This document shows positions 1 through 43,438 of a stretch of DNA of 43,438 bases, in pieces. The stretch spans positions 1 to 43,438 of the forward strand of contig DWZQ01000047.1 of NCBI GenBank assembly GCA_019117485.1. Direction: 5' to 3'. The DNA comes from Candidatus Agathobaculum intestinipullorum (lineage in GTDB: Bacteria > Bacillota > Clostridia > Oscillospirales > Butyricicoccaceae). Positions within the stretch are counted from its first letter, which is position 1. Each line of letters opens with the position of its first letter. The notes below the pieces were generated by a model, which saw nothing but the letters and a program-made list of their open reading frames with translations, did not search any database and had not been told where the DNA came from. The translations under genes and the position numbers were made by a program.

Positions 1-85
1 TCGGCTGCAGCTTGCCCTGACGCTGCTCACAGAATACCCATACGCCGGAAAAATCGGCGAGGTTGGTGTTATTGAAATCAGCCAT
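1..85 (-). CDS. etfA: Electron transfer flavoprotein alpha subunit, N-terminal fragment (runs off the window)
   Basis: Only the first 28 codons are inside the window; the protein begins MADFNNTNLADFSGVWVF and continues past base 1. The GVWVFCEQRQGKLQP stretch is the usual start of clostridial EtfA, the FAD-carrying subunit that pairs with EtfB to pass electrons to butyryl-CoA dehydrogenase. A GGAGAAA ribosome site sits just before the ATG. It follows etfB by 18 bases on the same strand, giving the order bcd-etfB-etfA, so it is almost surely in the same transcript. The assignment rests on a short N-terminus plus this context. Confidence 0.88.
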   Translation of the reverse strand, partial: MADFNNTNLADFSGVWVFCEQRQGKLQP

Positions 86-103
86 TATAGTTTCTCCTTT
101 CGA

Positions 104-904
104 TCAGATGATGTGCTTCTTGAGAAGCTCAGCTGCGAGGGTCTCGCAGGTAGCCTTGTCAGCACCTTCGAGCATCTTGCCCTGGCCCTTCTGCGGGGGC
201 GTAAAGGACTTGAAGATGTTGGTGGGAGAACCCTTCAGGCCGATGGTGGTAGGATCGATCAGCGGATCATCCTTCAGGGTGTTGTAATCATAAACGGTAA
301 CCGGCTTGGAGTAGCAGTCCATGATGCCGCCCAGGGACATGTAACGCGGTGCGTTCAGCTCCTTGATGCAGGTCAGCAGGCAGGGAGTCTGGGTCTGGAT
401 GGTCATGTAGCCGTCCTCGAGCATACGCTTAACGGTGACGGTGTTGCCTTCCTTCTTGATATCGGCAGCGTAGGAAATCTGCGGGATGTGCAGCTTCTCC
501 GCGATCTGGGAGCCTACCTGCGCGGTATCGCCGTCGATAGCCTGACGGCCGCAGAATACGATGTCGTCGTCCTCGAGGCCGATCTTGTTGACAGCCGCAG
601 CGAGGATCTGGGAAGTAGCGAACGTGTCCGAGCCGCCGAACTCACGGGCGGAAACCAGAACGCCTTCGTCTGCGCCGCGCGCGATCAGCTCACGGAGCAT
701 GCCTTCTGCCGGCGGGGGGCCCATGGTAACGACAACGACCTTGCAGCCGGTCTCGTCCTTGAGCTTGAGGGCAGCCTCAACTGCGTTGAGGTCGTCCGGG
801 TTGGTGATGGTTTCCATGGAAGCGCGGTTCAGGGTGCCGTCGGGATTGACCGCAACCTTACCGGAGGTATCCGGAACCTGCTTTACACAAACAATAGCCT
901 TCAT
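104..904 (-). CDS. etfB: Electron transfer flavoprotein beta subunit
   Basis: The 266-residue protein is full length for EtfB. It opens with MKAIVCVKQVPDT and carries the AMP/FAD-site signature GRQAIDGDTAQVG near residues 120-132, both typical of EtfB from butyrate-forming clostridia. In that family the EtfAB-Bcd complex bifurcates electrons from NADH to crotonyl-CoA and ferredoxin; this is family knowledge, and the bifurcating property itself cannot be proved from the sequence. The ribosome site is a strong AAGGAGG located 8 bases before the ATG. It lies between bcd (22 bases upstream) and etfA (18 bases downstream), all on the minus strand and served by the promoter at 2196-2223. Confidence 0.95.
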   Translation of the reverse strand: MKAIVCVKQVPDTSGKVAVNPDGTLNRASMETITNPDDLNAVEAALKLKDETGCKVVVVTMGPPPAEGMLRELIARGADEGVLVSAREFGGSDTFATSQILAAAVNKIGLEDDDIVFCGRQAIDGDTAQVGSQIAEKLHIPQISYAADIKKEGNTVTVKRMLEDGYMTIQTQTPCLLTCIKELNAPRYMSLGGIMDCYSKPVTVYDYNTLKDDPLIDPTTIGLKGSPTNIFKSFTPPQKGQGKMLEGADKATCETLAAELLKKHII

Positions 905-926
905 AGTTCAGTTATCCTCCTTATCC

Positions 927-2078
<1,152 letters not shown>

Positions 2079-2195
2079 GCCATATACCTCCCAAAAAATA
2101 TTCGCGGATGCCATAGAAAAGCACAGCCGCCGGCGCCATGCGGCCTTTGCGCTGTGCCCTGCGTCAACACCCTACTTTGGAGCATGTCTATTTAT

Positions 2196-2223
2196 ATTAT
2201 ATCGTTTGGCCGAAATATGTCAA
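2196..2223 (-). promoter_or_regulatory. Sigma-A promoter of bcd-etfB-etfA
   Basis: On the minus strand a perfect TTGACA (2218-2223) is separated by 16 bases from a perfect TATAAT (2196-2201). Transcription would begin near 2189, leaving a leader of about 110 bases before bcd. No riboswitch or operator was recognised in the leader. The rest of the 354-base gap between bcd and the asparagine synthetase gene holds no open reading frame that looks real; a CATAAT about 40 bases before the latter gene is a weak promoter candidate only. Confidence 0.85.
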
Positions 2224-2432
2224 GGATTTAACACACTTTTACCCACAGATTTTCGACTGAATTTTTGTTCCCGCACCCAAATGTTTACATGATGTCAAAT
2301 CCCGGCGAATGTTTACGTTTTGTATCATCCGACGCGCCCACCGCTGCGGTTTTCTGCGTGCTTTTTCGCATATTCTGTACGGTATCCGCATAATAAAGAT
2401 GGAAGGCCAACGGAATAAAGGAGGAAACGCCT

Positions 2433-4262
2433 ATGTGTGGAATCGGCGGTTTTGTCGATTACAAGCGCGACGCGCGGCACTATGCCGCGGCCGCGCACAG
2501 CATGCAGCATGCGCTCATGCCGCGCGGCCCGGACGCGGCGGGCGAATATCAGGATGCGGACGCGGTGCTGGTGCATCGCCGTCTGATCGTCATTGACCCG
2601 GAGGGCGGCGCGCAGCCCATGCACGCACCGGACGGGGATACTGTACTGGTATATAACGGAGAGTTATATAATACGGAAGAAATACGGAAAGACCTGCTCG
2701 CGCGTGGGCACACCTTCCGCGGCCATTCGGATACCGAGGTGCTGCTGCACGCCTTTCTGGAATGGGATACGGATGCTTTTGCCCGGCTCAACGGCATTTT
2801 TGCCTGTGCCTTCTGGCAGCCGCGGGCGCGGCGGCTGGTGCTGTGCCGCGACCGGCTGGGCGTAAAGCCCCTGTTCGTGGCGCGGGTACACGGCGGGCTG
2901 GCGTTCGGTTCGACGATCGGCGCGGTGCTTTGCCACCCGGCGGTCGAGCCGGAGGTCGACGCGGACGGCCTGCGGGCGCTGCTGCTGCTCGGTCCGGCGC
3001 GGCCGCCCGCGTCCGGCGTGTTCCGGCAGATCGACTCGCTGCTGCCCGGACATTACGCGGTTTTAACGCCCGAGGGCTACACCGACCGCGCCTATTGGGA
3101 ACTGGAAGCGCGCGAGCATACCGACGATCTCGAGCAGACCATCGAACGCACGCACGAACTGATCTGCGACGCCGCGCGGCGGCAGCTGGTTTCCGACGTG
3201 CCGCTTGCCTGCTTCCTGTCCGGCGGGCTGGACTCGTCCATCCTGTCCATGCTGGCGGCCAAGGAATATGCCGCGCGGGGCGAAACGCTGCACACATGGT
3301 CGGTCGACTACCGCGACAACGACAAATATTTCACCAAAAACAGCTTCCAGCCGAGCGGCGACAACGAATTTATCCAGATGATGGTGGATGCACTCGGCAC
3401 GCGCCACCACAACGTCGTCATCGAGCCGGACACCCTGTGCGCCGCGCTGCTGGCCGCGACCGACGCGCGCGACCTGCCCGGCATGGCCGACGTCGACTCG
3501 TCGCTGCTGCTGTTCTGCGCGGCGGTCAAGAACGGCGGCACGACCGTGTGTCTGTCGGGCGAGTGCGCCGACGAGCTGTTCGGTGGTTACCCGTGGTATC
3601 ACCGCGAGGAGATTTTGTTCGAGGATACCTTCCCGTGGTCGCGTTCGGTCGACCTGCGGCTCGGGCTGCTCGCGCCCGGCGTGGTCAAGGACGGCGCGGA
3701 ATTTGTCCGTGAACACTATCTTGCCACCTGCCGCCGCGCGCCCAAATTGCCCGGCGAGAGTGCAAAGGACGCGCGCATGCGCGAGATGTTCGTGCTCAAT
3801 CTGGACTGGTTTATGGCGACCCTGCTCGACCGCAAGGATCGCATGAGCATGCATTCCGGCCTTGAGGTGCGCGTGCCGTTCTGCGACCACCGCATTGTCG
3901 AATATGCCTACAACATGCCGTGGGCGTTCAAGGCGCTGGATGGACGGGAAAAAGGCATCGTGCGCCGCGCGTTTGCGGGCGAGCTGCCGGAGGAGATCGT
4001 CCAGCGCAAGAAAAGCCCCTATCCCAAGACGTTCCACCCGGTTTACACCCGTCTGTGCGCGGACTATGTGCGCCGCATCTTTGCCGACAGCGACGCGGTT
4101 GCCGCGCAGCTGTTTGACCACGCGGCGGTGGAAGCGCTGATGGAGCGGCCGGAGAGCCTTGCCGAACCGTGGTACGGCCAGCTGATGCGCACACCGCAGA
4201 TTTTCGCCTATATCATCCAGATCGACCGGTGGTTCCGGCGGTACCGTGTGCGCCTTGTTTGA
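2433..4262 (+). CDS. asnB: Asparagine synthase (glutamine-hydrolysing)
   Basis: The 609-residue protein starts MCGIGGFVDY, so Cys2 becomes the N-terminal nucleophile of a class II glutamine amidotransferase domain (residues 1 to about 210), with RGPDAAGEY and YNGELYN substrate-loop motifs. The synthetase domain follows, with the PP-loop SGGLDSS near residue 262 that binds ATP, and SGECADELFGGY near 375. It converts aspartate to asparagine using glutamine and ATP in the cytoplasm. The ribosome site AAAGGAGG is 9 bases before the ATG. No terminator separates it from the SleC-like block 62 bases downstream, so read-through into those genes is possible. AsnB-type enzymes may also amidate cell-wall or secondary-metabolite substrates; the conserved architecture favours ordinary asparagine synthesis. 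Confidence 0.93.
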   Translation: MCGIGGFVDYKRDARHYAAAAHSMQHALMPRGPDAAGEYQDADAVLVHRRLIVIDPEGGAQPMHAPDGDTVLVYNGELYNTEEIRKDLLARGHTFRGHSDTEVLLHAFLEWDTDAFARLNGIFACAFWQPRARRLVLCRDRLGVKPLFVARVHGGLAFGSTIGAVLCHPAVEPEVDADGLRALLLLGPARPPASGVFRQIDSLLPGHYAVLTPEGYTDRAYWELEAREHTDDLEQTIERTHELICDAARRQLVSDVPLACFLSGGLDSSILSMLAAKEYAARGETLHTWSVDYRDNDKYFTKNSFQPSGDNEFIQMMVDALGTRHHNVVIEPDTLCAALLAATDARDLPGMADVDSSLLLFCAAVKNGGTTVCLSGECADELFGGYPWYHREEILFEDTFPWSRSVDLRLGLLAPGVVKDGAEFVREHYLATCRRAPKLPGESAKDARMREMFVLNLDWFMATLLDRKDRMSMHSGLEVRVPFCDHRIVEYAYNMPWAFKALDGREKGIVRRAFAGELPEEIVQRKKSPYPKTFHPVYTRLCADYVRRIFADSDAVAAQLFDHAAVEALMERPESLAEPWYGQLMRTPQIFAYIIQIDRWFRRYRVRLV

Positions 4263-4324
4263 CCAAAAAGCGGTCTCGCCTGCAAAATCATCCCATTCTG
4301 CCATTTTGACAAGGAGGTTTTCCC

Positions 4325-4762
4325 ATGCCAACACCTTCCGACGGCACGGCCGATCTGCGCGTCGTCGTTACGACCGCGCGCGGCGCGCTGCCCGTTGAGG
4401 GCGCGTCCGTTACCGTGTCCACCGCGGCGGATGAGGCCGGGCAGCGTGAACTGCTCTATGCCGTCACGACCGACACGGGCGGCATGACGCCGCCCATGGC
4501 GCTGCCTACCCCGCCGCGCGCCAACTCTATGAAGCCGGACGGCGACCCGCCCTATGCGGTCTACACGGTCGAGGTCACGCATCCGGGCTTCACGCCCGTG
4601 TCCGCGCTGCATGTGACCATGTTCTCCGGCGTGCCCGCCGTGCTGCCGGTCGCGCTCACGCCGCTGCCCGAAAACCAGTCGTCCGCCCCGACCGACTTGA
4701 CCGCGACGGGGGAGCCGCAGGTGCTCTACCATACCGAACCCGACTTTGCGCCAGAGGAGTGA
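4325..4762 (+). CDS. SleC pre/pro-region-like beta-sandwich protein
   Basis: A 145-residue protein with the pattern ADLRVVVTTARGALPVEGASV, a carboxypeptidase-regulatory-like beta-sandwich, then a TDTGGMTPPMALPTP stretch and YTVEVTHPGFTPVSAL. This order resembles the N-terminal pre/pro region of the clostridial spore cortex lysin SleC. It has no catalytic motif and no obvious signal peptide. The ribosome site AAGGAGG is 7 bases before the ATG, and its stop codon overlaps the ribosome site of the next gene, so the two are tightly linked. I infer that the pro-region and enzyme region of SleC are here encoded as two proteins. The family call is by recall of SleC architecture and is moderate; a general Ig-like domain protein is the alternative. 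Confidence 0.6.
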   Translation: MPTPSDGTADLRVVVTTARGALPVEGASVTVSTAADEAGQRELLYAVTTDTGGMTPPMALPTPPRANSMKPDGDPPYAVYTVEVTHPGFTPVSALHVTMFSGVPAVLPVALTPLPENQSSAPTDLTATGEPQVLYHTEPDFAPEE

Positions 4763-4768
4763 TCCGCT

Positions 4769-6196
4769 TTGTCACAATCCCCGGTGACCATTCCGGAAAC
4801 CATCACGGTGCATCTGGGTGTGCCGTCGTCGGACGCCCCCAACGTCACCGTGCCCTTTGCAGACTACATTAAAAACGTCGCCTCGTCCGAAATCTATCCG
4901 ATCTGGCCGGAGGAGGCCATCCGCGCCAATATTTACGCGCAGATCTCTTATGTGCTCAACCGCGTGTTCACCGAATGGTACCGCGCGCAGGGCTACGACT
5001 TTGACATCACAAACTCGACCCGGTACGACCAATCCTTTGTGCCCGGACGTGACATCTTTGAAAACATCTCGACCATCGTCGACGATATGTTCAATAACTA
5101 TCTGGTACGCGGCGACAACATCGAGCCGCTGTTCGCGCAGTATTGCGACGGCACCACGGTCACCTGCCCGGGCGAGCTGAGCCAGTGGGGTACCGTGCCG
5201 CTGGCCGAACAGGGCATGACGGCGGAGGAAATTGTGCGGTACTATTACGGAGACGATATCAATATTGTGCGCAACGCGCCAATCGCGCCCAACCTCGGCG
5301 GCTCGTGGCCGGGCGTTGCATTCCGGCTGGGTGACGTATCCGAGGAGGTGCGCATCATCCAGAACCGGCTCAACCGCATCTCGACCAACTATCCGAACAT
5401 CCCGAAAATCTATCCGGTCGACGGTATTTTCGACGCGGATACCGAGCGCGCGGTGCGCGCCTTCCAGCAGCAGTTTAACCTTGGCGTGGACGGCATTGTC
5501 GGCCGTGCGACATGGTACCGTATCGCGTTCATCTATAATAATGTAAAGCGTCTGTCCGAATTGGACAGCGAGGGGTTACGGCTCGACGAGATTTCGCGCC
5601 AGTTCCCCGAAACGCTGCGCGAAGGCGCGACCGGCCCCGGCGTGCAGCTTTTGCAGTATTTCCTTGCCATCGTTGGCGAATATTACGAGCAGCTGCCCCG
5701 TTGGCAGGCCAGCCAGATCGACGGCATCTTCGGGCCGGGTACACGCGCGGCGGTCGAGGCCTACCAGCGCATGATGGGGCTGACGGTGGACGGCATCGTC
5801 GGCCGGAGTACATGGAACGCGCTTGTTTCGACCTATCAGTCTGTGCTGGCCGTGCAGCCGGAGCAGGGCTTTTTGGATGAGGTCGCCGGTCTGCCCGACA
5901 TTTTCCTTGTCGAAGGCATGCGCGGCGAAGCCGTGCGCGAAGCGCAGCAGCTGATCAACATCATTGCGCGCGGCTACCCGCAGGTGCCGGCGGTCACGGT
6001 CGACGGCATTTTCGGCCCGGCGACGCGGAATTCGGTTTCGGTTATCCAGTCGCTGACCGGCCTGCCCGCGACCGGTGCCATCGGCCCGCTGACGTGGGAA
6101 AACATGGCGCTGCTTGCGCGTGATGTGCTTGCCACGTCGAAAACCAGCGAGGGACAGTATCCGGGCTACCCGGTTGGAGAGGAGGCAGGCGCCTGA
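4769..6196 (+). CDS. SleC-like spore cortex-lytic protein: SpoIID/LytB-like domain plus three peptidoglycan-binding domains
   Basis: 475 residues. Residues about 30-175 resemble the SpoIID/LytB lytic transglycosylase fold; VASSEIYPIWPEEAIRA places Glu41 where SpoIID has its catalytic glutamate. YCDGTTVTCPGELSQWG and IVRYYYGDDINIV follow, as in SleC. Three PG_binding_1 domains follow (about 185-270, 285-360, 375-450), each with the VDGIFxxxTxxxVxxxQ signature. SleC degrades spore cortex during germination and is activated by Csp proteases; no csp gene is in the window. The start is TTG, chosen because GAGGAG lies 9 bases ahead and no better start exists. The next gene overlaps by one base (TGATG), pointing to translational coupling. 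No N-terminal signal peptide is visible. Confidence 0.75.
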   Translation: MSQSPVTIPETITVHLGVPSSDAPNVTVPFADYIKNVASSEIYPIWPEEAIRANIYAQISYVLNRVFTEWYRAQGYDFDITNSTRYDQSFVPGRDIFENISTIVDDMFNNYLVRGDNIEPLFAQYCDGTTVTCPGELSQWGTVPLAEQGMTAEEIVRYYYGDDINIVRNAPIAPNLGGSWPGVAFRLGDVSEEVRIIQNRLNRISTNYPNIPKIYPVDGIFDADTERAVRAFQQQFNLGVDGIVGRATWYRIAFIYNNVKRLSELDSEGLRLDEISRQFPETLREGATGPGVQLLQYFLAIVGEYYEQLPRWQASQIDGIFGPGTRAAVEAYQRMMGLTVDGIVGRSTWNALVSTYQSVLAVQPEQGFLDEVAGLPDIFLVEGMRGEAVREAQQLINIIARGYPQVPAVTVDGIFGPATRNSVSVIQSLTGLPATGAIGPLTWENMALLARDVLATSKTSEGQYPGYPVGEEAGA

Positions 6197-6738
6197 TGTA
6201 TACCGATAGCCAGCGCCGCACCCATATTTATGACTTGCAGCGCTTCCTGCGGCGCGTCCAGCAGGCGCAAGGCGCGCCACAGCCGCTCGCGCCAGACGGC
6301 ATCTTCGGCACGGAGACCGCGGCTGCTGTGCGGGATTTCCAGCGCCGGAACCATCTGCCGGTGACCGGTACGGCAGATTTTGCGACATGGTCGGCGATCT
6401 ACGCGGCCTACCTTGCGCTATCCGGGGGCGATGCGCTGCCGCCTGCCGTCGCGTTTTTCCCGACCGCTGCTGCGGCTACGCTCGCGCCGGGCGACAAGGG
6501 GCCGAGCGTATTCGTGTTGCAGCTGATGCTCGGTACGTCCGCGCCGCATTTCGGGGGCTTGGTGCCTGTGCCGCTGACCGGCGAGTACGACGCGGATACC
6601 GAGGCGGGTGTGCGCACCGCACAGGGCTGGTTCCGTCTGCCGGTGACCGGCGTAACCGACCGCGCCACATGGTCGGCGCTGGCGTTGCTGCACAACAGTC
6701 TGTTTGACCGCACGCCGCTGGCGTGGCAGCTGGAATAA
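6196..6738 (+). CDS. Protein with two peptidoglycan-binding domains
   Basis: A 180-residue protein made almost entirely of two PG_binding_1 modules, residues about 10-75 (PDGIFGTETAAAVRDFQ) and 95-165 (GEYDADTEAGVRTAQGWF). There is no catalytic domain, signal peptide or membrane segment. The ATG overlaps the stop codon of the SleC-like gene (TGATG) and GAGGAGG lies about 10 bases upstream, so it is likely translated with its neighbour. It may act as a cortex-targeting partner of the SleC-like protein; this is inference from context. It ends 5 bases before the first copy of a terminator hairpin. Confidence 0.8.
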   Translation: MYTDSQRRTHIYDLQRFLRRVQQAQGAPQPLAPDGIFGTETAAAVRDFQRRNHLPVTGTADFATWSAIYAAYLALSGGDALPPAVAFFPTAAAATLAPGDKGPSVFVLQLMLGTSAPHFGGLVPVPLTGEYDADTEAGVRTAQGWFRLPVTGVTDRATWSALALLHNSLFDRTPLAWQLE

Positions 6739-6739
6739 A

Positions 6740-6762
6740 AAAAGGACGCCCTCGGGCGTCCT
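6740..6762. repeat. 23-base direct repeat, left copy (terminator hairpin without its T-tract)
   Basis: The 8-bp stem GGACGCCC/GGGCGTCC with a TC loop, preceded by AAAA and followed by T, recurs identically at 6924-6946. Here the usual T-run is absent and the hairpin is followed by GAGACTG. The left copy looks like the original terminator of the SleC-like operon cut off from its T-tract by the 161 bases of palindromes that follow. Confidence 0.8.
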
Positions 6763-6923
6763 GAGACTGTCGAAAAACATAGTTTTCGACAGCCTCTCGA
6801 TTGGAACCACGCTTCCAATCGAATCAATTGTATCAAAAAGGCGGGTAAAGCTCGTCTTTTTGATGCCGCTCACAGAGCGGCTGAGCCATACGCGCTATTG
6901 CGCGAATACTTTTACGACAAGCT
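6763..6923. repeat. Palindrome cluster 1 (five tandem hairpins)
   Basis: The 161 bases between the repeated terminator hairpins are almost wholly palindromic. In order: CTGTCGAAAA/TTTTCGACAG, widened by an outer GAG/CTC, at about 6763-6796; TCGATTGGAA/TTCCAATCGA with loop CCACGC at 6797-6822; ATCAAAAAGGCGGG/CTCGTCTTTTTGAT, 14 pairs with two G-U and a 5-base loop, at 6832-6864; GCCGCTC/GAGCGGC at 6865-6881; CGCGC/GCGCG at 6891-6904. No open reading frame of note is present. Two modules recur in the cluster at 32170-32442. Function unknown. Confidence 0.75.
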
Positions 6924-6951
6924 AAAAGGACGCCCTCGGGCGTCCTTTTTT
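6924..6951. terminator. Bidirectional intrinsic terminator (right copy of the 23-base repeat)
   Basis: The hairpin GGACGCCC-TC-GGGCGTCC is flanked by AAAA on the left and TTTTTT on the right, so it can end transcripts from both the SleC-like operon and the convergent PrsA-like gene. Its first 23 bases are identical to 6740-6762. Confidence 0.85.
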
Positions 6952-6961
6952 GCAAGTTTCG

Positions 6962-8125
6962 TTATTCCGCAGTCTCGGTCGCGGCATCTTCCGTTGCAAC
7001 ATCATCGGTCGCGGGCTCGTCCGAGGCGCTACGCGCCGCGTCCTGTGCGTCGAGCACAGTCTTGACGTCCGCATACAGATAGTCGCGCACGTTCTGATAG
7101 GTGATCTCGTCGAATACCTCGGTGGTCTGCACATCGGCTTCCTGCATCCACTGGTTGAGCAGATCATCCATCGTGCCCGCCGTCATCGTGACCAGCAGGC
7201 CCTTGTAGTTTTCAAACTGGCCGTCTACGTCCAGCGGCTCGCGCTTGATGATATGGTAGCCGTAGTCCGACTGGACAAGGCCGGAAACCTCGCCCTCGCC
7301 GAGCGCCTTGGCCGCATCGTAGAAAGAAGTGACCATCTCGCCCTCGGTGAAGATGTAACCATCCGGGTTGCCGGTCAGGCCCGGGTCCTCGCTGTATTCG
7401 TTCATCAGCGTGTCGAAATCCTCGCCCGCGTTGAGACGGTCAAGGATGGCCTGTGCCTCGGCCTTGGCTTCCGCGTCCGTGCGGAGGGTTTCGCCGGTGG
7501 TCGAGTCCACGGTCGAGATCAGGATGTGCTTGGCCGACAGGTAGTTATCCGCGAAATACTGGCGCAGCTCATCGTCGCTCGGCACGTTCACGCCGTTTTC
7601 GCCGTAGTAATAGTCGTTGAGCACCTGATAGCACTGGCTGATGTACACAAAGTTGCTGTAACTCTCATCCGAGAAGCCAAAGTTGCCAACCTGATTGAGG
7701 TAGCCGTCGTAGCCCAGCATATCGATCGTGTCCTGCCGCAGCTGGCCGACCTGCTTTTGCTGGGTATAGTTCATCTTCAGGCCAAGCTCGTTGAACTTCT
7801 GGAGCACGACGCGCGCATAGACCGACTGATCCTTCGCCGCCTGCGGCATGGACGAACCCAGCGTTGCCGCGGCGTACTCGTCGTCCCACACGTTGCTCAT
7901 GCCGAACTGCGCGTACATATTCTCGTAGTATTTCATGTTGTACAGCATGTAGCCCGCATACTCGTCTGCGTGAACCTCGTCGCCGTTGACCGTCATGACG
8001 ACCGGCGCGTCGGTGTTGGGCTGCTGATAATGGATGGTCATGCTGTCGACGCCCCATACAGTGCCGCCCATGACAACGACCAGCATCACAACCAGCGCGA
8101 CCACGCGCTGCATCATTTTGCTCAT
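6962..8125 (-). CDS. PrsA-like extracytoplasmic peptidyl-prolyl isomerase (parvulin type)
   Basis: 387 residues. The N-terminus MSKMMQRVVALVVMLVVVM is a membrane anchor or signal segment without a lipobox cysteine, unlike classical PrsA lipoproteins. A SurA-N/PrsA-like chaperone region follows, then a parvulin rotamase domain at about 225-325: SAKHILISTV, EYSEDPGLTGNPDG, and DYGYHIIKRE are standard motifs. It probably folds secreted proteins outside the membrane. The tail (about 345-387) is acidic and rich in Ala, Asp and Thr. The ATG at 8125 was chosen because AAGGAG is 9 bases before it; a longer frame exists but adds residues lying over the promoter. It is transcribed alone from 8168-8196 and ends 10 bases before a bidirectional terminator. 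Confidence 0.87.
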   Translation of the reverse strand: MSKMMQRVVALVVMLVVVMGGTVWGVDSMTIHYQQPNTDAPVVMTVNGDEVHADEYAGYMLYNMKYYENMYAQFGMSNVWDDEYAAATLGSSMPQAAKDQSVYARVVLQKFNELGLKMNYTQQKQVGQLRQDTIDMLGYDGYLNQVGNFGFSDESYSNFVYISQCYQVLNDYYYGENGVNVPSDDELRQYFADNYLSAKHILISTVDSTTGETLRTDAEAKAEAQAILDRLNAGEDFDTLMNEYSEDPGLTGNPDGYIFTEGEMVTSFYDAAKALGEGEVSGLVQSDYGYHIIKREPLDVDGQFENYKGLLVTMTAGTMDDLLNQWMQEADVQTTEVFDEITYQNVRDYLYADVKTVLDAQDAARSASDEPATDDVATEDAATETAE

Positions 8126-8167
8126 ATTAAGACACTCCTTATTGTGTAATCTGAACAGACTTCCATC

Positions 8168-8196
8168 AGTATAGCACTTTTTATACGCTGATACAA
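8168..8196 (-). promoter_or_regulatory. Promoter of the PrsA-like gene
   Basis: Minus-strand TTGTAT (8191-8196), 17-base spacer, TATACT (8168-8173). The start point would be near 8161, giving a leader of about 36 bases. Confidence 0.65.
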
Positions 8197-8235
8197 GCAA
8201 AATCACAAAATCGTCACAAAGGGACATCCGCATAC

Positions 8236-8267
8236 AAAAACCGGCGCCGCATGTCGCGGCGCCGGTT
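8236..8267 (-). terminator. Terminator of the UDP-sugar dehydrogenase gene
   Basis: A perfect 12-bp stem AACCGGCGCCGC/GCGGCGCCGGTT with a 5-base loop lies 11 bases past the stop codon and, on the minus strand, is followed by a T-run. It insulates the PrsA-like gene from its upstream neighbour. Confidence 0.85.
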
Positions 8268-8278
8268 GCGGCTTTCGC

Positions 8279-9481
8279 TTATTCCATCAGGCCGACACAG
8301 TCGTAATACGGCTTTGCGGCGATCTTGTCCTTGTTTTGCTTAAACAGCGTGTGGCCGAGCGTGACGACCAGATAATCCGCCTTGGCGAGCACCTCGTCAA
8401 AGGAGACGTTTTCGATGCCCTGCACCTCGCTGTCCTTTGCAAACGGCTCGCAGGCCAGCACCTTGACGCCCTTTTCCTGCAAAATGTGGCACAGCTCAAT
8501 CGAGGGGGACTCGCGCAGGTCGTCCACATCCGGCTTGTAGGACAGGCCGAGCACGCCGACCGTATCGGTCACCTTGGCCATCTTGGAGACGACCTTCTCG
8601 GCCACAAAGCGCGGCTTGTTCTCGTTGCGCTCACGCGCGGCGAGGATGACCTTGGCTTCCGCCGGGAACTGCTCATAGATGAACCACGGGTCTACCGCGA
8701 TGCAGTGGCCGCCGACGCCCACGCCCGGGGTCAGGATGTTGACGCGCGGGTGGCAGTTGGCGAGCTTGATCAGCTCAAATACGTCGATGCCCATTTTGTC
8801 GCAGATGACCGACAGCTCGTTGGCGTAGGCGATGTTGACATCGCGGAAGGTATTCTCGGTCAGCTTGCACATTTCGGCGGTCAGGTCGTCGGTTTTGTGG
8901 ACGACGCCCTTTTCCAGCACCTTTTCATAGATGGATGCGGCCATCTCGGCGGCTTCAGGCGTGCGCGCGCCGACGATGCGGTCGTTGTTCTTCAATTCGT
9001 ACATCATGTTGCCCGGGATGACGCGCTCCGGGCAGTGCGCGACGTGGATCTTGTCCATGTCGATGCCCGACTCCTCGCTCAGCACGCGCGCGAGCATCTC
9101 GCTCGTGTGCGGCGGCACGGTCGACTCCAGAATAACCAGATTGGACGGCTCGAGCAGCTTGCCCGCCATGCGGCCGGCGGACTCGACGTACTTGAGGTCG
9201 GCCTTGTGGCTGCCGGTCTCGTCCTGATAGAACGGGGTCGGCACGGCGATGTAGAACACATCGGATTTGGTAAGCTCGTTAGAGAAGTGCAGGTGGCCGT
9301 GCGAAACGGCAGTCTCAAACGCTTCCTGCAAGCCCGGCTCGACAATATGGATGTGGCCGCCCTGCAAGGTGGCGATCGTTTTTTCGTTCACGTCAAAGCC
9401 GCAGACCTCAAAACCAGCCTCGGCCAGCGTGATTGCGGTCGGCAGGCCGATATAGCCCAGACCCATGACAGTAATTTTCAT
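8279..9481 (-). CDS. wecC: Nucleotide-sugar dehydrogenase, UDP-N-acetyl-D-mannosamine dehydrogenase type
   Basis: 400 residues. The N-terminal Rossmann domain has GLGYIGLPTA at residues 7-16, and the C-terminal half has the catalytic-cysteine motif GVGGHCIAVDP, where the Cys forms the thioester intermediate. Members oxidise UDP-ManNAc (or a related UDP-sugar) twice with NAD+ to the uronic acid for surface polysaccharides. GGHCIAVDPWF is characteristic of the WecC/MnaB branch rather than UDP-glucose dehydrogenase (which has GGSCFPKD). No epimerase or glycosyltransferase is nearby, so the exact substrate is inferred. The ribosome site is AGAGG, 9 bases before the ATG. It has its own promoter, divergent from cysE. 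Confidence 0.87.
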   Translation of the reverse strand: MKITVMGLGYIGLPTAITLAEAGFEVCGFDVNEKTIATLQGGHIHIVEPGLQEAFETAVSHGHLHFSNELTKSDVFYIAVPTPFYQDETGSHKADLKYVESAGRMAGKLLEPSNLVILESTVPPHTSEMLARVLSEESGIDMDKIHVAHCPERVIPGNMMYELKNNDRIVGARTPEAAEMAASIYEKVLEKGVVHKTDDLTAEMCKLTENTFRDVNIAYANELSVICDKMGIDVFELIKLANCHPRVNILTPGVGVGGHCIAVDPWFIYEQFPAEAKVILAARERNENKPRFVAEKVVSKMAKVTDTVGVLGLSYKPDVDDLRESPSIELCHILQEKGVKVLACEPFAKDSEVQGIENVSFDEVLAKADYLVVTLGHTLFKQNKDKIAAKPYYDCVGLME

Positions 9482-9515
9482 AATTTCAAAACCTCTTTAT
9501 CGACATTCTTTAATC

Positions 9516-9543
9516 ATTATACCACTTTTTTCTCAGAATTCAA
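9516..9543 (-). promoter_or_regulatory. Promoter of the UDP-sugar dehydrogenase gene
   Basis: Minus-strand TTGAAT (9538-9543), 16-base spacer, TATAAT (9516-9521). It lies back to back with the cysE promoter, with only 8 bases between their -35 boxes. Confidence 0.75.
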
Positions 9544-9551
9544 CGTAGTGT

Positions 9552-9580
9552 TTGAATTTTCCCCGGAAAGCGGCTATAAT
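9552..9580 (+). promoter_or_regulatory. Promoter of cysE
   Basis: TTGAAT (9552-9557), 17-base spacer, TATAAT (9575-9580), about 44 bases upstream of the cysE start. The leader is too short for a T-box, so this cysE is not under the usual Cys T-box control. Confidence 0.8.
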
Positions 9581-9624
9581 GGTTAGTGACCGATTTCATA
9601 CTGAAATGATAGGATGTATGCGTT

Positions 9625-10287
9625 ATGATTTTTAAGGGGCTGCTCGACGACGCGCGCTCAATCCGCGACCGCGACCCGGCCGCGCGCACCACGCTCGAGG
9701 TATTCCTGCTGTATCAGGGCTTTCACGCGCTGATCCTGCACCGGCAGGCGCACTGGCTGTACAAACATAAGCGGTTTTTCCTCGCACGCTGGCTTTCGCA
9801 GTTCGCGCGCCATATGACCGGCATCGAGATCCACCCGGGCGCGACCATCGGCCGCCGCCTGTTCATTGACCACGGCATGGGCATCGTCATCGGCGAAACC
9901 GCCGAGATCGGCGACGATTGCACGATTTACCATGGCGTGACCCTCGGCGGCACCGGCCACGACACCGGCAAGCGCCACCCGACGATTGGCAACAATGTGC
10001 TGATTTCGACGGGCGCCAAGGTGCTCGGCCCGTTCCATGTTGGCGATAACAGCCGCATCGGCGCGAATGCGGTTGTGTTGCAGGAGGTGCCGCCCAACTC
10101 GACGGTTGTCGGCATGAAGGCGCGCGTGGTCAAGATCGACGGCCAGCGTGTGCCGTCCTACGACCTCGACCAGATCCATCTGCCCGACCCGCTGGCGCAG
10201 GAGCTGTGCCGCTTGCAGCACCGCGTCTATGCCAACGAGCAGAAGCTCTGGCGCGAGGAGCTGCGTGACCGCGAGGCGGACGAATAA
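9625..10287 (+). CDS. cysE: Serine O-acetyltransferase
   Basis: 220 residues, the length of the short Gram-positive form (EpsC type). An alpha-helical N-terminus ([20 protein letters not shown]) is followed by a left-handed beta-helix of hexapeptide repeats: [52 protein letters not shown]. The His/Asp pairs in IDHG and [10 protein letters not shown] are the conserved active-site region. It acetylates serine with acetyl-CoA, the first step of cysteine synthesis. A cysK partner is not adjacent. The ribosome site is weak (AGGATG). It is followed by the separately promoted tRNA-Leu. Confidence 0.93.
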
Positions 10288-10374
10288 AGAAGTGGATGGG
10301 CAGCGGGCAGCAAGGCCGAAGCCATACATTTTTCAGAATATTCTCAACAAAGCACAGTAAGCCGGGCGCAGCGT

Positions 10375-10403
10375 TTGACACGCCGCGTCCGGTCTGCTAT
10401 AAT
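10375..10403 (+). promoter_or_regulatory. Promoter of tRNA-Leu
   Basis: A perfect consensus: TTGACA (10375-10380), 17-base spacer, TATAAT (10398-10403), 8 bases before the mature 5' end of the tRNA, a spacing typical of stable RNA promoters. Confidence 0.9.
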
Positions 10404-10411
10404 CATGTCAT

Positions 10412-10497
10412 GCCGCCATGGCGGAACTGGTAGACGCAGGGGACTTAAAATCCCCCGGAGCGTATCCGTGCCGGTTCGATTCCGGCTGGCGGCACCA
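10412..10497 (+). tRNA. tRNA-Leu (anticodon UAA)
   Basis: 86 bases including the encoded CCA. The acceptor stem GCCGCCA/TGGCGGC pairs fully; the anticodon stem-loop GGGGACTTAAAATCCCC exposes TAA; the long variable arm GGAGCGTATCC marks a class II (Leu) tRNA; the T arm GCCGGTTCGATTCCGGC is intact. A decayed copy of the 3' half lies about 1.9 kb downstream at 12324-12370. Confidence 0.96.
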
Positions 10498-10501
10498 AAA
10501 A

Positions 10502-10535
10502 AGCCCTGTATCCGTAACGGATGCAGGGCTTTTTG
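10502..10535 (+). terminator. Terminator of tRNA-Leu
   Basis: Hairpin AGCCCTGTATCCG/CGGATGCAGGGCT with a TAA loop and one mismatch, followed by TTTT, starting 5 bases after the CCA end. Confidence 0.88.
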
Positions 10536-10747
10536 CTGCGTGCAGGGGCGTTTCATGCAGCAGGCAGGAAATACGCGGATTGAAGGACAGGAGGGTGTTG
10601 CGCCAAAGTGTTGGAAATTACCTTCTCGTTATCTGTTATCCCGCCATACTGTCGCATAAAATATTTCAAATATTTCCCGTAAGGTATGCATAAGTTACTC
10701 TTGACAAAATTTATGGAATGATGGAAACTACTGTTAGGAGCTCTTTG

Positions 10748-10879
10748 ATGGAACTGGATGTTCAACTGTGTTCTTTGCAAATTTATTTTTGGGGTAATGC
10801 CGTTATCCTAACTGTGTGGCTTTGGGCAATCTGGATTTCACGAAGCAGGATTTTATTTGTACGGGATGCTAAACTATGA
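10748..10879 (+). CDS. 43-residue single-span membrane peptide coupled to the diguanylate cyclase
   Basis: A small open reading frame starting MELDVQLCSLQIYFWGNAV and ending SRILFVRDAKL. Residues about 11-31 (IYFWGNAVILTVWLWAIWI) form one hydrophobic, Trp-rich span with positive residues after it. TAGGAG lies 7 bases before the ATG. The stop codon overlaps the cyclase start as ATGA, so the two would be translationally coupled, and the cyclase has no good ribosome site of its own. ATGs at 10718 and 10721 are in frame but lack a ribosome site. The family is not recognised. A leader peptide or a membrane partner of the cyclase is possible; this is inference from position. Confidence 0.6.
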   Translation: MELDVQLCSLQIYFWGNAVILTVWLWAIWISRSRILFVRDAKL

Positions 10880-12276
10880 AAGTAAGAGTGGGATTGAAAA
10901 ATAGATTTGGCCTGAGTGTGTATATTGCAATCTTCTTGGTCATAGAACTGGTGTTTGGCTATTTTATTCTGGAATCTCGAAACCTTTTTGTGAAAAGCAC
11001 CGTTCAAGATGGCTGTTATCTTGCCCAGGCCCAGGCGGAAAAAATCGAAACACGGATGGATGAGTATGCTTTGGCCGTAGATCTGGCCGGAGAATATCTG
11101 GCTGAGATGGTTGCGGCGCAAACGCCTGAAACGCAAATTCAGCAGTGGATGAAATCTTACTGTGACAAGATTGCAGACCAGTTTGGCGGTAATGTTCTGG
11201 ATCTCTATGCCGTTTTGGATGGCGCTATCGTCGCTGCCAACCCGTGGGAGGGCGACGATGCATATAATTTCGCATCGAAATCTTGGTATTCTGGTGCCGT
11301 GGCGGCCCCGTCGGATACTATTGTGTTTTCCGATTTGTATGCAGATGTAATCACTGGCCGGGATGTGTTTACCATGTCTCAGGCGCTTTCAAATACCAAT
11401 AATGTCGTTGCCGTAGATGTGCATATCACCAGCGAGAACTGGATGGATTTTTCTGAGCTGCCAGACGGTTATGGATTACAGGTCTATGACCCGCATCAAA
11501 CACTGGCGTATGCCATAGGATACACCAGTGTTATTAAGCTCCGGAAGGACATATTGGCACAAAGCACCGAGGAAGTCTCCCATTATACGGGGTACGTTGA
11601 GGATAACTACAACCTTTATCTGTGTAAGCTGAGCAGTGGCTGGAGCGTGGTTGTCGCGATCCCCGGTGAAAATCTGCTCTCCACAAACCACATGCTCCTG
11701 ATGAACCTTGGGCTTGGCCTGAATGTTCTAAATATGGTCATCACAATGGTGTTCCTGATTGCACATGTTCGTAACAGCAAGTATCTTCGTCAGGATTCCG
11801 TGACGGGCCTTTTGAACCGATCCTATCTGATGAAACAGATACGCAGGCGGCTGAAAAAGTCCGGCGGCACACTGCTGATCGTGGATCTGGACAACTTCAA
11901 AAATGTCAACGACAATTATGGACACGACCATGGCGATTTGGTGCTCGTTCAGGTGGCGGAAGTGTTGCAAAGCTGTTTTCGCAAAACGGACTGCATCGGA
12001 CGGCTTGGCGGCGATGAATTTGTGATTTACATGGATGCAACCCTTGCGGACAGCACACTAAACGCCAAGATGCAGGAACTCATCCGTCGGGTATCTGTGC
12101 TGTCGCAGAAGTACCCCCTGAGCAATCTGTCCATCAGCATCGGCGGCTGCCGCTGCAAGAAGGGCGATAAGTACAGCGAAGTGCTCAAGCATGCGGATGA
12201 AGCCTTATACCAAGTCAAGAACAGCGGCAAATGTGGGTTTGTGATGAGCCGCTATAATATTGATAAACAAGCATAA
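10876..12276 (+). CDS. Membrane diguanylate cyclase with extracytoplasmic Cache-like sensor
   Basis: 466 residues. TM1 at about 11-32, an extracytoplasmic domain of about 240 residues with Cache-like features (WYSGAVAAPSDTIVFSDLY), TM2 at about 275-298, then a GGDEF domain at about 310-460. The active site GGDEF is intact at 378-382, and an RxxD inhibitory site (RKTD, 369-372) lies exactly 5 residues before it, so product feedback by c-di-GMP is expected. It should make c-di-GMP from GTP in response to an external ligand. Base composition is clearly lower in GC than the flanking genes. It starts inside the stop codon of the 43-residue peptide gene and lies between tRNA-Leu and a tRNA-Leu remnant, suggesting transfer. 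Confidence 0.92.
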   Translation: MKVRVGLKNRFGLSVYIAIFLVIELVFGYFILESRNLFVKSTVQDGCYLAQAQAEKIETRMDEYALAVDLAGEYLAEMVAAQTPETQIQQWMKSYCDKIADQFGGNVLDLYAVLDGAIVAANPWEGDDAYNFASKSWYSGAVAAPSDTIVFSDLYADVITGRDVFTMSQALSNTNNVVAVDVHITSENWMDFSELPDGYGLQVYDPHQTLAYAIGYTSVIKLRKDILAQSTEEVSHYTGYVEDNYNLYLCKLSSGWSVVVAIPGENLLSTNHMLLMNLGLGLNVLNMVITMVFLIAHVRNSKYLRQDSVTGLLNRSYLMKQIRRRLKKSGGTLLIVDLDNFKNVNDNYGHDHGDLVLVQVAEVLQSCFRKTDCIGRLGGDEFVIYMDATLADSTLNAKMQELIRRVSVLSQKYPLSNLSISIGGCRCKKGDKYSEVLKHADEALYQVKNSGKCGFVMSRYNIDKQA

Positions 12277-12323
12277 AAGGTATGTGAAAAACAGACTGGC
12301 CAAACGTTCTATATGACGAAAAA

Positions 12324-12370
12324 CCTCCGGTGGCGATATTGTGTCGGCTCGATTTCAGCTGGAGGCACCA
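12324..12370 (+). pseudogene. Decayed 3' half of a tRNA-Leu (putative attachment-site remnant)
   Basis: Over the last 34 bases of tRNA-Leu (10412-10497) this segment matches at about 27 positions with one gap, and it ends in the same GGCACCA followed by an A-run. Similarity extends back toward the anticodon loop. The T stem no longer pairs fully, and there is no 5' half, so it is not a working tRNA. It fits the displaced 3' end left when an element integrates at a tRNA gene. Confidence 0.6.
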
Positions 12371-12376
12371 AAAAAA

Positions 12377-12411
12377 AACGCCCGCAATCCAAAAGGATTG
12401 CGGGCGTTTTT
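12377..12411. terminator. Strong bidirectional terminator after the tRNA remnant
   Basis: A perfect 14-bp stem AACGCCCGCAATCC/GGATTGCGGGCGTT with an AAAA loop, flanked by A's on the left and T's on the right. The next 170 bases up to the barstar-like gene hold only weak inverted repeats and no convincing gene. Confidence 0.88.
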
Positions 12412-12583
12412 GTAGCAAGATAAGATTTGGTATTAAACATCTCCGCTGTGCCGCGATATGTTTTGGCATAACAAAAAAGCCACTGGGACATGGACAAGCA
12501 TTGTCTTATCCTTTCGCACGCCCGTGGAAGCCGCTTTTTGGGGGTGGACAGTTGCCCGGCAAGCCGCAGGGCTGCCGCCCGCA

Positions 12584-12850
12584 TCACTCGATGATCAGTT
12601 CAAAGTCCTCGTTTTCGGCGGCCGCACCCGCCAATACGCGCAGAACCAGTTCGCCGTAATCGCCCAAGTTGATGACCAAATCCTCCGCGTGCACCAGCGT
12701 CAGCTGTGTGGGCCCGCAGAAGTACAGCTCATCATACAGGGCGTCCAGCGTACCGCCGTACCCCTCGGCAAAGTCGAATGTGCGCGCCAAGGTCTCGTGC
12801 AGTTCGGCACGGGTGTACAGGGTCTCTGCGTCAACAAGCAGCTCCCGCAT
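12584..12850 (-). CDS. Barstar-like ribonuclease inhibitor protein
   Basis: 88 residues, close to barstar (89). The core FDFAEGYGGTLDALYDELYF corresponds to the barstar helix that enters the barnase active site, and the C-terminal ENEDFELIIE matches the terminal beta strand. The start MRELLVDAETLYTR is chosen because GGGAGG lies 6 bases before its ATG; a longer frame (127 residues) would overlap the neighbouring gene. Barstar family members bind and block secreted RNases. No barnase-like RNase gene is seen here, so the target is unknown. It lies 49 bases downstream of a membrane protein gene, probably in one transcript from 13382-13410. Confidence 0.8.
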   Translation of the reverse strand: MRELLVDAETLYTRAELHETLARTFDFAEGYGGTLDALYDELYFCGPTQLTLVHAEDLVINLGDYGELVLRVLAGAAAENEDFELIIE

Positions 12851-12899
12851 AATATACCTCCCCAAAGCCGCACGGGCCGCGTCCGGCCCGATTGCGGTT

Positions 12900-13337
12900 T
12901 TATTTTGCGTTTGGATAAAAAAGGACATACAGCTTGTGGTAAAATTCCTGTCCGCGGCTGCCCTCAATATCGCGCAGCTTGCCGTTTACAAACACATAGC
13001 CGTCGGCATTGACGCCGATCGAGTTTCCGTTCTCAAAGGTGACGGTCAGCAGGTTGGCGGTCAGCTTGTCCGCGCTGGGCTTAAAGAAATGCGGGTACTG
13101 CGTATAGGTGTAGCCCTTGAGCAGCGTGGTAATGCTGTCAAGCAGCGCGGGATCGGTGACGGTTTGCAATTCGGTCTGGTTTTCGCTTAAAACCAGCGTG
13201 GTTTGCGTGGTTTTGTCCGTAATATCGGCATAGGACTGGTGGTAAAATTTGATGTACAGCATACGCCCGGTGATGAACAGCAGCACAAACAGCAGCGTGC
13301 CGCAGATAGCAAGACCGAGCGTCCAGGTTTTTCGCAT
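12900..13337 (-). CDS. Small membrane-anchored protein of unknown function
   Basis: 145 residues, not recognised as a named family. Residues about 6-28 (TLGLAICGTLLFVLLFITG) are one membrane span with the bulk outside. The outer part looks like a small alpha/beta domain: DPALLDSITTLLKGY followed by strands LLTVTFENGNSIGVNADGYVFVNGKL and a C-terminal helix. Domains of this shape often accompany BlaR1-like proteins in gut Clostridia, and this gene is divergent from blaI-blaR1 with a shared 173-base control region; that comparison is by recall. AAAGGAG lies 10 bases before the ATG. A GC-rich hairpin sits between it and the barstar-like gene and could reduce read-through. Confidence 0.75.
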   Translation of the reverse strand: MRKTWTLGLAICGTLLFVLLFITGRMLYIKFYHQSYADITDKTTQTTLVLSENQTELQTVTDPALLDSITTLLKGYTYTQYPHFFKPSADKLTANLLTVTFENGNSIGVNADGYVFVNGKLRDIEGSRGQEFYHKLYVLFYPNAK

Positions 13338-13381
13338 GAGGGTCCGACTCCTTTATCGGGGATAGATTTCTCTCTATTGTA

Positions 13382-13410
13382 AGCATACCGCATAGGAGGT
13401 GACTTGTCAA
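13382..13410 (-). promoter_or_regulatory. Promoter of the membrane protein/barstar-like pair
   Basis: Minus-strand TTGACA (13405-13410), 17-base spacer, TATGCT (13382-13387). Only 26 bases separate its -35 box from that of the divergent blaI promoter, so a BlaI operator in this gap could affect both. Confidence 0.7.
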
Positions 13411-13436
13411 TTTGCAAAGTGTAAACAAAGTATGAC

Positions 13437-13465
13437 TTGACTTCCTTATTCTACTATTGTAGAAT
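13437..13465 (+). promoter_or_regulatory. Promoter of blaI-blaR1 with overlapping BlaI-type operator
   Basis: TTGACT (13437-13442), 17-base spacer, TAGAAT (13460-13465). A perfect palindrome ATTCTAC-TATT-GTAGAAT (13448-13465) covers the -10 box, the position and TAC/GTA core expected of a BlaI/MecI operator. A second, imperfect dyad TTTACACTTGTAGAA lies at 13483-13497, just before the blaI ribosome site. Autorepression by BlaI is therefore expected. Confidence 0.8.
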
Positions 13466-13510
13466 ATAGTCACCCAAAAAGCTTTACACTTGTAGAAAAG
13501 GAGGGGAAGT

Positions 13511-13882
13511 ATGGACAAGATGAAACGGTTACCGGATGCCGAGCTGGAGGTTATGCAGGCGGTCTGGTCGCTTGAGCCGCCCGTAACCGCGGCGGAGGTG
13601 CAGCAAAAAGTGCCGAGCGACTGGAAGGCGACGAGCGTGCTCACCTTCCTCTCGCGCCTGTGCGATAAGGGCTTCCTTTCGTGCGAAAAGGAGGGGCGGC
13701 AGAACCTGTACACGCCGCTCATCACACGCGAGGCCTATTTGCAGCGCGAAAGCCGCAGTTTTGTCGAGCGGCTGTGCGGTGGGTCGGTAAAAAACCTTGT
13801 GGCCAGCCTGTCGGACGCGGGCGCGCTGACCGAAAACGACCTCGACGAACTGCGCGCCTTCCTCGACGCGCAGAGACGGTAA
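13511..13882 (+). CDS. blaI: BlaI/MecI-family transcriptional repressor
   Basis: 123 residues, standard for the family. An N-terminal winged helix (LPDAELEVMQAVWSLEPPVT, then WKATSVLTFLSRLCDKGFLS) is followed by a dimerisation region. The region that BlaR1/MecR1 signalling cleaves in relatives (an Asn-Phe bond) reads SVKNLVASL here, with Leu in place of Phe, so cleavage specificity may differ. AAGGAGG lies 7 bases before the ATG. It is followed 18 bases later by the receptor-protease gene. In most gut Clostridia such pairs are not tied to a beta-lactamase, and none is found here. Confidence 0.93.
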   Translation: MDKMKRLPDAELEVMQAVWSLEPPVTAAEVQQKVPSDWKATSVLTFLSRLCDKGFLSCEKEGRQNLYTPLITREAYLQRESRSFVERLCGGSVKNLVASLSDAGALTENDLDELRAFLDAQRR

Positions 13883-13900
13883 GGACAGGAGGGGTAGGAT

Positions 13901-16900
13901 ATGCTGGACTTTACATGGGGCGATCTGCTCAATAACCTCACGCAGATCGGGTTGACTGTGTCGGCGGTGGCGCTTTTGCTGTTTTTGCTGCGCAAGACGC
14001 TCAAAAAGCGCTATCCCGCGCGCGCGATGTGCCTGGTGTGGGCGGTACTCGCGCTGCGGCTGCTGGTGCCTGTGCAGCTGACGCTGCCCGACCCGCCGGT
14101 GCAGGTCGCGCCGCGCACGACCTATCTGACGCGGACGGACTTCGCGCCCGCGCAGCTCGAACAGGCCGGGTTGCCTGTGCTGGAACTGGACGGTGAGATC
14201 ACCACCGACCGCTGGGTGACGCAGCAGCAGGCGCAGGCGCTTACACCGAATGATATGCCGTCGCTGATCTCGTTCGATTTGGGGCGTTTGCTGGCGATCG
14301 TATGGATTGCCGGTGTGTTGATCTTTGCCAGCTGGCAGTTGTACCACTATCTGACGTTCCACTATGTGCTGAAAAAGAGCAGCCATCCCGCCGAGCGGGA
14401 CATGCTGCTGGCCGTGTTTGCCGGGCAGAAGCAGTCGCTTGGCATCACCCGGGACATCCAGCTGCGGGTCACGCCCACGGCGGATTGTCCGATGCTGGCG
14501 GGCTTCCTGCGTCCCGCACTCTATCTGCCGGACGAAGCGCTGGATGCACAGGACGCGGCGTTCATCTTCCGGCATGAGCTGACGCATTACAAGCGGGGCG
14601 ACCTATGGCTCAAGCTGGCGCTGGTCGCCGCGCGGGCGGTGCATTGGTTCAACCCGCTCGTGCATCTGCTGGCGCGGTTTGCGCAGGAAGACATTGAGCT
14701 GGCCTGCGACGACGCGGTGGTGCGCGGCATGGATGTGGCCGCGCGGCGCGCCTACGGCGAGACGATTTTGCGCTCGGTAGAGGCGCAAGTGAAAAAGCGC
14801 GCGCTGGTATCGTGCTTTACCGGAGATAAGGAGGGGCTTATGCGACGGTTTGAAGGATTGTTTGACAAAAATGTCAAAAAACGCGGCATGGCGCTGGTTG
14901 TGGCGGCAGCGGTGCTGGTTGGCACGCTGGGCTGTGCGTTTTCGGTAGGGGAGAGTAAGGATAAACTGACCGAGGAGACGCGCCGCGCGCTCGCAGATGA
15001 ATGGGCGCAGTCTGCAAATCCCCAATATGGATACACGGTCAAGCTGGATGGGGAAAATACCTATGTGCTGTTCGATCATACCAATACGGTCATGTGGGGG
15101 GAGCAGGTGAGGCAGTCCGTACCCTCACGGAAATGCTGGCAGCTGTTCTTTGAAAACGCGGACGGTGATTGGCGGGTGAGCAATGAGGTACAGATTGCGG
15201 AACATGATGTGACCTCGCTCGATGAATTCCGGCTGCTGTACGAGAACGACCTCGGTTTCCCAGATTTTCTCATGGTGGACTGGACTGACCCGCTGCTGGA
15301 TATCAGCGAACCCGATCAGGCCGCACGGAATTTGCTGCGGCTGAGTGGCAATTCGATGGGCGGCTCGTCCAAAGATATAGCGGGCGACGACATCTGGGAT
15401 GTCACCATTATGTTCCCCGATTACAGCGAGGTGACCATCACGATGGTCAACCAGTTCGACGCGGGCTGGCTGCCGCAGGATTACACCTATGACGGTGGCA
15501 AAAACGCGCGCACCGCCGCTGACCTCGCGGGGCAGTATGCGCGCGGCGTGATGCACAAGAGCGGCCAGTACATCTATCCCATCCTGACCGCGCAGAAGCA
15601 GGAGGAATTTCTCATCGACAGGCCGCTGCCCGACGGTGGCTTTAACTGGAAGTACGGCGGCTCGTCGCCGTCCTACCGGGGTTATACGCTTGTGCCGGTC
15701 GACGATCCGGGCAGCTATCTCGCTGTGTTCCAGATGTATGGCGGCGGTGTGGAGGATATGCGCAGCGCCTTTCTGGTCAGCACGGCGCAGTCTGACGGCC
15801 GCCGGGTGATCGACCGCGTCACCGAGGTAGCAGCAAGCAATTATACAAAGAGTGATCTTTTTAAACTTTATTACGACTCCGGCCTGCCGTGGCCGACCAT
15901 CCCCGAGGGTGCCGAGAACTTCAACGGCGCGTCTCTTGACACGCTGACGCGCGTGCGCGACGCGGTTGAGACTGTTTTCAACTATTTTGGCGAGAACGTC
16001 GAGCATATCGAGGGCAATGTACACCAAATCACGCTCGAAAGCTGGTTTAAGAGCGAAGTCATTTCCGAGGGCGACACGGAGGCCGTCGTGCGGCTGACCT
16101 TTGTCGATAACAGCCCGTCGGTCGATGTGCAAATGCGCAAAACGGACGGCTATTGGCTGCCGGTTGGGCTGGTCACGCAGTTCGACGAGAATTTCCATGC
16201 CTATCAGGTGGAGGGGGATGACCCGACGAGCCAAGGTGCGTTACCTGTTGGCGCGACCATTGCGCAGGCGATCGAGAGCGCAAACGGCGATATCCCGCTG
16301 CTCGAAGCCGGGCAGACCATCAAGCTCGAACCCGTGGACGGCAAACTGTCTGCGTGTGACGCTACGCTGACCGATGCGGTCATCCGCGCGGACGGCACGC
16401 TGCAATACACCGACAGGGAGACGCAGCAGGCAAACATCCGCTTTACCGACGTGTATGGCCGCGGCAGCGCGGTGTACCTGTATCAGGTCGAGCACTTGAC
16501 GGCTGAAGCGCTGTCTTCGACCTATCCGGCGGAAAACTACCGCGGCGTGACGGTTGCCTACACGGCAAACGGCACAGACTATACCGCCGCCTTTGTCTAC
16601 CGGCTGGCAAACGGGGATGCGGCCACCCCAGACTACACCATCACCTCGACCGAATACCACAATGACACTTACGGCTATACCCTGACGCTGCCGGACTGCT
16701 TTGTCGGGCAGGGCTATGTCAAGGAAAATGATGATATGGTCAAATTCGGCCTGCAAAATGCGCTGCCGGGTATTTCGGACGACCCGACGAACGGAGGTGC
16801 GGTGATGTGGCTGGACATACAAGCGACAGCGGTGCTCAAGGCGCAGTTTGGTGAGGACTGGCAGGCGGGTTATCCTGTGCCATGCAAAGAACTCGCCGAG

Positions 16901-18184
16901 CGAGACAGCCTGACCTATTATCTGGCGTTTGCATCTGATGTGCAATATGACCCGTCGGACGAGGAGATCACGGCGGCTTATACCGAAATGAGCGCGGCAG
17001 CGTATGCGATGGGCGCGGACGCGATCTCGTTCGACGGGCAGACGGATGCACAGCGCGATGCCGCGCGCACGCTGCTGCTGCACGATCTGGCGATGCAGTA
17101 TGCCTATACGCTGACGCGCCGCGATGGCTCCACAATTGACACGGTTACAGCCGAGCCGGATTTGACCGACGGCTCGTGCCTGCTGACCGTCCAGTATATA
17201 GATCGCACACACACCCGGTTCTTCACCGTTTCCCAGCAGCTGTGGTACGAGGGGACGGATTCCATCACGCCCATGCGCACGGAAACGCTGGTCGACACTT
17301 CGGACGGCATAGACGCGCGCGCGGACTTCCTGTTGGCCTTCCCGCAGGGGCAGGGTATCCCGGTGATGGATCGCACCGGCATTGACGCCTTGCTTGCCGC
17401 GCCAACCAGCAATCCCGAGCAGGATGCCGAGCGGGTGCTCGGCCTGTCGGGCGGCACGGGGGAGGATTTTGTCCATCATCCCATCAACCAGCGGGTGACG
17501 TTTACCTACCGCTGGCCGGACGGCACGGTGGATTTCACCATGCAGGGGGTCAAGCTGGGCAGTGCAGAGGAACCGGTTTACCTGCCGGTCGGATATAACG
17601 GCTTCGTCTGGGAGGGCGACCCCTATACCTATATGATGTGTGTGGAAAAGAATGATTTCTCCATGTGCTCTGTGCAGGCGCTGGTCGCCTATCTGGCGCA
17701 GAGTGACGGCGCGTATACCGAAAATATCCTGTCCGAGCTGGACGAAGTATGGCAGTTAGGCCTGAATGAAGAAAAAGCAGAGGTGGAAACGGCCATTGCG
17801 GCCAGCAGCGCGGAGGTGCAAAGCCTGTGGGCAAGCCACAAGGCGGCCAATCCGGATATCTTCGGCGCGCGGTTTACGGATGACGAGATCGAAGCGGCTT
17901 ATCAGGCGGTGCGTGAGTATGCGAAGGCAAACGACTTTTCGGTCGAAAACCTGTGGTATGACGCTAACCGCGATATCGGTACTTCACAAGATATTATGCA
18001 GGGAGGCGTTTTGCAGGATAATGTGCAAAACGACGGCCTGACGATCGACAACGTGATTACGGTCATCGGCGATGCGCACTTTGGCGAAACTGCGTGGCGC
18101 GACAAGGCCGAAGGGTACTCGTTTACGCTGTACCGCGGCGCGGACGGCAAATGGGTGCTCGAGGACGGCGCGTACGGCTATTGA
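13901..18184 (+). CDS. BlaR1-like M56 receptor metalloprotease with a very large ectodomain
   Basis: 1427 residues; BlaR1/MecR1 have about 590. The first 350 residues are the usual M56 unit: TM segments at about 10-27, 38-55 and 128-148, the zinc motif HELTH at 225-229 in the loop RHELTHYKRGDLW, the downstream glutamate in EDIELACDDAVV, and a fourth TM at about 328-346. The remaining 1080 or so residues should lie outside the cell. They hold no recognisable penicillin-binding domain but repeat a module (an (A)xxLLxLSG-type helix, beta strands, then WLPxG or YLPVG) near 461, 677 and 1162, plus a YGYTLTLPDCFVG-type domain near 920. By family logic it senses an outside signal and triggers cleavage of BlaI; the ligand is unknown. 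GGAGGGG precedes the ATG. Confidence 0.85.
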   Translation: MLDFTWGDLLNNLTQIGLTVSAVALLLFLLRKTLKKRYPARAMCLVWAVLALRLLVPVQLTLPDPPVQVAPRTTYLTRTDFAPAQLEQAGLPVLELDGEITTDRWVTQQQAQALTPNDMPSLISFDLGRLLAIVWIAGVLIFASWQLYHYLTFHYVLKKSSHPAERDMLLAVFAGQKQSLGITRDIQLRVTPTADCPMLAGFLRPALYLPDEALDAQDAAFIFRHELTHYKRGDLWLKLALVAARAVHWFNPLVHLLARFAQEDIELACDDAVVRGMDVAARRAYGETILRSVEAQVKKRALVSCFTGDKEGLMRRFEGLFDKNVKKRGMALVVAAAVLVGTLGCAFSVGESKDKLTEETRRALADEWAQSANPQYGYTVKLDGENTYVLFDHTNTVMWGEQVRQSVPSRKCWQLFFENADGDWRVSNEVQIAEHDVTSLDEFRLLYENDLGFPDFLMVDWTDPLLDISEPDQAARNLLRLSGNSMGGSSKDIAGDDIWDVTIMFPDYSEVTITMVNQFDAGWLPQDYTYDGGKNARTAADLAGQYARGVMHKSGQYIYPILTAQKQEEFLIDRPLPDGGFNWKYGGSSPSYRGYTLVPVDDPGSYLAVFQMYGGGVEDMRSAFLVSTAQSDGRRVIDRVTEVAASNYTKSDLFKLYYDSGLPWPTIPEGAENFNGASLDTLTRVRDAVETVFNYFGENVEHIEGNVHQITLESWFKSEVISEGDTEAVVRLTFVDNSPSVDVQMRKTDGYWLPVGLVTQFDENFHAYQVEGDDPTSQGALPVGATIAQAIESANGDIPLLEAGQTIKLEPVDGKLSACDATLTDAVIRADGTLQYTDRETQQANIRFTDVYGRGSAVYLYQVEHLTAEALSSTYPAENYRGVTVAYTANGTDYTAAFVYRLANGDAATPDYTITSTEYHNDTYGYTLTLPDCFVGQGYVKENDDMVKFGLQNALPGISDDPTNGGAVMWLDIQATAVLKAQFGEDWQAGYPVPCKELAERDSLTYYLAFASDVQYDPSDEEITAAYTEMSAAAYAMGADAISFDGQTDAQRDAARTLLLHDLAMQYAYTLTRRDGSTIDTVTAEPDLTDGSCLLTVQYIDRTHTRFFTVSQQLWYEGTDSITPMRTETLVDTSDGIDARADFLLAFPQGQGIPVMDRTGIDALLAAPTSNPEQDAERVLGLSGGTGEDFVHHPINQRVTFTYRWPDGTVDFTMQGVKLGSAEEPVYLPVGYNGFVWEGDPYTYMMCVEKNDFSMCSVQALVAYLAQSDGAYTENILSELDEVWQLGLNEEKAEVETAIAASSAEVQSLWASHKAANPDIFGARFTDDEIEAAYQAVREYAKANDFSVENLWYDANRDIGTSQDIMQGGVLQDNVQNDGLTIDNVITVIGDAHFGETAWRDKAEGYSFTLYRGADGKWVLEDGAYGY

Positions 18185-18223
18185 GCGCGCGGAAATTGAC
18201 GAAAACTTAACATGAAAACGGTC

Positions 18224-18252
18224 TTGACACCGCCCCCTCCCCGTGATAAGAT
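18224..18252 (+). promoter_or_regulatory. Promoter of the riboswitch-oadB transcript
   Basis: Perfect TTGACA (18224-18229), 17-base spacer, TAAGAT (18247-18252). Transcription would start near 18259, exactly at the 5' strand of the riboswitch P1 helix, leaving a leader of about 155 bases before oadB. Confidence 0.85.
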
Positions 18253-18258
18253 GATGCC

Positions 18259-18396
18259 AAACAAAGGGGAGTAGTCGGCGCGGCCTGTCCGCGCGGCATC
18301 GCCAACAAGCATGACGGGGCGCGTGATCCCGTTCTGGCTGTTGCCTGAAATGACCAGACCTGCGTTTTCCTTTCGGGAAACGCAGGTCATTTTTTA
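18259..18396 (+). promoter_or_regulatory. yybP-ykoY-type (Mn2+) riboswitch with terminator expression platform
   Basis: The leader contains the family hallmark GGGGAGTAG (18266-18274), a perfect GCGCGG/CCGCGC hairpin, a second arm GCCAACAAGCATGACGGG with a CCCGTTCTGGC return strand, and the closing CAGACC. The P1 helix pairs AAAC..AGG (18259-18267) with CCT..GTTT (18359-18367). That 3' strand is also the 5' arm of a strong terminator (stem 18357-18370 with 18375-18388, then T6). Ligand-stabilised P1 would prevent the terminator and switch the gene on, as known for Mn2+ members of this family. The match was made by eye to recalled members, not with a covariance model. The riboswitch lies upstream of an OadB-like gene. 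Confidence 0.72.
18357..18396 (+). terminator. Riboswitch-controlled intrinsic terminator
   Basis: Stem GACCTGCGTTTTCC/GGGAAACGCAGGTC (one G-T pair) with a TTTC loop, followed by ATTTTTT, ending 18 bases before the oadB start. Its 5' arm overlaps the 3' strand of the aptamer P1 helix. Confidence 0.88.
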
Positions 18397-18413
18397 TTCA
18401 AGGGGGCGGTATC

Positions 18414-19541
18414 ATGGAATTCTTATATGAAGGTTTGCTGTCGGTGACATGGCAGCAGGTAGTGATGTATCTGGTCGGCGGGCTGCTGATCTGGCTTGCG
18501 ATACAGAAGCAGTACGAACCTGCGCTGTTGCTGCCGATGGGCTTCGGCGCAATTCTGGTCAACTTGCCGATGTCGGGCGTGGTCGACCAAATCACGCAGG
18601 GCGCAGGCACGACGCATGGCATCATCCAATGGCTGTTTGAAACCGGCATCGAAGCGTCCGAGGCGTTGCCGCTTTTGCTGTTTATCGGCATCGGCGCGAT
18701 GATTGACTTCGGCCCGCTGCTGGCCAGCCCCAAGCTGTTTTTGTTCGGTGCGGCGGCGCAGGTCGGCATCTTCCTGACGATCATCGCGGCGGCAGCGTTC
18801 GGGTTTGACATCGTGGACGCGGCGGCTATCGGCATCATCGGCGCAGCGGACGGCCCGACCTCGCTGCTTGTCTCGCAGGTGCTCGGCTCGAAATATGTCG
18901 GCGCGATCGCAGTTGCCGCGTACAGCTACATGGCGCTCGTGCCGATCATCCAGCCGTTTGCCATCAAGCTGGTGACGACGAAAAAAGAACGCGCGATGAA
19001 GATGCCGTATGCCGCCGGACAGGTCAGCCGCCGCACGCGCATCCTGTTCCCGATCGTCGTGTCGATCGTGGCTGGACTGGTCGCGCCTGCGTCGGTGTCG
19101 CTCGTGGGCTTTTTGATGTTCGGCAACCTCATCCGCGAGTGCGGTGTGCTCGACAGCCTGTCAAAAACCGCGCAGCATGAGCTGGCAAACCTTGTCACCC
19201 TGCTGCTCGGCATCACGATTTCGTTCTCGATGCGCGCCGAGCAGTTCGTCACCCCGGACACCCTGCTGATCCTGTGCCTCGGTCTGGTGGCGTTCACGCT
19301 GGACACGGTGGGCGGCGTACTGTTTGCCAAAATCCTTAACCTGTTCTGCAAAAATAAGGTCAATCCGATGGTCGGCGCGGCGGGCATTTCGGCCTTCCCG
19401 ATGAGCGCGCGCGTGGTCGAAAAGCTGGGCGTCGAGGCGGATAAGACCAACCACCTGCTGATGCACGCGGCGGGTGCGAATGTCGCCGGGCAGATCGCGT
19501 CGGTCGTCGCGGGCGGCGTGATCTTGGGGTTCTTCCTGTAA
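18414..19541 (+). CDS. oadB: OadB/GcdB-like membrane protein (Na+-translocating decarboxylase beta-subunit family)
   Basis: 375 residues with about ten hydrophobic segments and the family signature GIIGAADGPTSLLVSQ near residue 142, plus GAAGISAFPMSARVV near 322; these glycine-rich loops with Asp and Ser/Asn form the Na+ path in oxaloacetate or glutaconyl-CoA decarboxylases. It sits in the cytoplasmic membrane. The alpha (carboxyltransferase) and biotin-carrier subunits are absent here, and only a tiny gamma-like peptide follows. It is controlled by the leader riboswitch. It may serve a decarboxylase encoded elsewhere, or act alone as an ion transporter. GGGGG lies 8 bases before the ATG. Confidence 0.88.
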   Translation: MEFLYEGLLSVTWQQVVMYLVGGLLIWLAIQKQYEPALLLPMGFGAILVNLPMSGVVDQITQGAGTTHGIIQWLFETGIEASEALPLLLFIGIGAMIDFGPLLASPKLFLFGAAAQVGIFLTIIAAAAFGFDIVDAAAIGIIGAADGPTSLLVSQVLGSKYVGAIAVAAYSYMALVPIIQPFAIKLVTTKKERAMKMPYAAGQVSRRTRILFPIVVSIVAGLVAPASVSLVGFLMFGNLIRECGVLDSLSKTAQHELANLVTLLLGITISFSMRAEQFVTPDTLLILCLGLVAFTLDTVGGVLFAKILNLFCKNKVNPMVGAAGISAFPMSARVVEKLGVEADKTNHLLMHAAGANVAGQIASVVAGGVILGFFL

Positions 19542-19559
19542 AGAAAGGGGCGCAAAACG

Positions 19560-19688
19560 ATGCATGAAGCGGTAAACACGGCGATTGTCCTGTTTGGACA
19601 GGGCATGGCGGGCATTTTCACCGTGCTTGCGGTGATCGCGCTGATCGTCGCGCTGCTGGGCAGTTTGGACAAAAAACCGCCGCAGTAG
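19560..19688 (+). CDS. 42-residue OadG-like (decarboxylase gamma) membrane peptide
   Basis: The peptide starts MHEAVNTAIVLFGQGM and continues AGIFTVLAVIALIVALLG, one membrane span, then SLDKKPPQ. The N-terminal helix preceded by a short polar leader is how OadG-type gamma subunits begin, but those usually run to 80-120 residues with a cytoplasmic tail; this one stops right after the span. AAGGGG lies 9 bases before the ATG and the gene is 18 bases after oadB, so the two are co-transcribed. It probably stabilises the OadB-like protein. It is easily missed by gene callers because of its size. Confidence 0.75.
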   Translation: MHEAVNTAIVLFGQGMAGIFTVLAVIALIVALLGSLDKKPPQ

Positions 19689-19700
19689 GCGAAAAGGGGC

Positions 19701-19729
19701 TTGCCAATCCTGTTTGTTTCTGGTATAGT
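19701..19729 (+). promoter_or_regulatory. Promoter of tRNA-Val
   Basis: TTGCCA (19701-19706), 17-base spacer, TATAGT (19724-19729), about 21 bases before the tRNA. Confidence 0.72.
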
Positions 19730-19750
19730 ATTAGGGTAGACCAAACAAAC

Positions 19751-19827
19751 GGGGTTGTAGCTCAGCTGGTCAGAGCGTTCGCCTCACACGCGAGAGGTCG
19801 TGGGTTCGAGCCCCGCCAACCCCACCA
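19751..19827 (+). tRNA. tRNA-Val (anticodon CAC)
   Basis: 77 bases with encoded CCA. The acceptor stem GGGGTTG/CAACCCC is perfect; the D arm is GCTCAGCTGGTCAGAGC; the anticodon stem TTCGC/GCGAG encloses the loop CTCACAC, giving CAC; the T arm GTGGGTTCGAGCCCCGC pairs with one G-T. Confidence 0.96.
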
Positions 19828-19831
19828 GCTA

Positions 19832-19859
19832 AAGCCGTCACGAAAGTGACGGCTTTTTT
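19832..19859 (+). terminator. Terminator of tRNA-Val
   Basis: Perfect stem AAGCCGTCAC/GTGACGGCTT with a GAAA tetraloop and T-run, 5 bases after the tRNA. Confidence 0.92.
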
Positions 19860-20010
19860 GTGTTTTACGCAACTTTTTAGCGGTTTGCCTTTTGATGGTG
19901 GAGGGATTGATATACCCGTGCTTTTTCGGCGAAAGTTCCGCCGTGTGTCTTTCTTTTTGGGCAAACTTCCTGTACAATAAAAGCAGAAATGACTGAAAGG
20001 GGAAAGAGGT

Positions 20011-20778
20011 ATGTCGATTCAGGAAATCTGCCGGGTCGCGGAATGTGCGCGGCTGGGCGAAGGCTTATATTCGATCACTATGCACGCGCCTGCGATTTGC
20101 GAAAAGACGCAGGTCGGTCAGTTTGTGCACATCGCGTGCGGCGAGGGCAATTTGCTGCGCCGTCCGATCTCGATCTGCGACTGGCAGGACGGAAAGCTGC
20201 ACATCGTGTTCCAGGTCAAGGGCGAGGGCACGAAGTGGCTCGCCGCCCGCAAGGAAGGGGACGAGTTGGACGTGCTCGGGCCGCTCGGCCACGGGTTTGA
20301 CACCAAGGCACTCGGCGCAAAGCCTATCTTCATCGGCGGCGGCATTGGCGTGCCGCCCATGCTCGCGTGTGTGAAAAAGGCAGCGGGCGAGGGCGCGCAG
20401 CCGCGCGCCATCCTCGGCTTCCGGAACAAGGACGCCGTGATCCTCGAGGAAGATTTCGAGGCTGCCTGCGAGGCGTTTGTCACCACTGACGACGGTTCTT
20501 ACGCGCGGCACGGCTTTGTCACCGACGTGCTCAAAGAGCTGGTAAAAGACGCGACCGGCGTTGCCGCCTGCGGCCCCAAGCCGATGCTCAAGGCGATTGC
20601 CGCCATCGCGGACGAGGCGGGCCTGCCCTGTCAGGTCTCGATGGAAGAGCGCATGGGTTGTGGCATCGGCGCGTGTCTGGTGTGCGCGTGTGCGCTCAAG
20701 GCGGAAAACGGCGAAACCCGATACGGCCACGTCTGCAAGGACGGCCCGGTGTTTGATGCAAAGGAGGTCGCGTGGTAA
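20011..20778 (+). CDS. pyrK: Dihydroorotate dehydrogenase B, electron transfer subunit
   Basis: 255 residues of the ferredoxin-reductase-like family. RRPISICDW near residue 50 is the FAD site, GGGIGVPPML near 110 binds NAD, and a C-terminal cysteine cluster (GCGIGACLVCAC and HVCKDGPVF) holds the [2Fe-2S] centre. It passes electrons from PyrD to NAD+ in pyrimidine synthesis. The gene overlaps pyrD by one base (TAATG), fitting the obligate PyrD-PyrK complex. AGAGG lies just before the ATG. A TACAAT box about 35 bases upstream is a possible promoter but its -35 box is poor. Confidence 0.95.
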   Translation: MSIQEICRVAECARLGEGLYSITMHAPAICEKTQVGQFVHIACGEGNLLRRPISICDWQDGKLHIVFQVKGEGTKWLAARKEGDELDVLGPLGHGFDTKALGAKPIFIGGGIGVPPMLACVKKAAGEGAQPRAILGFRNKDAVILEEDFEAACEAFVTTDDGSYARHGFVTDVLKELVKDATGVAACGPKPMLKAIAAIADEAGLPCQVSMEERMGCGIGACLVCACALKAENGETRYGHVCKDGPVFDAKEVAW

Positions 20779-21686
20779 TGGCGGATTTGAAAGTCAATTT
20801 CTGCGGCGTGGAGCTGAAAAACCCGATCACGACCGCATCCGGCACGTTCGGCTTCGGCCACGAGTACGGCGAGTTTTTTGACCTGTCCCTGCTCGGTGGT
20901 GTGGGCGTCAAGGGGCTGACCCCGACCGAGCGTCTCGGCAACCCCGCACCCCGCATCGCGGAAACCCCGGCGGGCATCCTGAACTGCGTTGGTCTGCAAA
21001 ATCCGGGCATCGACCGCTTTATCGAGGAACAAATCCCGTTCCTGCGGCAATATGACACCGCAATCATCGCGAACGTGTCGGGCAACACGGTCGAGGAATA
21101 CGAGGGTATGGTCGAGAAGATATCGGATGCGGATGTCGACCTTATCGAAATGAATATCTCCTGCCCGAACGTCAAGTGCGGCGGCATGGCGTTCGGCACG
21201 CGGCCGGATATGGTCGAGGAAGTCGTATCGGCGGCGAAAAAGAAGGCGAAAAAGCCGCTGATCGTCAAGCTGTCGCCCAATGTGACTGACATTACCGAGA
21301 TCGCGCGCGCCGCCGAAGCCGCGGGCGCGGATGCGCTCTCGCTCATCAATACGCTGCTGGGCATGCGCATCAACATTGAAACGAGAAAGCCCATCCTGTC
21401 CAATATCATGGGCGGCCTGTCCGGCCCGGCCGTGTTCCCGGTTGCGGTGCGCATGGTGTATCAGGTGCGAAAAGCGATTTCCGTGCCGATCCTCGGCATG
21501 GGCGGCATCCGTACGGGCAAGGATATCGTCGAAATGCTGCTCGCAGGCGCGGATGCAATTGCAATGGGCACGGTGATGTTTGCCGACCCGACCGCACCGG
21601 TCAAGGCGCTGCGCGAACTGGAAGAATGGATGGACGCACACGGCGTGAAGTCGGTTTCCGAGCTGTCCGGCGCGGTCGAGGTGTGA
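20778..21686 (+). CDS. pyrD: Dihydroorotate dehydrogenase, class 1B catalytic subunit
   Basis: 302 residues of the FMN-binding TIM-barrel family. MNISCPNVKCGG supplies the catalytic cysteine of class 1 enzymes, and GMGGIRTGKDIVEML with GADAIAMGT binds the FMN phosphate. It oxidises dihydroorotate to orotate with PyrK passing electrons to NAD+. The ATG at 20778 overlaps the pyrK stop and has AAGGAGG about 10 bases before it; a GTG at 20772 would add two residues but leaves the ribosome site too close. Other pyr genes are not nearby. Confidence 0.95.
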   Translation: MADLKVNFCGVELKNPITTASGTFGFGHEYGEFFDLSLLGGVGVKGLTPTERLGNPAPRIAETPAGILNCVGLQNPGIDRFIEEQIPFLRQYDTAIIANVSGNTVEEYEGMVEKISDADVDLIEMNISCPNVKCGGMAFGTRPDMVEEVVSAAKKKAKKPLIVKLSPNVTDITEIARAAEAAGADALSLINTLLGMRINIETRKPILSNIMGGLSGPAVFPVAVRMVYQVRKAISVPILGMGGIRTGKDIVEMLLAGADAIAMGTVMFADPTAPVKALRELEEWMDAHGVKSVSELSGAVEV

Positions 21687-21690
21687 GCCG

Positions 21691-22851
21691 ATGACCACGG
21701 TTTACCTTATCCGTCATGCCGAGGCCGAGGGCAACGTCTACCGCCGCTGCCACGGACAGTATGACAGCCTGCTCACGCCGCGCGCATATGAGCAGCTGCC
21801 GTATCTGGCAAAGCGGTTTGAAAGCGTACCGCTGGACGCGGTTTATGCGTCCGATCTGTTCCGCGCGCGCACGACGGCAAAGGCGGTCGCAGCGCCGCAC
21901 GGCTTAAATGTCGAAATCCGTCCGGCGCTGCGTGAAATTGACATGGGTGATTGGGAAGACCTTCCGTGGGTGGAACTGCCGCGCATCTGGCCGGAGGAAT
22001 ATGCGGTCTGGCGCGCGCGTCCGTGGGACGCGGTGCCGCCGCACGGCGAAAGCGTCATGCAGGCCGGACGGCGCATGCTGGACGGCGTGCGCCGGCTTGT
22101 GCAGCAGCACGAGGGACAGCAGATCGCGGTCGTGACGCACGGCTCGGCCATCCGCGGCGCGCTGACCATCGCGCACGGCTCTGCGCCCGAACAGATGGGT
22201 GAGATCGGCTGGGGCGATAACACTTGCGTTGCCAAGCTCGAGTTTGACGGTACAGACAAGATTGAAGTCGTGTACGAAAACGACGCATCGCACCTGCCGC
22301 AGGAGCTTTCGACCTTTGCATCCATCGGCTGGACAGACAACAAGGGCGTGCCAAACACGCCGCAGATCTGGTTCCGCCGCGCCGACCCGATGGACGAGGG
22401 CGACGCGGACAAAATCGTCGCGTTCATGCGCGAGCTGCACCAAAATGCCTACGGCACGGACGCGGGGCTTGACCCCGCAACCCTGCTTGCGGATGTCGAG
22501 CGGGCGCAGCGCATCAGTCCGCGCTCGTGCTGCTTCGGCTGTCTGGAGGATGGCACGCCGGTTGCACTCGTTTACCTCAAAACATGGTACGACGACGAGC
22601 CGGGCGTGGGTCTGGTCGGCGGCTTCTGCATCGACGGGAACTACCGCGGCCACGGCCTGAGCGGGCAGATTTTGGGGCAGGCGATCAGCGTGTACCGCAT
22701 GCTCGGAAAGGATTACTTATGTGCGCATGTGGCGTCGGAAAACGCGCGTGCGCAGGGATTTTATCACAAATTTGCGTTTGAGCCGCGCGGCGAATATCGG
22801 GACGAAAACGGCCTGCATTACCGCATGTTCAAGCGAATTTGCATCGACTGA
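21691..22851 (+). CDS. Histidine phosphatase-GNAT acetyltransferase fusion
   Basis: 386 residues in two domains. Residues 1 to about 205 are a phosphoglycerate-mutase-like histidine phosphatase: TVYLIRHAEAEGN carries the RH nucleophile, RPALREIDMGDWE is a family motif, and VVTHGSAIRG carries the second catalytic His. Residues about 225-386 are a GNAT domain: GGFCIDGNYRGHGLSGQIL is the acetyl-CoA pyrophosphate loop, followed by ASENARAQGFYHKFAF. Substrates are unknown. It starts 4 bases after pyrD with GAGGTG before the ATG, so it is in the pyrK-pyrD transcript; a role in nucleotide or phosphometabolite clean-up is possible but unproven. Confidence 0.88.
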   Translation: MTTVYLIRHAEAEGNVYRRCHGQYDSLLTPRAYEQLPYLAKRFESVPLDAVYASDLFRARTTAKAVAAPHGLNVEIRPALREIDMGDWEDLPWVELPRIWPEEYAVWRARPWDAVPPHGESVMQAGRRMLDGVRRLVQQHEGQQIAVVTHGSAIRGALTIAHGSAPEQMGEIGWGDNTCVAKLEFDGTDKIEVVYENDASHLPQELSTFASIGWTDNKGVPNTPQIWFRRADPMDEGDADKIVAFMRELHQNAYGTDAGLDPATLLADVERAQRISPRSCCFGCLEDGTPVALVYLKTWYDDEPGVGLVGGFCIDGNYRGHGLSGQILGQAISVYRMLGKDYLCAHVASENARAQGFYHKFAFEPRGEYRDENGLHYRMFKRICID

Positions 22852-22860
22852 CGTACTTTG

Positions 22861-22893
22861 GAAGGGCATTCTACCGCTGGTAGAGCGCCCTTC
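22861..22893 (+). terminator. Hairpin ending the pyrKD transcript
   Basis: Stem GAAGGGC/GCCCTTC with an inner CTACC/GGTAG stem and GCT loop, beginning 9 bases after the stop codon. The T-tract is poor (TTCC), so efficiency is uncertain. The next 120 bases contain no convincing gene. Confidence 0.6.
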
Positions 22894-23013
22894 TTCCGTT
22901 TGTCGGTTGCTAAGGAGTGCGCTGTGGCTGGACATTAAATGTGAGGGGTTTATACAGGCGGGCATCGCGCTCTTTGCCGACAGCCTGCGTCGCAAAAAGG
23001 CATAAGCAGACAG

Positions 23014-23048
23014 AAAAAAGGCTTGGAACTTGGTTCCAAGCCTTTTTC
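23014..23048. terminator. Bidirectional terminator between convergent transcripts
   Basis: Perfect stem AAAAAGGCTTGGAAC/GTTCCAAGCCTTTTT with a TTG loop, just past the stop codon of the minus-strand L,D-transpeptidase gene. Confidence 0.92.
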
Positions 23049-23055
23049 ATTTCGC

Positions 23056-25755
23056 TTAGTAGATGGCTACTGTCGTACCGACCGGGATGTTGTTGTAAAT
23101 CCACTTGATGTCGTTCTTATACATGCGCACGCAGCCATGGGAAACCGGGTAGCCCGCACTGAAGTCATACTCGGTATCCGTGCCGGGGTAGCACAGGCGC
23201 GAGTGGAACGCGTAGCCCGTGCCGGGGTAGAAGCCGACGACCGGGCGCACGGTATAGGTGCTGGTCGTCCAACCGGCGGCGGATTTGTAGGAAACGGTCG
23301 TCAGGCCGGTCGGCGTCGGCGTGCTGGCCGCGCCCGTGCCGACGAGGAAGGACTTAATCAGCTTCCAATTGCCCTTAGAGCCTTGGAACACGTTCACATG
23401 CTGATACGCGCGGTTGATCCAAAGCAGGTATTGGCTCTTGCTCGAGTACCCCTTGGCGTTGACCCAGATTTCCTTTTCGTAGGTCTCATAGTCGTTGTTG
23501 ATCGCATAGGACGAGGTGTAGTTGCCGCGGTAGGTCGAGGAAACCAGATTCAGCACGCGGTTGACGTCGCGCTGGTAGTACCACTCGTCCGAGTAGTTCT
23601 CGATCGGGACGGTCTTTTCCACATACAGTTCTTCCGTTTCCCCGGTCGAGGGATTGTCATAGGTCAGCTTGAAGCCCATCGTTACGCTGGTCTTCATGTC
23701 CTTGGTGAAGGTAAAGTCGGTCGTGATGCTGGAAACCGTGGTCGGCGTGACGGTGAAGTTGTCGTTGCGGTAGTTTGCCATCGCAACGCCATCCTTGTAC
23801 CACTGCGCCGAGCAAACCTTGTTTTCGGATACGCCCGCAAACGACACCTGTGTTACCAGCGAGCCGCCAGCCTTGACCTTTTCCGGCACACCCATTTGGA
23901 GCGTGATGCCGGTCAGGCCGGGGTCGATATTCTCAATCTTGGAGTCGGCTTCGAGCGTCACTTCACAGTTGACCGCACGGATATCGACCGAGTCGGCCTT
24001 GCCCGTGCCGTCGACCGTCGAGCCGACGCCTGCGACCAGCAGCGTATCGGCCGCGCCGTTCATCGTCAGTTTGTTGTTCTTTGCGCCGCCGACGATCGCG
24101 ACTGCCTTTGCTGCGCCGTCCAGCACGATGGTGTTGCCCGTGCCGGTGATGGTCAGCGCATCGGCCTGCATGCCGGACAGGTGGATGGTGCGGTTCGACG
24201 CGATGATCTCGATATTACCCGCCGCGCCCGCATAGTTGACTGCGCCGCCCTTGCCCGCGATGACCAGCGTGTCCGCCGCTGCGCCGTCGGACAGGGTAAC
24301 GTCCGCCTGTCCTGCCGGGTCGAGGGCGAGGGTGGAAAGCGAGGTATTGTTCTGTGCCGTCAGGCTGGTGTTTTCCGCGCCCTTGAGCACAACGCGGCCG
24401 GTCAGCGCGGCGCCGTCAATGTTGACAGCGGTGGTGTCAGCTGCAAAGATATAGTCGCTGTTGCTTTGCGTCCCGTTTAGTTGGATTGCCTCTGCGGTAG
24501 AAAACAGGGTGCCGCCGGGCTGGGCGGTTTCCGGCGTATCCGACGGGAAGGTGCCGACAATGCGCAACAGCATGGTGACAAATTCCGCCCGCGTCAGCGA
24601 TGCCTGCGGGGAAAGGGTGGTGGCGGAGGAACCGTTAACGATGCCCGCCGCGACCAGCGCCGCAGCCGCCTGCTTTTGGGAATCGGTCATCGAGCCTGCG
24701 TCCGTAAAGGCGTGCAGCTCGTCTTCAGCGGCTTCCGCACGGTCATAGACAAAGGCGCGTGCGAGCAATTCAAACGCTTCCGCGCGTGTAGAGGCGGTAT
24801 CGAAGTTGCGGCTGTCATTGCTGGCGATCAGGCCAAGGTGGATGGCCTTGCCCAGATCGTTTGCATACCATGCGTTCGACGGCGTGCCGGTCAGACCGCT
24901 GGTGCTGTCTGCCACGCTTGCGCCAAGGGTGCGGTTGAGGATTACAATGGCTTCCGAGCGCTTGACCGCGTTATCCGGCAGCATCATGCCGTCCACACCG
25001 TTGAGCAGGCCGACACGGACTGCCCGGTTGAGCGACTGCTCGGCCCAATGACCGGAGACATCCGGGAATACGGGGGTGGTCGGCGTTTCGGGTGTTTCAG
25101 GTGTTTCGACAGACAGCGCCACGGGCAGCGTGCCCGCCATCATGCGCGCAACATATAGCTTGGCCGTATTCAGATCAAGGCCACCGGTGATGGTCAGCAG
25201 CGCGTCGTCCGCGTCGTAAGCTGCCGTTTCGCCGACGGTCTGCCCGTCCAGCTGGACGGACAGCGCATTGTCTTCGGCTAAAGTGTCGAGCGTCACCTGC
25301 GCGTCCTCTGTCGGGGTCAGCTGTATGTAGGCCGGGCCGCCGTCGCTTTCCGCGGCTTGTCCGGCTTCAGCGGACAGGATGTCCGCGCCTGTCAGGCTGA
25401 CCGTGCCGGCCGCGTCCTTGATGGACAGGACGTTGGGCTGCGTCAGGAAGTCGGCAAGGCCGTCCGGCGCTTCCGTGCCTTCCGGCAGGGTGACGGTCAG
25501 CGCCGTCCTCTCGTCGTTGAGCGCAAACACCGCGTCATACAGTTCCAGCTGCGCGAGCCGCCGTTCGGTCACGTTTTGCAGTCGGTCTGCCGTTTCTTCT
25601 GTCATCGTGTCCATACCGTCCGGCAGTGTGACCGCGAAGGTTAATGTGGTATCAGCCGCCGTTTCCGCAGTGAGCAAGGCGTCGCCGCCCGCCGCAAATG
25701 CGGTGCCGAGCAGCAGGACAGCAGCCAAAAGGCCGCTGAGGATTCGTTTTTTCAA
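23056..25755 (-). CDS. Secreted SecD-P1-like / SLH / YkuD L,D-transpeptidase protein
   Basis: 899 residues. A signal peptide (KKRILSGLLAAVLLLGTAFA) precedes residues about 36-216, which read like the periplasmic P1 head of SecD: LQNVTERRLAQLELYDAVF, then VSLTGADILSA, YIQLTPTEDA, LSVQLDGQTV, ITGGLDLNTAKL and MMAGTLPVALSVE in SecD order. A TPETPETPTTP linker leads to three SLH-type modules (about 229-400, FPDVSGHWAEQSLNRAV), a repetitive Ala/Gly/Thr-rich beta-strand region (about 415-625), and a C-terminal YkuD domain with SHGCVRM, catalytic Cys875. It should bind the wall and form 3-3 or protein cross-links in peptidoglycan. The start is TTG with AGGGGG ahead. It is transcribed alone from 25788-25817. 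Confidence 0.85.
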   Translation of the reverse strand: MKKRILSGLLAAVLLLGTAFAAGGDALLTAETAADTTLTFAVTLPDGMDTMTEETADRLQNVTERRLAQLELYDAVFALNDERTALTVTLPEGTEAPDGLADFLTQPNVLSIKDAAGTVSLTGADILSAEAGQAAESDGGPAYIQLTPTEDAQVTLDTLAEDNALSVQLDGQTVGETAAYDADDALLTITGGLDLNTAKLYVARMMAGTLPVALSVETPETPETPTTPVFPDVSGHWAEQSLNRAVRVGLLNGVDGMMLPDNAVKRSEAIVILNRTLGASVADSTSGLTGTPSNAWYANDLGKAIHLGLIASNDSRNFDTASTRAEAFELLARAFVYDRAEAAEDELHAFTDAGSMTDSQKQAAAALVAAGIVNGSSATTLSPQASLTRAEFVTMLLRIVGTFPSDTPETAQPGGTLFSTAEAIQLNGTQSNSDYIFAADTTAVNIDGAALTGRVVLKGAENTSLTAQNNTSLSTLALDPAGQADVTLSDGAAADTLVIAGKGGAVNYAGAAGNIEIIASNRTIHLSGMQADALTITGTGNTIVLDGAAKAVAIVGGAKNNKLTMNGAADTLLVAGVGSTVDGTGKADSVDIRAVNCEVTLEADSKIENIDPGLTGITLQMGVPEKVKAGGSLVTQVSFAGVSENKVCSAQWYKDGVAMANYRNDNFTVTPTTVSSITTDFTFTKDMKTSVTMGFKLTYDNPSTGETEELYVEKTVPIENYSDEWYYQRDVNRVLNLVSSTYRGNYTSSYAINNDYETYEKEIWVNAKGYSSKSQYLLWINRAYQHVNVFQGSKGNWKLIKSFLVGTGAASTPTPTGLTTVSYKSAAGWTTSTYTVRPVVGFYPGTGYAFHSRLCYPGTDTEYDFSAGYPVSHGCVRMYKNDIKWIYNNIPVGTTVAIY

Positions 25756-25787
25756 GGAAGATTCCCCCTCGTTTCGGTAGTGATTCT

Positions 25788-25817
25788 ATTGTACGGTCAA
25801 CAGACAAGAATTGTCAA
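25788..25817 (-). promoter_or_regulatory. Promoter of the L,D-transpeptidase gene
   Basis: Minus-strand TTGACA (25812-25817), 18-base spacer, TACAAT (25788-25793), about 33 bases before the TTG start. Confidence 0.72.
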
Positions 25818-25904
25818 GCAAAAGCACGGTTTCAGTTTCGATACAAAAGACAGTTTCCCATGTTTTCCCGCGTCAGGACGGGGCTTTTTGGTGCAATACA
25901 GAGG

Positions 25905-25933
25905 TTTACAACCGCTTTTGTGCATGCTATACT
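25905..25933 (+). promoter_or_regulatory. Promoter of the zinc-ribbon/TPR gene
   Basis: TTTACA (25905-25910), 17-base spacer, TATACT (25928-25933), 45 bases before the start codon. Confidence 0.72.
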
Positions 25934-25977
25934 GATACTGGCATATTATATCGTACATCATAGAGGAGGAACCATCC

Positions 25978-27318
25978 ATGCTTTGCAAGAACTGCGGCAG
26001 GGAATTGCCCATTGCGGGGCAGTTCTGCCCATTCTGCGGCGCGACCGTCGAGCAGACCGGCGTCAACGACGAAACGGCGGTCTTTACCTCGCTGCCCGAG
26101 GAACTCAACGGGCCGATCGACCTGTCGGCGTTTGACGCCATCATGAAAGAGGACCATCACGCAGGCGGCCCGTCCGACGGCGTGACCACCGGCGACCCGC
26201 TGGCCGTGACTGACCCGCGTGTGCCGCGTGCCGGACAAATGCCGCCCGCCGACGTGCCGCCGGTGCGCCGCACCACCAGCCAGTCGGGCGCACAGCGCAC
26301 GGGCAGCGCGTCCCGTCCGAACAGCGCGCCCCGCACCACCTATTTTTCCGAGCCTGACCCGGACGACCGCCCCTACCGCAAGCCATCCAAGGGCAAGCGC
26401 GGCGCAGTGGTGGCGGTGGTCGTGCTGCTGGTCATCGCGCTGATTGGCGGCGGCGTGTGGTTTTTCATCAGCCGCCAGCCGGACGAAAACCTCACCACGG
26501 CAGACAAATACTTCAGCCGCGGCAACTTCGACAAGGCGCTGGAGTATTTCCAGAAAGCACAGCAGGAGGCCAAGGACCCGACTACGCTGGACGCGACCAT
26601 TCAGCTGATTCAGGATTTCCAGACCGCGCAGGACTATGTCGAGAACGGGCAGTATACCGAGGCGATCGCGGCGCTCAAGCAGTTGCAGAACCGCGTGACC
26701 GACCCGTCCTCCGCCATGTACAGCGCGATTGAGGATTTGCTCGCACAGGCCGAGGCCGGCCAGTCGGACAGTGAGTTTGCTGCCGATGTTGCCGAGGTAG
26801 AAAGCTATCTGGCCGATGGCAAGTATGACGCGGCGGCGGGCAAGCTGGATTCGCTTGCGGCGGATGACAGCCTGACCAGCGACCAGAAAAAGCAGCTGGA
26901 AGATCTGCGCGAGGAGTTGACCAAGGCGCAGGAAAAGGAACAGCAGCAGCAGGAGAACGAGGAGAAGCAGAACGAGCAGCGCAGCACGTTCTCCAGCCGT
27001 ATGGATGAGCTGGAATCGAACGATTTGCAGATTGCGTCCGCAGCGACGCCCGAGGATGAGCTGGCGCTGACTGCCAGCTCGTTCGAAGCGTGGGACACGC
27101 TGCTGGTTGAGATGTACGACTATCTGGCGACCATCCTCAACGCCGACCAGTACGCCGCTGAGGAGGAGAGCTATAAGCAGTGGATCGACGAGCGCGATTC
27201 GGGCGCGGCCAACGCGGCGAAGGAAAGCTCGGACGAGACGGCGGGGCAGCTGGCTTCGTACAGCTTTAAGCAGAGCTACACCAAGGCGCGTTGCTACAAG
27301 CTGCTTGACCTGATGTAA
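25978..27318 (+). CDS. Zinc-ribbon, single-span membrane protein with TPR-like ectodomain
   Basis: 446 residues. The N-terminus MLCKNCGRELPIAGQFCPFCG is a two-CxxC zinc ribbon. A disordered Pro/Arg/Thr-rich stretch (about 60-140) leads to one membrane span (about 143-163, VVAVVVLLVIALIGGGVWFF). The outer part starts with a TPR-like pair (ADKYFSRGNFDKALEYFQKA and ENGQYTEAIAALKQLQN) followed by a Glu/Gln-rich coiled coil (about 305-345). The architecture is common in Firmicutes, but the function is not established. AGAGGAGG lies 8 bases before the ATG. It is divergent from the L,D-transpeptidase gene and ends in a strong terminator. Confidence 0.82.
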   Translation: MLCKNCGRELPIAGQFCPFCGATVEQTGVNDETAVFTSLPEELNGPIDLSAFDAIMKEDHHAGGPSDGVTTGDPLAVTDPRVPRAGQMPPADVPPVRRTTSQSGAQRTGSASRPNSAPRTTYFSEPDPDDRPYRKPSKGKRGAVVAVVVLLVIALIGGGVWFFISRQPDENLTTADKYFSRGNFDKALEYFQKAQQEAKDPTTLDATIQLIQDFQTAQDYVENGQYTEAIAALKQLQNRVTDPSSAMYSAIEDLLAQAEAGQSDSEFAADVAEVESYLADGKYDAAAGKLDSLAADDSLTSDQKKQLEDLREELTKAQEKEQQQQENEEKQNEQRSTFSSRMDELESNDLQIASAATPEDELALTASSFEAWDTLLVEMYDYLATILNADQYAAEEESYKQWIDERDSGAANAAKESSDETAGQLASYSFKQSYTKARCYKLLDLM

Positions 27319-27331
27319 CATTCCAGTCCCC

Positions 27332-27367
27332 AAAAAGGCTGCGGCTATCAAGCCGCGGCCTTTTTTT
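27332..27367 (+). terminator. Terminator after the zinc-ribbon gene
   Basis: Stem AAAAGGCTGCGGCT/AGCCGCGGCCTTTT with an ATCA loop and one mismatch, then TTT. A second A-rich/T-rich hairpin, AAAAAGCG/CGCTTTTT, lies at 27455-27478 before the citrate synthase promoter. Confidence 0.88.
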
Positions 27368-27502
27368 GTACCCTGCTGCTTTGGCACGGCAAAGTGGGAA
27401 AATCTTTGCACAATGCGAAAGAAAATCTTGCGTACAGGCATGGTGAACAACTGCAAAAAGCGCATAAAACCGCTTTTTGTCCGATCATACAAGCGACGGG
27501 AT

Positions 27503-27531
27503 TTGACACGGATGCAAGATTGCGGTACAAT
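27503..27531 (+). promoter_or_regulatory. Promoter of citrate synthase
   Basis: Perfect TTGACA (27503-27508), 17-base spacer, TACAAT (27526-27531), 46 bases before the start codon. Confidence 0.85.
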
Positions 27532-27576
27532 ATATTCATTATAAAAATAATCCATTTCAGGAAAGGGGCGGGGCGG

Positions 27577-28944
27577 ATGAACAGTCAGCCAAATTTTGTA
27601 AACGAGGAGTTGCTGCATGAGCTGAGCGAGAGCTTCCGCCTGAACAGCAAAATGCCAAGCGAGCTGTATGCGCGCTTTGACGTGAAGCGCGGCTTGCGCA
27701 ACGCGGACGGCACGGGCGTGTTGGCCGGTATGACCCGTCTGGGCAACGTACACGGCTATCTGCTCAACGAAGGCGAGCGCGAGCCGATCGAAGGCCGCCT
27801 GACCTACCGCGGTTACAACGTGTATGACCTGATCCACGGGCTGGAGCAGGAAAACCGCTTCGGTTTTGAGGAGGTCGGCTATCTGCTCATGTGCGGCAAA
27901 TTGCCGACGCGGCAGCAGCTGGATGAATTCCAGCGCACGATCGGTCTCGAGCGCGCGCTGCCCGATAACTTCACCGAGGATATGATCATGCGCGCGCCCA
28001 GCCGCGATATCATGAACAAGCTGGCCGGCGCCACGCTTGCGCTCTATTCCTACGACGAAAACCCGGATGAGACGACGGTCGAGAACATCATGCGGCAGGG
28101 CATCAGCCTGATGGCTAAGTTCCCGGTCATCATCTCGCACGCCTATCAGGCCAAGCGCCGTTATTTCGACGGCGACTCGATGTTCCTGCATGTGCCCGAC
28201 CCGGAGCGCTCAACCGCGGAGAATATCCTGCATCTGGTGCGTCCGAACGGCAAGTATAGCGACGACGAAGCCAAGCTGCTCGACCGCTGCCTGATTCTGC
28301 ACGCCGAGCACGGCGGCGGTAACAACTCGTCGTTTACCGTGCGCGTCACCTCGTCGTCGGGCACGGATACTTATTCCGCGATTGCCGCGGCGGTGTCCGC
28401 ACTCAAGGGGCCGCGCCATGGCGGCGCCAACCTGCGTGTGGTGAAACAGTTTGAGGAAATGAAGGCCAACCTGTCCGACTGGACGGACGAAGGCGCGGTT
28501 GCGGATTACCTGTGCAAGATCCTTGACGGTGCGGCGGGCGACGGCTCGGGCCTGATTTACGGCATGGGGCACGCCATTTACACCAAGAGCGACCCGCGTG
28601 CGGTCGCGCTCAAGCGGGCGGCGCGCCCGCTGGCGGAAAAGACCGGGTTCTCCAAGGAAATGGACCTGATCGAGCTGGTCGAAAAGCTGACGCCCGCGAT
28701 TTTTGCAGAAAAGAAGGGCAGCGACAAGCCGATGTGTGCCAATATTGATATGTATTCCGGTCTGGTGTACAAGATGCTCGGCCTGCCCAAGTCGTTATAC
28801 ACCCCGCTGTTCGCCACCGCGCGCATCGTTGGCTGGATGGCGCACCGCCTTGAGGAAGTAACGACCGGCGGCAAGATCATCCGTCCGGCATACAAGCCGT
28901 TGTCCAAAACAGTAGATTACATCAATATCGACGAGCGGAATTGA
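27577..28944 (+). CDS. gltA: Citrate synthase (Si type family)
   Basis: 455 residues. The family motifs are HAEHGGGNNSSFTVRV (His of the active site), GPRHGGANLRVV (second His) and the SDPRA region carrying the catalytic Asp, with GMGHAIYTKSDPR between. It condenses acetyl-CoA with oxaloacetate, feeding glutamate synthesis in anaerobes with an incomplete TCA cycle. The start MNSQPNFVNEELL was chosen because GGAAAGGGGCGGGG precedes it; an upstream in-frame ATG would begin before the promoter. Aconitase and isocitrate dehydrogenase genes are not adjacent. 2-methylcitrate synthase activity cannot be ruled out by reading alone. Confidence 0.92.
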   Translation: MNSQPNFVNEELLHELSESFRLNSKMPSELYARFDVKRGLRNADGTGVLAGMTRLGNVHGYLLNEGEREPIEGRLTYRGYNVYDLIHGLEQENRFGFEEVGYLLMCGKLPTRQQLDEFQRTIGLERALPDNFTEDMIMRAPSRDIMNKLAGATLALYSYDENPDETTVENIMRQGISLMAKFPVIISHAYQAKRRYFDGDSMFLHVPDPERSTAENILHLVRPNGKYSDDEAKLLDRCLILHAEHGGGNNSSFTVRVTSSSGTDTYSAIAAAVSALKGPRHGGANLRVVKQFEEMKANLSDWTDEGAVADYLCKILDGAAGDGSGLIYGMGHAIYTKSDPRAVALKRAARPLAEKTGFSKEMDLIELVEKLTPAIFAEKKGSDKPMCANIDMYSGLVYKMLGLPKSLYTPLFATARIVGWMAHRLEEVTTGGKIIRPAYKPLSKTVDYINIDERN

Positions 28945-28950
28945 TGCAAA

Positions 28951-28983
28951 AAGCGCCTGCCGGTTTTCCGGCAGGCGCTTTGT
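28951..28983. terminator. Bidirectional terminator between citrate synthase and superoxide reductase genes
   Basis: Perfect stem AAGCGCCTGCCGG/CCGGCAGGCGCTT with a TTTT loop. The A-run on the left gives a good T-tract for the minus-strand transcript; the plus side has TGTCTGTT. Confidence 0.88.
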
Positions 28984-29013
28984 CTGTTCAATTGTTTCAA
29001 TCGTTGCGGGCGC

Positions 29014-29394
29014 TTAGAGTGCAGCCTTCCACAGGCCGTGCAGATTGCAGTATTCGTATACAGCCTCCGCCTTTTCACCGTCCGCGAGTGCGAATACGGC
29101 TTCGGGCGCACCAGTGTGGTCGAGGTTCATGCGGTGTAGGCCCTTATCGGTCACCAGCCAGATATAAGCGATGTGATGCTCTTCGGTCATCGGGTGGGCA
29201 ACTTCGCCGACCTTAACGCGCACGATGTTGCCTTCCACCGCTGCGACAGGCACATGCTTCTCGGTCGCGCCGTCGGTCTCGCCGGCCTTCATTTCCTTCA
29301 TCGGCTCGCCGCAGCAGATAACCGGTACGCCGCGGTCGAAGATTTTTTCGACGATGTTGCCGCAGTGCATGCACTTGAAGATTTTCAGTTCCAT
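29014..29394 (-). CDS. dfx: Desulfoferrodoxin (superoxide reductase)
   Basis: 126 residues. The N-terminal desulforedoxin-like centre has CMHCGN and ICCGEP, giving four Cys ligands for a rubredoxin-type iron. The superoxide reductase domain has the ligands of the Fe(His)4(Cys) centre: EKHVP, HPMTEEHHIAY, and EYCNLHGLW with the Cys and last His. The glutamate of EKHVP is the usual sixth-site residue. It reduces superoxide to peroxide in the cytoplasm of anaerobes. AAGGAGG lies 9 bases before the ATG. It lies 60 bases downstream of the deaminase gene, separated by a CCGGCG/CGCCGG hairpin. Confidence 0.95.
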   Translation of the reverse strand: MELKIFKCMHCGNIVEKIFDRGVPVICCGEPMKEMKAGETDGATEKHVPVAAVEGNIVRVKVGEVAHPMTEEHHIAYIWLVTDKGLHRMNLDHTGAPEAVFALADGEKAEAVYEYCNLHGLWKAAL

Positions 29395-29417
29395 AACAGG
29401 TTCCTCCTTATTTTATA

Positions 29418-29436
29418 TCCGGCGTAATGCGCCGGA
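29418..29436 (-). terminator. Weak hairpin between the deaminase and superoxide reductase genes
   Basis: Stem TCCGGCG/CGCCGGA with a 5-base loop, followed on the minus strand by ATATAAAAT rather than a true T-run. It may only partly stop transcription into dfx. Confidence 0.45.
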
Positions 29437-29454
29437 AAAATACAACGGGGCGGC

Positions 29455-29943
29455 TCAATAGCCGGTTTGCCCATCCAAAATCTCGTCGTGGTAGATCCAG
29501 TCGCGCACATTGATCACGTCGTATGTATCCGTTGTGCGGCGGATGACCACCTGCTCAATGCCTGCGTTGATGATCAGGCGCTTGCACATCGGGCAGGAAT
29601 TGGCGTCGGGCATCAATTCGCCTGTGGACATATCGCGGCCGACCAGATAGAGCGTTGCACCGAGCATCTGCTCGCGGGGCGCGGCGATGATGGCGTTGGC
29701 CTCGGCGTGAACCGAGCGGCAGAACTCGTACCGCTCGCCGCGCGGGATGCCCATTTTGGCGCGGATGCAGGTGCCGATGTCGATGCAGTTCTCCCGGCCG
29801 CGGGGCGCGCCGTTGTAGCCGGTGGAGACGATCACGTCGTTTTTGACGATCACCGCGCCAAAGCCGCGCCGCAGGCAGGTGCTGCGCTCAAGCGCGACCT
29901 GCGCCATATCCAGATAATAGTTTGTCTTGTCCCGTCGGTTCAT
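29455..29943 (-). CDS. Deoxycytidylate deaminase family protein (ComEB-like)
   Basis: 162 residues. The zinc site is in SVHAEANAII (His ligand and catalytic Glu) and SCPMCKRLI (two Cys ligands), the pattern of dCMP deaminases and ComEB. TGYNGAPRGRENC is the family substrate loop. It probably converts dCMP to dUMP for thymidylate synthesis. The start MNRRDKTNYYLDMAQ was chosen because GGGAGGATG lies just before; an earlier ATG touches the ribosome site. It starts 19 bases after the ABC ATPase gene on the same strand. Confidence 0.9.
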   Translation of the reverse strand: MNRRDKTNYYLDMAQVALERSTCLRRGFGAVIVKNDVIVSTGYNGAPRGRENCIDIGTCIRAKMGIPRGERYEFCRSVHAEANAIIAAPREQMLGATLYLVGRDMSTGELMPDANSCPMCKRLIINAGIEQVVIRRTTDTYDVINVRDWIYHDEILDGQTGY

Positions 29944-29962
29944 AAACATCCTCCCTGCGAGT

Positions 29963-30622
29963 TTATCCACCCGAGAGCACGCCGCCCTCAAGCGTCAGCC
30001 GCCGTGCCGCGCGCGCAGCGGCAGCGCGGTCATGCGTAATCAGTACAATGGTGTGCCCCGCGCGGTGCAGCCCGTCGAGCAGGGCGAGTGCCTCGCCGGT
30101 CGCGGCGGGGTCAAGGCCGGCGGTCGGTTCGTCAGCCAGCACGACATCCGGCCGGGTAACGACCGCGCGCGCAAGCGCCACGCGTTGCTGCTGGCCGCCC
30201 GAAAGCTGGTCGGGCCGGTGGTGCAGACGGTCGGACAAACCGACGCGGTCAAGAGCTTCCTGCGCGCGCGCCAGACGTTCGGCGCGCGGCGCCCCTTGCA
30301 GCGCAAGCGGCAGCGCGACGTTTTCCAGCGCAGTCATGCCGGGCAGCAGCCGGAAGCCCTGAAAGACAAAGCCGATGCGCTCGCTGCGCAGCCGCGCGCG
30401 TGCGGCGGGCGGCAGGCGGGATACATCCGTCCCGCCGAGTAGATACTGCCCATCGGTGAGCGTATCGAGCAGGCCGAGCACATGCATGAGCGTACTCTTG
30501 CCAGAACCGGACGCGCCCGTGATCGAAACATAGTCTCCGGGAGCAACGTGCAGGCCGATATCGCACAGCGCCTGCACGCCGCTGTCCACATATATTTTAC
30601 TCGCATGCATCAGCTTTAGCAA
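29963..30622 (-). CDS. ABC transporter ATP-binding protein (LolD/MacB/FtsE-like)
   Basis: 219 residues with Walker A GASGSGKST, Q-loop FVFQGFRL, signature LSGGQQQRVALARA, Walker B VVLADEP and switch His in LITHD. The class is that of ATPases that pair with FtsX/MacB-type permeases. I set the start at the TTG giving MLKLMHASKIY, because GGAAGGGGG lies 6 bases before it and this matches family N-termini; an ATG at 30640 (six residues more) lacks a ribosome site. No permease gene is adjacent: the next gene downstream is the deaminase and the one upstream is a transporter of a different family. It is an orphan ATPase whose substrate is unknown. Confidence 0.85.
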   Translation of the reverse strand: MLKLMHASKIYVDSGVQALCDIGLHVAPGDYVSITGASGSGKSTLMHVLGLLDTLTDGQYLLGGTDVSRLPPAARARLRSERIGFVFQGFRLLPGMTALENVALPLALQGAPRAERLARAQEALDRVGLSDRLHHRPDQLSGGQQQRVALARAVVTRPDVVLADEPTAGLDPAATGEALALLDGLHRAGHTIVLITHDRAAAARAARRLTLEGGVLSGG

Positions 30623-30682
30623 GGCTTTTCCCCCTTCCATCCAGGGTTTATTTTGTCTGCAAAGCGCGGATATTATGCTGAA

Positions 30683-30718
30683 AAGAAAGCCCGCCCGGAA
30701 ACTGTATTCCGGGCGGGC
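30683..30718 (-). terminator. Terminator of the queuosine-precursor transporter operon
   Basis: Perfect stem GCCCGCCCGGAA/TTCCGGGCGGGC with a 6-base loop, followed on the minus strand by TTTCTTTT, 7 bases after the transporter stop codon. Confidence 0.88.
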
Positions 30719-30724
30719 GGAAAA

Positions 30725-31441
30725 TCAGGCCGCGTCGGCAGTGTGGCCGGCCTTTTTGTCATGCAGGCGGCGCGCAGCGTACACGACTGGCGTGTCGAGC
30801 AGCGAGGTAAAAATAAAGATCACATAGCTCGACAGCGCAACGGAAAGGAGCGTGGGCAGGTCGTATGTCCCCCAGAACGCGAACGCGGTGAACAGCACAG
30901 TGTTGACCAGCTGGGACACCAGCGTCGAACCGTTGTTGCGCAGCCAGAGATAGGCGCGGTGGTCGCCGGTTTTGCGCTCGGTCAGCGCCCACCACTTGTG
31001 GTACAGCCACACGTCGAACACCTGCGCGACCGCATAGACCGCAAGCGAGGACAGCATCATGCGCGGCGTGTTGGAGAATACCGCCGCGATAGACGGGCTG
31101 ACCCAGTCGTTCGCCGACGGCACATACAGCAGCCACGACTGCGATACCAGAATGAACAGCACATTGGCCGCAATGCCCGCCCAGACCGCGCGCTGCGCGG
31201 TTTTCTTGCCCGCGACTTCGCTCAGGATATCGGTCACAAGGAAGGTGGTTGCAAACAGGATGTTGCCCAGCGTCATCTCCATGCCGAACGCATTGACCAA
31301 AATCATCACTTCGATGTTCGCCGCGATGGTGGCGAACACGGTAAACGCCATCATGCCGCCCGTACCGAACAGGTAAAACCACAGCAGCACCGCGCCGTAC
31401 AGCACAATAAGGGTACCGATCAACAATAATTCGTTTGTCAT
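30725..31441 (-). CDS. yhhQ: YhhQ/VUT-family queuosine precursor transporter
   Basis: 238 residues with about six to seven membrane spans. It shows the family features ANIEVMILVNAFGMEMTLGN and FLVTDILSEVAGKK, with the conserved acidic TDILSE, plus a C-terminal NTVLFTAFAFWG and SLLDTPVVY. Members import queuine or pre-queuosine bases. The start MTNELLLIGTL has AGGAG 8 bases ahead and overlaps the stop of the upstream radical SAM gene as ATGA, so the two are translationally coupled. That pairing points to salvage of queuine rather than of a different base. Confidence 0.87.
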   Translation of the reverse strand: MTNELLLIGTLIVLYGAVLLWFYLFGTGGMMAFTVFATIAANIEVMILVNAFGMEMTLGNILFATTFLVTDILSEVAGKKTAQRAVWAGIAANVLFILVSQSWLLYVPSANDWVSPSIAAVFSNTPRMMLSSLAVYAVAQVFDVWLYHKWWALTERKTGDHRAYLWLRNNGSTLVSQLVNTVLFTAFAFWGTYDLPTLLSVALSSYVIFIFTSLLDTPVVYAARRLHDKKAGHTADAA

Positions 31442-32151
31442 TTCATTTCTCCTACACCAAAGTCCGTATTTTCCAGCAGGATATCCACGCGCGGGTTGTC
31501 CCGGTAGAGCGGATATACGTCGCGCACAAAAGCGGCGCAAACCGTATCGTCCGGCCGGACGGGCGTGGTGTTCGGAACCATGATGTTGACGCAGACGCGG
31601 TCAAAATGTGCAAGGCCGGTTTCGATGTCGCGCTGCATACCGGCCACCGTCTGTCCGGCAAGGCCGAACAGCAGGCAGCAGTCGTCGAAGTCCGCCGCGA
31701 TCTTCGCGGGATTGGTCTCGTCAATGCCCTTGTCGAGTACGCGCTCGCGGTAGTCCGCGTCGAAGGTCTCCACGCCGATTTTGACGTGCAGCGTCACCCC
31801 AAGGGCGGCAAACCGCGCACGCAGCGCGGGCAGCGTTTTCCGGAAAATCCAGTGGCTTTCGACGTGCAGGTCGCGGATGCCCTTGTCGCGGCACACACGC
31901 TCGATTTCCGCGATGGTCGTTTCGTCCAGCTCGGCGAACGAGCCGGAGTTGATCGCCTCAAGGCGGCCAAAGCGTCCGGTCACCTGCGCGAGCACGCCGC
32001 GGTTGAGCGCGAGGTTGGCCTGCTCGTCGCGCGACATGTCCAGATGGTAGTCGCAGAAGCGGCAACGCTTCCATGCGCAGCCGCGCCCGCGCAGCAGCAC
32101 GATCTCGCGCGGATTTTTGTCCTCGATCACCGAATAACGCGTCAGCTCCAC
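31438..32151 (-). CDS. Radical SAM protein, candidate queuine lyase (QueL)
   Basis: 237 residues. The cluster motif is GRGCAWKRCRFCDYH: Cys25, Cys30 and Cys33 in a CX4CX2C spacing instead of the usual CX3CX2C. A half-barrel follows with NSGSFAELDE, KIGVETFD and VNIMVPNTTP, motifs shared with Elp3-like radical SAM proteins. The start is GTG with AAAGGGGAG about 7 bases ahead. It is directly coupled to the YhhQ-type transporter. Published work on Clostridioides difficile described a noncanonical radical SAM queuine lyase (QueL) that frees queuine from queuosine compounds; the neighbour and motif suggest this protein is of that kind, but I could not align it. Transcription likely starts at 32462-32489 and passes a palindrome-rich leader. 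Confidence 0.68.
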   Translation of the reverse strand: MELTRYSVIEDKNPREIVLLRGRGCAWKRCRFCDYHLDMSRDEQANLALNRGVLAQVTGRFGRLEAINSGSFAELDETTIAEIERVCRDKGIRDLHVESHWIFRKTLPALRARFAALGVTLHVKIGVETFDADYRERVLDKGIDETNPAKIAADFDDCCLLFGLAGQTVAGMQRDIETGLAHFDRVCVNIMVPNTTPVRPDDTVCAAFVRDVYPLYRDNPRVDILLENTDFGVGEMK

Positions 32152-32169
32152 TGTTTTCTCCCCTTTGAC

Positions 32170-32199
32170 AAAAAAATAAGGCGTACCAAACGGTACACC
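32170..32199 (-). terminator. Leader terminator just before the radical SAM gene
   Basis: On the minus strand GGTGTACC-GTTT-GGTACGCC (8 pairs, one G-T) is followed by TTATTTTTTT and then directly by the ribosome site of the GTG-started gene. It would end transcripts begun at 32462-32489 unless an alternative fold forms, so it resembles an attenuator or the 3' end of a small RNA. Confidence 0.75.
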
Positions 32200-32206
32200 A
32201 CCCCAA

Positions 32207-32442
32207 GCGCGCTTTGCGCGCCGTCAAACAGACCATTGCTTTGCAATGGTCATCAAAAATCAGGACATGCGCCTGATTTTTGATACAAGAAAGCGATTTT
32301 GTGTGCCGCTTTTGCGGCGCGCAAAGATCGCGTTCGGGCTTTGTCCGCGCGTTGCGCGGCACAGCCCCTTCGATCGAAAGCGTGGTTTCGATCGAAGTTG
32401 TCCCGTAGTTTTGTTTAAAGACAGGATGGTTCCGAACTGTCT
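32207..32442 (-). repeat. Palindrome cluster 2 (seven tandem hairpins in a leader)
   Basis: From the promoter side on the minus strand: AGACAG/CTGTCT (32419-32442); CTTCGATCGAAA/TTTCGATCGAAG with loop CCACGC on the minus strand (32368-32397); GGGCT/AGCCC enclosing CCGCGC/GCGCGG (32336-32367); a long imperfect hairpin around CCGC/GCGG (32293-32331); ATCAAAAATCAGG/CCTGATTTTTGAT (32252-32284); ACCATTGC/GCAATGGT (32232-32250); GCGCGC/GCGCGC (32207-32221). The terminator follows. No preQ1 aptamer motif was seen. Together with the terminator this is nearly all of the 368-base gap between the radical SAM and AGCS genes. Confidence 0.75.
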
Positions 32443-32461
32443 GTTATGGAATTGCTTTTCC

Positions 32462-32489
32462 ATTATACCGGATTTTGTGCGATTGTCAA
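32462..32489 (-). promoter_or_regulatory. Promoter reading into palindrome cluster 2
   Basis: Minus-strand perfect TTGACA (32484-32489), 16-base spacer, perfect TATAAT (32462-32467). The leader to the radical SAM gene would be about 300 bases, nearly all self-complementary. Confidence 0.85.
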
Positions 32490-32519
32490 GCATATACTTT
32501 CCCGATTGGAGGGATGGCC

Positions 32520-33917
32520 ATGCTCGATACCATCACACGCGTGAACGATGCCGTGCGCGGCGTGCTCTGGGGGCCGCCGCTGCTCGCGCTGCTGCTCGGC
32601 ACCGGGCTGTACTTTACCTGTCGCACCGGTCTGTTCCAGCTGCGGCATATCCGGCTTTGGCTGGGCGGCGCGCTGCGCGCCTGTCTGCCGCGCCGTAGGG
32701 GGGAGGGGGACAGCCGGTCGATTTCACCCTTTGCCGCCATGTGCACCGCGCTCGCCGCGACGGTCGGCACGGGCAATATCGCGGGCGTGGCTGCGGCGCT
32801 TGTCATCGGCGGGCCGGGCGCGGTGTTCTGGATGTGGGTCGCGGCGTTCTTCGGCATGATGACCGCATTCGCGGAAAACACGCTCGGCATGCTGTACCGC
32901 AGGCGCGATGCGTCGGGCGCGTGGCACGGCGGACCGATGTACTACTTAAAGGATGGGTTGCATGCGCCCGGTTTGGCGGCGGTGTTTGCGCTGTGCTGTG
33001 CGCTGGCTTCGTTTGGCATCGGCAATATGAGCCAGTGCAATTCGATCGCCGGGGGGCTTGCAGGCGTGTTCGGCGTGCCGCCGCTTGCGACCGGCCTTGC
33101 GACCGCCGCCGTGCTGGGTACGGTGCTGCTGGGCGGGCTGAAACGCCTGTCGCGCGTGACCTCGCTGCTGGTGCCCGCGATGGCGTTGTTCTATATGGGC
33201 GGGGCGATAGTCGTACTGTGGTGTCGCCGCGACCAGATTCCACAGGCCTGTGGACAGATTTTGTCGGGCGCGTTTGGCCTGCGGGCGGCGGGCGGCGGGG
33301 CGCTCGGCTTCGGCGTGATGCAGGCCGTGCGCGTCGGGGTGTCGCGCGGGGTGTTTTCCAACGAAGCCGGGCTTGGTTCGTCGGTGATCGTACACACGGC
33401 GTCGGACGTGCAGGAGCCTTGCGCGCAGGGCATGCTCGCGGTGTTCGAGGTGTTTTTCGACACCATCGTCATGTGCACCGTGACCGCGCTTGTCGTGCTG
33501 ACCGCCGGGGTGTACGACCCGGCACGCTACGCGCTGGCGGCAGGTACGCCCCTGCTGGACGCGCTGCCGACCGGCGCGGCGCTCACTGCGCAGTCCTTTG
33601 CTGCGGTTTTCGGTCCCGTGGGCGGCGCATTCGTCGCCGTATCGCTGACGCTGTTTGCCTTTTCGACGCTGCTCGGCTGGTCGTATTATGGACAGCGCGC
33701 GGTGCGCAGCCTGCTGGGCGCGCGCGCCGTACCGGTCTATCAGGTGCTGTTCGTTGCAGCGGCCTGCGCGGGCTGCACCATGCGGCTTGAACTGGCGTGG
33801 GCGCTGTCCGATACCTTTAACGCCTTGATGGCGCTGCCCAACCTTGCGGGCGTGCTGGCACTGCGCCGCGATGTGCTCGCCGAGTGGCGGCGGTACGCCC
33901 GCGCAAACCATATTTGA
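32520..33917 (+). CDS. AGCS-family sodium:amino acid (alanine/glycine) symporter
   Basis: 465 residues with about eleven membrane spans. Family motifs are ATVGTGNIAGVAAAL near the N-terminus, AWHGGPMYYL, and VFSNEAGLGSSVIVHTASD, the signature of the alanine/Na+ symporters. It imports a small neutral amino acid with Na+. The ATG at 32520 (MLDTITRVNDAV) is chosen with GGAGGG 6 bases ahead; the ATG at 32514 touches the ribosome site. A TATACT at 32493-32498 could be its -10 box, without a good -35. No terminator is seen after it; the next gene has its own promoter. Confidence 0.9.
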   Translation: MLDTITRVNDAVRGVLWGPPLLALLLGTGLYFTCRTGLFQLRHIRLWLGGALRACLPRRRGEGDSRSISPFAAMCTALAATVGTGNIAGVAAALVIGGPGAVFWMWVAAFFGMMTAFAENTLGMLYRRRDASGAWHGGPMYYLKDGLHAPGLAAVFALCCALASFGIGNMSQCNSIAGGLAGVFGVPPLATGLATAAVLGTVLLGGLKRLSRVTSLLVPAMALFYMGGAIVVLWCRRDQIPQACGQILSGAFGLRAAGGGALGFGVMQAVRVGVSRGVFSNEAGLGSSVIVHTASDVQEPCAQGMLAVFEVFFDTIVMCTVTALVVLTAGVYDPARYALAAGTPLLDALPTGAALTAQSFAAVFGPVGGAFVAVSLTLFAFSTLLGWSYYGQRAVRSLLGARAVPVYQVLFVAAACAGCTMRLELAWALSDTFNALMALPNLAGVLALRRDVLAEWRRYARANHI

Positions 33918-33998
33918 CAATCCCTGCTATTTTTCCGCCCCGCTCCCTCACATATTGCACAAAATTCCGTTTTTCCGTCTGAAATATCGCGATCGGCC

Positions 33999-34027
33999 TT
34001 GTCAAACGTGCCGTTTGCGGATAGAAT
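33999..34027 (+). promoter_or_regulatory. Promoter of the NhaC-like antiporter gene
   Basis: TTGTCA (33999-34004), 17-base spacer, TAGAAT (34022-34027). The leader of about 50 bases contains a hairpin TTGCAGGA/TCCTGCAA with a nested GCAG/CTGC at about 34036-34063, just before the AAAGGGGG ribosome site. Confidence 0.78.
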
Positions 34028-34085
34028 AAAAGGGAATTGCAGGACGCAGTCTGCTTTCCTGCAAAATTAAAGGGGGAAAAACGGA

Positions 34086-35579
34086 ATGGATTCAACGGCA
34101 ACCTTTTGGACGCTGCTGCCGCCGATCATCGCGATCGCGCTGGCGCTGATCACCAAGGAGGTTTATTCCTCCCTGCTGATCGGCATTTTGGCAGGCGCGC
34201 TGCTCTTCACCGGCTTCAATCCGCTGCATGCGGTAGAAACGACCTTCACGGTGATGGGCGGCAAGCTGGGGGACAATATCAACATCTGTATCTTTCTGGT
34301 GCTGCTGGGTATTTTGGTGTCGCTCGTCACCAAATCGGGCGCGTCGCGCGCCTATGGCGACTGGGCGGTCAAAACCATCCGCACCCGCCGTGGCGCGTCG
34401 TTTGCGACGTCGTTTCTCGGTATGTTCATCTTTGTCGACGATTATTTTAACTGCCTGACGGTCGGCACGGTCATGCGACCCGTGACCGACAAGTACGGCA
34501 TCACGCGCGCCAAGCTGGCCTACATCATCGACGCGACGGCGGCACCGATCTGCATCATCGCGCCGATCTCGAGCTGGGCGGCGGCTGTCGGCTCGTCGCT
34601 GCCCGAGTCCAGCTCGATGGACGGTTTTTCGCTGTTTTTGCAGACCATCCCGATGAACCTGTACGCGCTGCTGACCATCCTGTTCCTGATCTGGCTGATG
34701 GCGGTCGATTTCGACTTTGGCCCGATGGCAAAGTATGAGCGCGCGCACAAGGATGAGGATCTTTCCCACAAGGAGGAGAATTACGTTGTCGGCGGTGCAG
34801 GCAAGGTATATGACCTGATCCTGCCGATCTGCGTGCTGATCGTGCTGTGTGTCGCTGGCATGCTGTATACCGGCGGTATCCTCGACGGCGTGGGCGTTGT
34901 GGATGCGTTTGCAAACTGCGATTCCTCGACCTCGCTGGTTCTCGGCTCGTTCTTTACGCTGGTATTCACCTTTATCCTGTATATCCCGCGCAAGGTGCTT
35001 TCTTTCGGCCAGTTCTGCGAGGCGTTCACCGAGGGCTTCCGCTCGATGGTGCCCGCCATCCTTATCCTGACGCTCGCGTGGACGCTGTCCGGCGTGTGCT
35101 CGGAGGAATACCTGAATATCGGCGGCTATGTTTCGTCTGTTGTCGGTGAGAACACGATGATGACCATGCTTATGCCGGCCATCTTCTTCCTGATCGCGCT
35201 CGGCCTTGCGTTTGCGACCGGTACCTCGTGGGGTACGTTCGGCATCCTCATCCCGATCGCGGTGGCGGTGTTCGGCGACGCGCCGAGCACGATGCTGGTC
35301 ATGACCGTGGCGGCCTGCCTGTCGGGCGCTGTCTGCGGCGACCACATCTCCCCGATCTCGGATACGACCATCCTTGCCTCCGCGGGCGCCCAGTGCAACC
35401 ACATCGACCACGTTTCCACCCAGATGCCGTATGCGCTGCTGATTGCGGCAATCAGCTTCATCGGCTTCCTTGTGGGCGGCTTTTTGGGCAGCGGTATCGC
35501 GGCGCTGGCCGTCGGTATCGTGCTGCTGGTGGTTTTGGCACTCGTCATCATGGCGCGCCGCAAGAAAGGCAACGCCTGA
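34086..35579 (+). CDS. NhaC-family Na+/H+ antiporter
   Basis: 497 residues with about eleven to twelve membrane spans. FIFVDDYFNCLTVGTVMRPV near residue 117 and CGDHISPISDTTILAS near 418 are the paired hallmark motifs of the NhaC superfamily; the acidic and Thr/Ser residues in them handle the ions. Relatives exchange Na+ for H+, or malate for lactate coupled to them (MleN); substrate choice cannot be told here. AAAGGGGG lies 8 bases before the ATG. It is a single-gene unit with promoter and a downstream GC-rich hairpin. Confidence 0.9.
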   Translation: MDSTATFWTLLPPIIAIALALITKEVYSSLLIGILAGALLFTGFNPLHAVETTFTVMGGKLGDNINICIFLVLLGILVSLVTKSGASRAYGDWAVKTIRTRRGASFATSFLGMFIFVDDYFNCLTVGTVMRPVTDKYGITRAKLAYIIDATAAPICIIAPISSWAAAVGSSLPESSSMDGFSLFLQTIPMNLYALLTILFLIWLMAVDFDFGPMAKYERAHKDEDLSHKEENYVVGGAGKVYDLILPICVLIVLCVAGMLYTGGILDGVGVVDAFANCDSSTSLVLGSFFTLVFTFILYIPRKVLSFGQFCEAFTEGFRSMVPAILILTLAWTLSGVCSEEYLNIGGYVSSVVGENTMMTMLMPAIFFLIALGLAFATGTSWGTFGILIPIAVAVFGDAPSTMLVMTVAACLSGAVCGDHISPISDTTILASAGAQCNHIDHVSTQMPYALLIAAISFIGFLVGGFLGSGIAALAVGIVLLVVLALVIMARRKKGNA

Positions 35580-35610
35580 GCGATAGGTTTGATAAACCCA
35601 TACCCGAAAC

Positions 35611-35636
35611 GGCTCCCCCATCCGGGGGAGCCTGTT
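35611..35636 (+). terminator. Hairpin after the antiporter gene
   Basis: Perfect stem GGCTCCCCC/GGGGGAGCC with an ATCC loop, 31 bases after the stop codon. The following TGTTATCT is only partly T-rich. Confidence 0.65.
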
Positions 35637-35647
35637 ATCTGCCCTGG

Positions 35648-35675
35648 TTGCACCGCAACACGCCAATAATATACC
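35648..35675 (+). promoter_or_regulatory. Possible promoter of the MATE gene
   Basis: TTGCAC (35648-35653), 16-base spacer, TATACC (35670-35675), 31 bases before the TTG start. The -10 box is imperfect. Confidence 0.5.
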
Positions 35676-35706
35676 AAAACATACCCAAAAGAAAGGAAGA
35701 CCCCCG

Positions 35707-37065
35707 TTGACCACTGACCTGACCGAAGGAAGACCCTCCTCCAAACTGTTCTGGTTTTCGCTGCCGTTGCTGCTGAGCGTAGCCTTCCAGCAGCTTTACC
35801 AGATGGCCGACTCGATGATCGTCGGCCGCTTTGCGACCACGCCCGCCGCAGGTGAGCTGGCGCTCGCCGCCGTCGGCGCGAGCTACCCGATCACCCAGCT
35901 GTTCGTCGCCGTTGCGACCGGCGTGAACATCGGCACGAGCGTGCTGGTGTCGCAGCTGTTCGGCGCGAAGCGCTATCTGCGCATGAAAACTGCGATCTCT
36001 ACCGCACTCTTAACCACGACGACGATCGCGCTTGTGCTGACGCTGATCGGCACGCTCGCCACCGGCGGCATCATGCGCGCGCTGCAAACGCCGGACAACA
36101 TCTTTGCCGACGGCGCGCTCTACCTGCGCGTGTATGTGTTCGGGTTGTTGTTCCTGTTCCTCTATAATGTCTGCACCGGTATCTTTAACGCAATGGGTGA
36201 CAGCCGTACGCCGCTGATTTTGCTCATCCTGTCCTCGGTCATCAACGTGGTGCTTGACCTCGTGTTTGTGGCGGGCTTCCAGTGGGGCGTGGCGGGCGTT
36301 GCATGGGCGACCTTTATCGCGCAGGGCGGCGCGGGCCTGCTCGCCTTCCTGCTGCTGCTGCGCCGTGTGCGTTCGTTCGACACGGGCGGCCATTTCCTGC
36401 TCTTCGCGCCGGAAATGCTGCGCCGTCTGACCAACTACGCCATCCCGTCGATCGCGCAGCAGAGCTTTGTTTCGGTCGGCAACGTCATCATCCAGTATTA
36501 TGTCAATCTGTGCGGCGCGACAGTGATCGCGGGCTTTTCGGCCGCGACAAAGGTCAATATGTTTGCACTGACCTGTTGCATGTCGTTTGCCTCCGGCCTG
36601 TCCAGCTATGTCGCGCAGAACATCGGCGCGCGCAAGCTCGACCGCATCGGACAAGGCCTCAAGGCGGGCGCGACGTTTTCCATCTCGCTTTCCGTCGTGT
36701 TCACCGCGGTCTACCTGCTGTTTGCCGATTTTCTGGTCGGCCTGTTCATCCCCGCGGGCAGCGGCTCGGGCGTCATTGACGTAGGACGGCAGTACCTGTT
36801 CATCGTCACCCCGTTTTACATCATCGTGTGCATCAAATTCGTGTGCGACAGCGTGCTGCGCGGCGCGGGAGCGATGCGGCCGTTTATGATTACGACCTTT
36901 TCCGACCTGATTATCCGCGTTGCCTTGTCGGTGATCCTGTTCAATCTGATGCACAGCGAAATCGGTATCTGGCTGTCGTGGCCGATCGGCTGGTTCCTCG
37001 GCTCGGGTCTGTCCGCGTGGTTCTACAAAACCGGCGTATGGAAAAAGAATCTGCCCACGCTCTAA
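35707..37065 (+). CDS. MATE-family efflux transporter
   Basis: 452 residues with twelve membrane spans in two homologous halves. PLLLSVAFQQLYQMADSMIV at the start and YAIPSIAQQSFVSVGNVIIQ at the start of the second half are the repeated N-terminal motifs of MATE proteins. It exports drugs or metabolites in exchange for Na+ or H+; the substrate cannot be inferred. The start codon is TTG, with AGGAAG about 9 bases ahead and no better alternative. It is followed by a bidirectional terminator shared with secA. Confidence 0.92.
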   Translation: MTTDLTEGRPSSKLFWFSLPLLLSVAFQQLYQMADSMIVGRFATTPAAGELALAAVGASYPITQLFVAVATGVNIGTSVLVSQLFGAKRYLRMKTAISTALLTTTTIALVLTLIGTLATGGIMRALQTPDNIFADGALYLRVYVFGLLFLFLYNVCTGIFNAMGDSRTPLILLILSSVINVVLDLVFVAGFQWGVAGVAWATFIAQGGAGLLAFLLLLRRVRSFDTGGHFLLFAPEMLRRLTNYAIPSIAQQSFVSVGNVIIQYYVNLCGATVIAGFSAATKVNMFALTCCMSFASGLSSYVAQNIGARKLDRIGQGLKAGATFSISLSVVFTAVYLLFADFLVGLFIPAGSGSGVIDVGRQYLFIVTPFYIIVCIKFVCDSVLRGAGAMRPFMITTFSDLIIRVALSVILFNLMHSEIGIWLSWPIGWFLGSGLSAWFYKTGVWKKNLPTL

Positions 37066-37080
37066 AACATATGGCACAAC

Positions 37081-37109
37081 AAAAGGACGTCCGATAGGAC
37101 GTCCTTTTT
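37081..37109. terminator. Bidirectional terminator between the MATE and secA genes
   Basis: Perfect stem AAAAGGACGTCC/GGACGTCCTTTT with a GATA loop, between convergent genes. Confidence 0.93.
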
Positions 37110-37121
37110 GTGTTTTGTGAT

Positions 37122-39881
37122 TTATTTGTACGGGTTGTCCGCCTTGAGGTAGCAGCACTTCTTGTACTTTTTACCGCTGCCGCACGGACACGGGTCGTTC
37201 GGGCCGATCTTCTTACCCGCACGCTTGGGCTCGGCTTTGACCGAACCGTCGCTTGCGCCGGCCGCTGCGGTTTCCTTGGCGACCTGCTCGCGCTTGGGTT
37301 CCTCACCACGGGTGCGTACCTGCGCAAGGAAGATCATGCGCACGGTGTCCTCACGGATGGCGTCGATCATCGCGTCGAACATGTCGAAGCCTTCGCGCTT
37401 GTATTCGACGACCGGGTCATGCTGGCCGTAGGCGCGCAGGCCGATGCCGTTGCGCAGCTCGGTCATTGCGTCGATGTGATCCATCCACTTGGTATCGACG
37501 TTCTTGAGCAGCACCACGCGCTCCAGTTCGCGCATGATCGGCGCGCCGAGCGCCTGCTCCTTGGCCTCGTAAACCTTATGCGCTTGGTCGCACAGGACAT
37601 TCGTCAGCTGTGCGGCGGTCAGGTCGTCGCACTCCTCGGCGGTGAAGGTGCAGTCCTCGGGGCGCAGGAATACGCCGATAAACGGGCGGCGCGCATGGTC
37701 GACCATCTCCGGGCTGATGACTGTGTGCTCGCCGATGGCGGCGTGTACCGCACGGGCGATGGTGTCGTCGATCATATTGACGATGTTGTCCTTAACGTCC
37801 TTGCCCTCCAGCACCTGCAAACGCTGGCTGTAAATGGTCTGACGCTGGGTGTTGAGCACGTCGTCGTACTCAAGGACGTGCTTACGGGTGGCAAAGTTGC
37901 GGGATTCGATCTTCTTCTGCGCGTTTTCGATCGCGCCGGACAGGATCTTCTGGTCGATCGGCTCGTTTTCGTCAATGCCGAGCGTTTCCATCATGCCTTG
38001 GATGCGCTCCGAGCCGAACAGGCGCATCAGGTCGTCCTCCAGCGAGATATAGAAGCTGGATTCGCCCGGGTCTCCCTGACGGCCGGCACGACCGCGCAGC
38101 TGGTTATCGATACGGCGGGACTCGTGCCGCTCGGTGCCGAGGATATACAGGCCGCCCGCCGCGCGCACCTTTTCGGCATCCGCGTCGGTCTCCTTCTTGT
38201 ACTTCTGGTAAAGCTCCTCGAACTTGGCGCGGATGGCAAGCACCTCGGGGTCGTCGGTTTCGGCGTGGCCGTTGGCTTCGTAGAGCAGCTCGGGGGTGTA
38301 ATCGCCCTTCTTCAGCTCGTCCAGCGCCATGGTCTCCGCGTTGCCGCCGAGCATGATATCCGTACCGCGGCCAGCCATGTTGGTCGCGATCGTGACCGCG
38401 CCCGACTTACCCGCCTGCGCGACGATATCCGCCTCGCGCTCGTGATATTTTGCGTTCAGTACGGTGTGCTTGATGCCCTTCGCCTTGAGGATTTTGGACA
38501 GTTCCTCGGATTTTTCGATCGACACCGTGCCAACCAGAATCGGCTGTCCCTTGGCGTGGCACTCCTCAATGCGCGCGATGGTCGCATGGATCTTGCCGCG
38601 CTCGTTCTTATAGACCGCATCCGGGTTGTCCTTACGGGCAATCGGCTTATTGGTCGGGATTTCGATAACGTCCAGCTTGTAGGTGTGGCGGAACTCCTCC
38701 TCCTCGGTCAGCGCGGTACCAGTCATGCCGGACAGCTTGCCGTACAGGCGGAAGTAGTTCTGGAAGGTGATGGTCGCAAGCGTCTTGCTCTCGTGCTCGA
38801 CCTTAACGCCTTCCTTGGCCTCGATGGCCTGATGCAGGCCCTCGTTATAGCGGCGGCCGAACATCAATCGGCCGGTGAACTCATCGACGATGATGACCTG
38901 CCCGTCGCGCACAACATAGTCGACGTCGCGCTGCATGACGCCGCGCGCCTTGATCGCCTGATTGATGTGGTGCTGCAAGGTGGTGTTGGCCGGGTCGGAC
39001 AGGTTTTCGACCTTGAAATACCGCTCCGCGCGTGCCTGACCCTGTGGGGTGAGCGTCGCGGTGCGCGCCTTCTCGTCAACGATATAGTCGGCTTCGATAT
39101 CGTCCTGCTCCTCCTTGGCGTCGACTTCCTTGACGCGCAGCTGCTTGAGGCCGGCGGCAAAGCGGTCGGCCAGCTCATAGAGCTGCGAGGACTTTTCGCC
39201 CTGACCGGAGATGATCAGCGGGGTACGCGCCTCGTCGATCAGGATGGAGTCGACCTCGTCGACGATGGCGAACGCGTGGCCGCGCTGCACCATGGCCTTT
39301 TTGTAAATCGCCATATTATCGCGCAGGTAATCGAAACCGAACTCGTTATTCGTGCCGTAGGTGATATCGGCCTCGTACATGGCTTTGCGCTGGGCAGGCT
39401 CGACCGCGTGGATGACCAGACCGACGGTCAGGCCGAGGAAGCGGTAGACCTTGCCCATCCACTCGCTGTCGCGCTTGGCAAGGTAGTCGTTGACCGTGAC
39501 GATATGCACGCCCTTGCCGGTCAGTGCGTTCAGGTACGCGGGCAGGGTGGCGACCAGCGTCTTGCCTTCACCGGTCTTCATCTCTGCGATGCGGCCCTGA
39601 TGCAGCACAATGCCGCCGATGACCTGCACGCGGTAGTGTCGCATCCCCAGCACGCGCCACGCCGCCTCGCGGCAGGTGGCAAACGCTTCCGGCAGCAGCT
39701 GGTCGAGTGTTTCACCGTTCTGATAGCGTGCCTTGAACTCGTCCGTCTTGGCGCGCAGCTCGGCGTCCGTGAGTTTTTTGTATTCCTCCTCGAGCGCGTC
39801 GACCTTGTCGGCGATGGGGTAGATCTTTTTCAGCTCATGCGAGGAATGGGTACCGAAGATTTTGGTAAAAAGGTTAGCCAT
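37122..39881 (-). CDS. secA: Protein translocase ATPase SecA
   Basis: 919 residues, the essential motor of the Sec pathway. Walker A GEGKT is at 104-108; [13 protein letters not shown] and [19 protein letters not shown] (DEAD-like Walker B) follow; [11 protein letters not shown] and [17 protein letters not shown] are motifs V and VI. The C-terminus has the SEC-C zinc motif [15 protein letters not shown], which binds SecB or ribosome-linked partners. It is somewhat longer than the 840 residues of Bacillus SecA, mainly from a longer helicase-2 insertion and the C-terminal linker. The ribosome site is weak (AAAGG). It is a single-gene unit with its own promoter. Confidence 0.97.
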
Positions 39882-39935
39882 TCTTGATTCAGCCTTTCAA
39901 AAAGGGCAAAACGCCCTGTTTCTCATACAGAAAGT

Positions 39936-39963
39936 ATTATATCACACAATGGGCGGGAAACAA
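39936..39963 (-). promoter_or_regulatory. Promoter of secA
   Basis: Minus-strand TTGTTT (39958-39963), 16-base spacer, perfect TATAAT (39936-39941). The leader of about 50 bases holds a GGGCGTTTTGCCC hairpin. Confidence 0.75.
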
Positions 39964-39993
39964 ACAAATTTTTTGTGAACGCGCTAATGGTCT

Positions 39994-40120
39994 GATAGGG
40001 GGTATCCAATACCCCCTATCTACAAAAGCGGTTCCAGTAGAAAGCGCTTTTGATACCCCCGGTTTCGGCCCGATGGCGCGGGCTAAGGTCAAAATTCGAG
40101 GTGCATGCCCCCGAATTTTG
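39994..40120. repeat. Palindrome cluster 3 (four tandem hairpins)
   Basis: Perfect stems GATAGGGGGTAT/ATACCCCCTATC (39994-40020), CAAAAGCG/CGCTTTTG (40023-40052), GCCCG/CGGGC (40068-40083) and CAAAATTCG/CGAATTTTG (40090-40120), the last with loop AGGTGCATGCCCC. It fills the gap between the Mini-RNase III terminator and the secA promoter, with no coding frame. Loop and stem pieces recall clusters 1 and 2. Confidence 0.7.
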
Positions 40121-40180
40121 TTATGATATGTCGCTACGCTCCCAGCCTTTGTAATATGCATAAGTGGTATGAAAAACAGA

Positions 40181-40217
40181 AACCGGGAAGGCCACCTGTT
40201 GGTGGCCCTCCCGGTTT
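40181..40217 (-). terminator. Terminator of the rnf-mrnC transcript
   Basis: A 16-pair stem (one mismatch) AACCGGGAAGGCCACC/GGTGGCCCTCCCGGTT with a TGTT loop; on the minus strand TTTCTGTTTTTC follows. It lies 17 bases after the mrnC stop codon. Confidence 0.88.
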
Positions 40218-40233
40218 GGTGTATGCGGCGTGT

Positions 40234-40641
40234 TTATGCGGAAAAATTGCCGGCGATCACGCCGAACAGCTCGTTGATACGGTCGTACCGGCCTTTGAGG
40301 TACAGCCAGCCAAACAGCGCTTCCAGCGCGGTCGCGTAGGCGTACTCGGCCGTCGAGGCGCTCTTGGGCACGCTTTTGGGTTTGGCGTTCCGGCCGTGGC
40401 GGTAGACCTCCTGCTCAGCTTCATCCAGCAGGGGCAGGATGCGCTGCACGGCTTCGGCCTGCGCAGGGGCGCAGACCAGCTGGGTCGTGCGGCGGTGCAG
40501 GTTTTTGGCGGTCTGCATGCCGCCGCAAGCCAGATAGGACCGCACCAGCACTTCATAAACCGCATCGCCCACATGGGCGAGCGCGAGGCTCGACATGCGG
40601 GCGATGGCAGCGTCATCCAATATAGGATGCAGATAATCCAT
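40234..40641 (-). CDS. mrnC: Mini-ribonuclease III
   Basis: 135 residues, a lone RNase III catalytic domain without a double-strand RNA-binding domain, as in MrnC. LALAHVGDAVYEVLVR carries the conserved Asp of the catalytic motif and ATALEALFGWLYL carries the catalytic Glu. In Bacillus it matures 23S rRNA. Its ATG shares a base with the rnfB stop codon (TAATG) and GAGGAC lies about 8 bases ahead, within rnfB, so it is translationally coupled to the Rnf operon, whereas elsewhere it commonly neighbours cysS and tRNA-modification genes. Confidence 0.92.
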   Translation of the reverse strand: MDYLHPILDDAAIARMSSLALAHVGDAVYEVLVRSYLACGGMQTAKNLHRRTTQLVCAPAQAEAVQRILPLLDEAEQEVYRHGRNAKPKSVPKSASTAEYAYATALEALFGWLYLKGRYDRINELFGVIAGNFSA

Positions 40642-41555
40642 TACTTGTCCTCAGCGGCAGGAGCAGCTTCCGCAGCAGCGGCCTTTTCCGCCTCGGCCTT
40701 CGCCTTGGCAGCAGCTGCCTGCTTTGCCTGCATCTCCTTGAACTTTGCCTTTTCCTCTTCGGTCGGGACAGGCTCAATGCAGCCCTTCGGGCAGGCCTTG
40801 GCGCACATCTTGCAGTTCTTGCACTTGTCGTAGTCGATCTTGGCAACCCCGTCGACCACATGGATGGCGTCGAACTTACAGGTCTTTTCGCACATCTTGC
40901 AGCCGATGCAGCCGTTCGAGCAGACCTTCATGACCTCGGGGCCCTTATCCTTGTTGACACAGTTGACGTGTACCTTCTTGGACTCGGGCACCAGATTGAT
41001 CAGCTTCTTCGGGCAGGCCGCGACGCACTTGCCGCAGGCCACGCACTTGTCGGTGTCGACCTTGGCCACGCCGTCGACAATGTGGATGGCGTCAAACGCA
41101 CACGCCTTGACGCACGAGCCGAGGCCCATGCAGCCGTAAGCGCAGGCCTTGGGGCCGTTCGCCACGCGCAGCGCGGCGGTGCAGTCCTGCAAGCCTTCAT
41201 ACTTGGCCTTGTCGACCGCGTTGCAGCCGCCGTTGCAGTAAACGTGCGCAACCTTGCGCTCACCTGCCTCGACCGCGACGCCCATGACCGCGGCGATTTT
41301 TTCCGCCGCCGCCGCGCCGCCAACCGGGCAGCCGTTGACCGGCGCCTTGCCCTCTACGATCGCAGCAGCCAGACCGTCGCAGCCCGGGAAGCCGCAGCCG
41401 CCGCAGTTCGCGCCCGGCAGGCACTCACGCACGAGCGGCACGCGCTCGTCGACCTCGACCGCGAACACCTTGGCCGCAATGCCCAGCAGGATGGCGAACA
41501 CCACACCCATGATGAACAGTACCGCGACCGCGGAGATGATATTTTGCATATCCAT
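40641..41555 (-). CDS. rnfB: Rnf complex subunit RnfB (ferredoxin-like)
   Basis: 304 residues. An N-terminal membrane helix (about 7-28) is followed by a four-Cys Fe-S site in CLPGANCGGCGFPGCDGLA, then a Cys-rich middle (YCNGGC, CAYGCMGLGSC) and ferredoxin-type clusters (CVACGKCVAACPKKL, CIGCKMCEKTC, CKNCKMCAKACPKGC). The last 40 residues are a low-complexity Ala/Lys/Glu tail. RnfB accepts electrons from reduced ferredoxin and passes them through the complex to NAD+ while ions are pumped out. Order rnfG-E-A-B matches other Clostridia. GGGGGA lies about 14 bases before the first ATG; a second ATG two codons on is possible. Confidence 0.95.
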   Translation of the reverse strand: MDMQNIISAVAVLFIMGVVFAILLGIAAKVFAVEVDERVPLVRECLPGANCGGCGFPGCDGLAAAIVEGKAPVNGCPVGGAAAAEKIAAVMGVAVEAGERKVAHVYCNGGCNAVDKAKYEGLQDCTAALRVANGPKACAYGCMGLGSCVKACAFDAIHIVDGVAKVDTDKCVACGKCVAACPKKLINLVPESKKVHVNCVNKDKGPEVMKVCSNGCIGCKMCEKTCKFDAIHVVDGVAKIDYDKCKNCKMCAKACPKGCIEPVPTEEEKAKFKEMQAKQAAAAKAKAEAEKAAAAEAAPAAEDK

Positions 41556-41575
41556 TTCTTATCTTTCCCCCTTGC

Positions 41576-42190
41576 TTACCAGATCGACAGGCCGGAGAAG
41601 CCCATGAACGACATCGCGAGCAGCGCCGCGGAAACCAGCGCGATCGGGAAGCCTTCAAAGCACTTGGGGCACTTTGCCGTTGCGTCCAGACGCTCACGGA
41701 TGGAGGCGAACAGCACGATCGCCAGCGTATAGCCCACGCCGGCACACACGCCGTACACCATCGAGCCGATGAACGAATAGCCGTTGTCAATGTTGGAGAT
41801 CGCAGCGCCCAGAACCGCACAGTTGGTGGTGATCAGCGGCAGGAAGATGCCGAGCGCGGAATACAGCGCGGGCATCGCCTTTTTCATGAACATCTCAACG
41901 AACTGTACGAGCGTTGCGATAACCAGGATGAACGCGATGGTCTGCATGTAGTCCAGACCGAGCGGGTCGAGGATGAAGTACCAGACCGCCCACGAAACGG
42001 CGCTGGCCAGCGCCATAACGAAGATAACCGCCATGCCCATGCCGATGGCCGTGTCGGTCTTTTTGGATACGCCGAAGAACGAGCAGCAGCCGAGGAACTG
42101 GACAAGGATGTAGTTGTTGACCAGAACCGCTGCCACGGCAAGCGACAGGACTTCGGTCAGGCCCATTGCATCAGGAAAATTGAAAGCCAT
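41576..42190 (-). CDS. rnfA: Rnf complex membrane subunit RnfA
   Basis: 204 residues with six membrane spans. VNNYILVQFLGCCSFFGVSKK near the N-terminus and PLITTNCAVLGAAI carry the two conserved Cys that bind the intramembrane [2Fe-2S] cluster shared with RnfE. It starts immediately after the rnfE stop codon with no gap, and rnfB follows 20 bases later. GGAGGACAAGTAA precedes the ATG. Confidence 0.96.
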   Translation of the reverse strand: MAFNFPDAMGLTEVLSLAVAAVLVNNYILVQFLGCCSFFGVSKKTDTAIGMGMAVIFVMALASAVSWAVWYFILDPLGLDYMQTIAFILVIATLVQFVEMFMKKAMPALYSALGIFLPLITTNCAVLGAAISNIDNGYSFIGSMVYGVCAGVGYTLAIVLFASIRERLDATAKCPKCFEGFPIALVSAALLAMSFMGFSGLSIW

Positions 42191-42838
42191 TTACTTGTCC
42201 TCCTTTCCAGCCATGATCTTCTGGATGGCCGCGAAGATGAAACCCATCATCAGGAAGCCACCGGCCGGCAGGATCATCATAACCGCCGGGTTGGCGCTCA
42301 GGCCGGGGATGGCGAAGCCTTCCGCCGGGATGAAGCTCAGGAACGGCAGCAGGGTGGACAGGCCGGAGAACACCGTGCCCGCGCCCAGCAGCTCGCGCAA
42401 AAAGCCCATCAGGACGAGCGCGAAGGTGAAGCCCAGACCCATGCATACGCCGTCCAGCGCGGAGGGCAGCACCTTGTTTTTGGACGCATACGCCTCGGCA
42501 CGGCCGAGGATGATGCAGTTAACAACGATCAGCGGCAGGAACAGGCCGAGGGATGCCGCCAGCGACGGTACGAACGCCTGCAATGCCAGGTCGATCATGG
42601 TAACGAAAGTCGCAATGATCGTGATGAACGCTGCGATACGGATCTTATCCGGGATAAACTTACGCAAGGCGGAGATAACGACGTTCGAGCAGATCAGTAC
42701 GATCGTCGCCGCCACGCCCATGCCGATGCCGTTGGACAGCGAGGTCGTCGTTGCCAGCGCGGGGCACAGGCCGATAGTCTGCATGAAAATCGGGTTGTCG
42801 AGGATGACGCCCGCTTTCAGCTGTTCAGAAAATTTCAT
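42191..42838 (-). CDS. rnfE: Rnf complex membrane subunit RnfE
   Basis: 215 residues with six membrane spans, homologous to RnfA but inverted in the membrane. NPIFMQTIGLCPALATTTSL and PLIVVNCIILGRAEA carry the Cys residues for the cluster shared with RnfA. AGGAGGAC lies 8 bases before the ATG. It sits 15 bases after rnfG and abuts rnfA. Confidence 0.96.
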   Translation of the reverse strand: MKFSEQLKAGVILDNPIFMQTIGLCPALATTTSLSNGIGMGVAATIVLICSNVVISALRKFIPDKIRIAAFITIIATFVTMIDLALQAFVPSLAASLGLFLPLIVVNCIILGRAEAYASKNKVLPSALDGVCMGLGFTFALVLMGFLRELLGAGTVFSGLSTLLPFLSFIPAEGFAIPGLSANPAVMMILPAGGFLMMGFIFAAIQKIMAGKEDK

Positions 42839-42853
42839 GTTGGCTGTCCTCCT

Positions 42854-43438
42854 TTAACCCAGGCTGGCGACACAGTTTGCCGCCGTGTTGACGCCCAGCG
42901 TAACCGCACGCGAGGTGATCGTCGCGCCGGTGATCGAGTTGATCGTGCCGCCGTCCTTGGTGACCGCGAGGCTGCCGTCCGCCGGCTGGCCGACATACTG
43001 GCCGATCCACGCCGCGTCGCTCTGCGCCTTAGCGCCAAGGCCCGGGGTCTCGCCGTGCGAGGTGACCTGCGCACCGGCGACCGTGCCGTCCGCGTTGATG
43101 CCGACGATCAGCGTCAGCGCGCCGCCGAAGCCCTTCGGGTTAACCTCGACGCAGTAGCCGATGGTCTGGCCGCCGGCCTGCGCTTCATATACGCCCGAGA
43201 TGACCGGCTGGTTCTTATCGGCCGGAGCCGTCCAGTCCGCAGAAACTTCAACGTCGGCAAAGCTCTCTGCTTCAGGCAGGATGACGCTCATGGCCGCGTT
43301 GCGGGTTTCGACCGCGTTCTGCGCGATCTTGTCCTTGGTGATGCCGTTGATCACGCCCAGAAGCAGGGCACATACAAAGGTGATCAGGCCCAGTACGACG
43401 ACCAGCATCAGGATGCCGCCGCCCTTTTTGCTGCTATC
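42854..43438 (-). CDS. rnfG: Rnf complex flavin subunit RnfG (5' end beyond the window)
   Basis: The reading frame is open to the right edge; the last visible codons give DSSKKGGGILMLVVVLGL, so the true start lies outside and the methionine at 43408 is internal. One membrane span (about 16-32 residues from the visible end) is followed by the extracytoplasmic FMN domain. SITGATITSRAV near the C-terminus is the S/T-GAT-x-T motif whose threonine carries covalent FMN by a phosphoester bond. rnfD and rnfC should lie just upstream, outside the window. Confidence 0.94.
   Translation of the reverse strand, partial: DSSKKGGGILMLVVVLGLITFVCALLLGVINGITKDKIAQNAVETRNAAMSVILPEAESFADVEVSADWTAPADKNQPVISGVYEAQAGGQTIGYCVEVNPKGFGGALTLIVGINADGTVAGAQVTSHGETPGLGAKAQSDAAWIGQYVGQPADGSLAVTKDGGTINSITGATITSRAVTLGVNTAANCVASLG

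Follow-up and report, generated by a model that had tools for sequence, protein, structure and literature searches.

The closest described system to the leader analyzed here is the yybP-ykoY riboswitch class. In the portion of a structural study that was available (PMC6754395), Mn2+ stabilizes helix P1.1 of class members against strand invasion by a terminator, an invariable adenosine contacts the ion, and the L3 residues following this adenosine vary among the solved members with the metal contacts unchanged. The accessible text of PMC9190785 calls an L. lactis member an ON-switch, and a review, in the part consulted, names the class OFF switches (PMC11477304), at odds both with PMC9190785 and with the ON reading adopted below.

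The window, that is, the whole stretch of 43,438 nucleotides under analysis, holds the parts described in PMC6754395 in the same order, directly before an oadB-like gene, and an ON switch acting by antitermination is therefore the natural reading. The features are as follows.

18224-18252, + strand: sigma-70-type promoter, TTGACA-17-TAAGAT with TG ahead of the -10 element (motif scan against shuffles)
18259-18267, + strand: 5' strand of P1.1, the switch helix, pairing with 18359-18367 at 7 of 9 positions
18266-18274, + strand: L1 core GGGGAGTAG, whose GGGAGT is invariant across all 96 aligned leaders
18274-18277, + strand: 5' strand of P1.2, partner 18351-18354
18278-18294, + strand: P2 hairpin, 6 pairs
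18296-18344, + strand: P3 arm, in which 18296-18302 pairs with 18337-18344 apart from a U-U mismatch and a bulged U
18303-18313, + strand: L3 core CAACAAGCATG; in the alignment its A18307 falls on the invariable adenosine through which the class contacts Mn2+, and a one-to-one equivalence of the two is predicted from this
18314-18319 with 18327-18332, + strand: upper stem of P3
18351-18360, + strand: 3' strand of P1.2 and closing CAGACC (18355-18360), whose AGAC is likewise invariant across the 96
18357-18397, + strand: intrinsic terminator, 18357-18370 with 18375-18388 in 14 pairs, then the T-rich tract ATTTTTTATT
18359-18367, + strand: 3' strand of P1.1, common to the terminator
18414-19541, + strand: oadB-like gene, 375 aa, OAD_beta, orphan subfamily (PF03977 E 4e-149; TIGR01109 418.7 bits)
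19560-19688, + strand: small ORF of 42 aa, a weak match to the OadG-related small subunit model NF040909 (20.7 bits, below the cut-off of 25)

A reading made earlier from the letters of this DNA (hereafter, the sequence-only reading) had placed the start of the leader at a consensus promoter. This was borne out: the promoter matches the consensus at 10 of 12 positions, and one such element was found against a shuffle mean of 0.1. From the promoter spacing, the RNA is expected to start near 18258-18260, so that the 5' strand of P1 would form the 5' end of the RNA. The L1 core, the two-arm fold and the closing CAGACC of that reading are likewise all present. Its proposed competition between P1 and the terminator (stem and ATTTTTTATT found once against a shuffle mean of 0.5) holds as far as the overlap goes, which is complete, as no base of the nine-base P1 3' strand falls outside the terminator 5' arm; P1 itself is weaker than implied, because two of its nine positions are unpaired (A18263/C18363 and A18264/G18362, leaving 7 pairs). 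Just upstream of the leader (13511-18184) are genes for a BlaI-like repressor and then an M56/BlaR1-type protein of unusual length (1427 aa), and directly 3' of the operon is a tRNA gene (19751-19824, 68.4 bits); tRNAs were also seen near oadB in several relatives.

The check proposed in the sequence-only reading, a search with the Rfam RF00080 covariance model, came out negative: the leader had no match at the gathering score nor at any E value up to 5. A scan with the family library gave four matches to the leader up to E 5, none of them a riboswitch family; the Na+-I model, which presumably formed part of that library, was not among the four. RF00080 scored above its cut-off in none of the oadB leaders tested. 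Up to E 5 it also missed the host's own clear mntP leader (L060), two further mntP leaders (L042, L065) and another oadB leader (L028), and its score for the E. coli mntP leader, a Mn riboswitch according to the accessible part of PMC9603457, was 41.6 bits, short of the cut-off of 45. Over 60 relatives there were six matches at E ≤ 0.001, none above the cut-off, comprising two orthologous oadB leaders, three of mntP and one of a P-type ATPase. Sub-cut-off scores on orthologous oadB leaders were 24.9 and 21.3 bits (L034 and L037) and, for five of nine in a further set, of similar size (29-34 bits, E 1.4e-5 to 3.9e-4), and one scan matched a single leader (L023) among eight leader-bearing oadB loci. 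Since the model misses the host mntP leader and leaves E. coli mntP below the cut-off, its failure on our leader is not decisive, and RF00080 was dropped as a decisive test. The cut-off is a detection threshold, not a structural definition; the leader falls below it, so we claim yybP-ykoY membership by homology and not by Rfam's rule.

The same behavior was seen among the mntP leaders of the host genus and family (L060, L042, L065 and relatives), for which an RF00080 match is absent or below the cut-off, and annotation by the Rfam cut-off would therefore miss them. This indicates that the cut-off skips Mn2+-type leaders in this order, mntP ones included, and the annotated manganese regulons of these gut bacteria are probably incomplete. 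Separately, another Rfam family, RF02617 SSRC10 ('Streptococcus sRNA 10'), gave sub-cut-off scores of 26-39 bits on seven leaders, L060 and L028 among them. Its consensus carries GGGAGuag, CGUCaa and GaGaCcuG plus a terminator hairpin, and from this consensus it looks like a yybP-ykoY riboswitch and terminator classed as an sRNA.

Because of the insensitivity of RF00080, we derived a model of our own, R1, independently of it, using 23 leaders of the order, 22 of mntP and one of a P-type ATPase, with no oadB leader among them. The motif was present at 21 of 30 mntP loci, of which 19 were kept (two near-copies omitted) and supplemented with four further leaders (L032, L033, L035, L036). R1 matched the window at 18255-18371 with 56.1 bits (E 2e-13) and had no second match in the 43-kb window up to E 10. 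In the host genome, where 150 of 831 first-look candidates were scored, R1 found only the mntP leader (118.4 bits) and that of the oadB-like gene. In E. coli the model also recovered the leader of mntP (21.5 bits, E 3e-4), but that of alx was matched neither by R1 (up to E 10) nor by RF00080 (up to E 0.05). Wherever the gene behind another R1 or RF00080 match could be named, it was mntP or a P-type ATPase. The assignment of the leader to the yybP-ykoY class is thus supported by a model that had seen mntP and P-type ATPase leaders only, together with strong covariation, and the suggestion of a new regulon member in the sequence-only reading is strengthened, the same RNA preceding mntP in the host genome.

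For covariation we aligned 96 oadB leaders to R1 (alignment A5), all of them known R1 matches, with same-genome duplicates removed and six weak matches omitted. In total, 94.5% of cells were paired, and both-sided changes occurred in 25 of the 26 pairs. They amounted to 579 cells against a shuffled mean of 164, a count that leans towards structure because the rows were preselected as R1 matches and fitted to R1. With slid partners, pairing fell to 29-42%. Beyond the invariant GGGAGT and AGAC, the L3 adenosine was kept in 92 of the 93 leaders with a letter at that position (three were gapped). The residues after it are AGCAUG in the window and UACUGG in the host mntP leader, and two oadB leaders (L016 and L018) carry a near-canonical ACAUAC in L3. 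Loss of the L1 motif and of the overlap between P1 and terminator in orthologous leaders had been named in the sequence-only reading as evidence that would go against it. We found GGGGAGTRG kept in 22 of 22 loci at or above about 82% identity, the window included and a partial copy at a contig end left out; a T-tailed hairpin overlapping the 3' strand of P1.1 was detected by a simple rule in 72 of the 96 leaders, and the other 24 had no such hairpin under this rule. Six loci, from some of the Agathobaculum genomes, have an insert of roughly 150-240 bases between the terminator and oadB; the inserts are rich in hairpins, share sequence and are possibly small mobile elements.

Single-sequence folding was uninformative or mildly contrary, and was set aside as evidence. 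For 18258-18368, the minimum-energy fold reached -36.9 kcal/mol against -24.2 kcal/mol for the canonical aptamer fold, with nearest-neighbor energies that leave out tertiary docking and metal. The stretch 18252-18375 was no more stable than shuffles (z +0.93), and a longer stretch including the whole terminator was (z -3.91). Thermodynamics alone give the aptamer fold no support; as judged from the sequences, the support beyond chance is comparative, comprising the R1 matches, the orthologue surveys and the covariation. An alternative hairpin at about 18333-18358, present in the minimum-energy fold and in the consensus of alignment A2, may be a ligand-free fold.

To the question of whether related OadB-like genes carry the same leader, raised in the sequence-only reading, the surveys answered that it recurs. 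R1 leaders were found at 23 of 30 oadB-like loci of relatives. Among 100 additional orthologues from the order the count was 30 at E ≤ 0.01 and 33 at E up to 5, and among 80 named loci it was 62 (E ≤ 0.01), in the last set always upstream and on the strand of the gene. The 100 orthologues were drawn from the matches listed, with ten rows omitted and three genomes without a locus left out, and the 80 named loci, the top-scoring ones out of 197, partly coincide with the other genomes surveyed. Leader-bearing named records include Agathobaculum (the nearest to the window locus), Butyricicoccus, Intestinibacillus, Acutalibacter, Neglectibacter, Oscillibacter and Marasmitruncus, and the leader-bearing loci of the 30- and 100-locus sets fall under eleven family codes. 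At 20 leaderless loci, a search for other RNA families at gathering level returned two tRNAs and nothing else.

The other OadB clade served as a control. R1 gave no matches up to E 5 on its 42 sources (41 distinct loci, 44-51% identity); 27 of the 40 fetched loci had about 5 kb of upstream sequence and four had fewer than 400 bases. Within 3 kb upstream of these controls, a biotin-carrier motif was present in 35 of 40 and an OadA-type motif in 20 of 40, with neither in five. In a tree inferred with FastTree only, from 194 subfamily proteins (leader detected for 99, not detected for 95) and 40 proteins of the other clade, the latter formed one side of a branch with support of 100. The leader label requires 27 changes on this tree, where shuffled labels require 75 on average, and branches with good support force at least 10 of the 27, so the leader link was gained or lost repeatedly. 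It is clustered but not obligatory, as 95 of the 194 distinct subfamily proteins are at loci without a detected leader, some of which have short upstream sequence.

The regulated OadB-like protein looks like an orphan. No OadA or biotin-carrier neighbor was found at its locus, and the host genome, whose completeness is 94.95%, yielded a single PYC_OADA domain, located on another contig (C18), where it adjoins a second OadB, an OadG-like ORF and a biotin carrier; it is because the one OadA domain of the genome adjoins another OadB that the window protein looks orphaned. Near the named loci, the OadA-type motif occurred in 0 of 80 and the biotin-carrier motif [AVS]MKM in 17 of 80; among seven of these 17 that were inspected, four were the AMKM of OadB itself and three lay elsewhere. 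By rule, 115 of the 130 subfamily loci have a small OadG-like ORF after oadB; in the remaining 15, inspection by eye showed it clearly in eight and partly in four. In the alignment with Salmonella OadB (6iva), D146, Y172, N317, G321, S326 and R333 face D203, Y229, N373, G377, S382 and R389, six positions that we take to be functional, Na+-site residues of OadB and that are conserved in the subfamily. Among the residues specific to the subfamily, the NPxxGxAGxSAxPM motif contains M319, I325 and F328, and the NVAG motif contains Q360. OadB as a replacement for MntP was ruled out, with MntP present in 53 of 60 relatives, the host included. A motif scan also showed a membrane pyrophosphatase signature near a leaderless oadB-like gene in three of 210 loci (L112, L116 and L269), directly upstream in L112 and L116.

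In the mechanism that we propose, at low Mn2+ the nascent RNA would form the terminator (18357-18388) and transcription would end before the oadB-like gene. At high Mn2+, the ion would be held between L1 (18266-18274) and L3 (A18307) and the two arms would dock; P1.1 would be stabilized and would withhold 18359-18367 from the terminator, and the operon would be transcribed. The carrier would then work in manganese homeostasis alongside MntP, in the simplest form as a Na+-coupled Mn2+ exporter. Taking class, ligand and direction jointly, we consider it likely that a transcriptional yybP-ykoY Mn2+ ON riboswitch controls the oadB-like operon. Homology and the leader held in common with mntP point to Mn2+ as the ligand, and the ON direction is the one we infer. 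The computed support covers the RNA homology, the covariation, the terminator overlap, the leader shared with mntP and the orphan status. Counting against the switch are the RF00080 miss, a canonical fold that is not the minimum-energy one, the L3 divergence, the non-obligatory link, the quarter of the aligned leaders (24 of 96) without the hairpin and the missed alx leader.

The pairing with the riboswitch recurs in many gut Clostridia, and the oadB-like gene is therefore likely a new player in manganese balance. For the export step, the Na+-coupled Mn2+ exporter is the simplest reading because the Na+ site is kept, the enzyme is absent alongside and the Mn2+-type switch is common to MntP; we put it forward tentatively, at a little below an even chance. 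With the same reserve, the riboswitch-linked orphan OadB clade and its tiny OadG-like partner could make up an unrecognized exporter family, widespread among gut Clostridia, that couples Mn2+ efflux to Na+; the proposal falls slightly short of being evenly balanced and, if true, would mean that a subunit of a decarboxylase-driven sodium pump became a metal carrier. The kept Na+-site residues also fit an ordinary Na+ role. The main alternative, which disputes the export step only, accepts the Mn2+ switch but denies Mn2+ transport by the OadB-like protein, which would instead restore Na+/proton gradients or serve another pump under manganese stress. Conservation of the six functional positions fits such a role, as does the pyrophosphatase signature near three of the 210 loci, whereas the restriction of the other nameable targets to mntP and P-type ATPase genes, the subfamily-specific residues within conserved C-terminal motifs and the missing decarboxylase partner next to the OadB-like gene argue against it, and we regard it as a real possibility that we nevertheless lean against.

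Two further explanations concern the RNA itself. The aptamer could have an altered specificity and sense another ion, for example Na+ or another transition metal, which would suit an L3 that differs from the host mntP leader after the key adenosine and, in the accessible part of PMC9337991, the occurrence of Na+-I riboswitches near some oxaloacetate decarboxylase genes. This is improbable, given the conservation of the L1 core and the L3 adenosine in nearly all aligned leaders, the near-canonical ACAUAC of L016 and L018, the unchanged metal contacts of solved members that vary past the adenosine (PMC6754395, in the portion noted above) and the lack of any riboswitch family match to the leader up to E 5. 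That there is no riboswitch at all, and that a terminator resembles one by chance or the leader has a different function, would agree with the absent Rfam match and the unremarkable fold of the aptamer stretch; set against the independent R1 match and the strong covariation, it is very hard to credit.

What is new here is the target gene; the RNA itself is ordinary for its class. The literature search found no paper on OadB with the yybP-ykoY class or with manganese efflux; the founding papers (Dambach 2015 and Price 2015) lay outside the search, and an earlier mention there is possible. A metal riboswitch that recurs upstream of one OadB clade and went undetected in the other yields a specific, testable hypothesis for a whole protein subfamily and bears on why genomes keep a stand-alone OadB.

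Compared with known systems, the RNA is, by homology and core features and not by the Rfam cut-off, an ordinary yybP-ykoY member. It shares with the class the L1 core GGGGAGUAG, the ACA of L3 and AGACC, as well as P1.1, P1.2, P2 and P3 in class order with covariation and P1.1 overlapping the terminator, and it has a paralogous leader before mntP in the host genome; it differs in its score below the Rfam cut-off, in L3 after the key adenosine and in its target, an OadB-type protein. The Na+-I (DUF1646) riboswitch, as described in the available part of PMC9337991, is likewise an ion-sensing RNA before a gene of the same protein superfamily, whereas the core in the window is that of the Mn2+ class. 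The protein belongs to the same family as Salmonella OadB (6iva, 6iww; 6iva E 3.1e-98, PF03977 as listed above). It differs from the other OadB clade, which represents the second OadB type of the host, at G43, M319, I325, F328, Q360 and G367, invariant in 194 of 194 subfamily proteins, where the other clade has A, L, V, V, V and A in 40 of 40. Like the OadABG complex, the locus has an OadB family sequence with the Na+-site residues; unlike it, this is an orphan OadB clade without an OadA partner and with a tiny OadG-like one.
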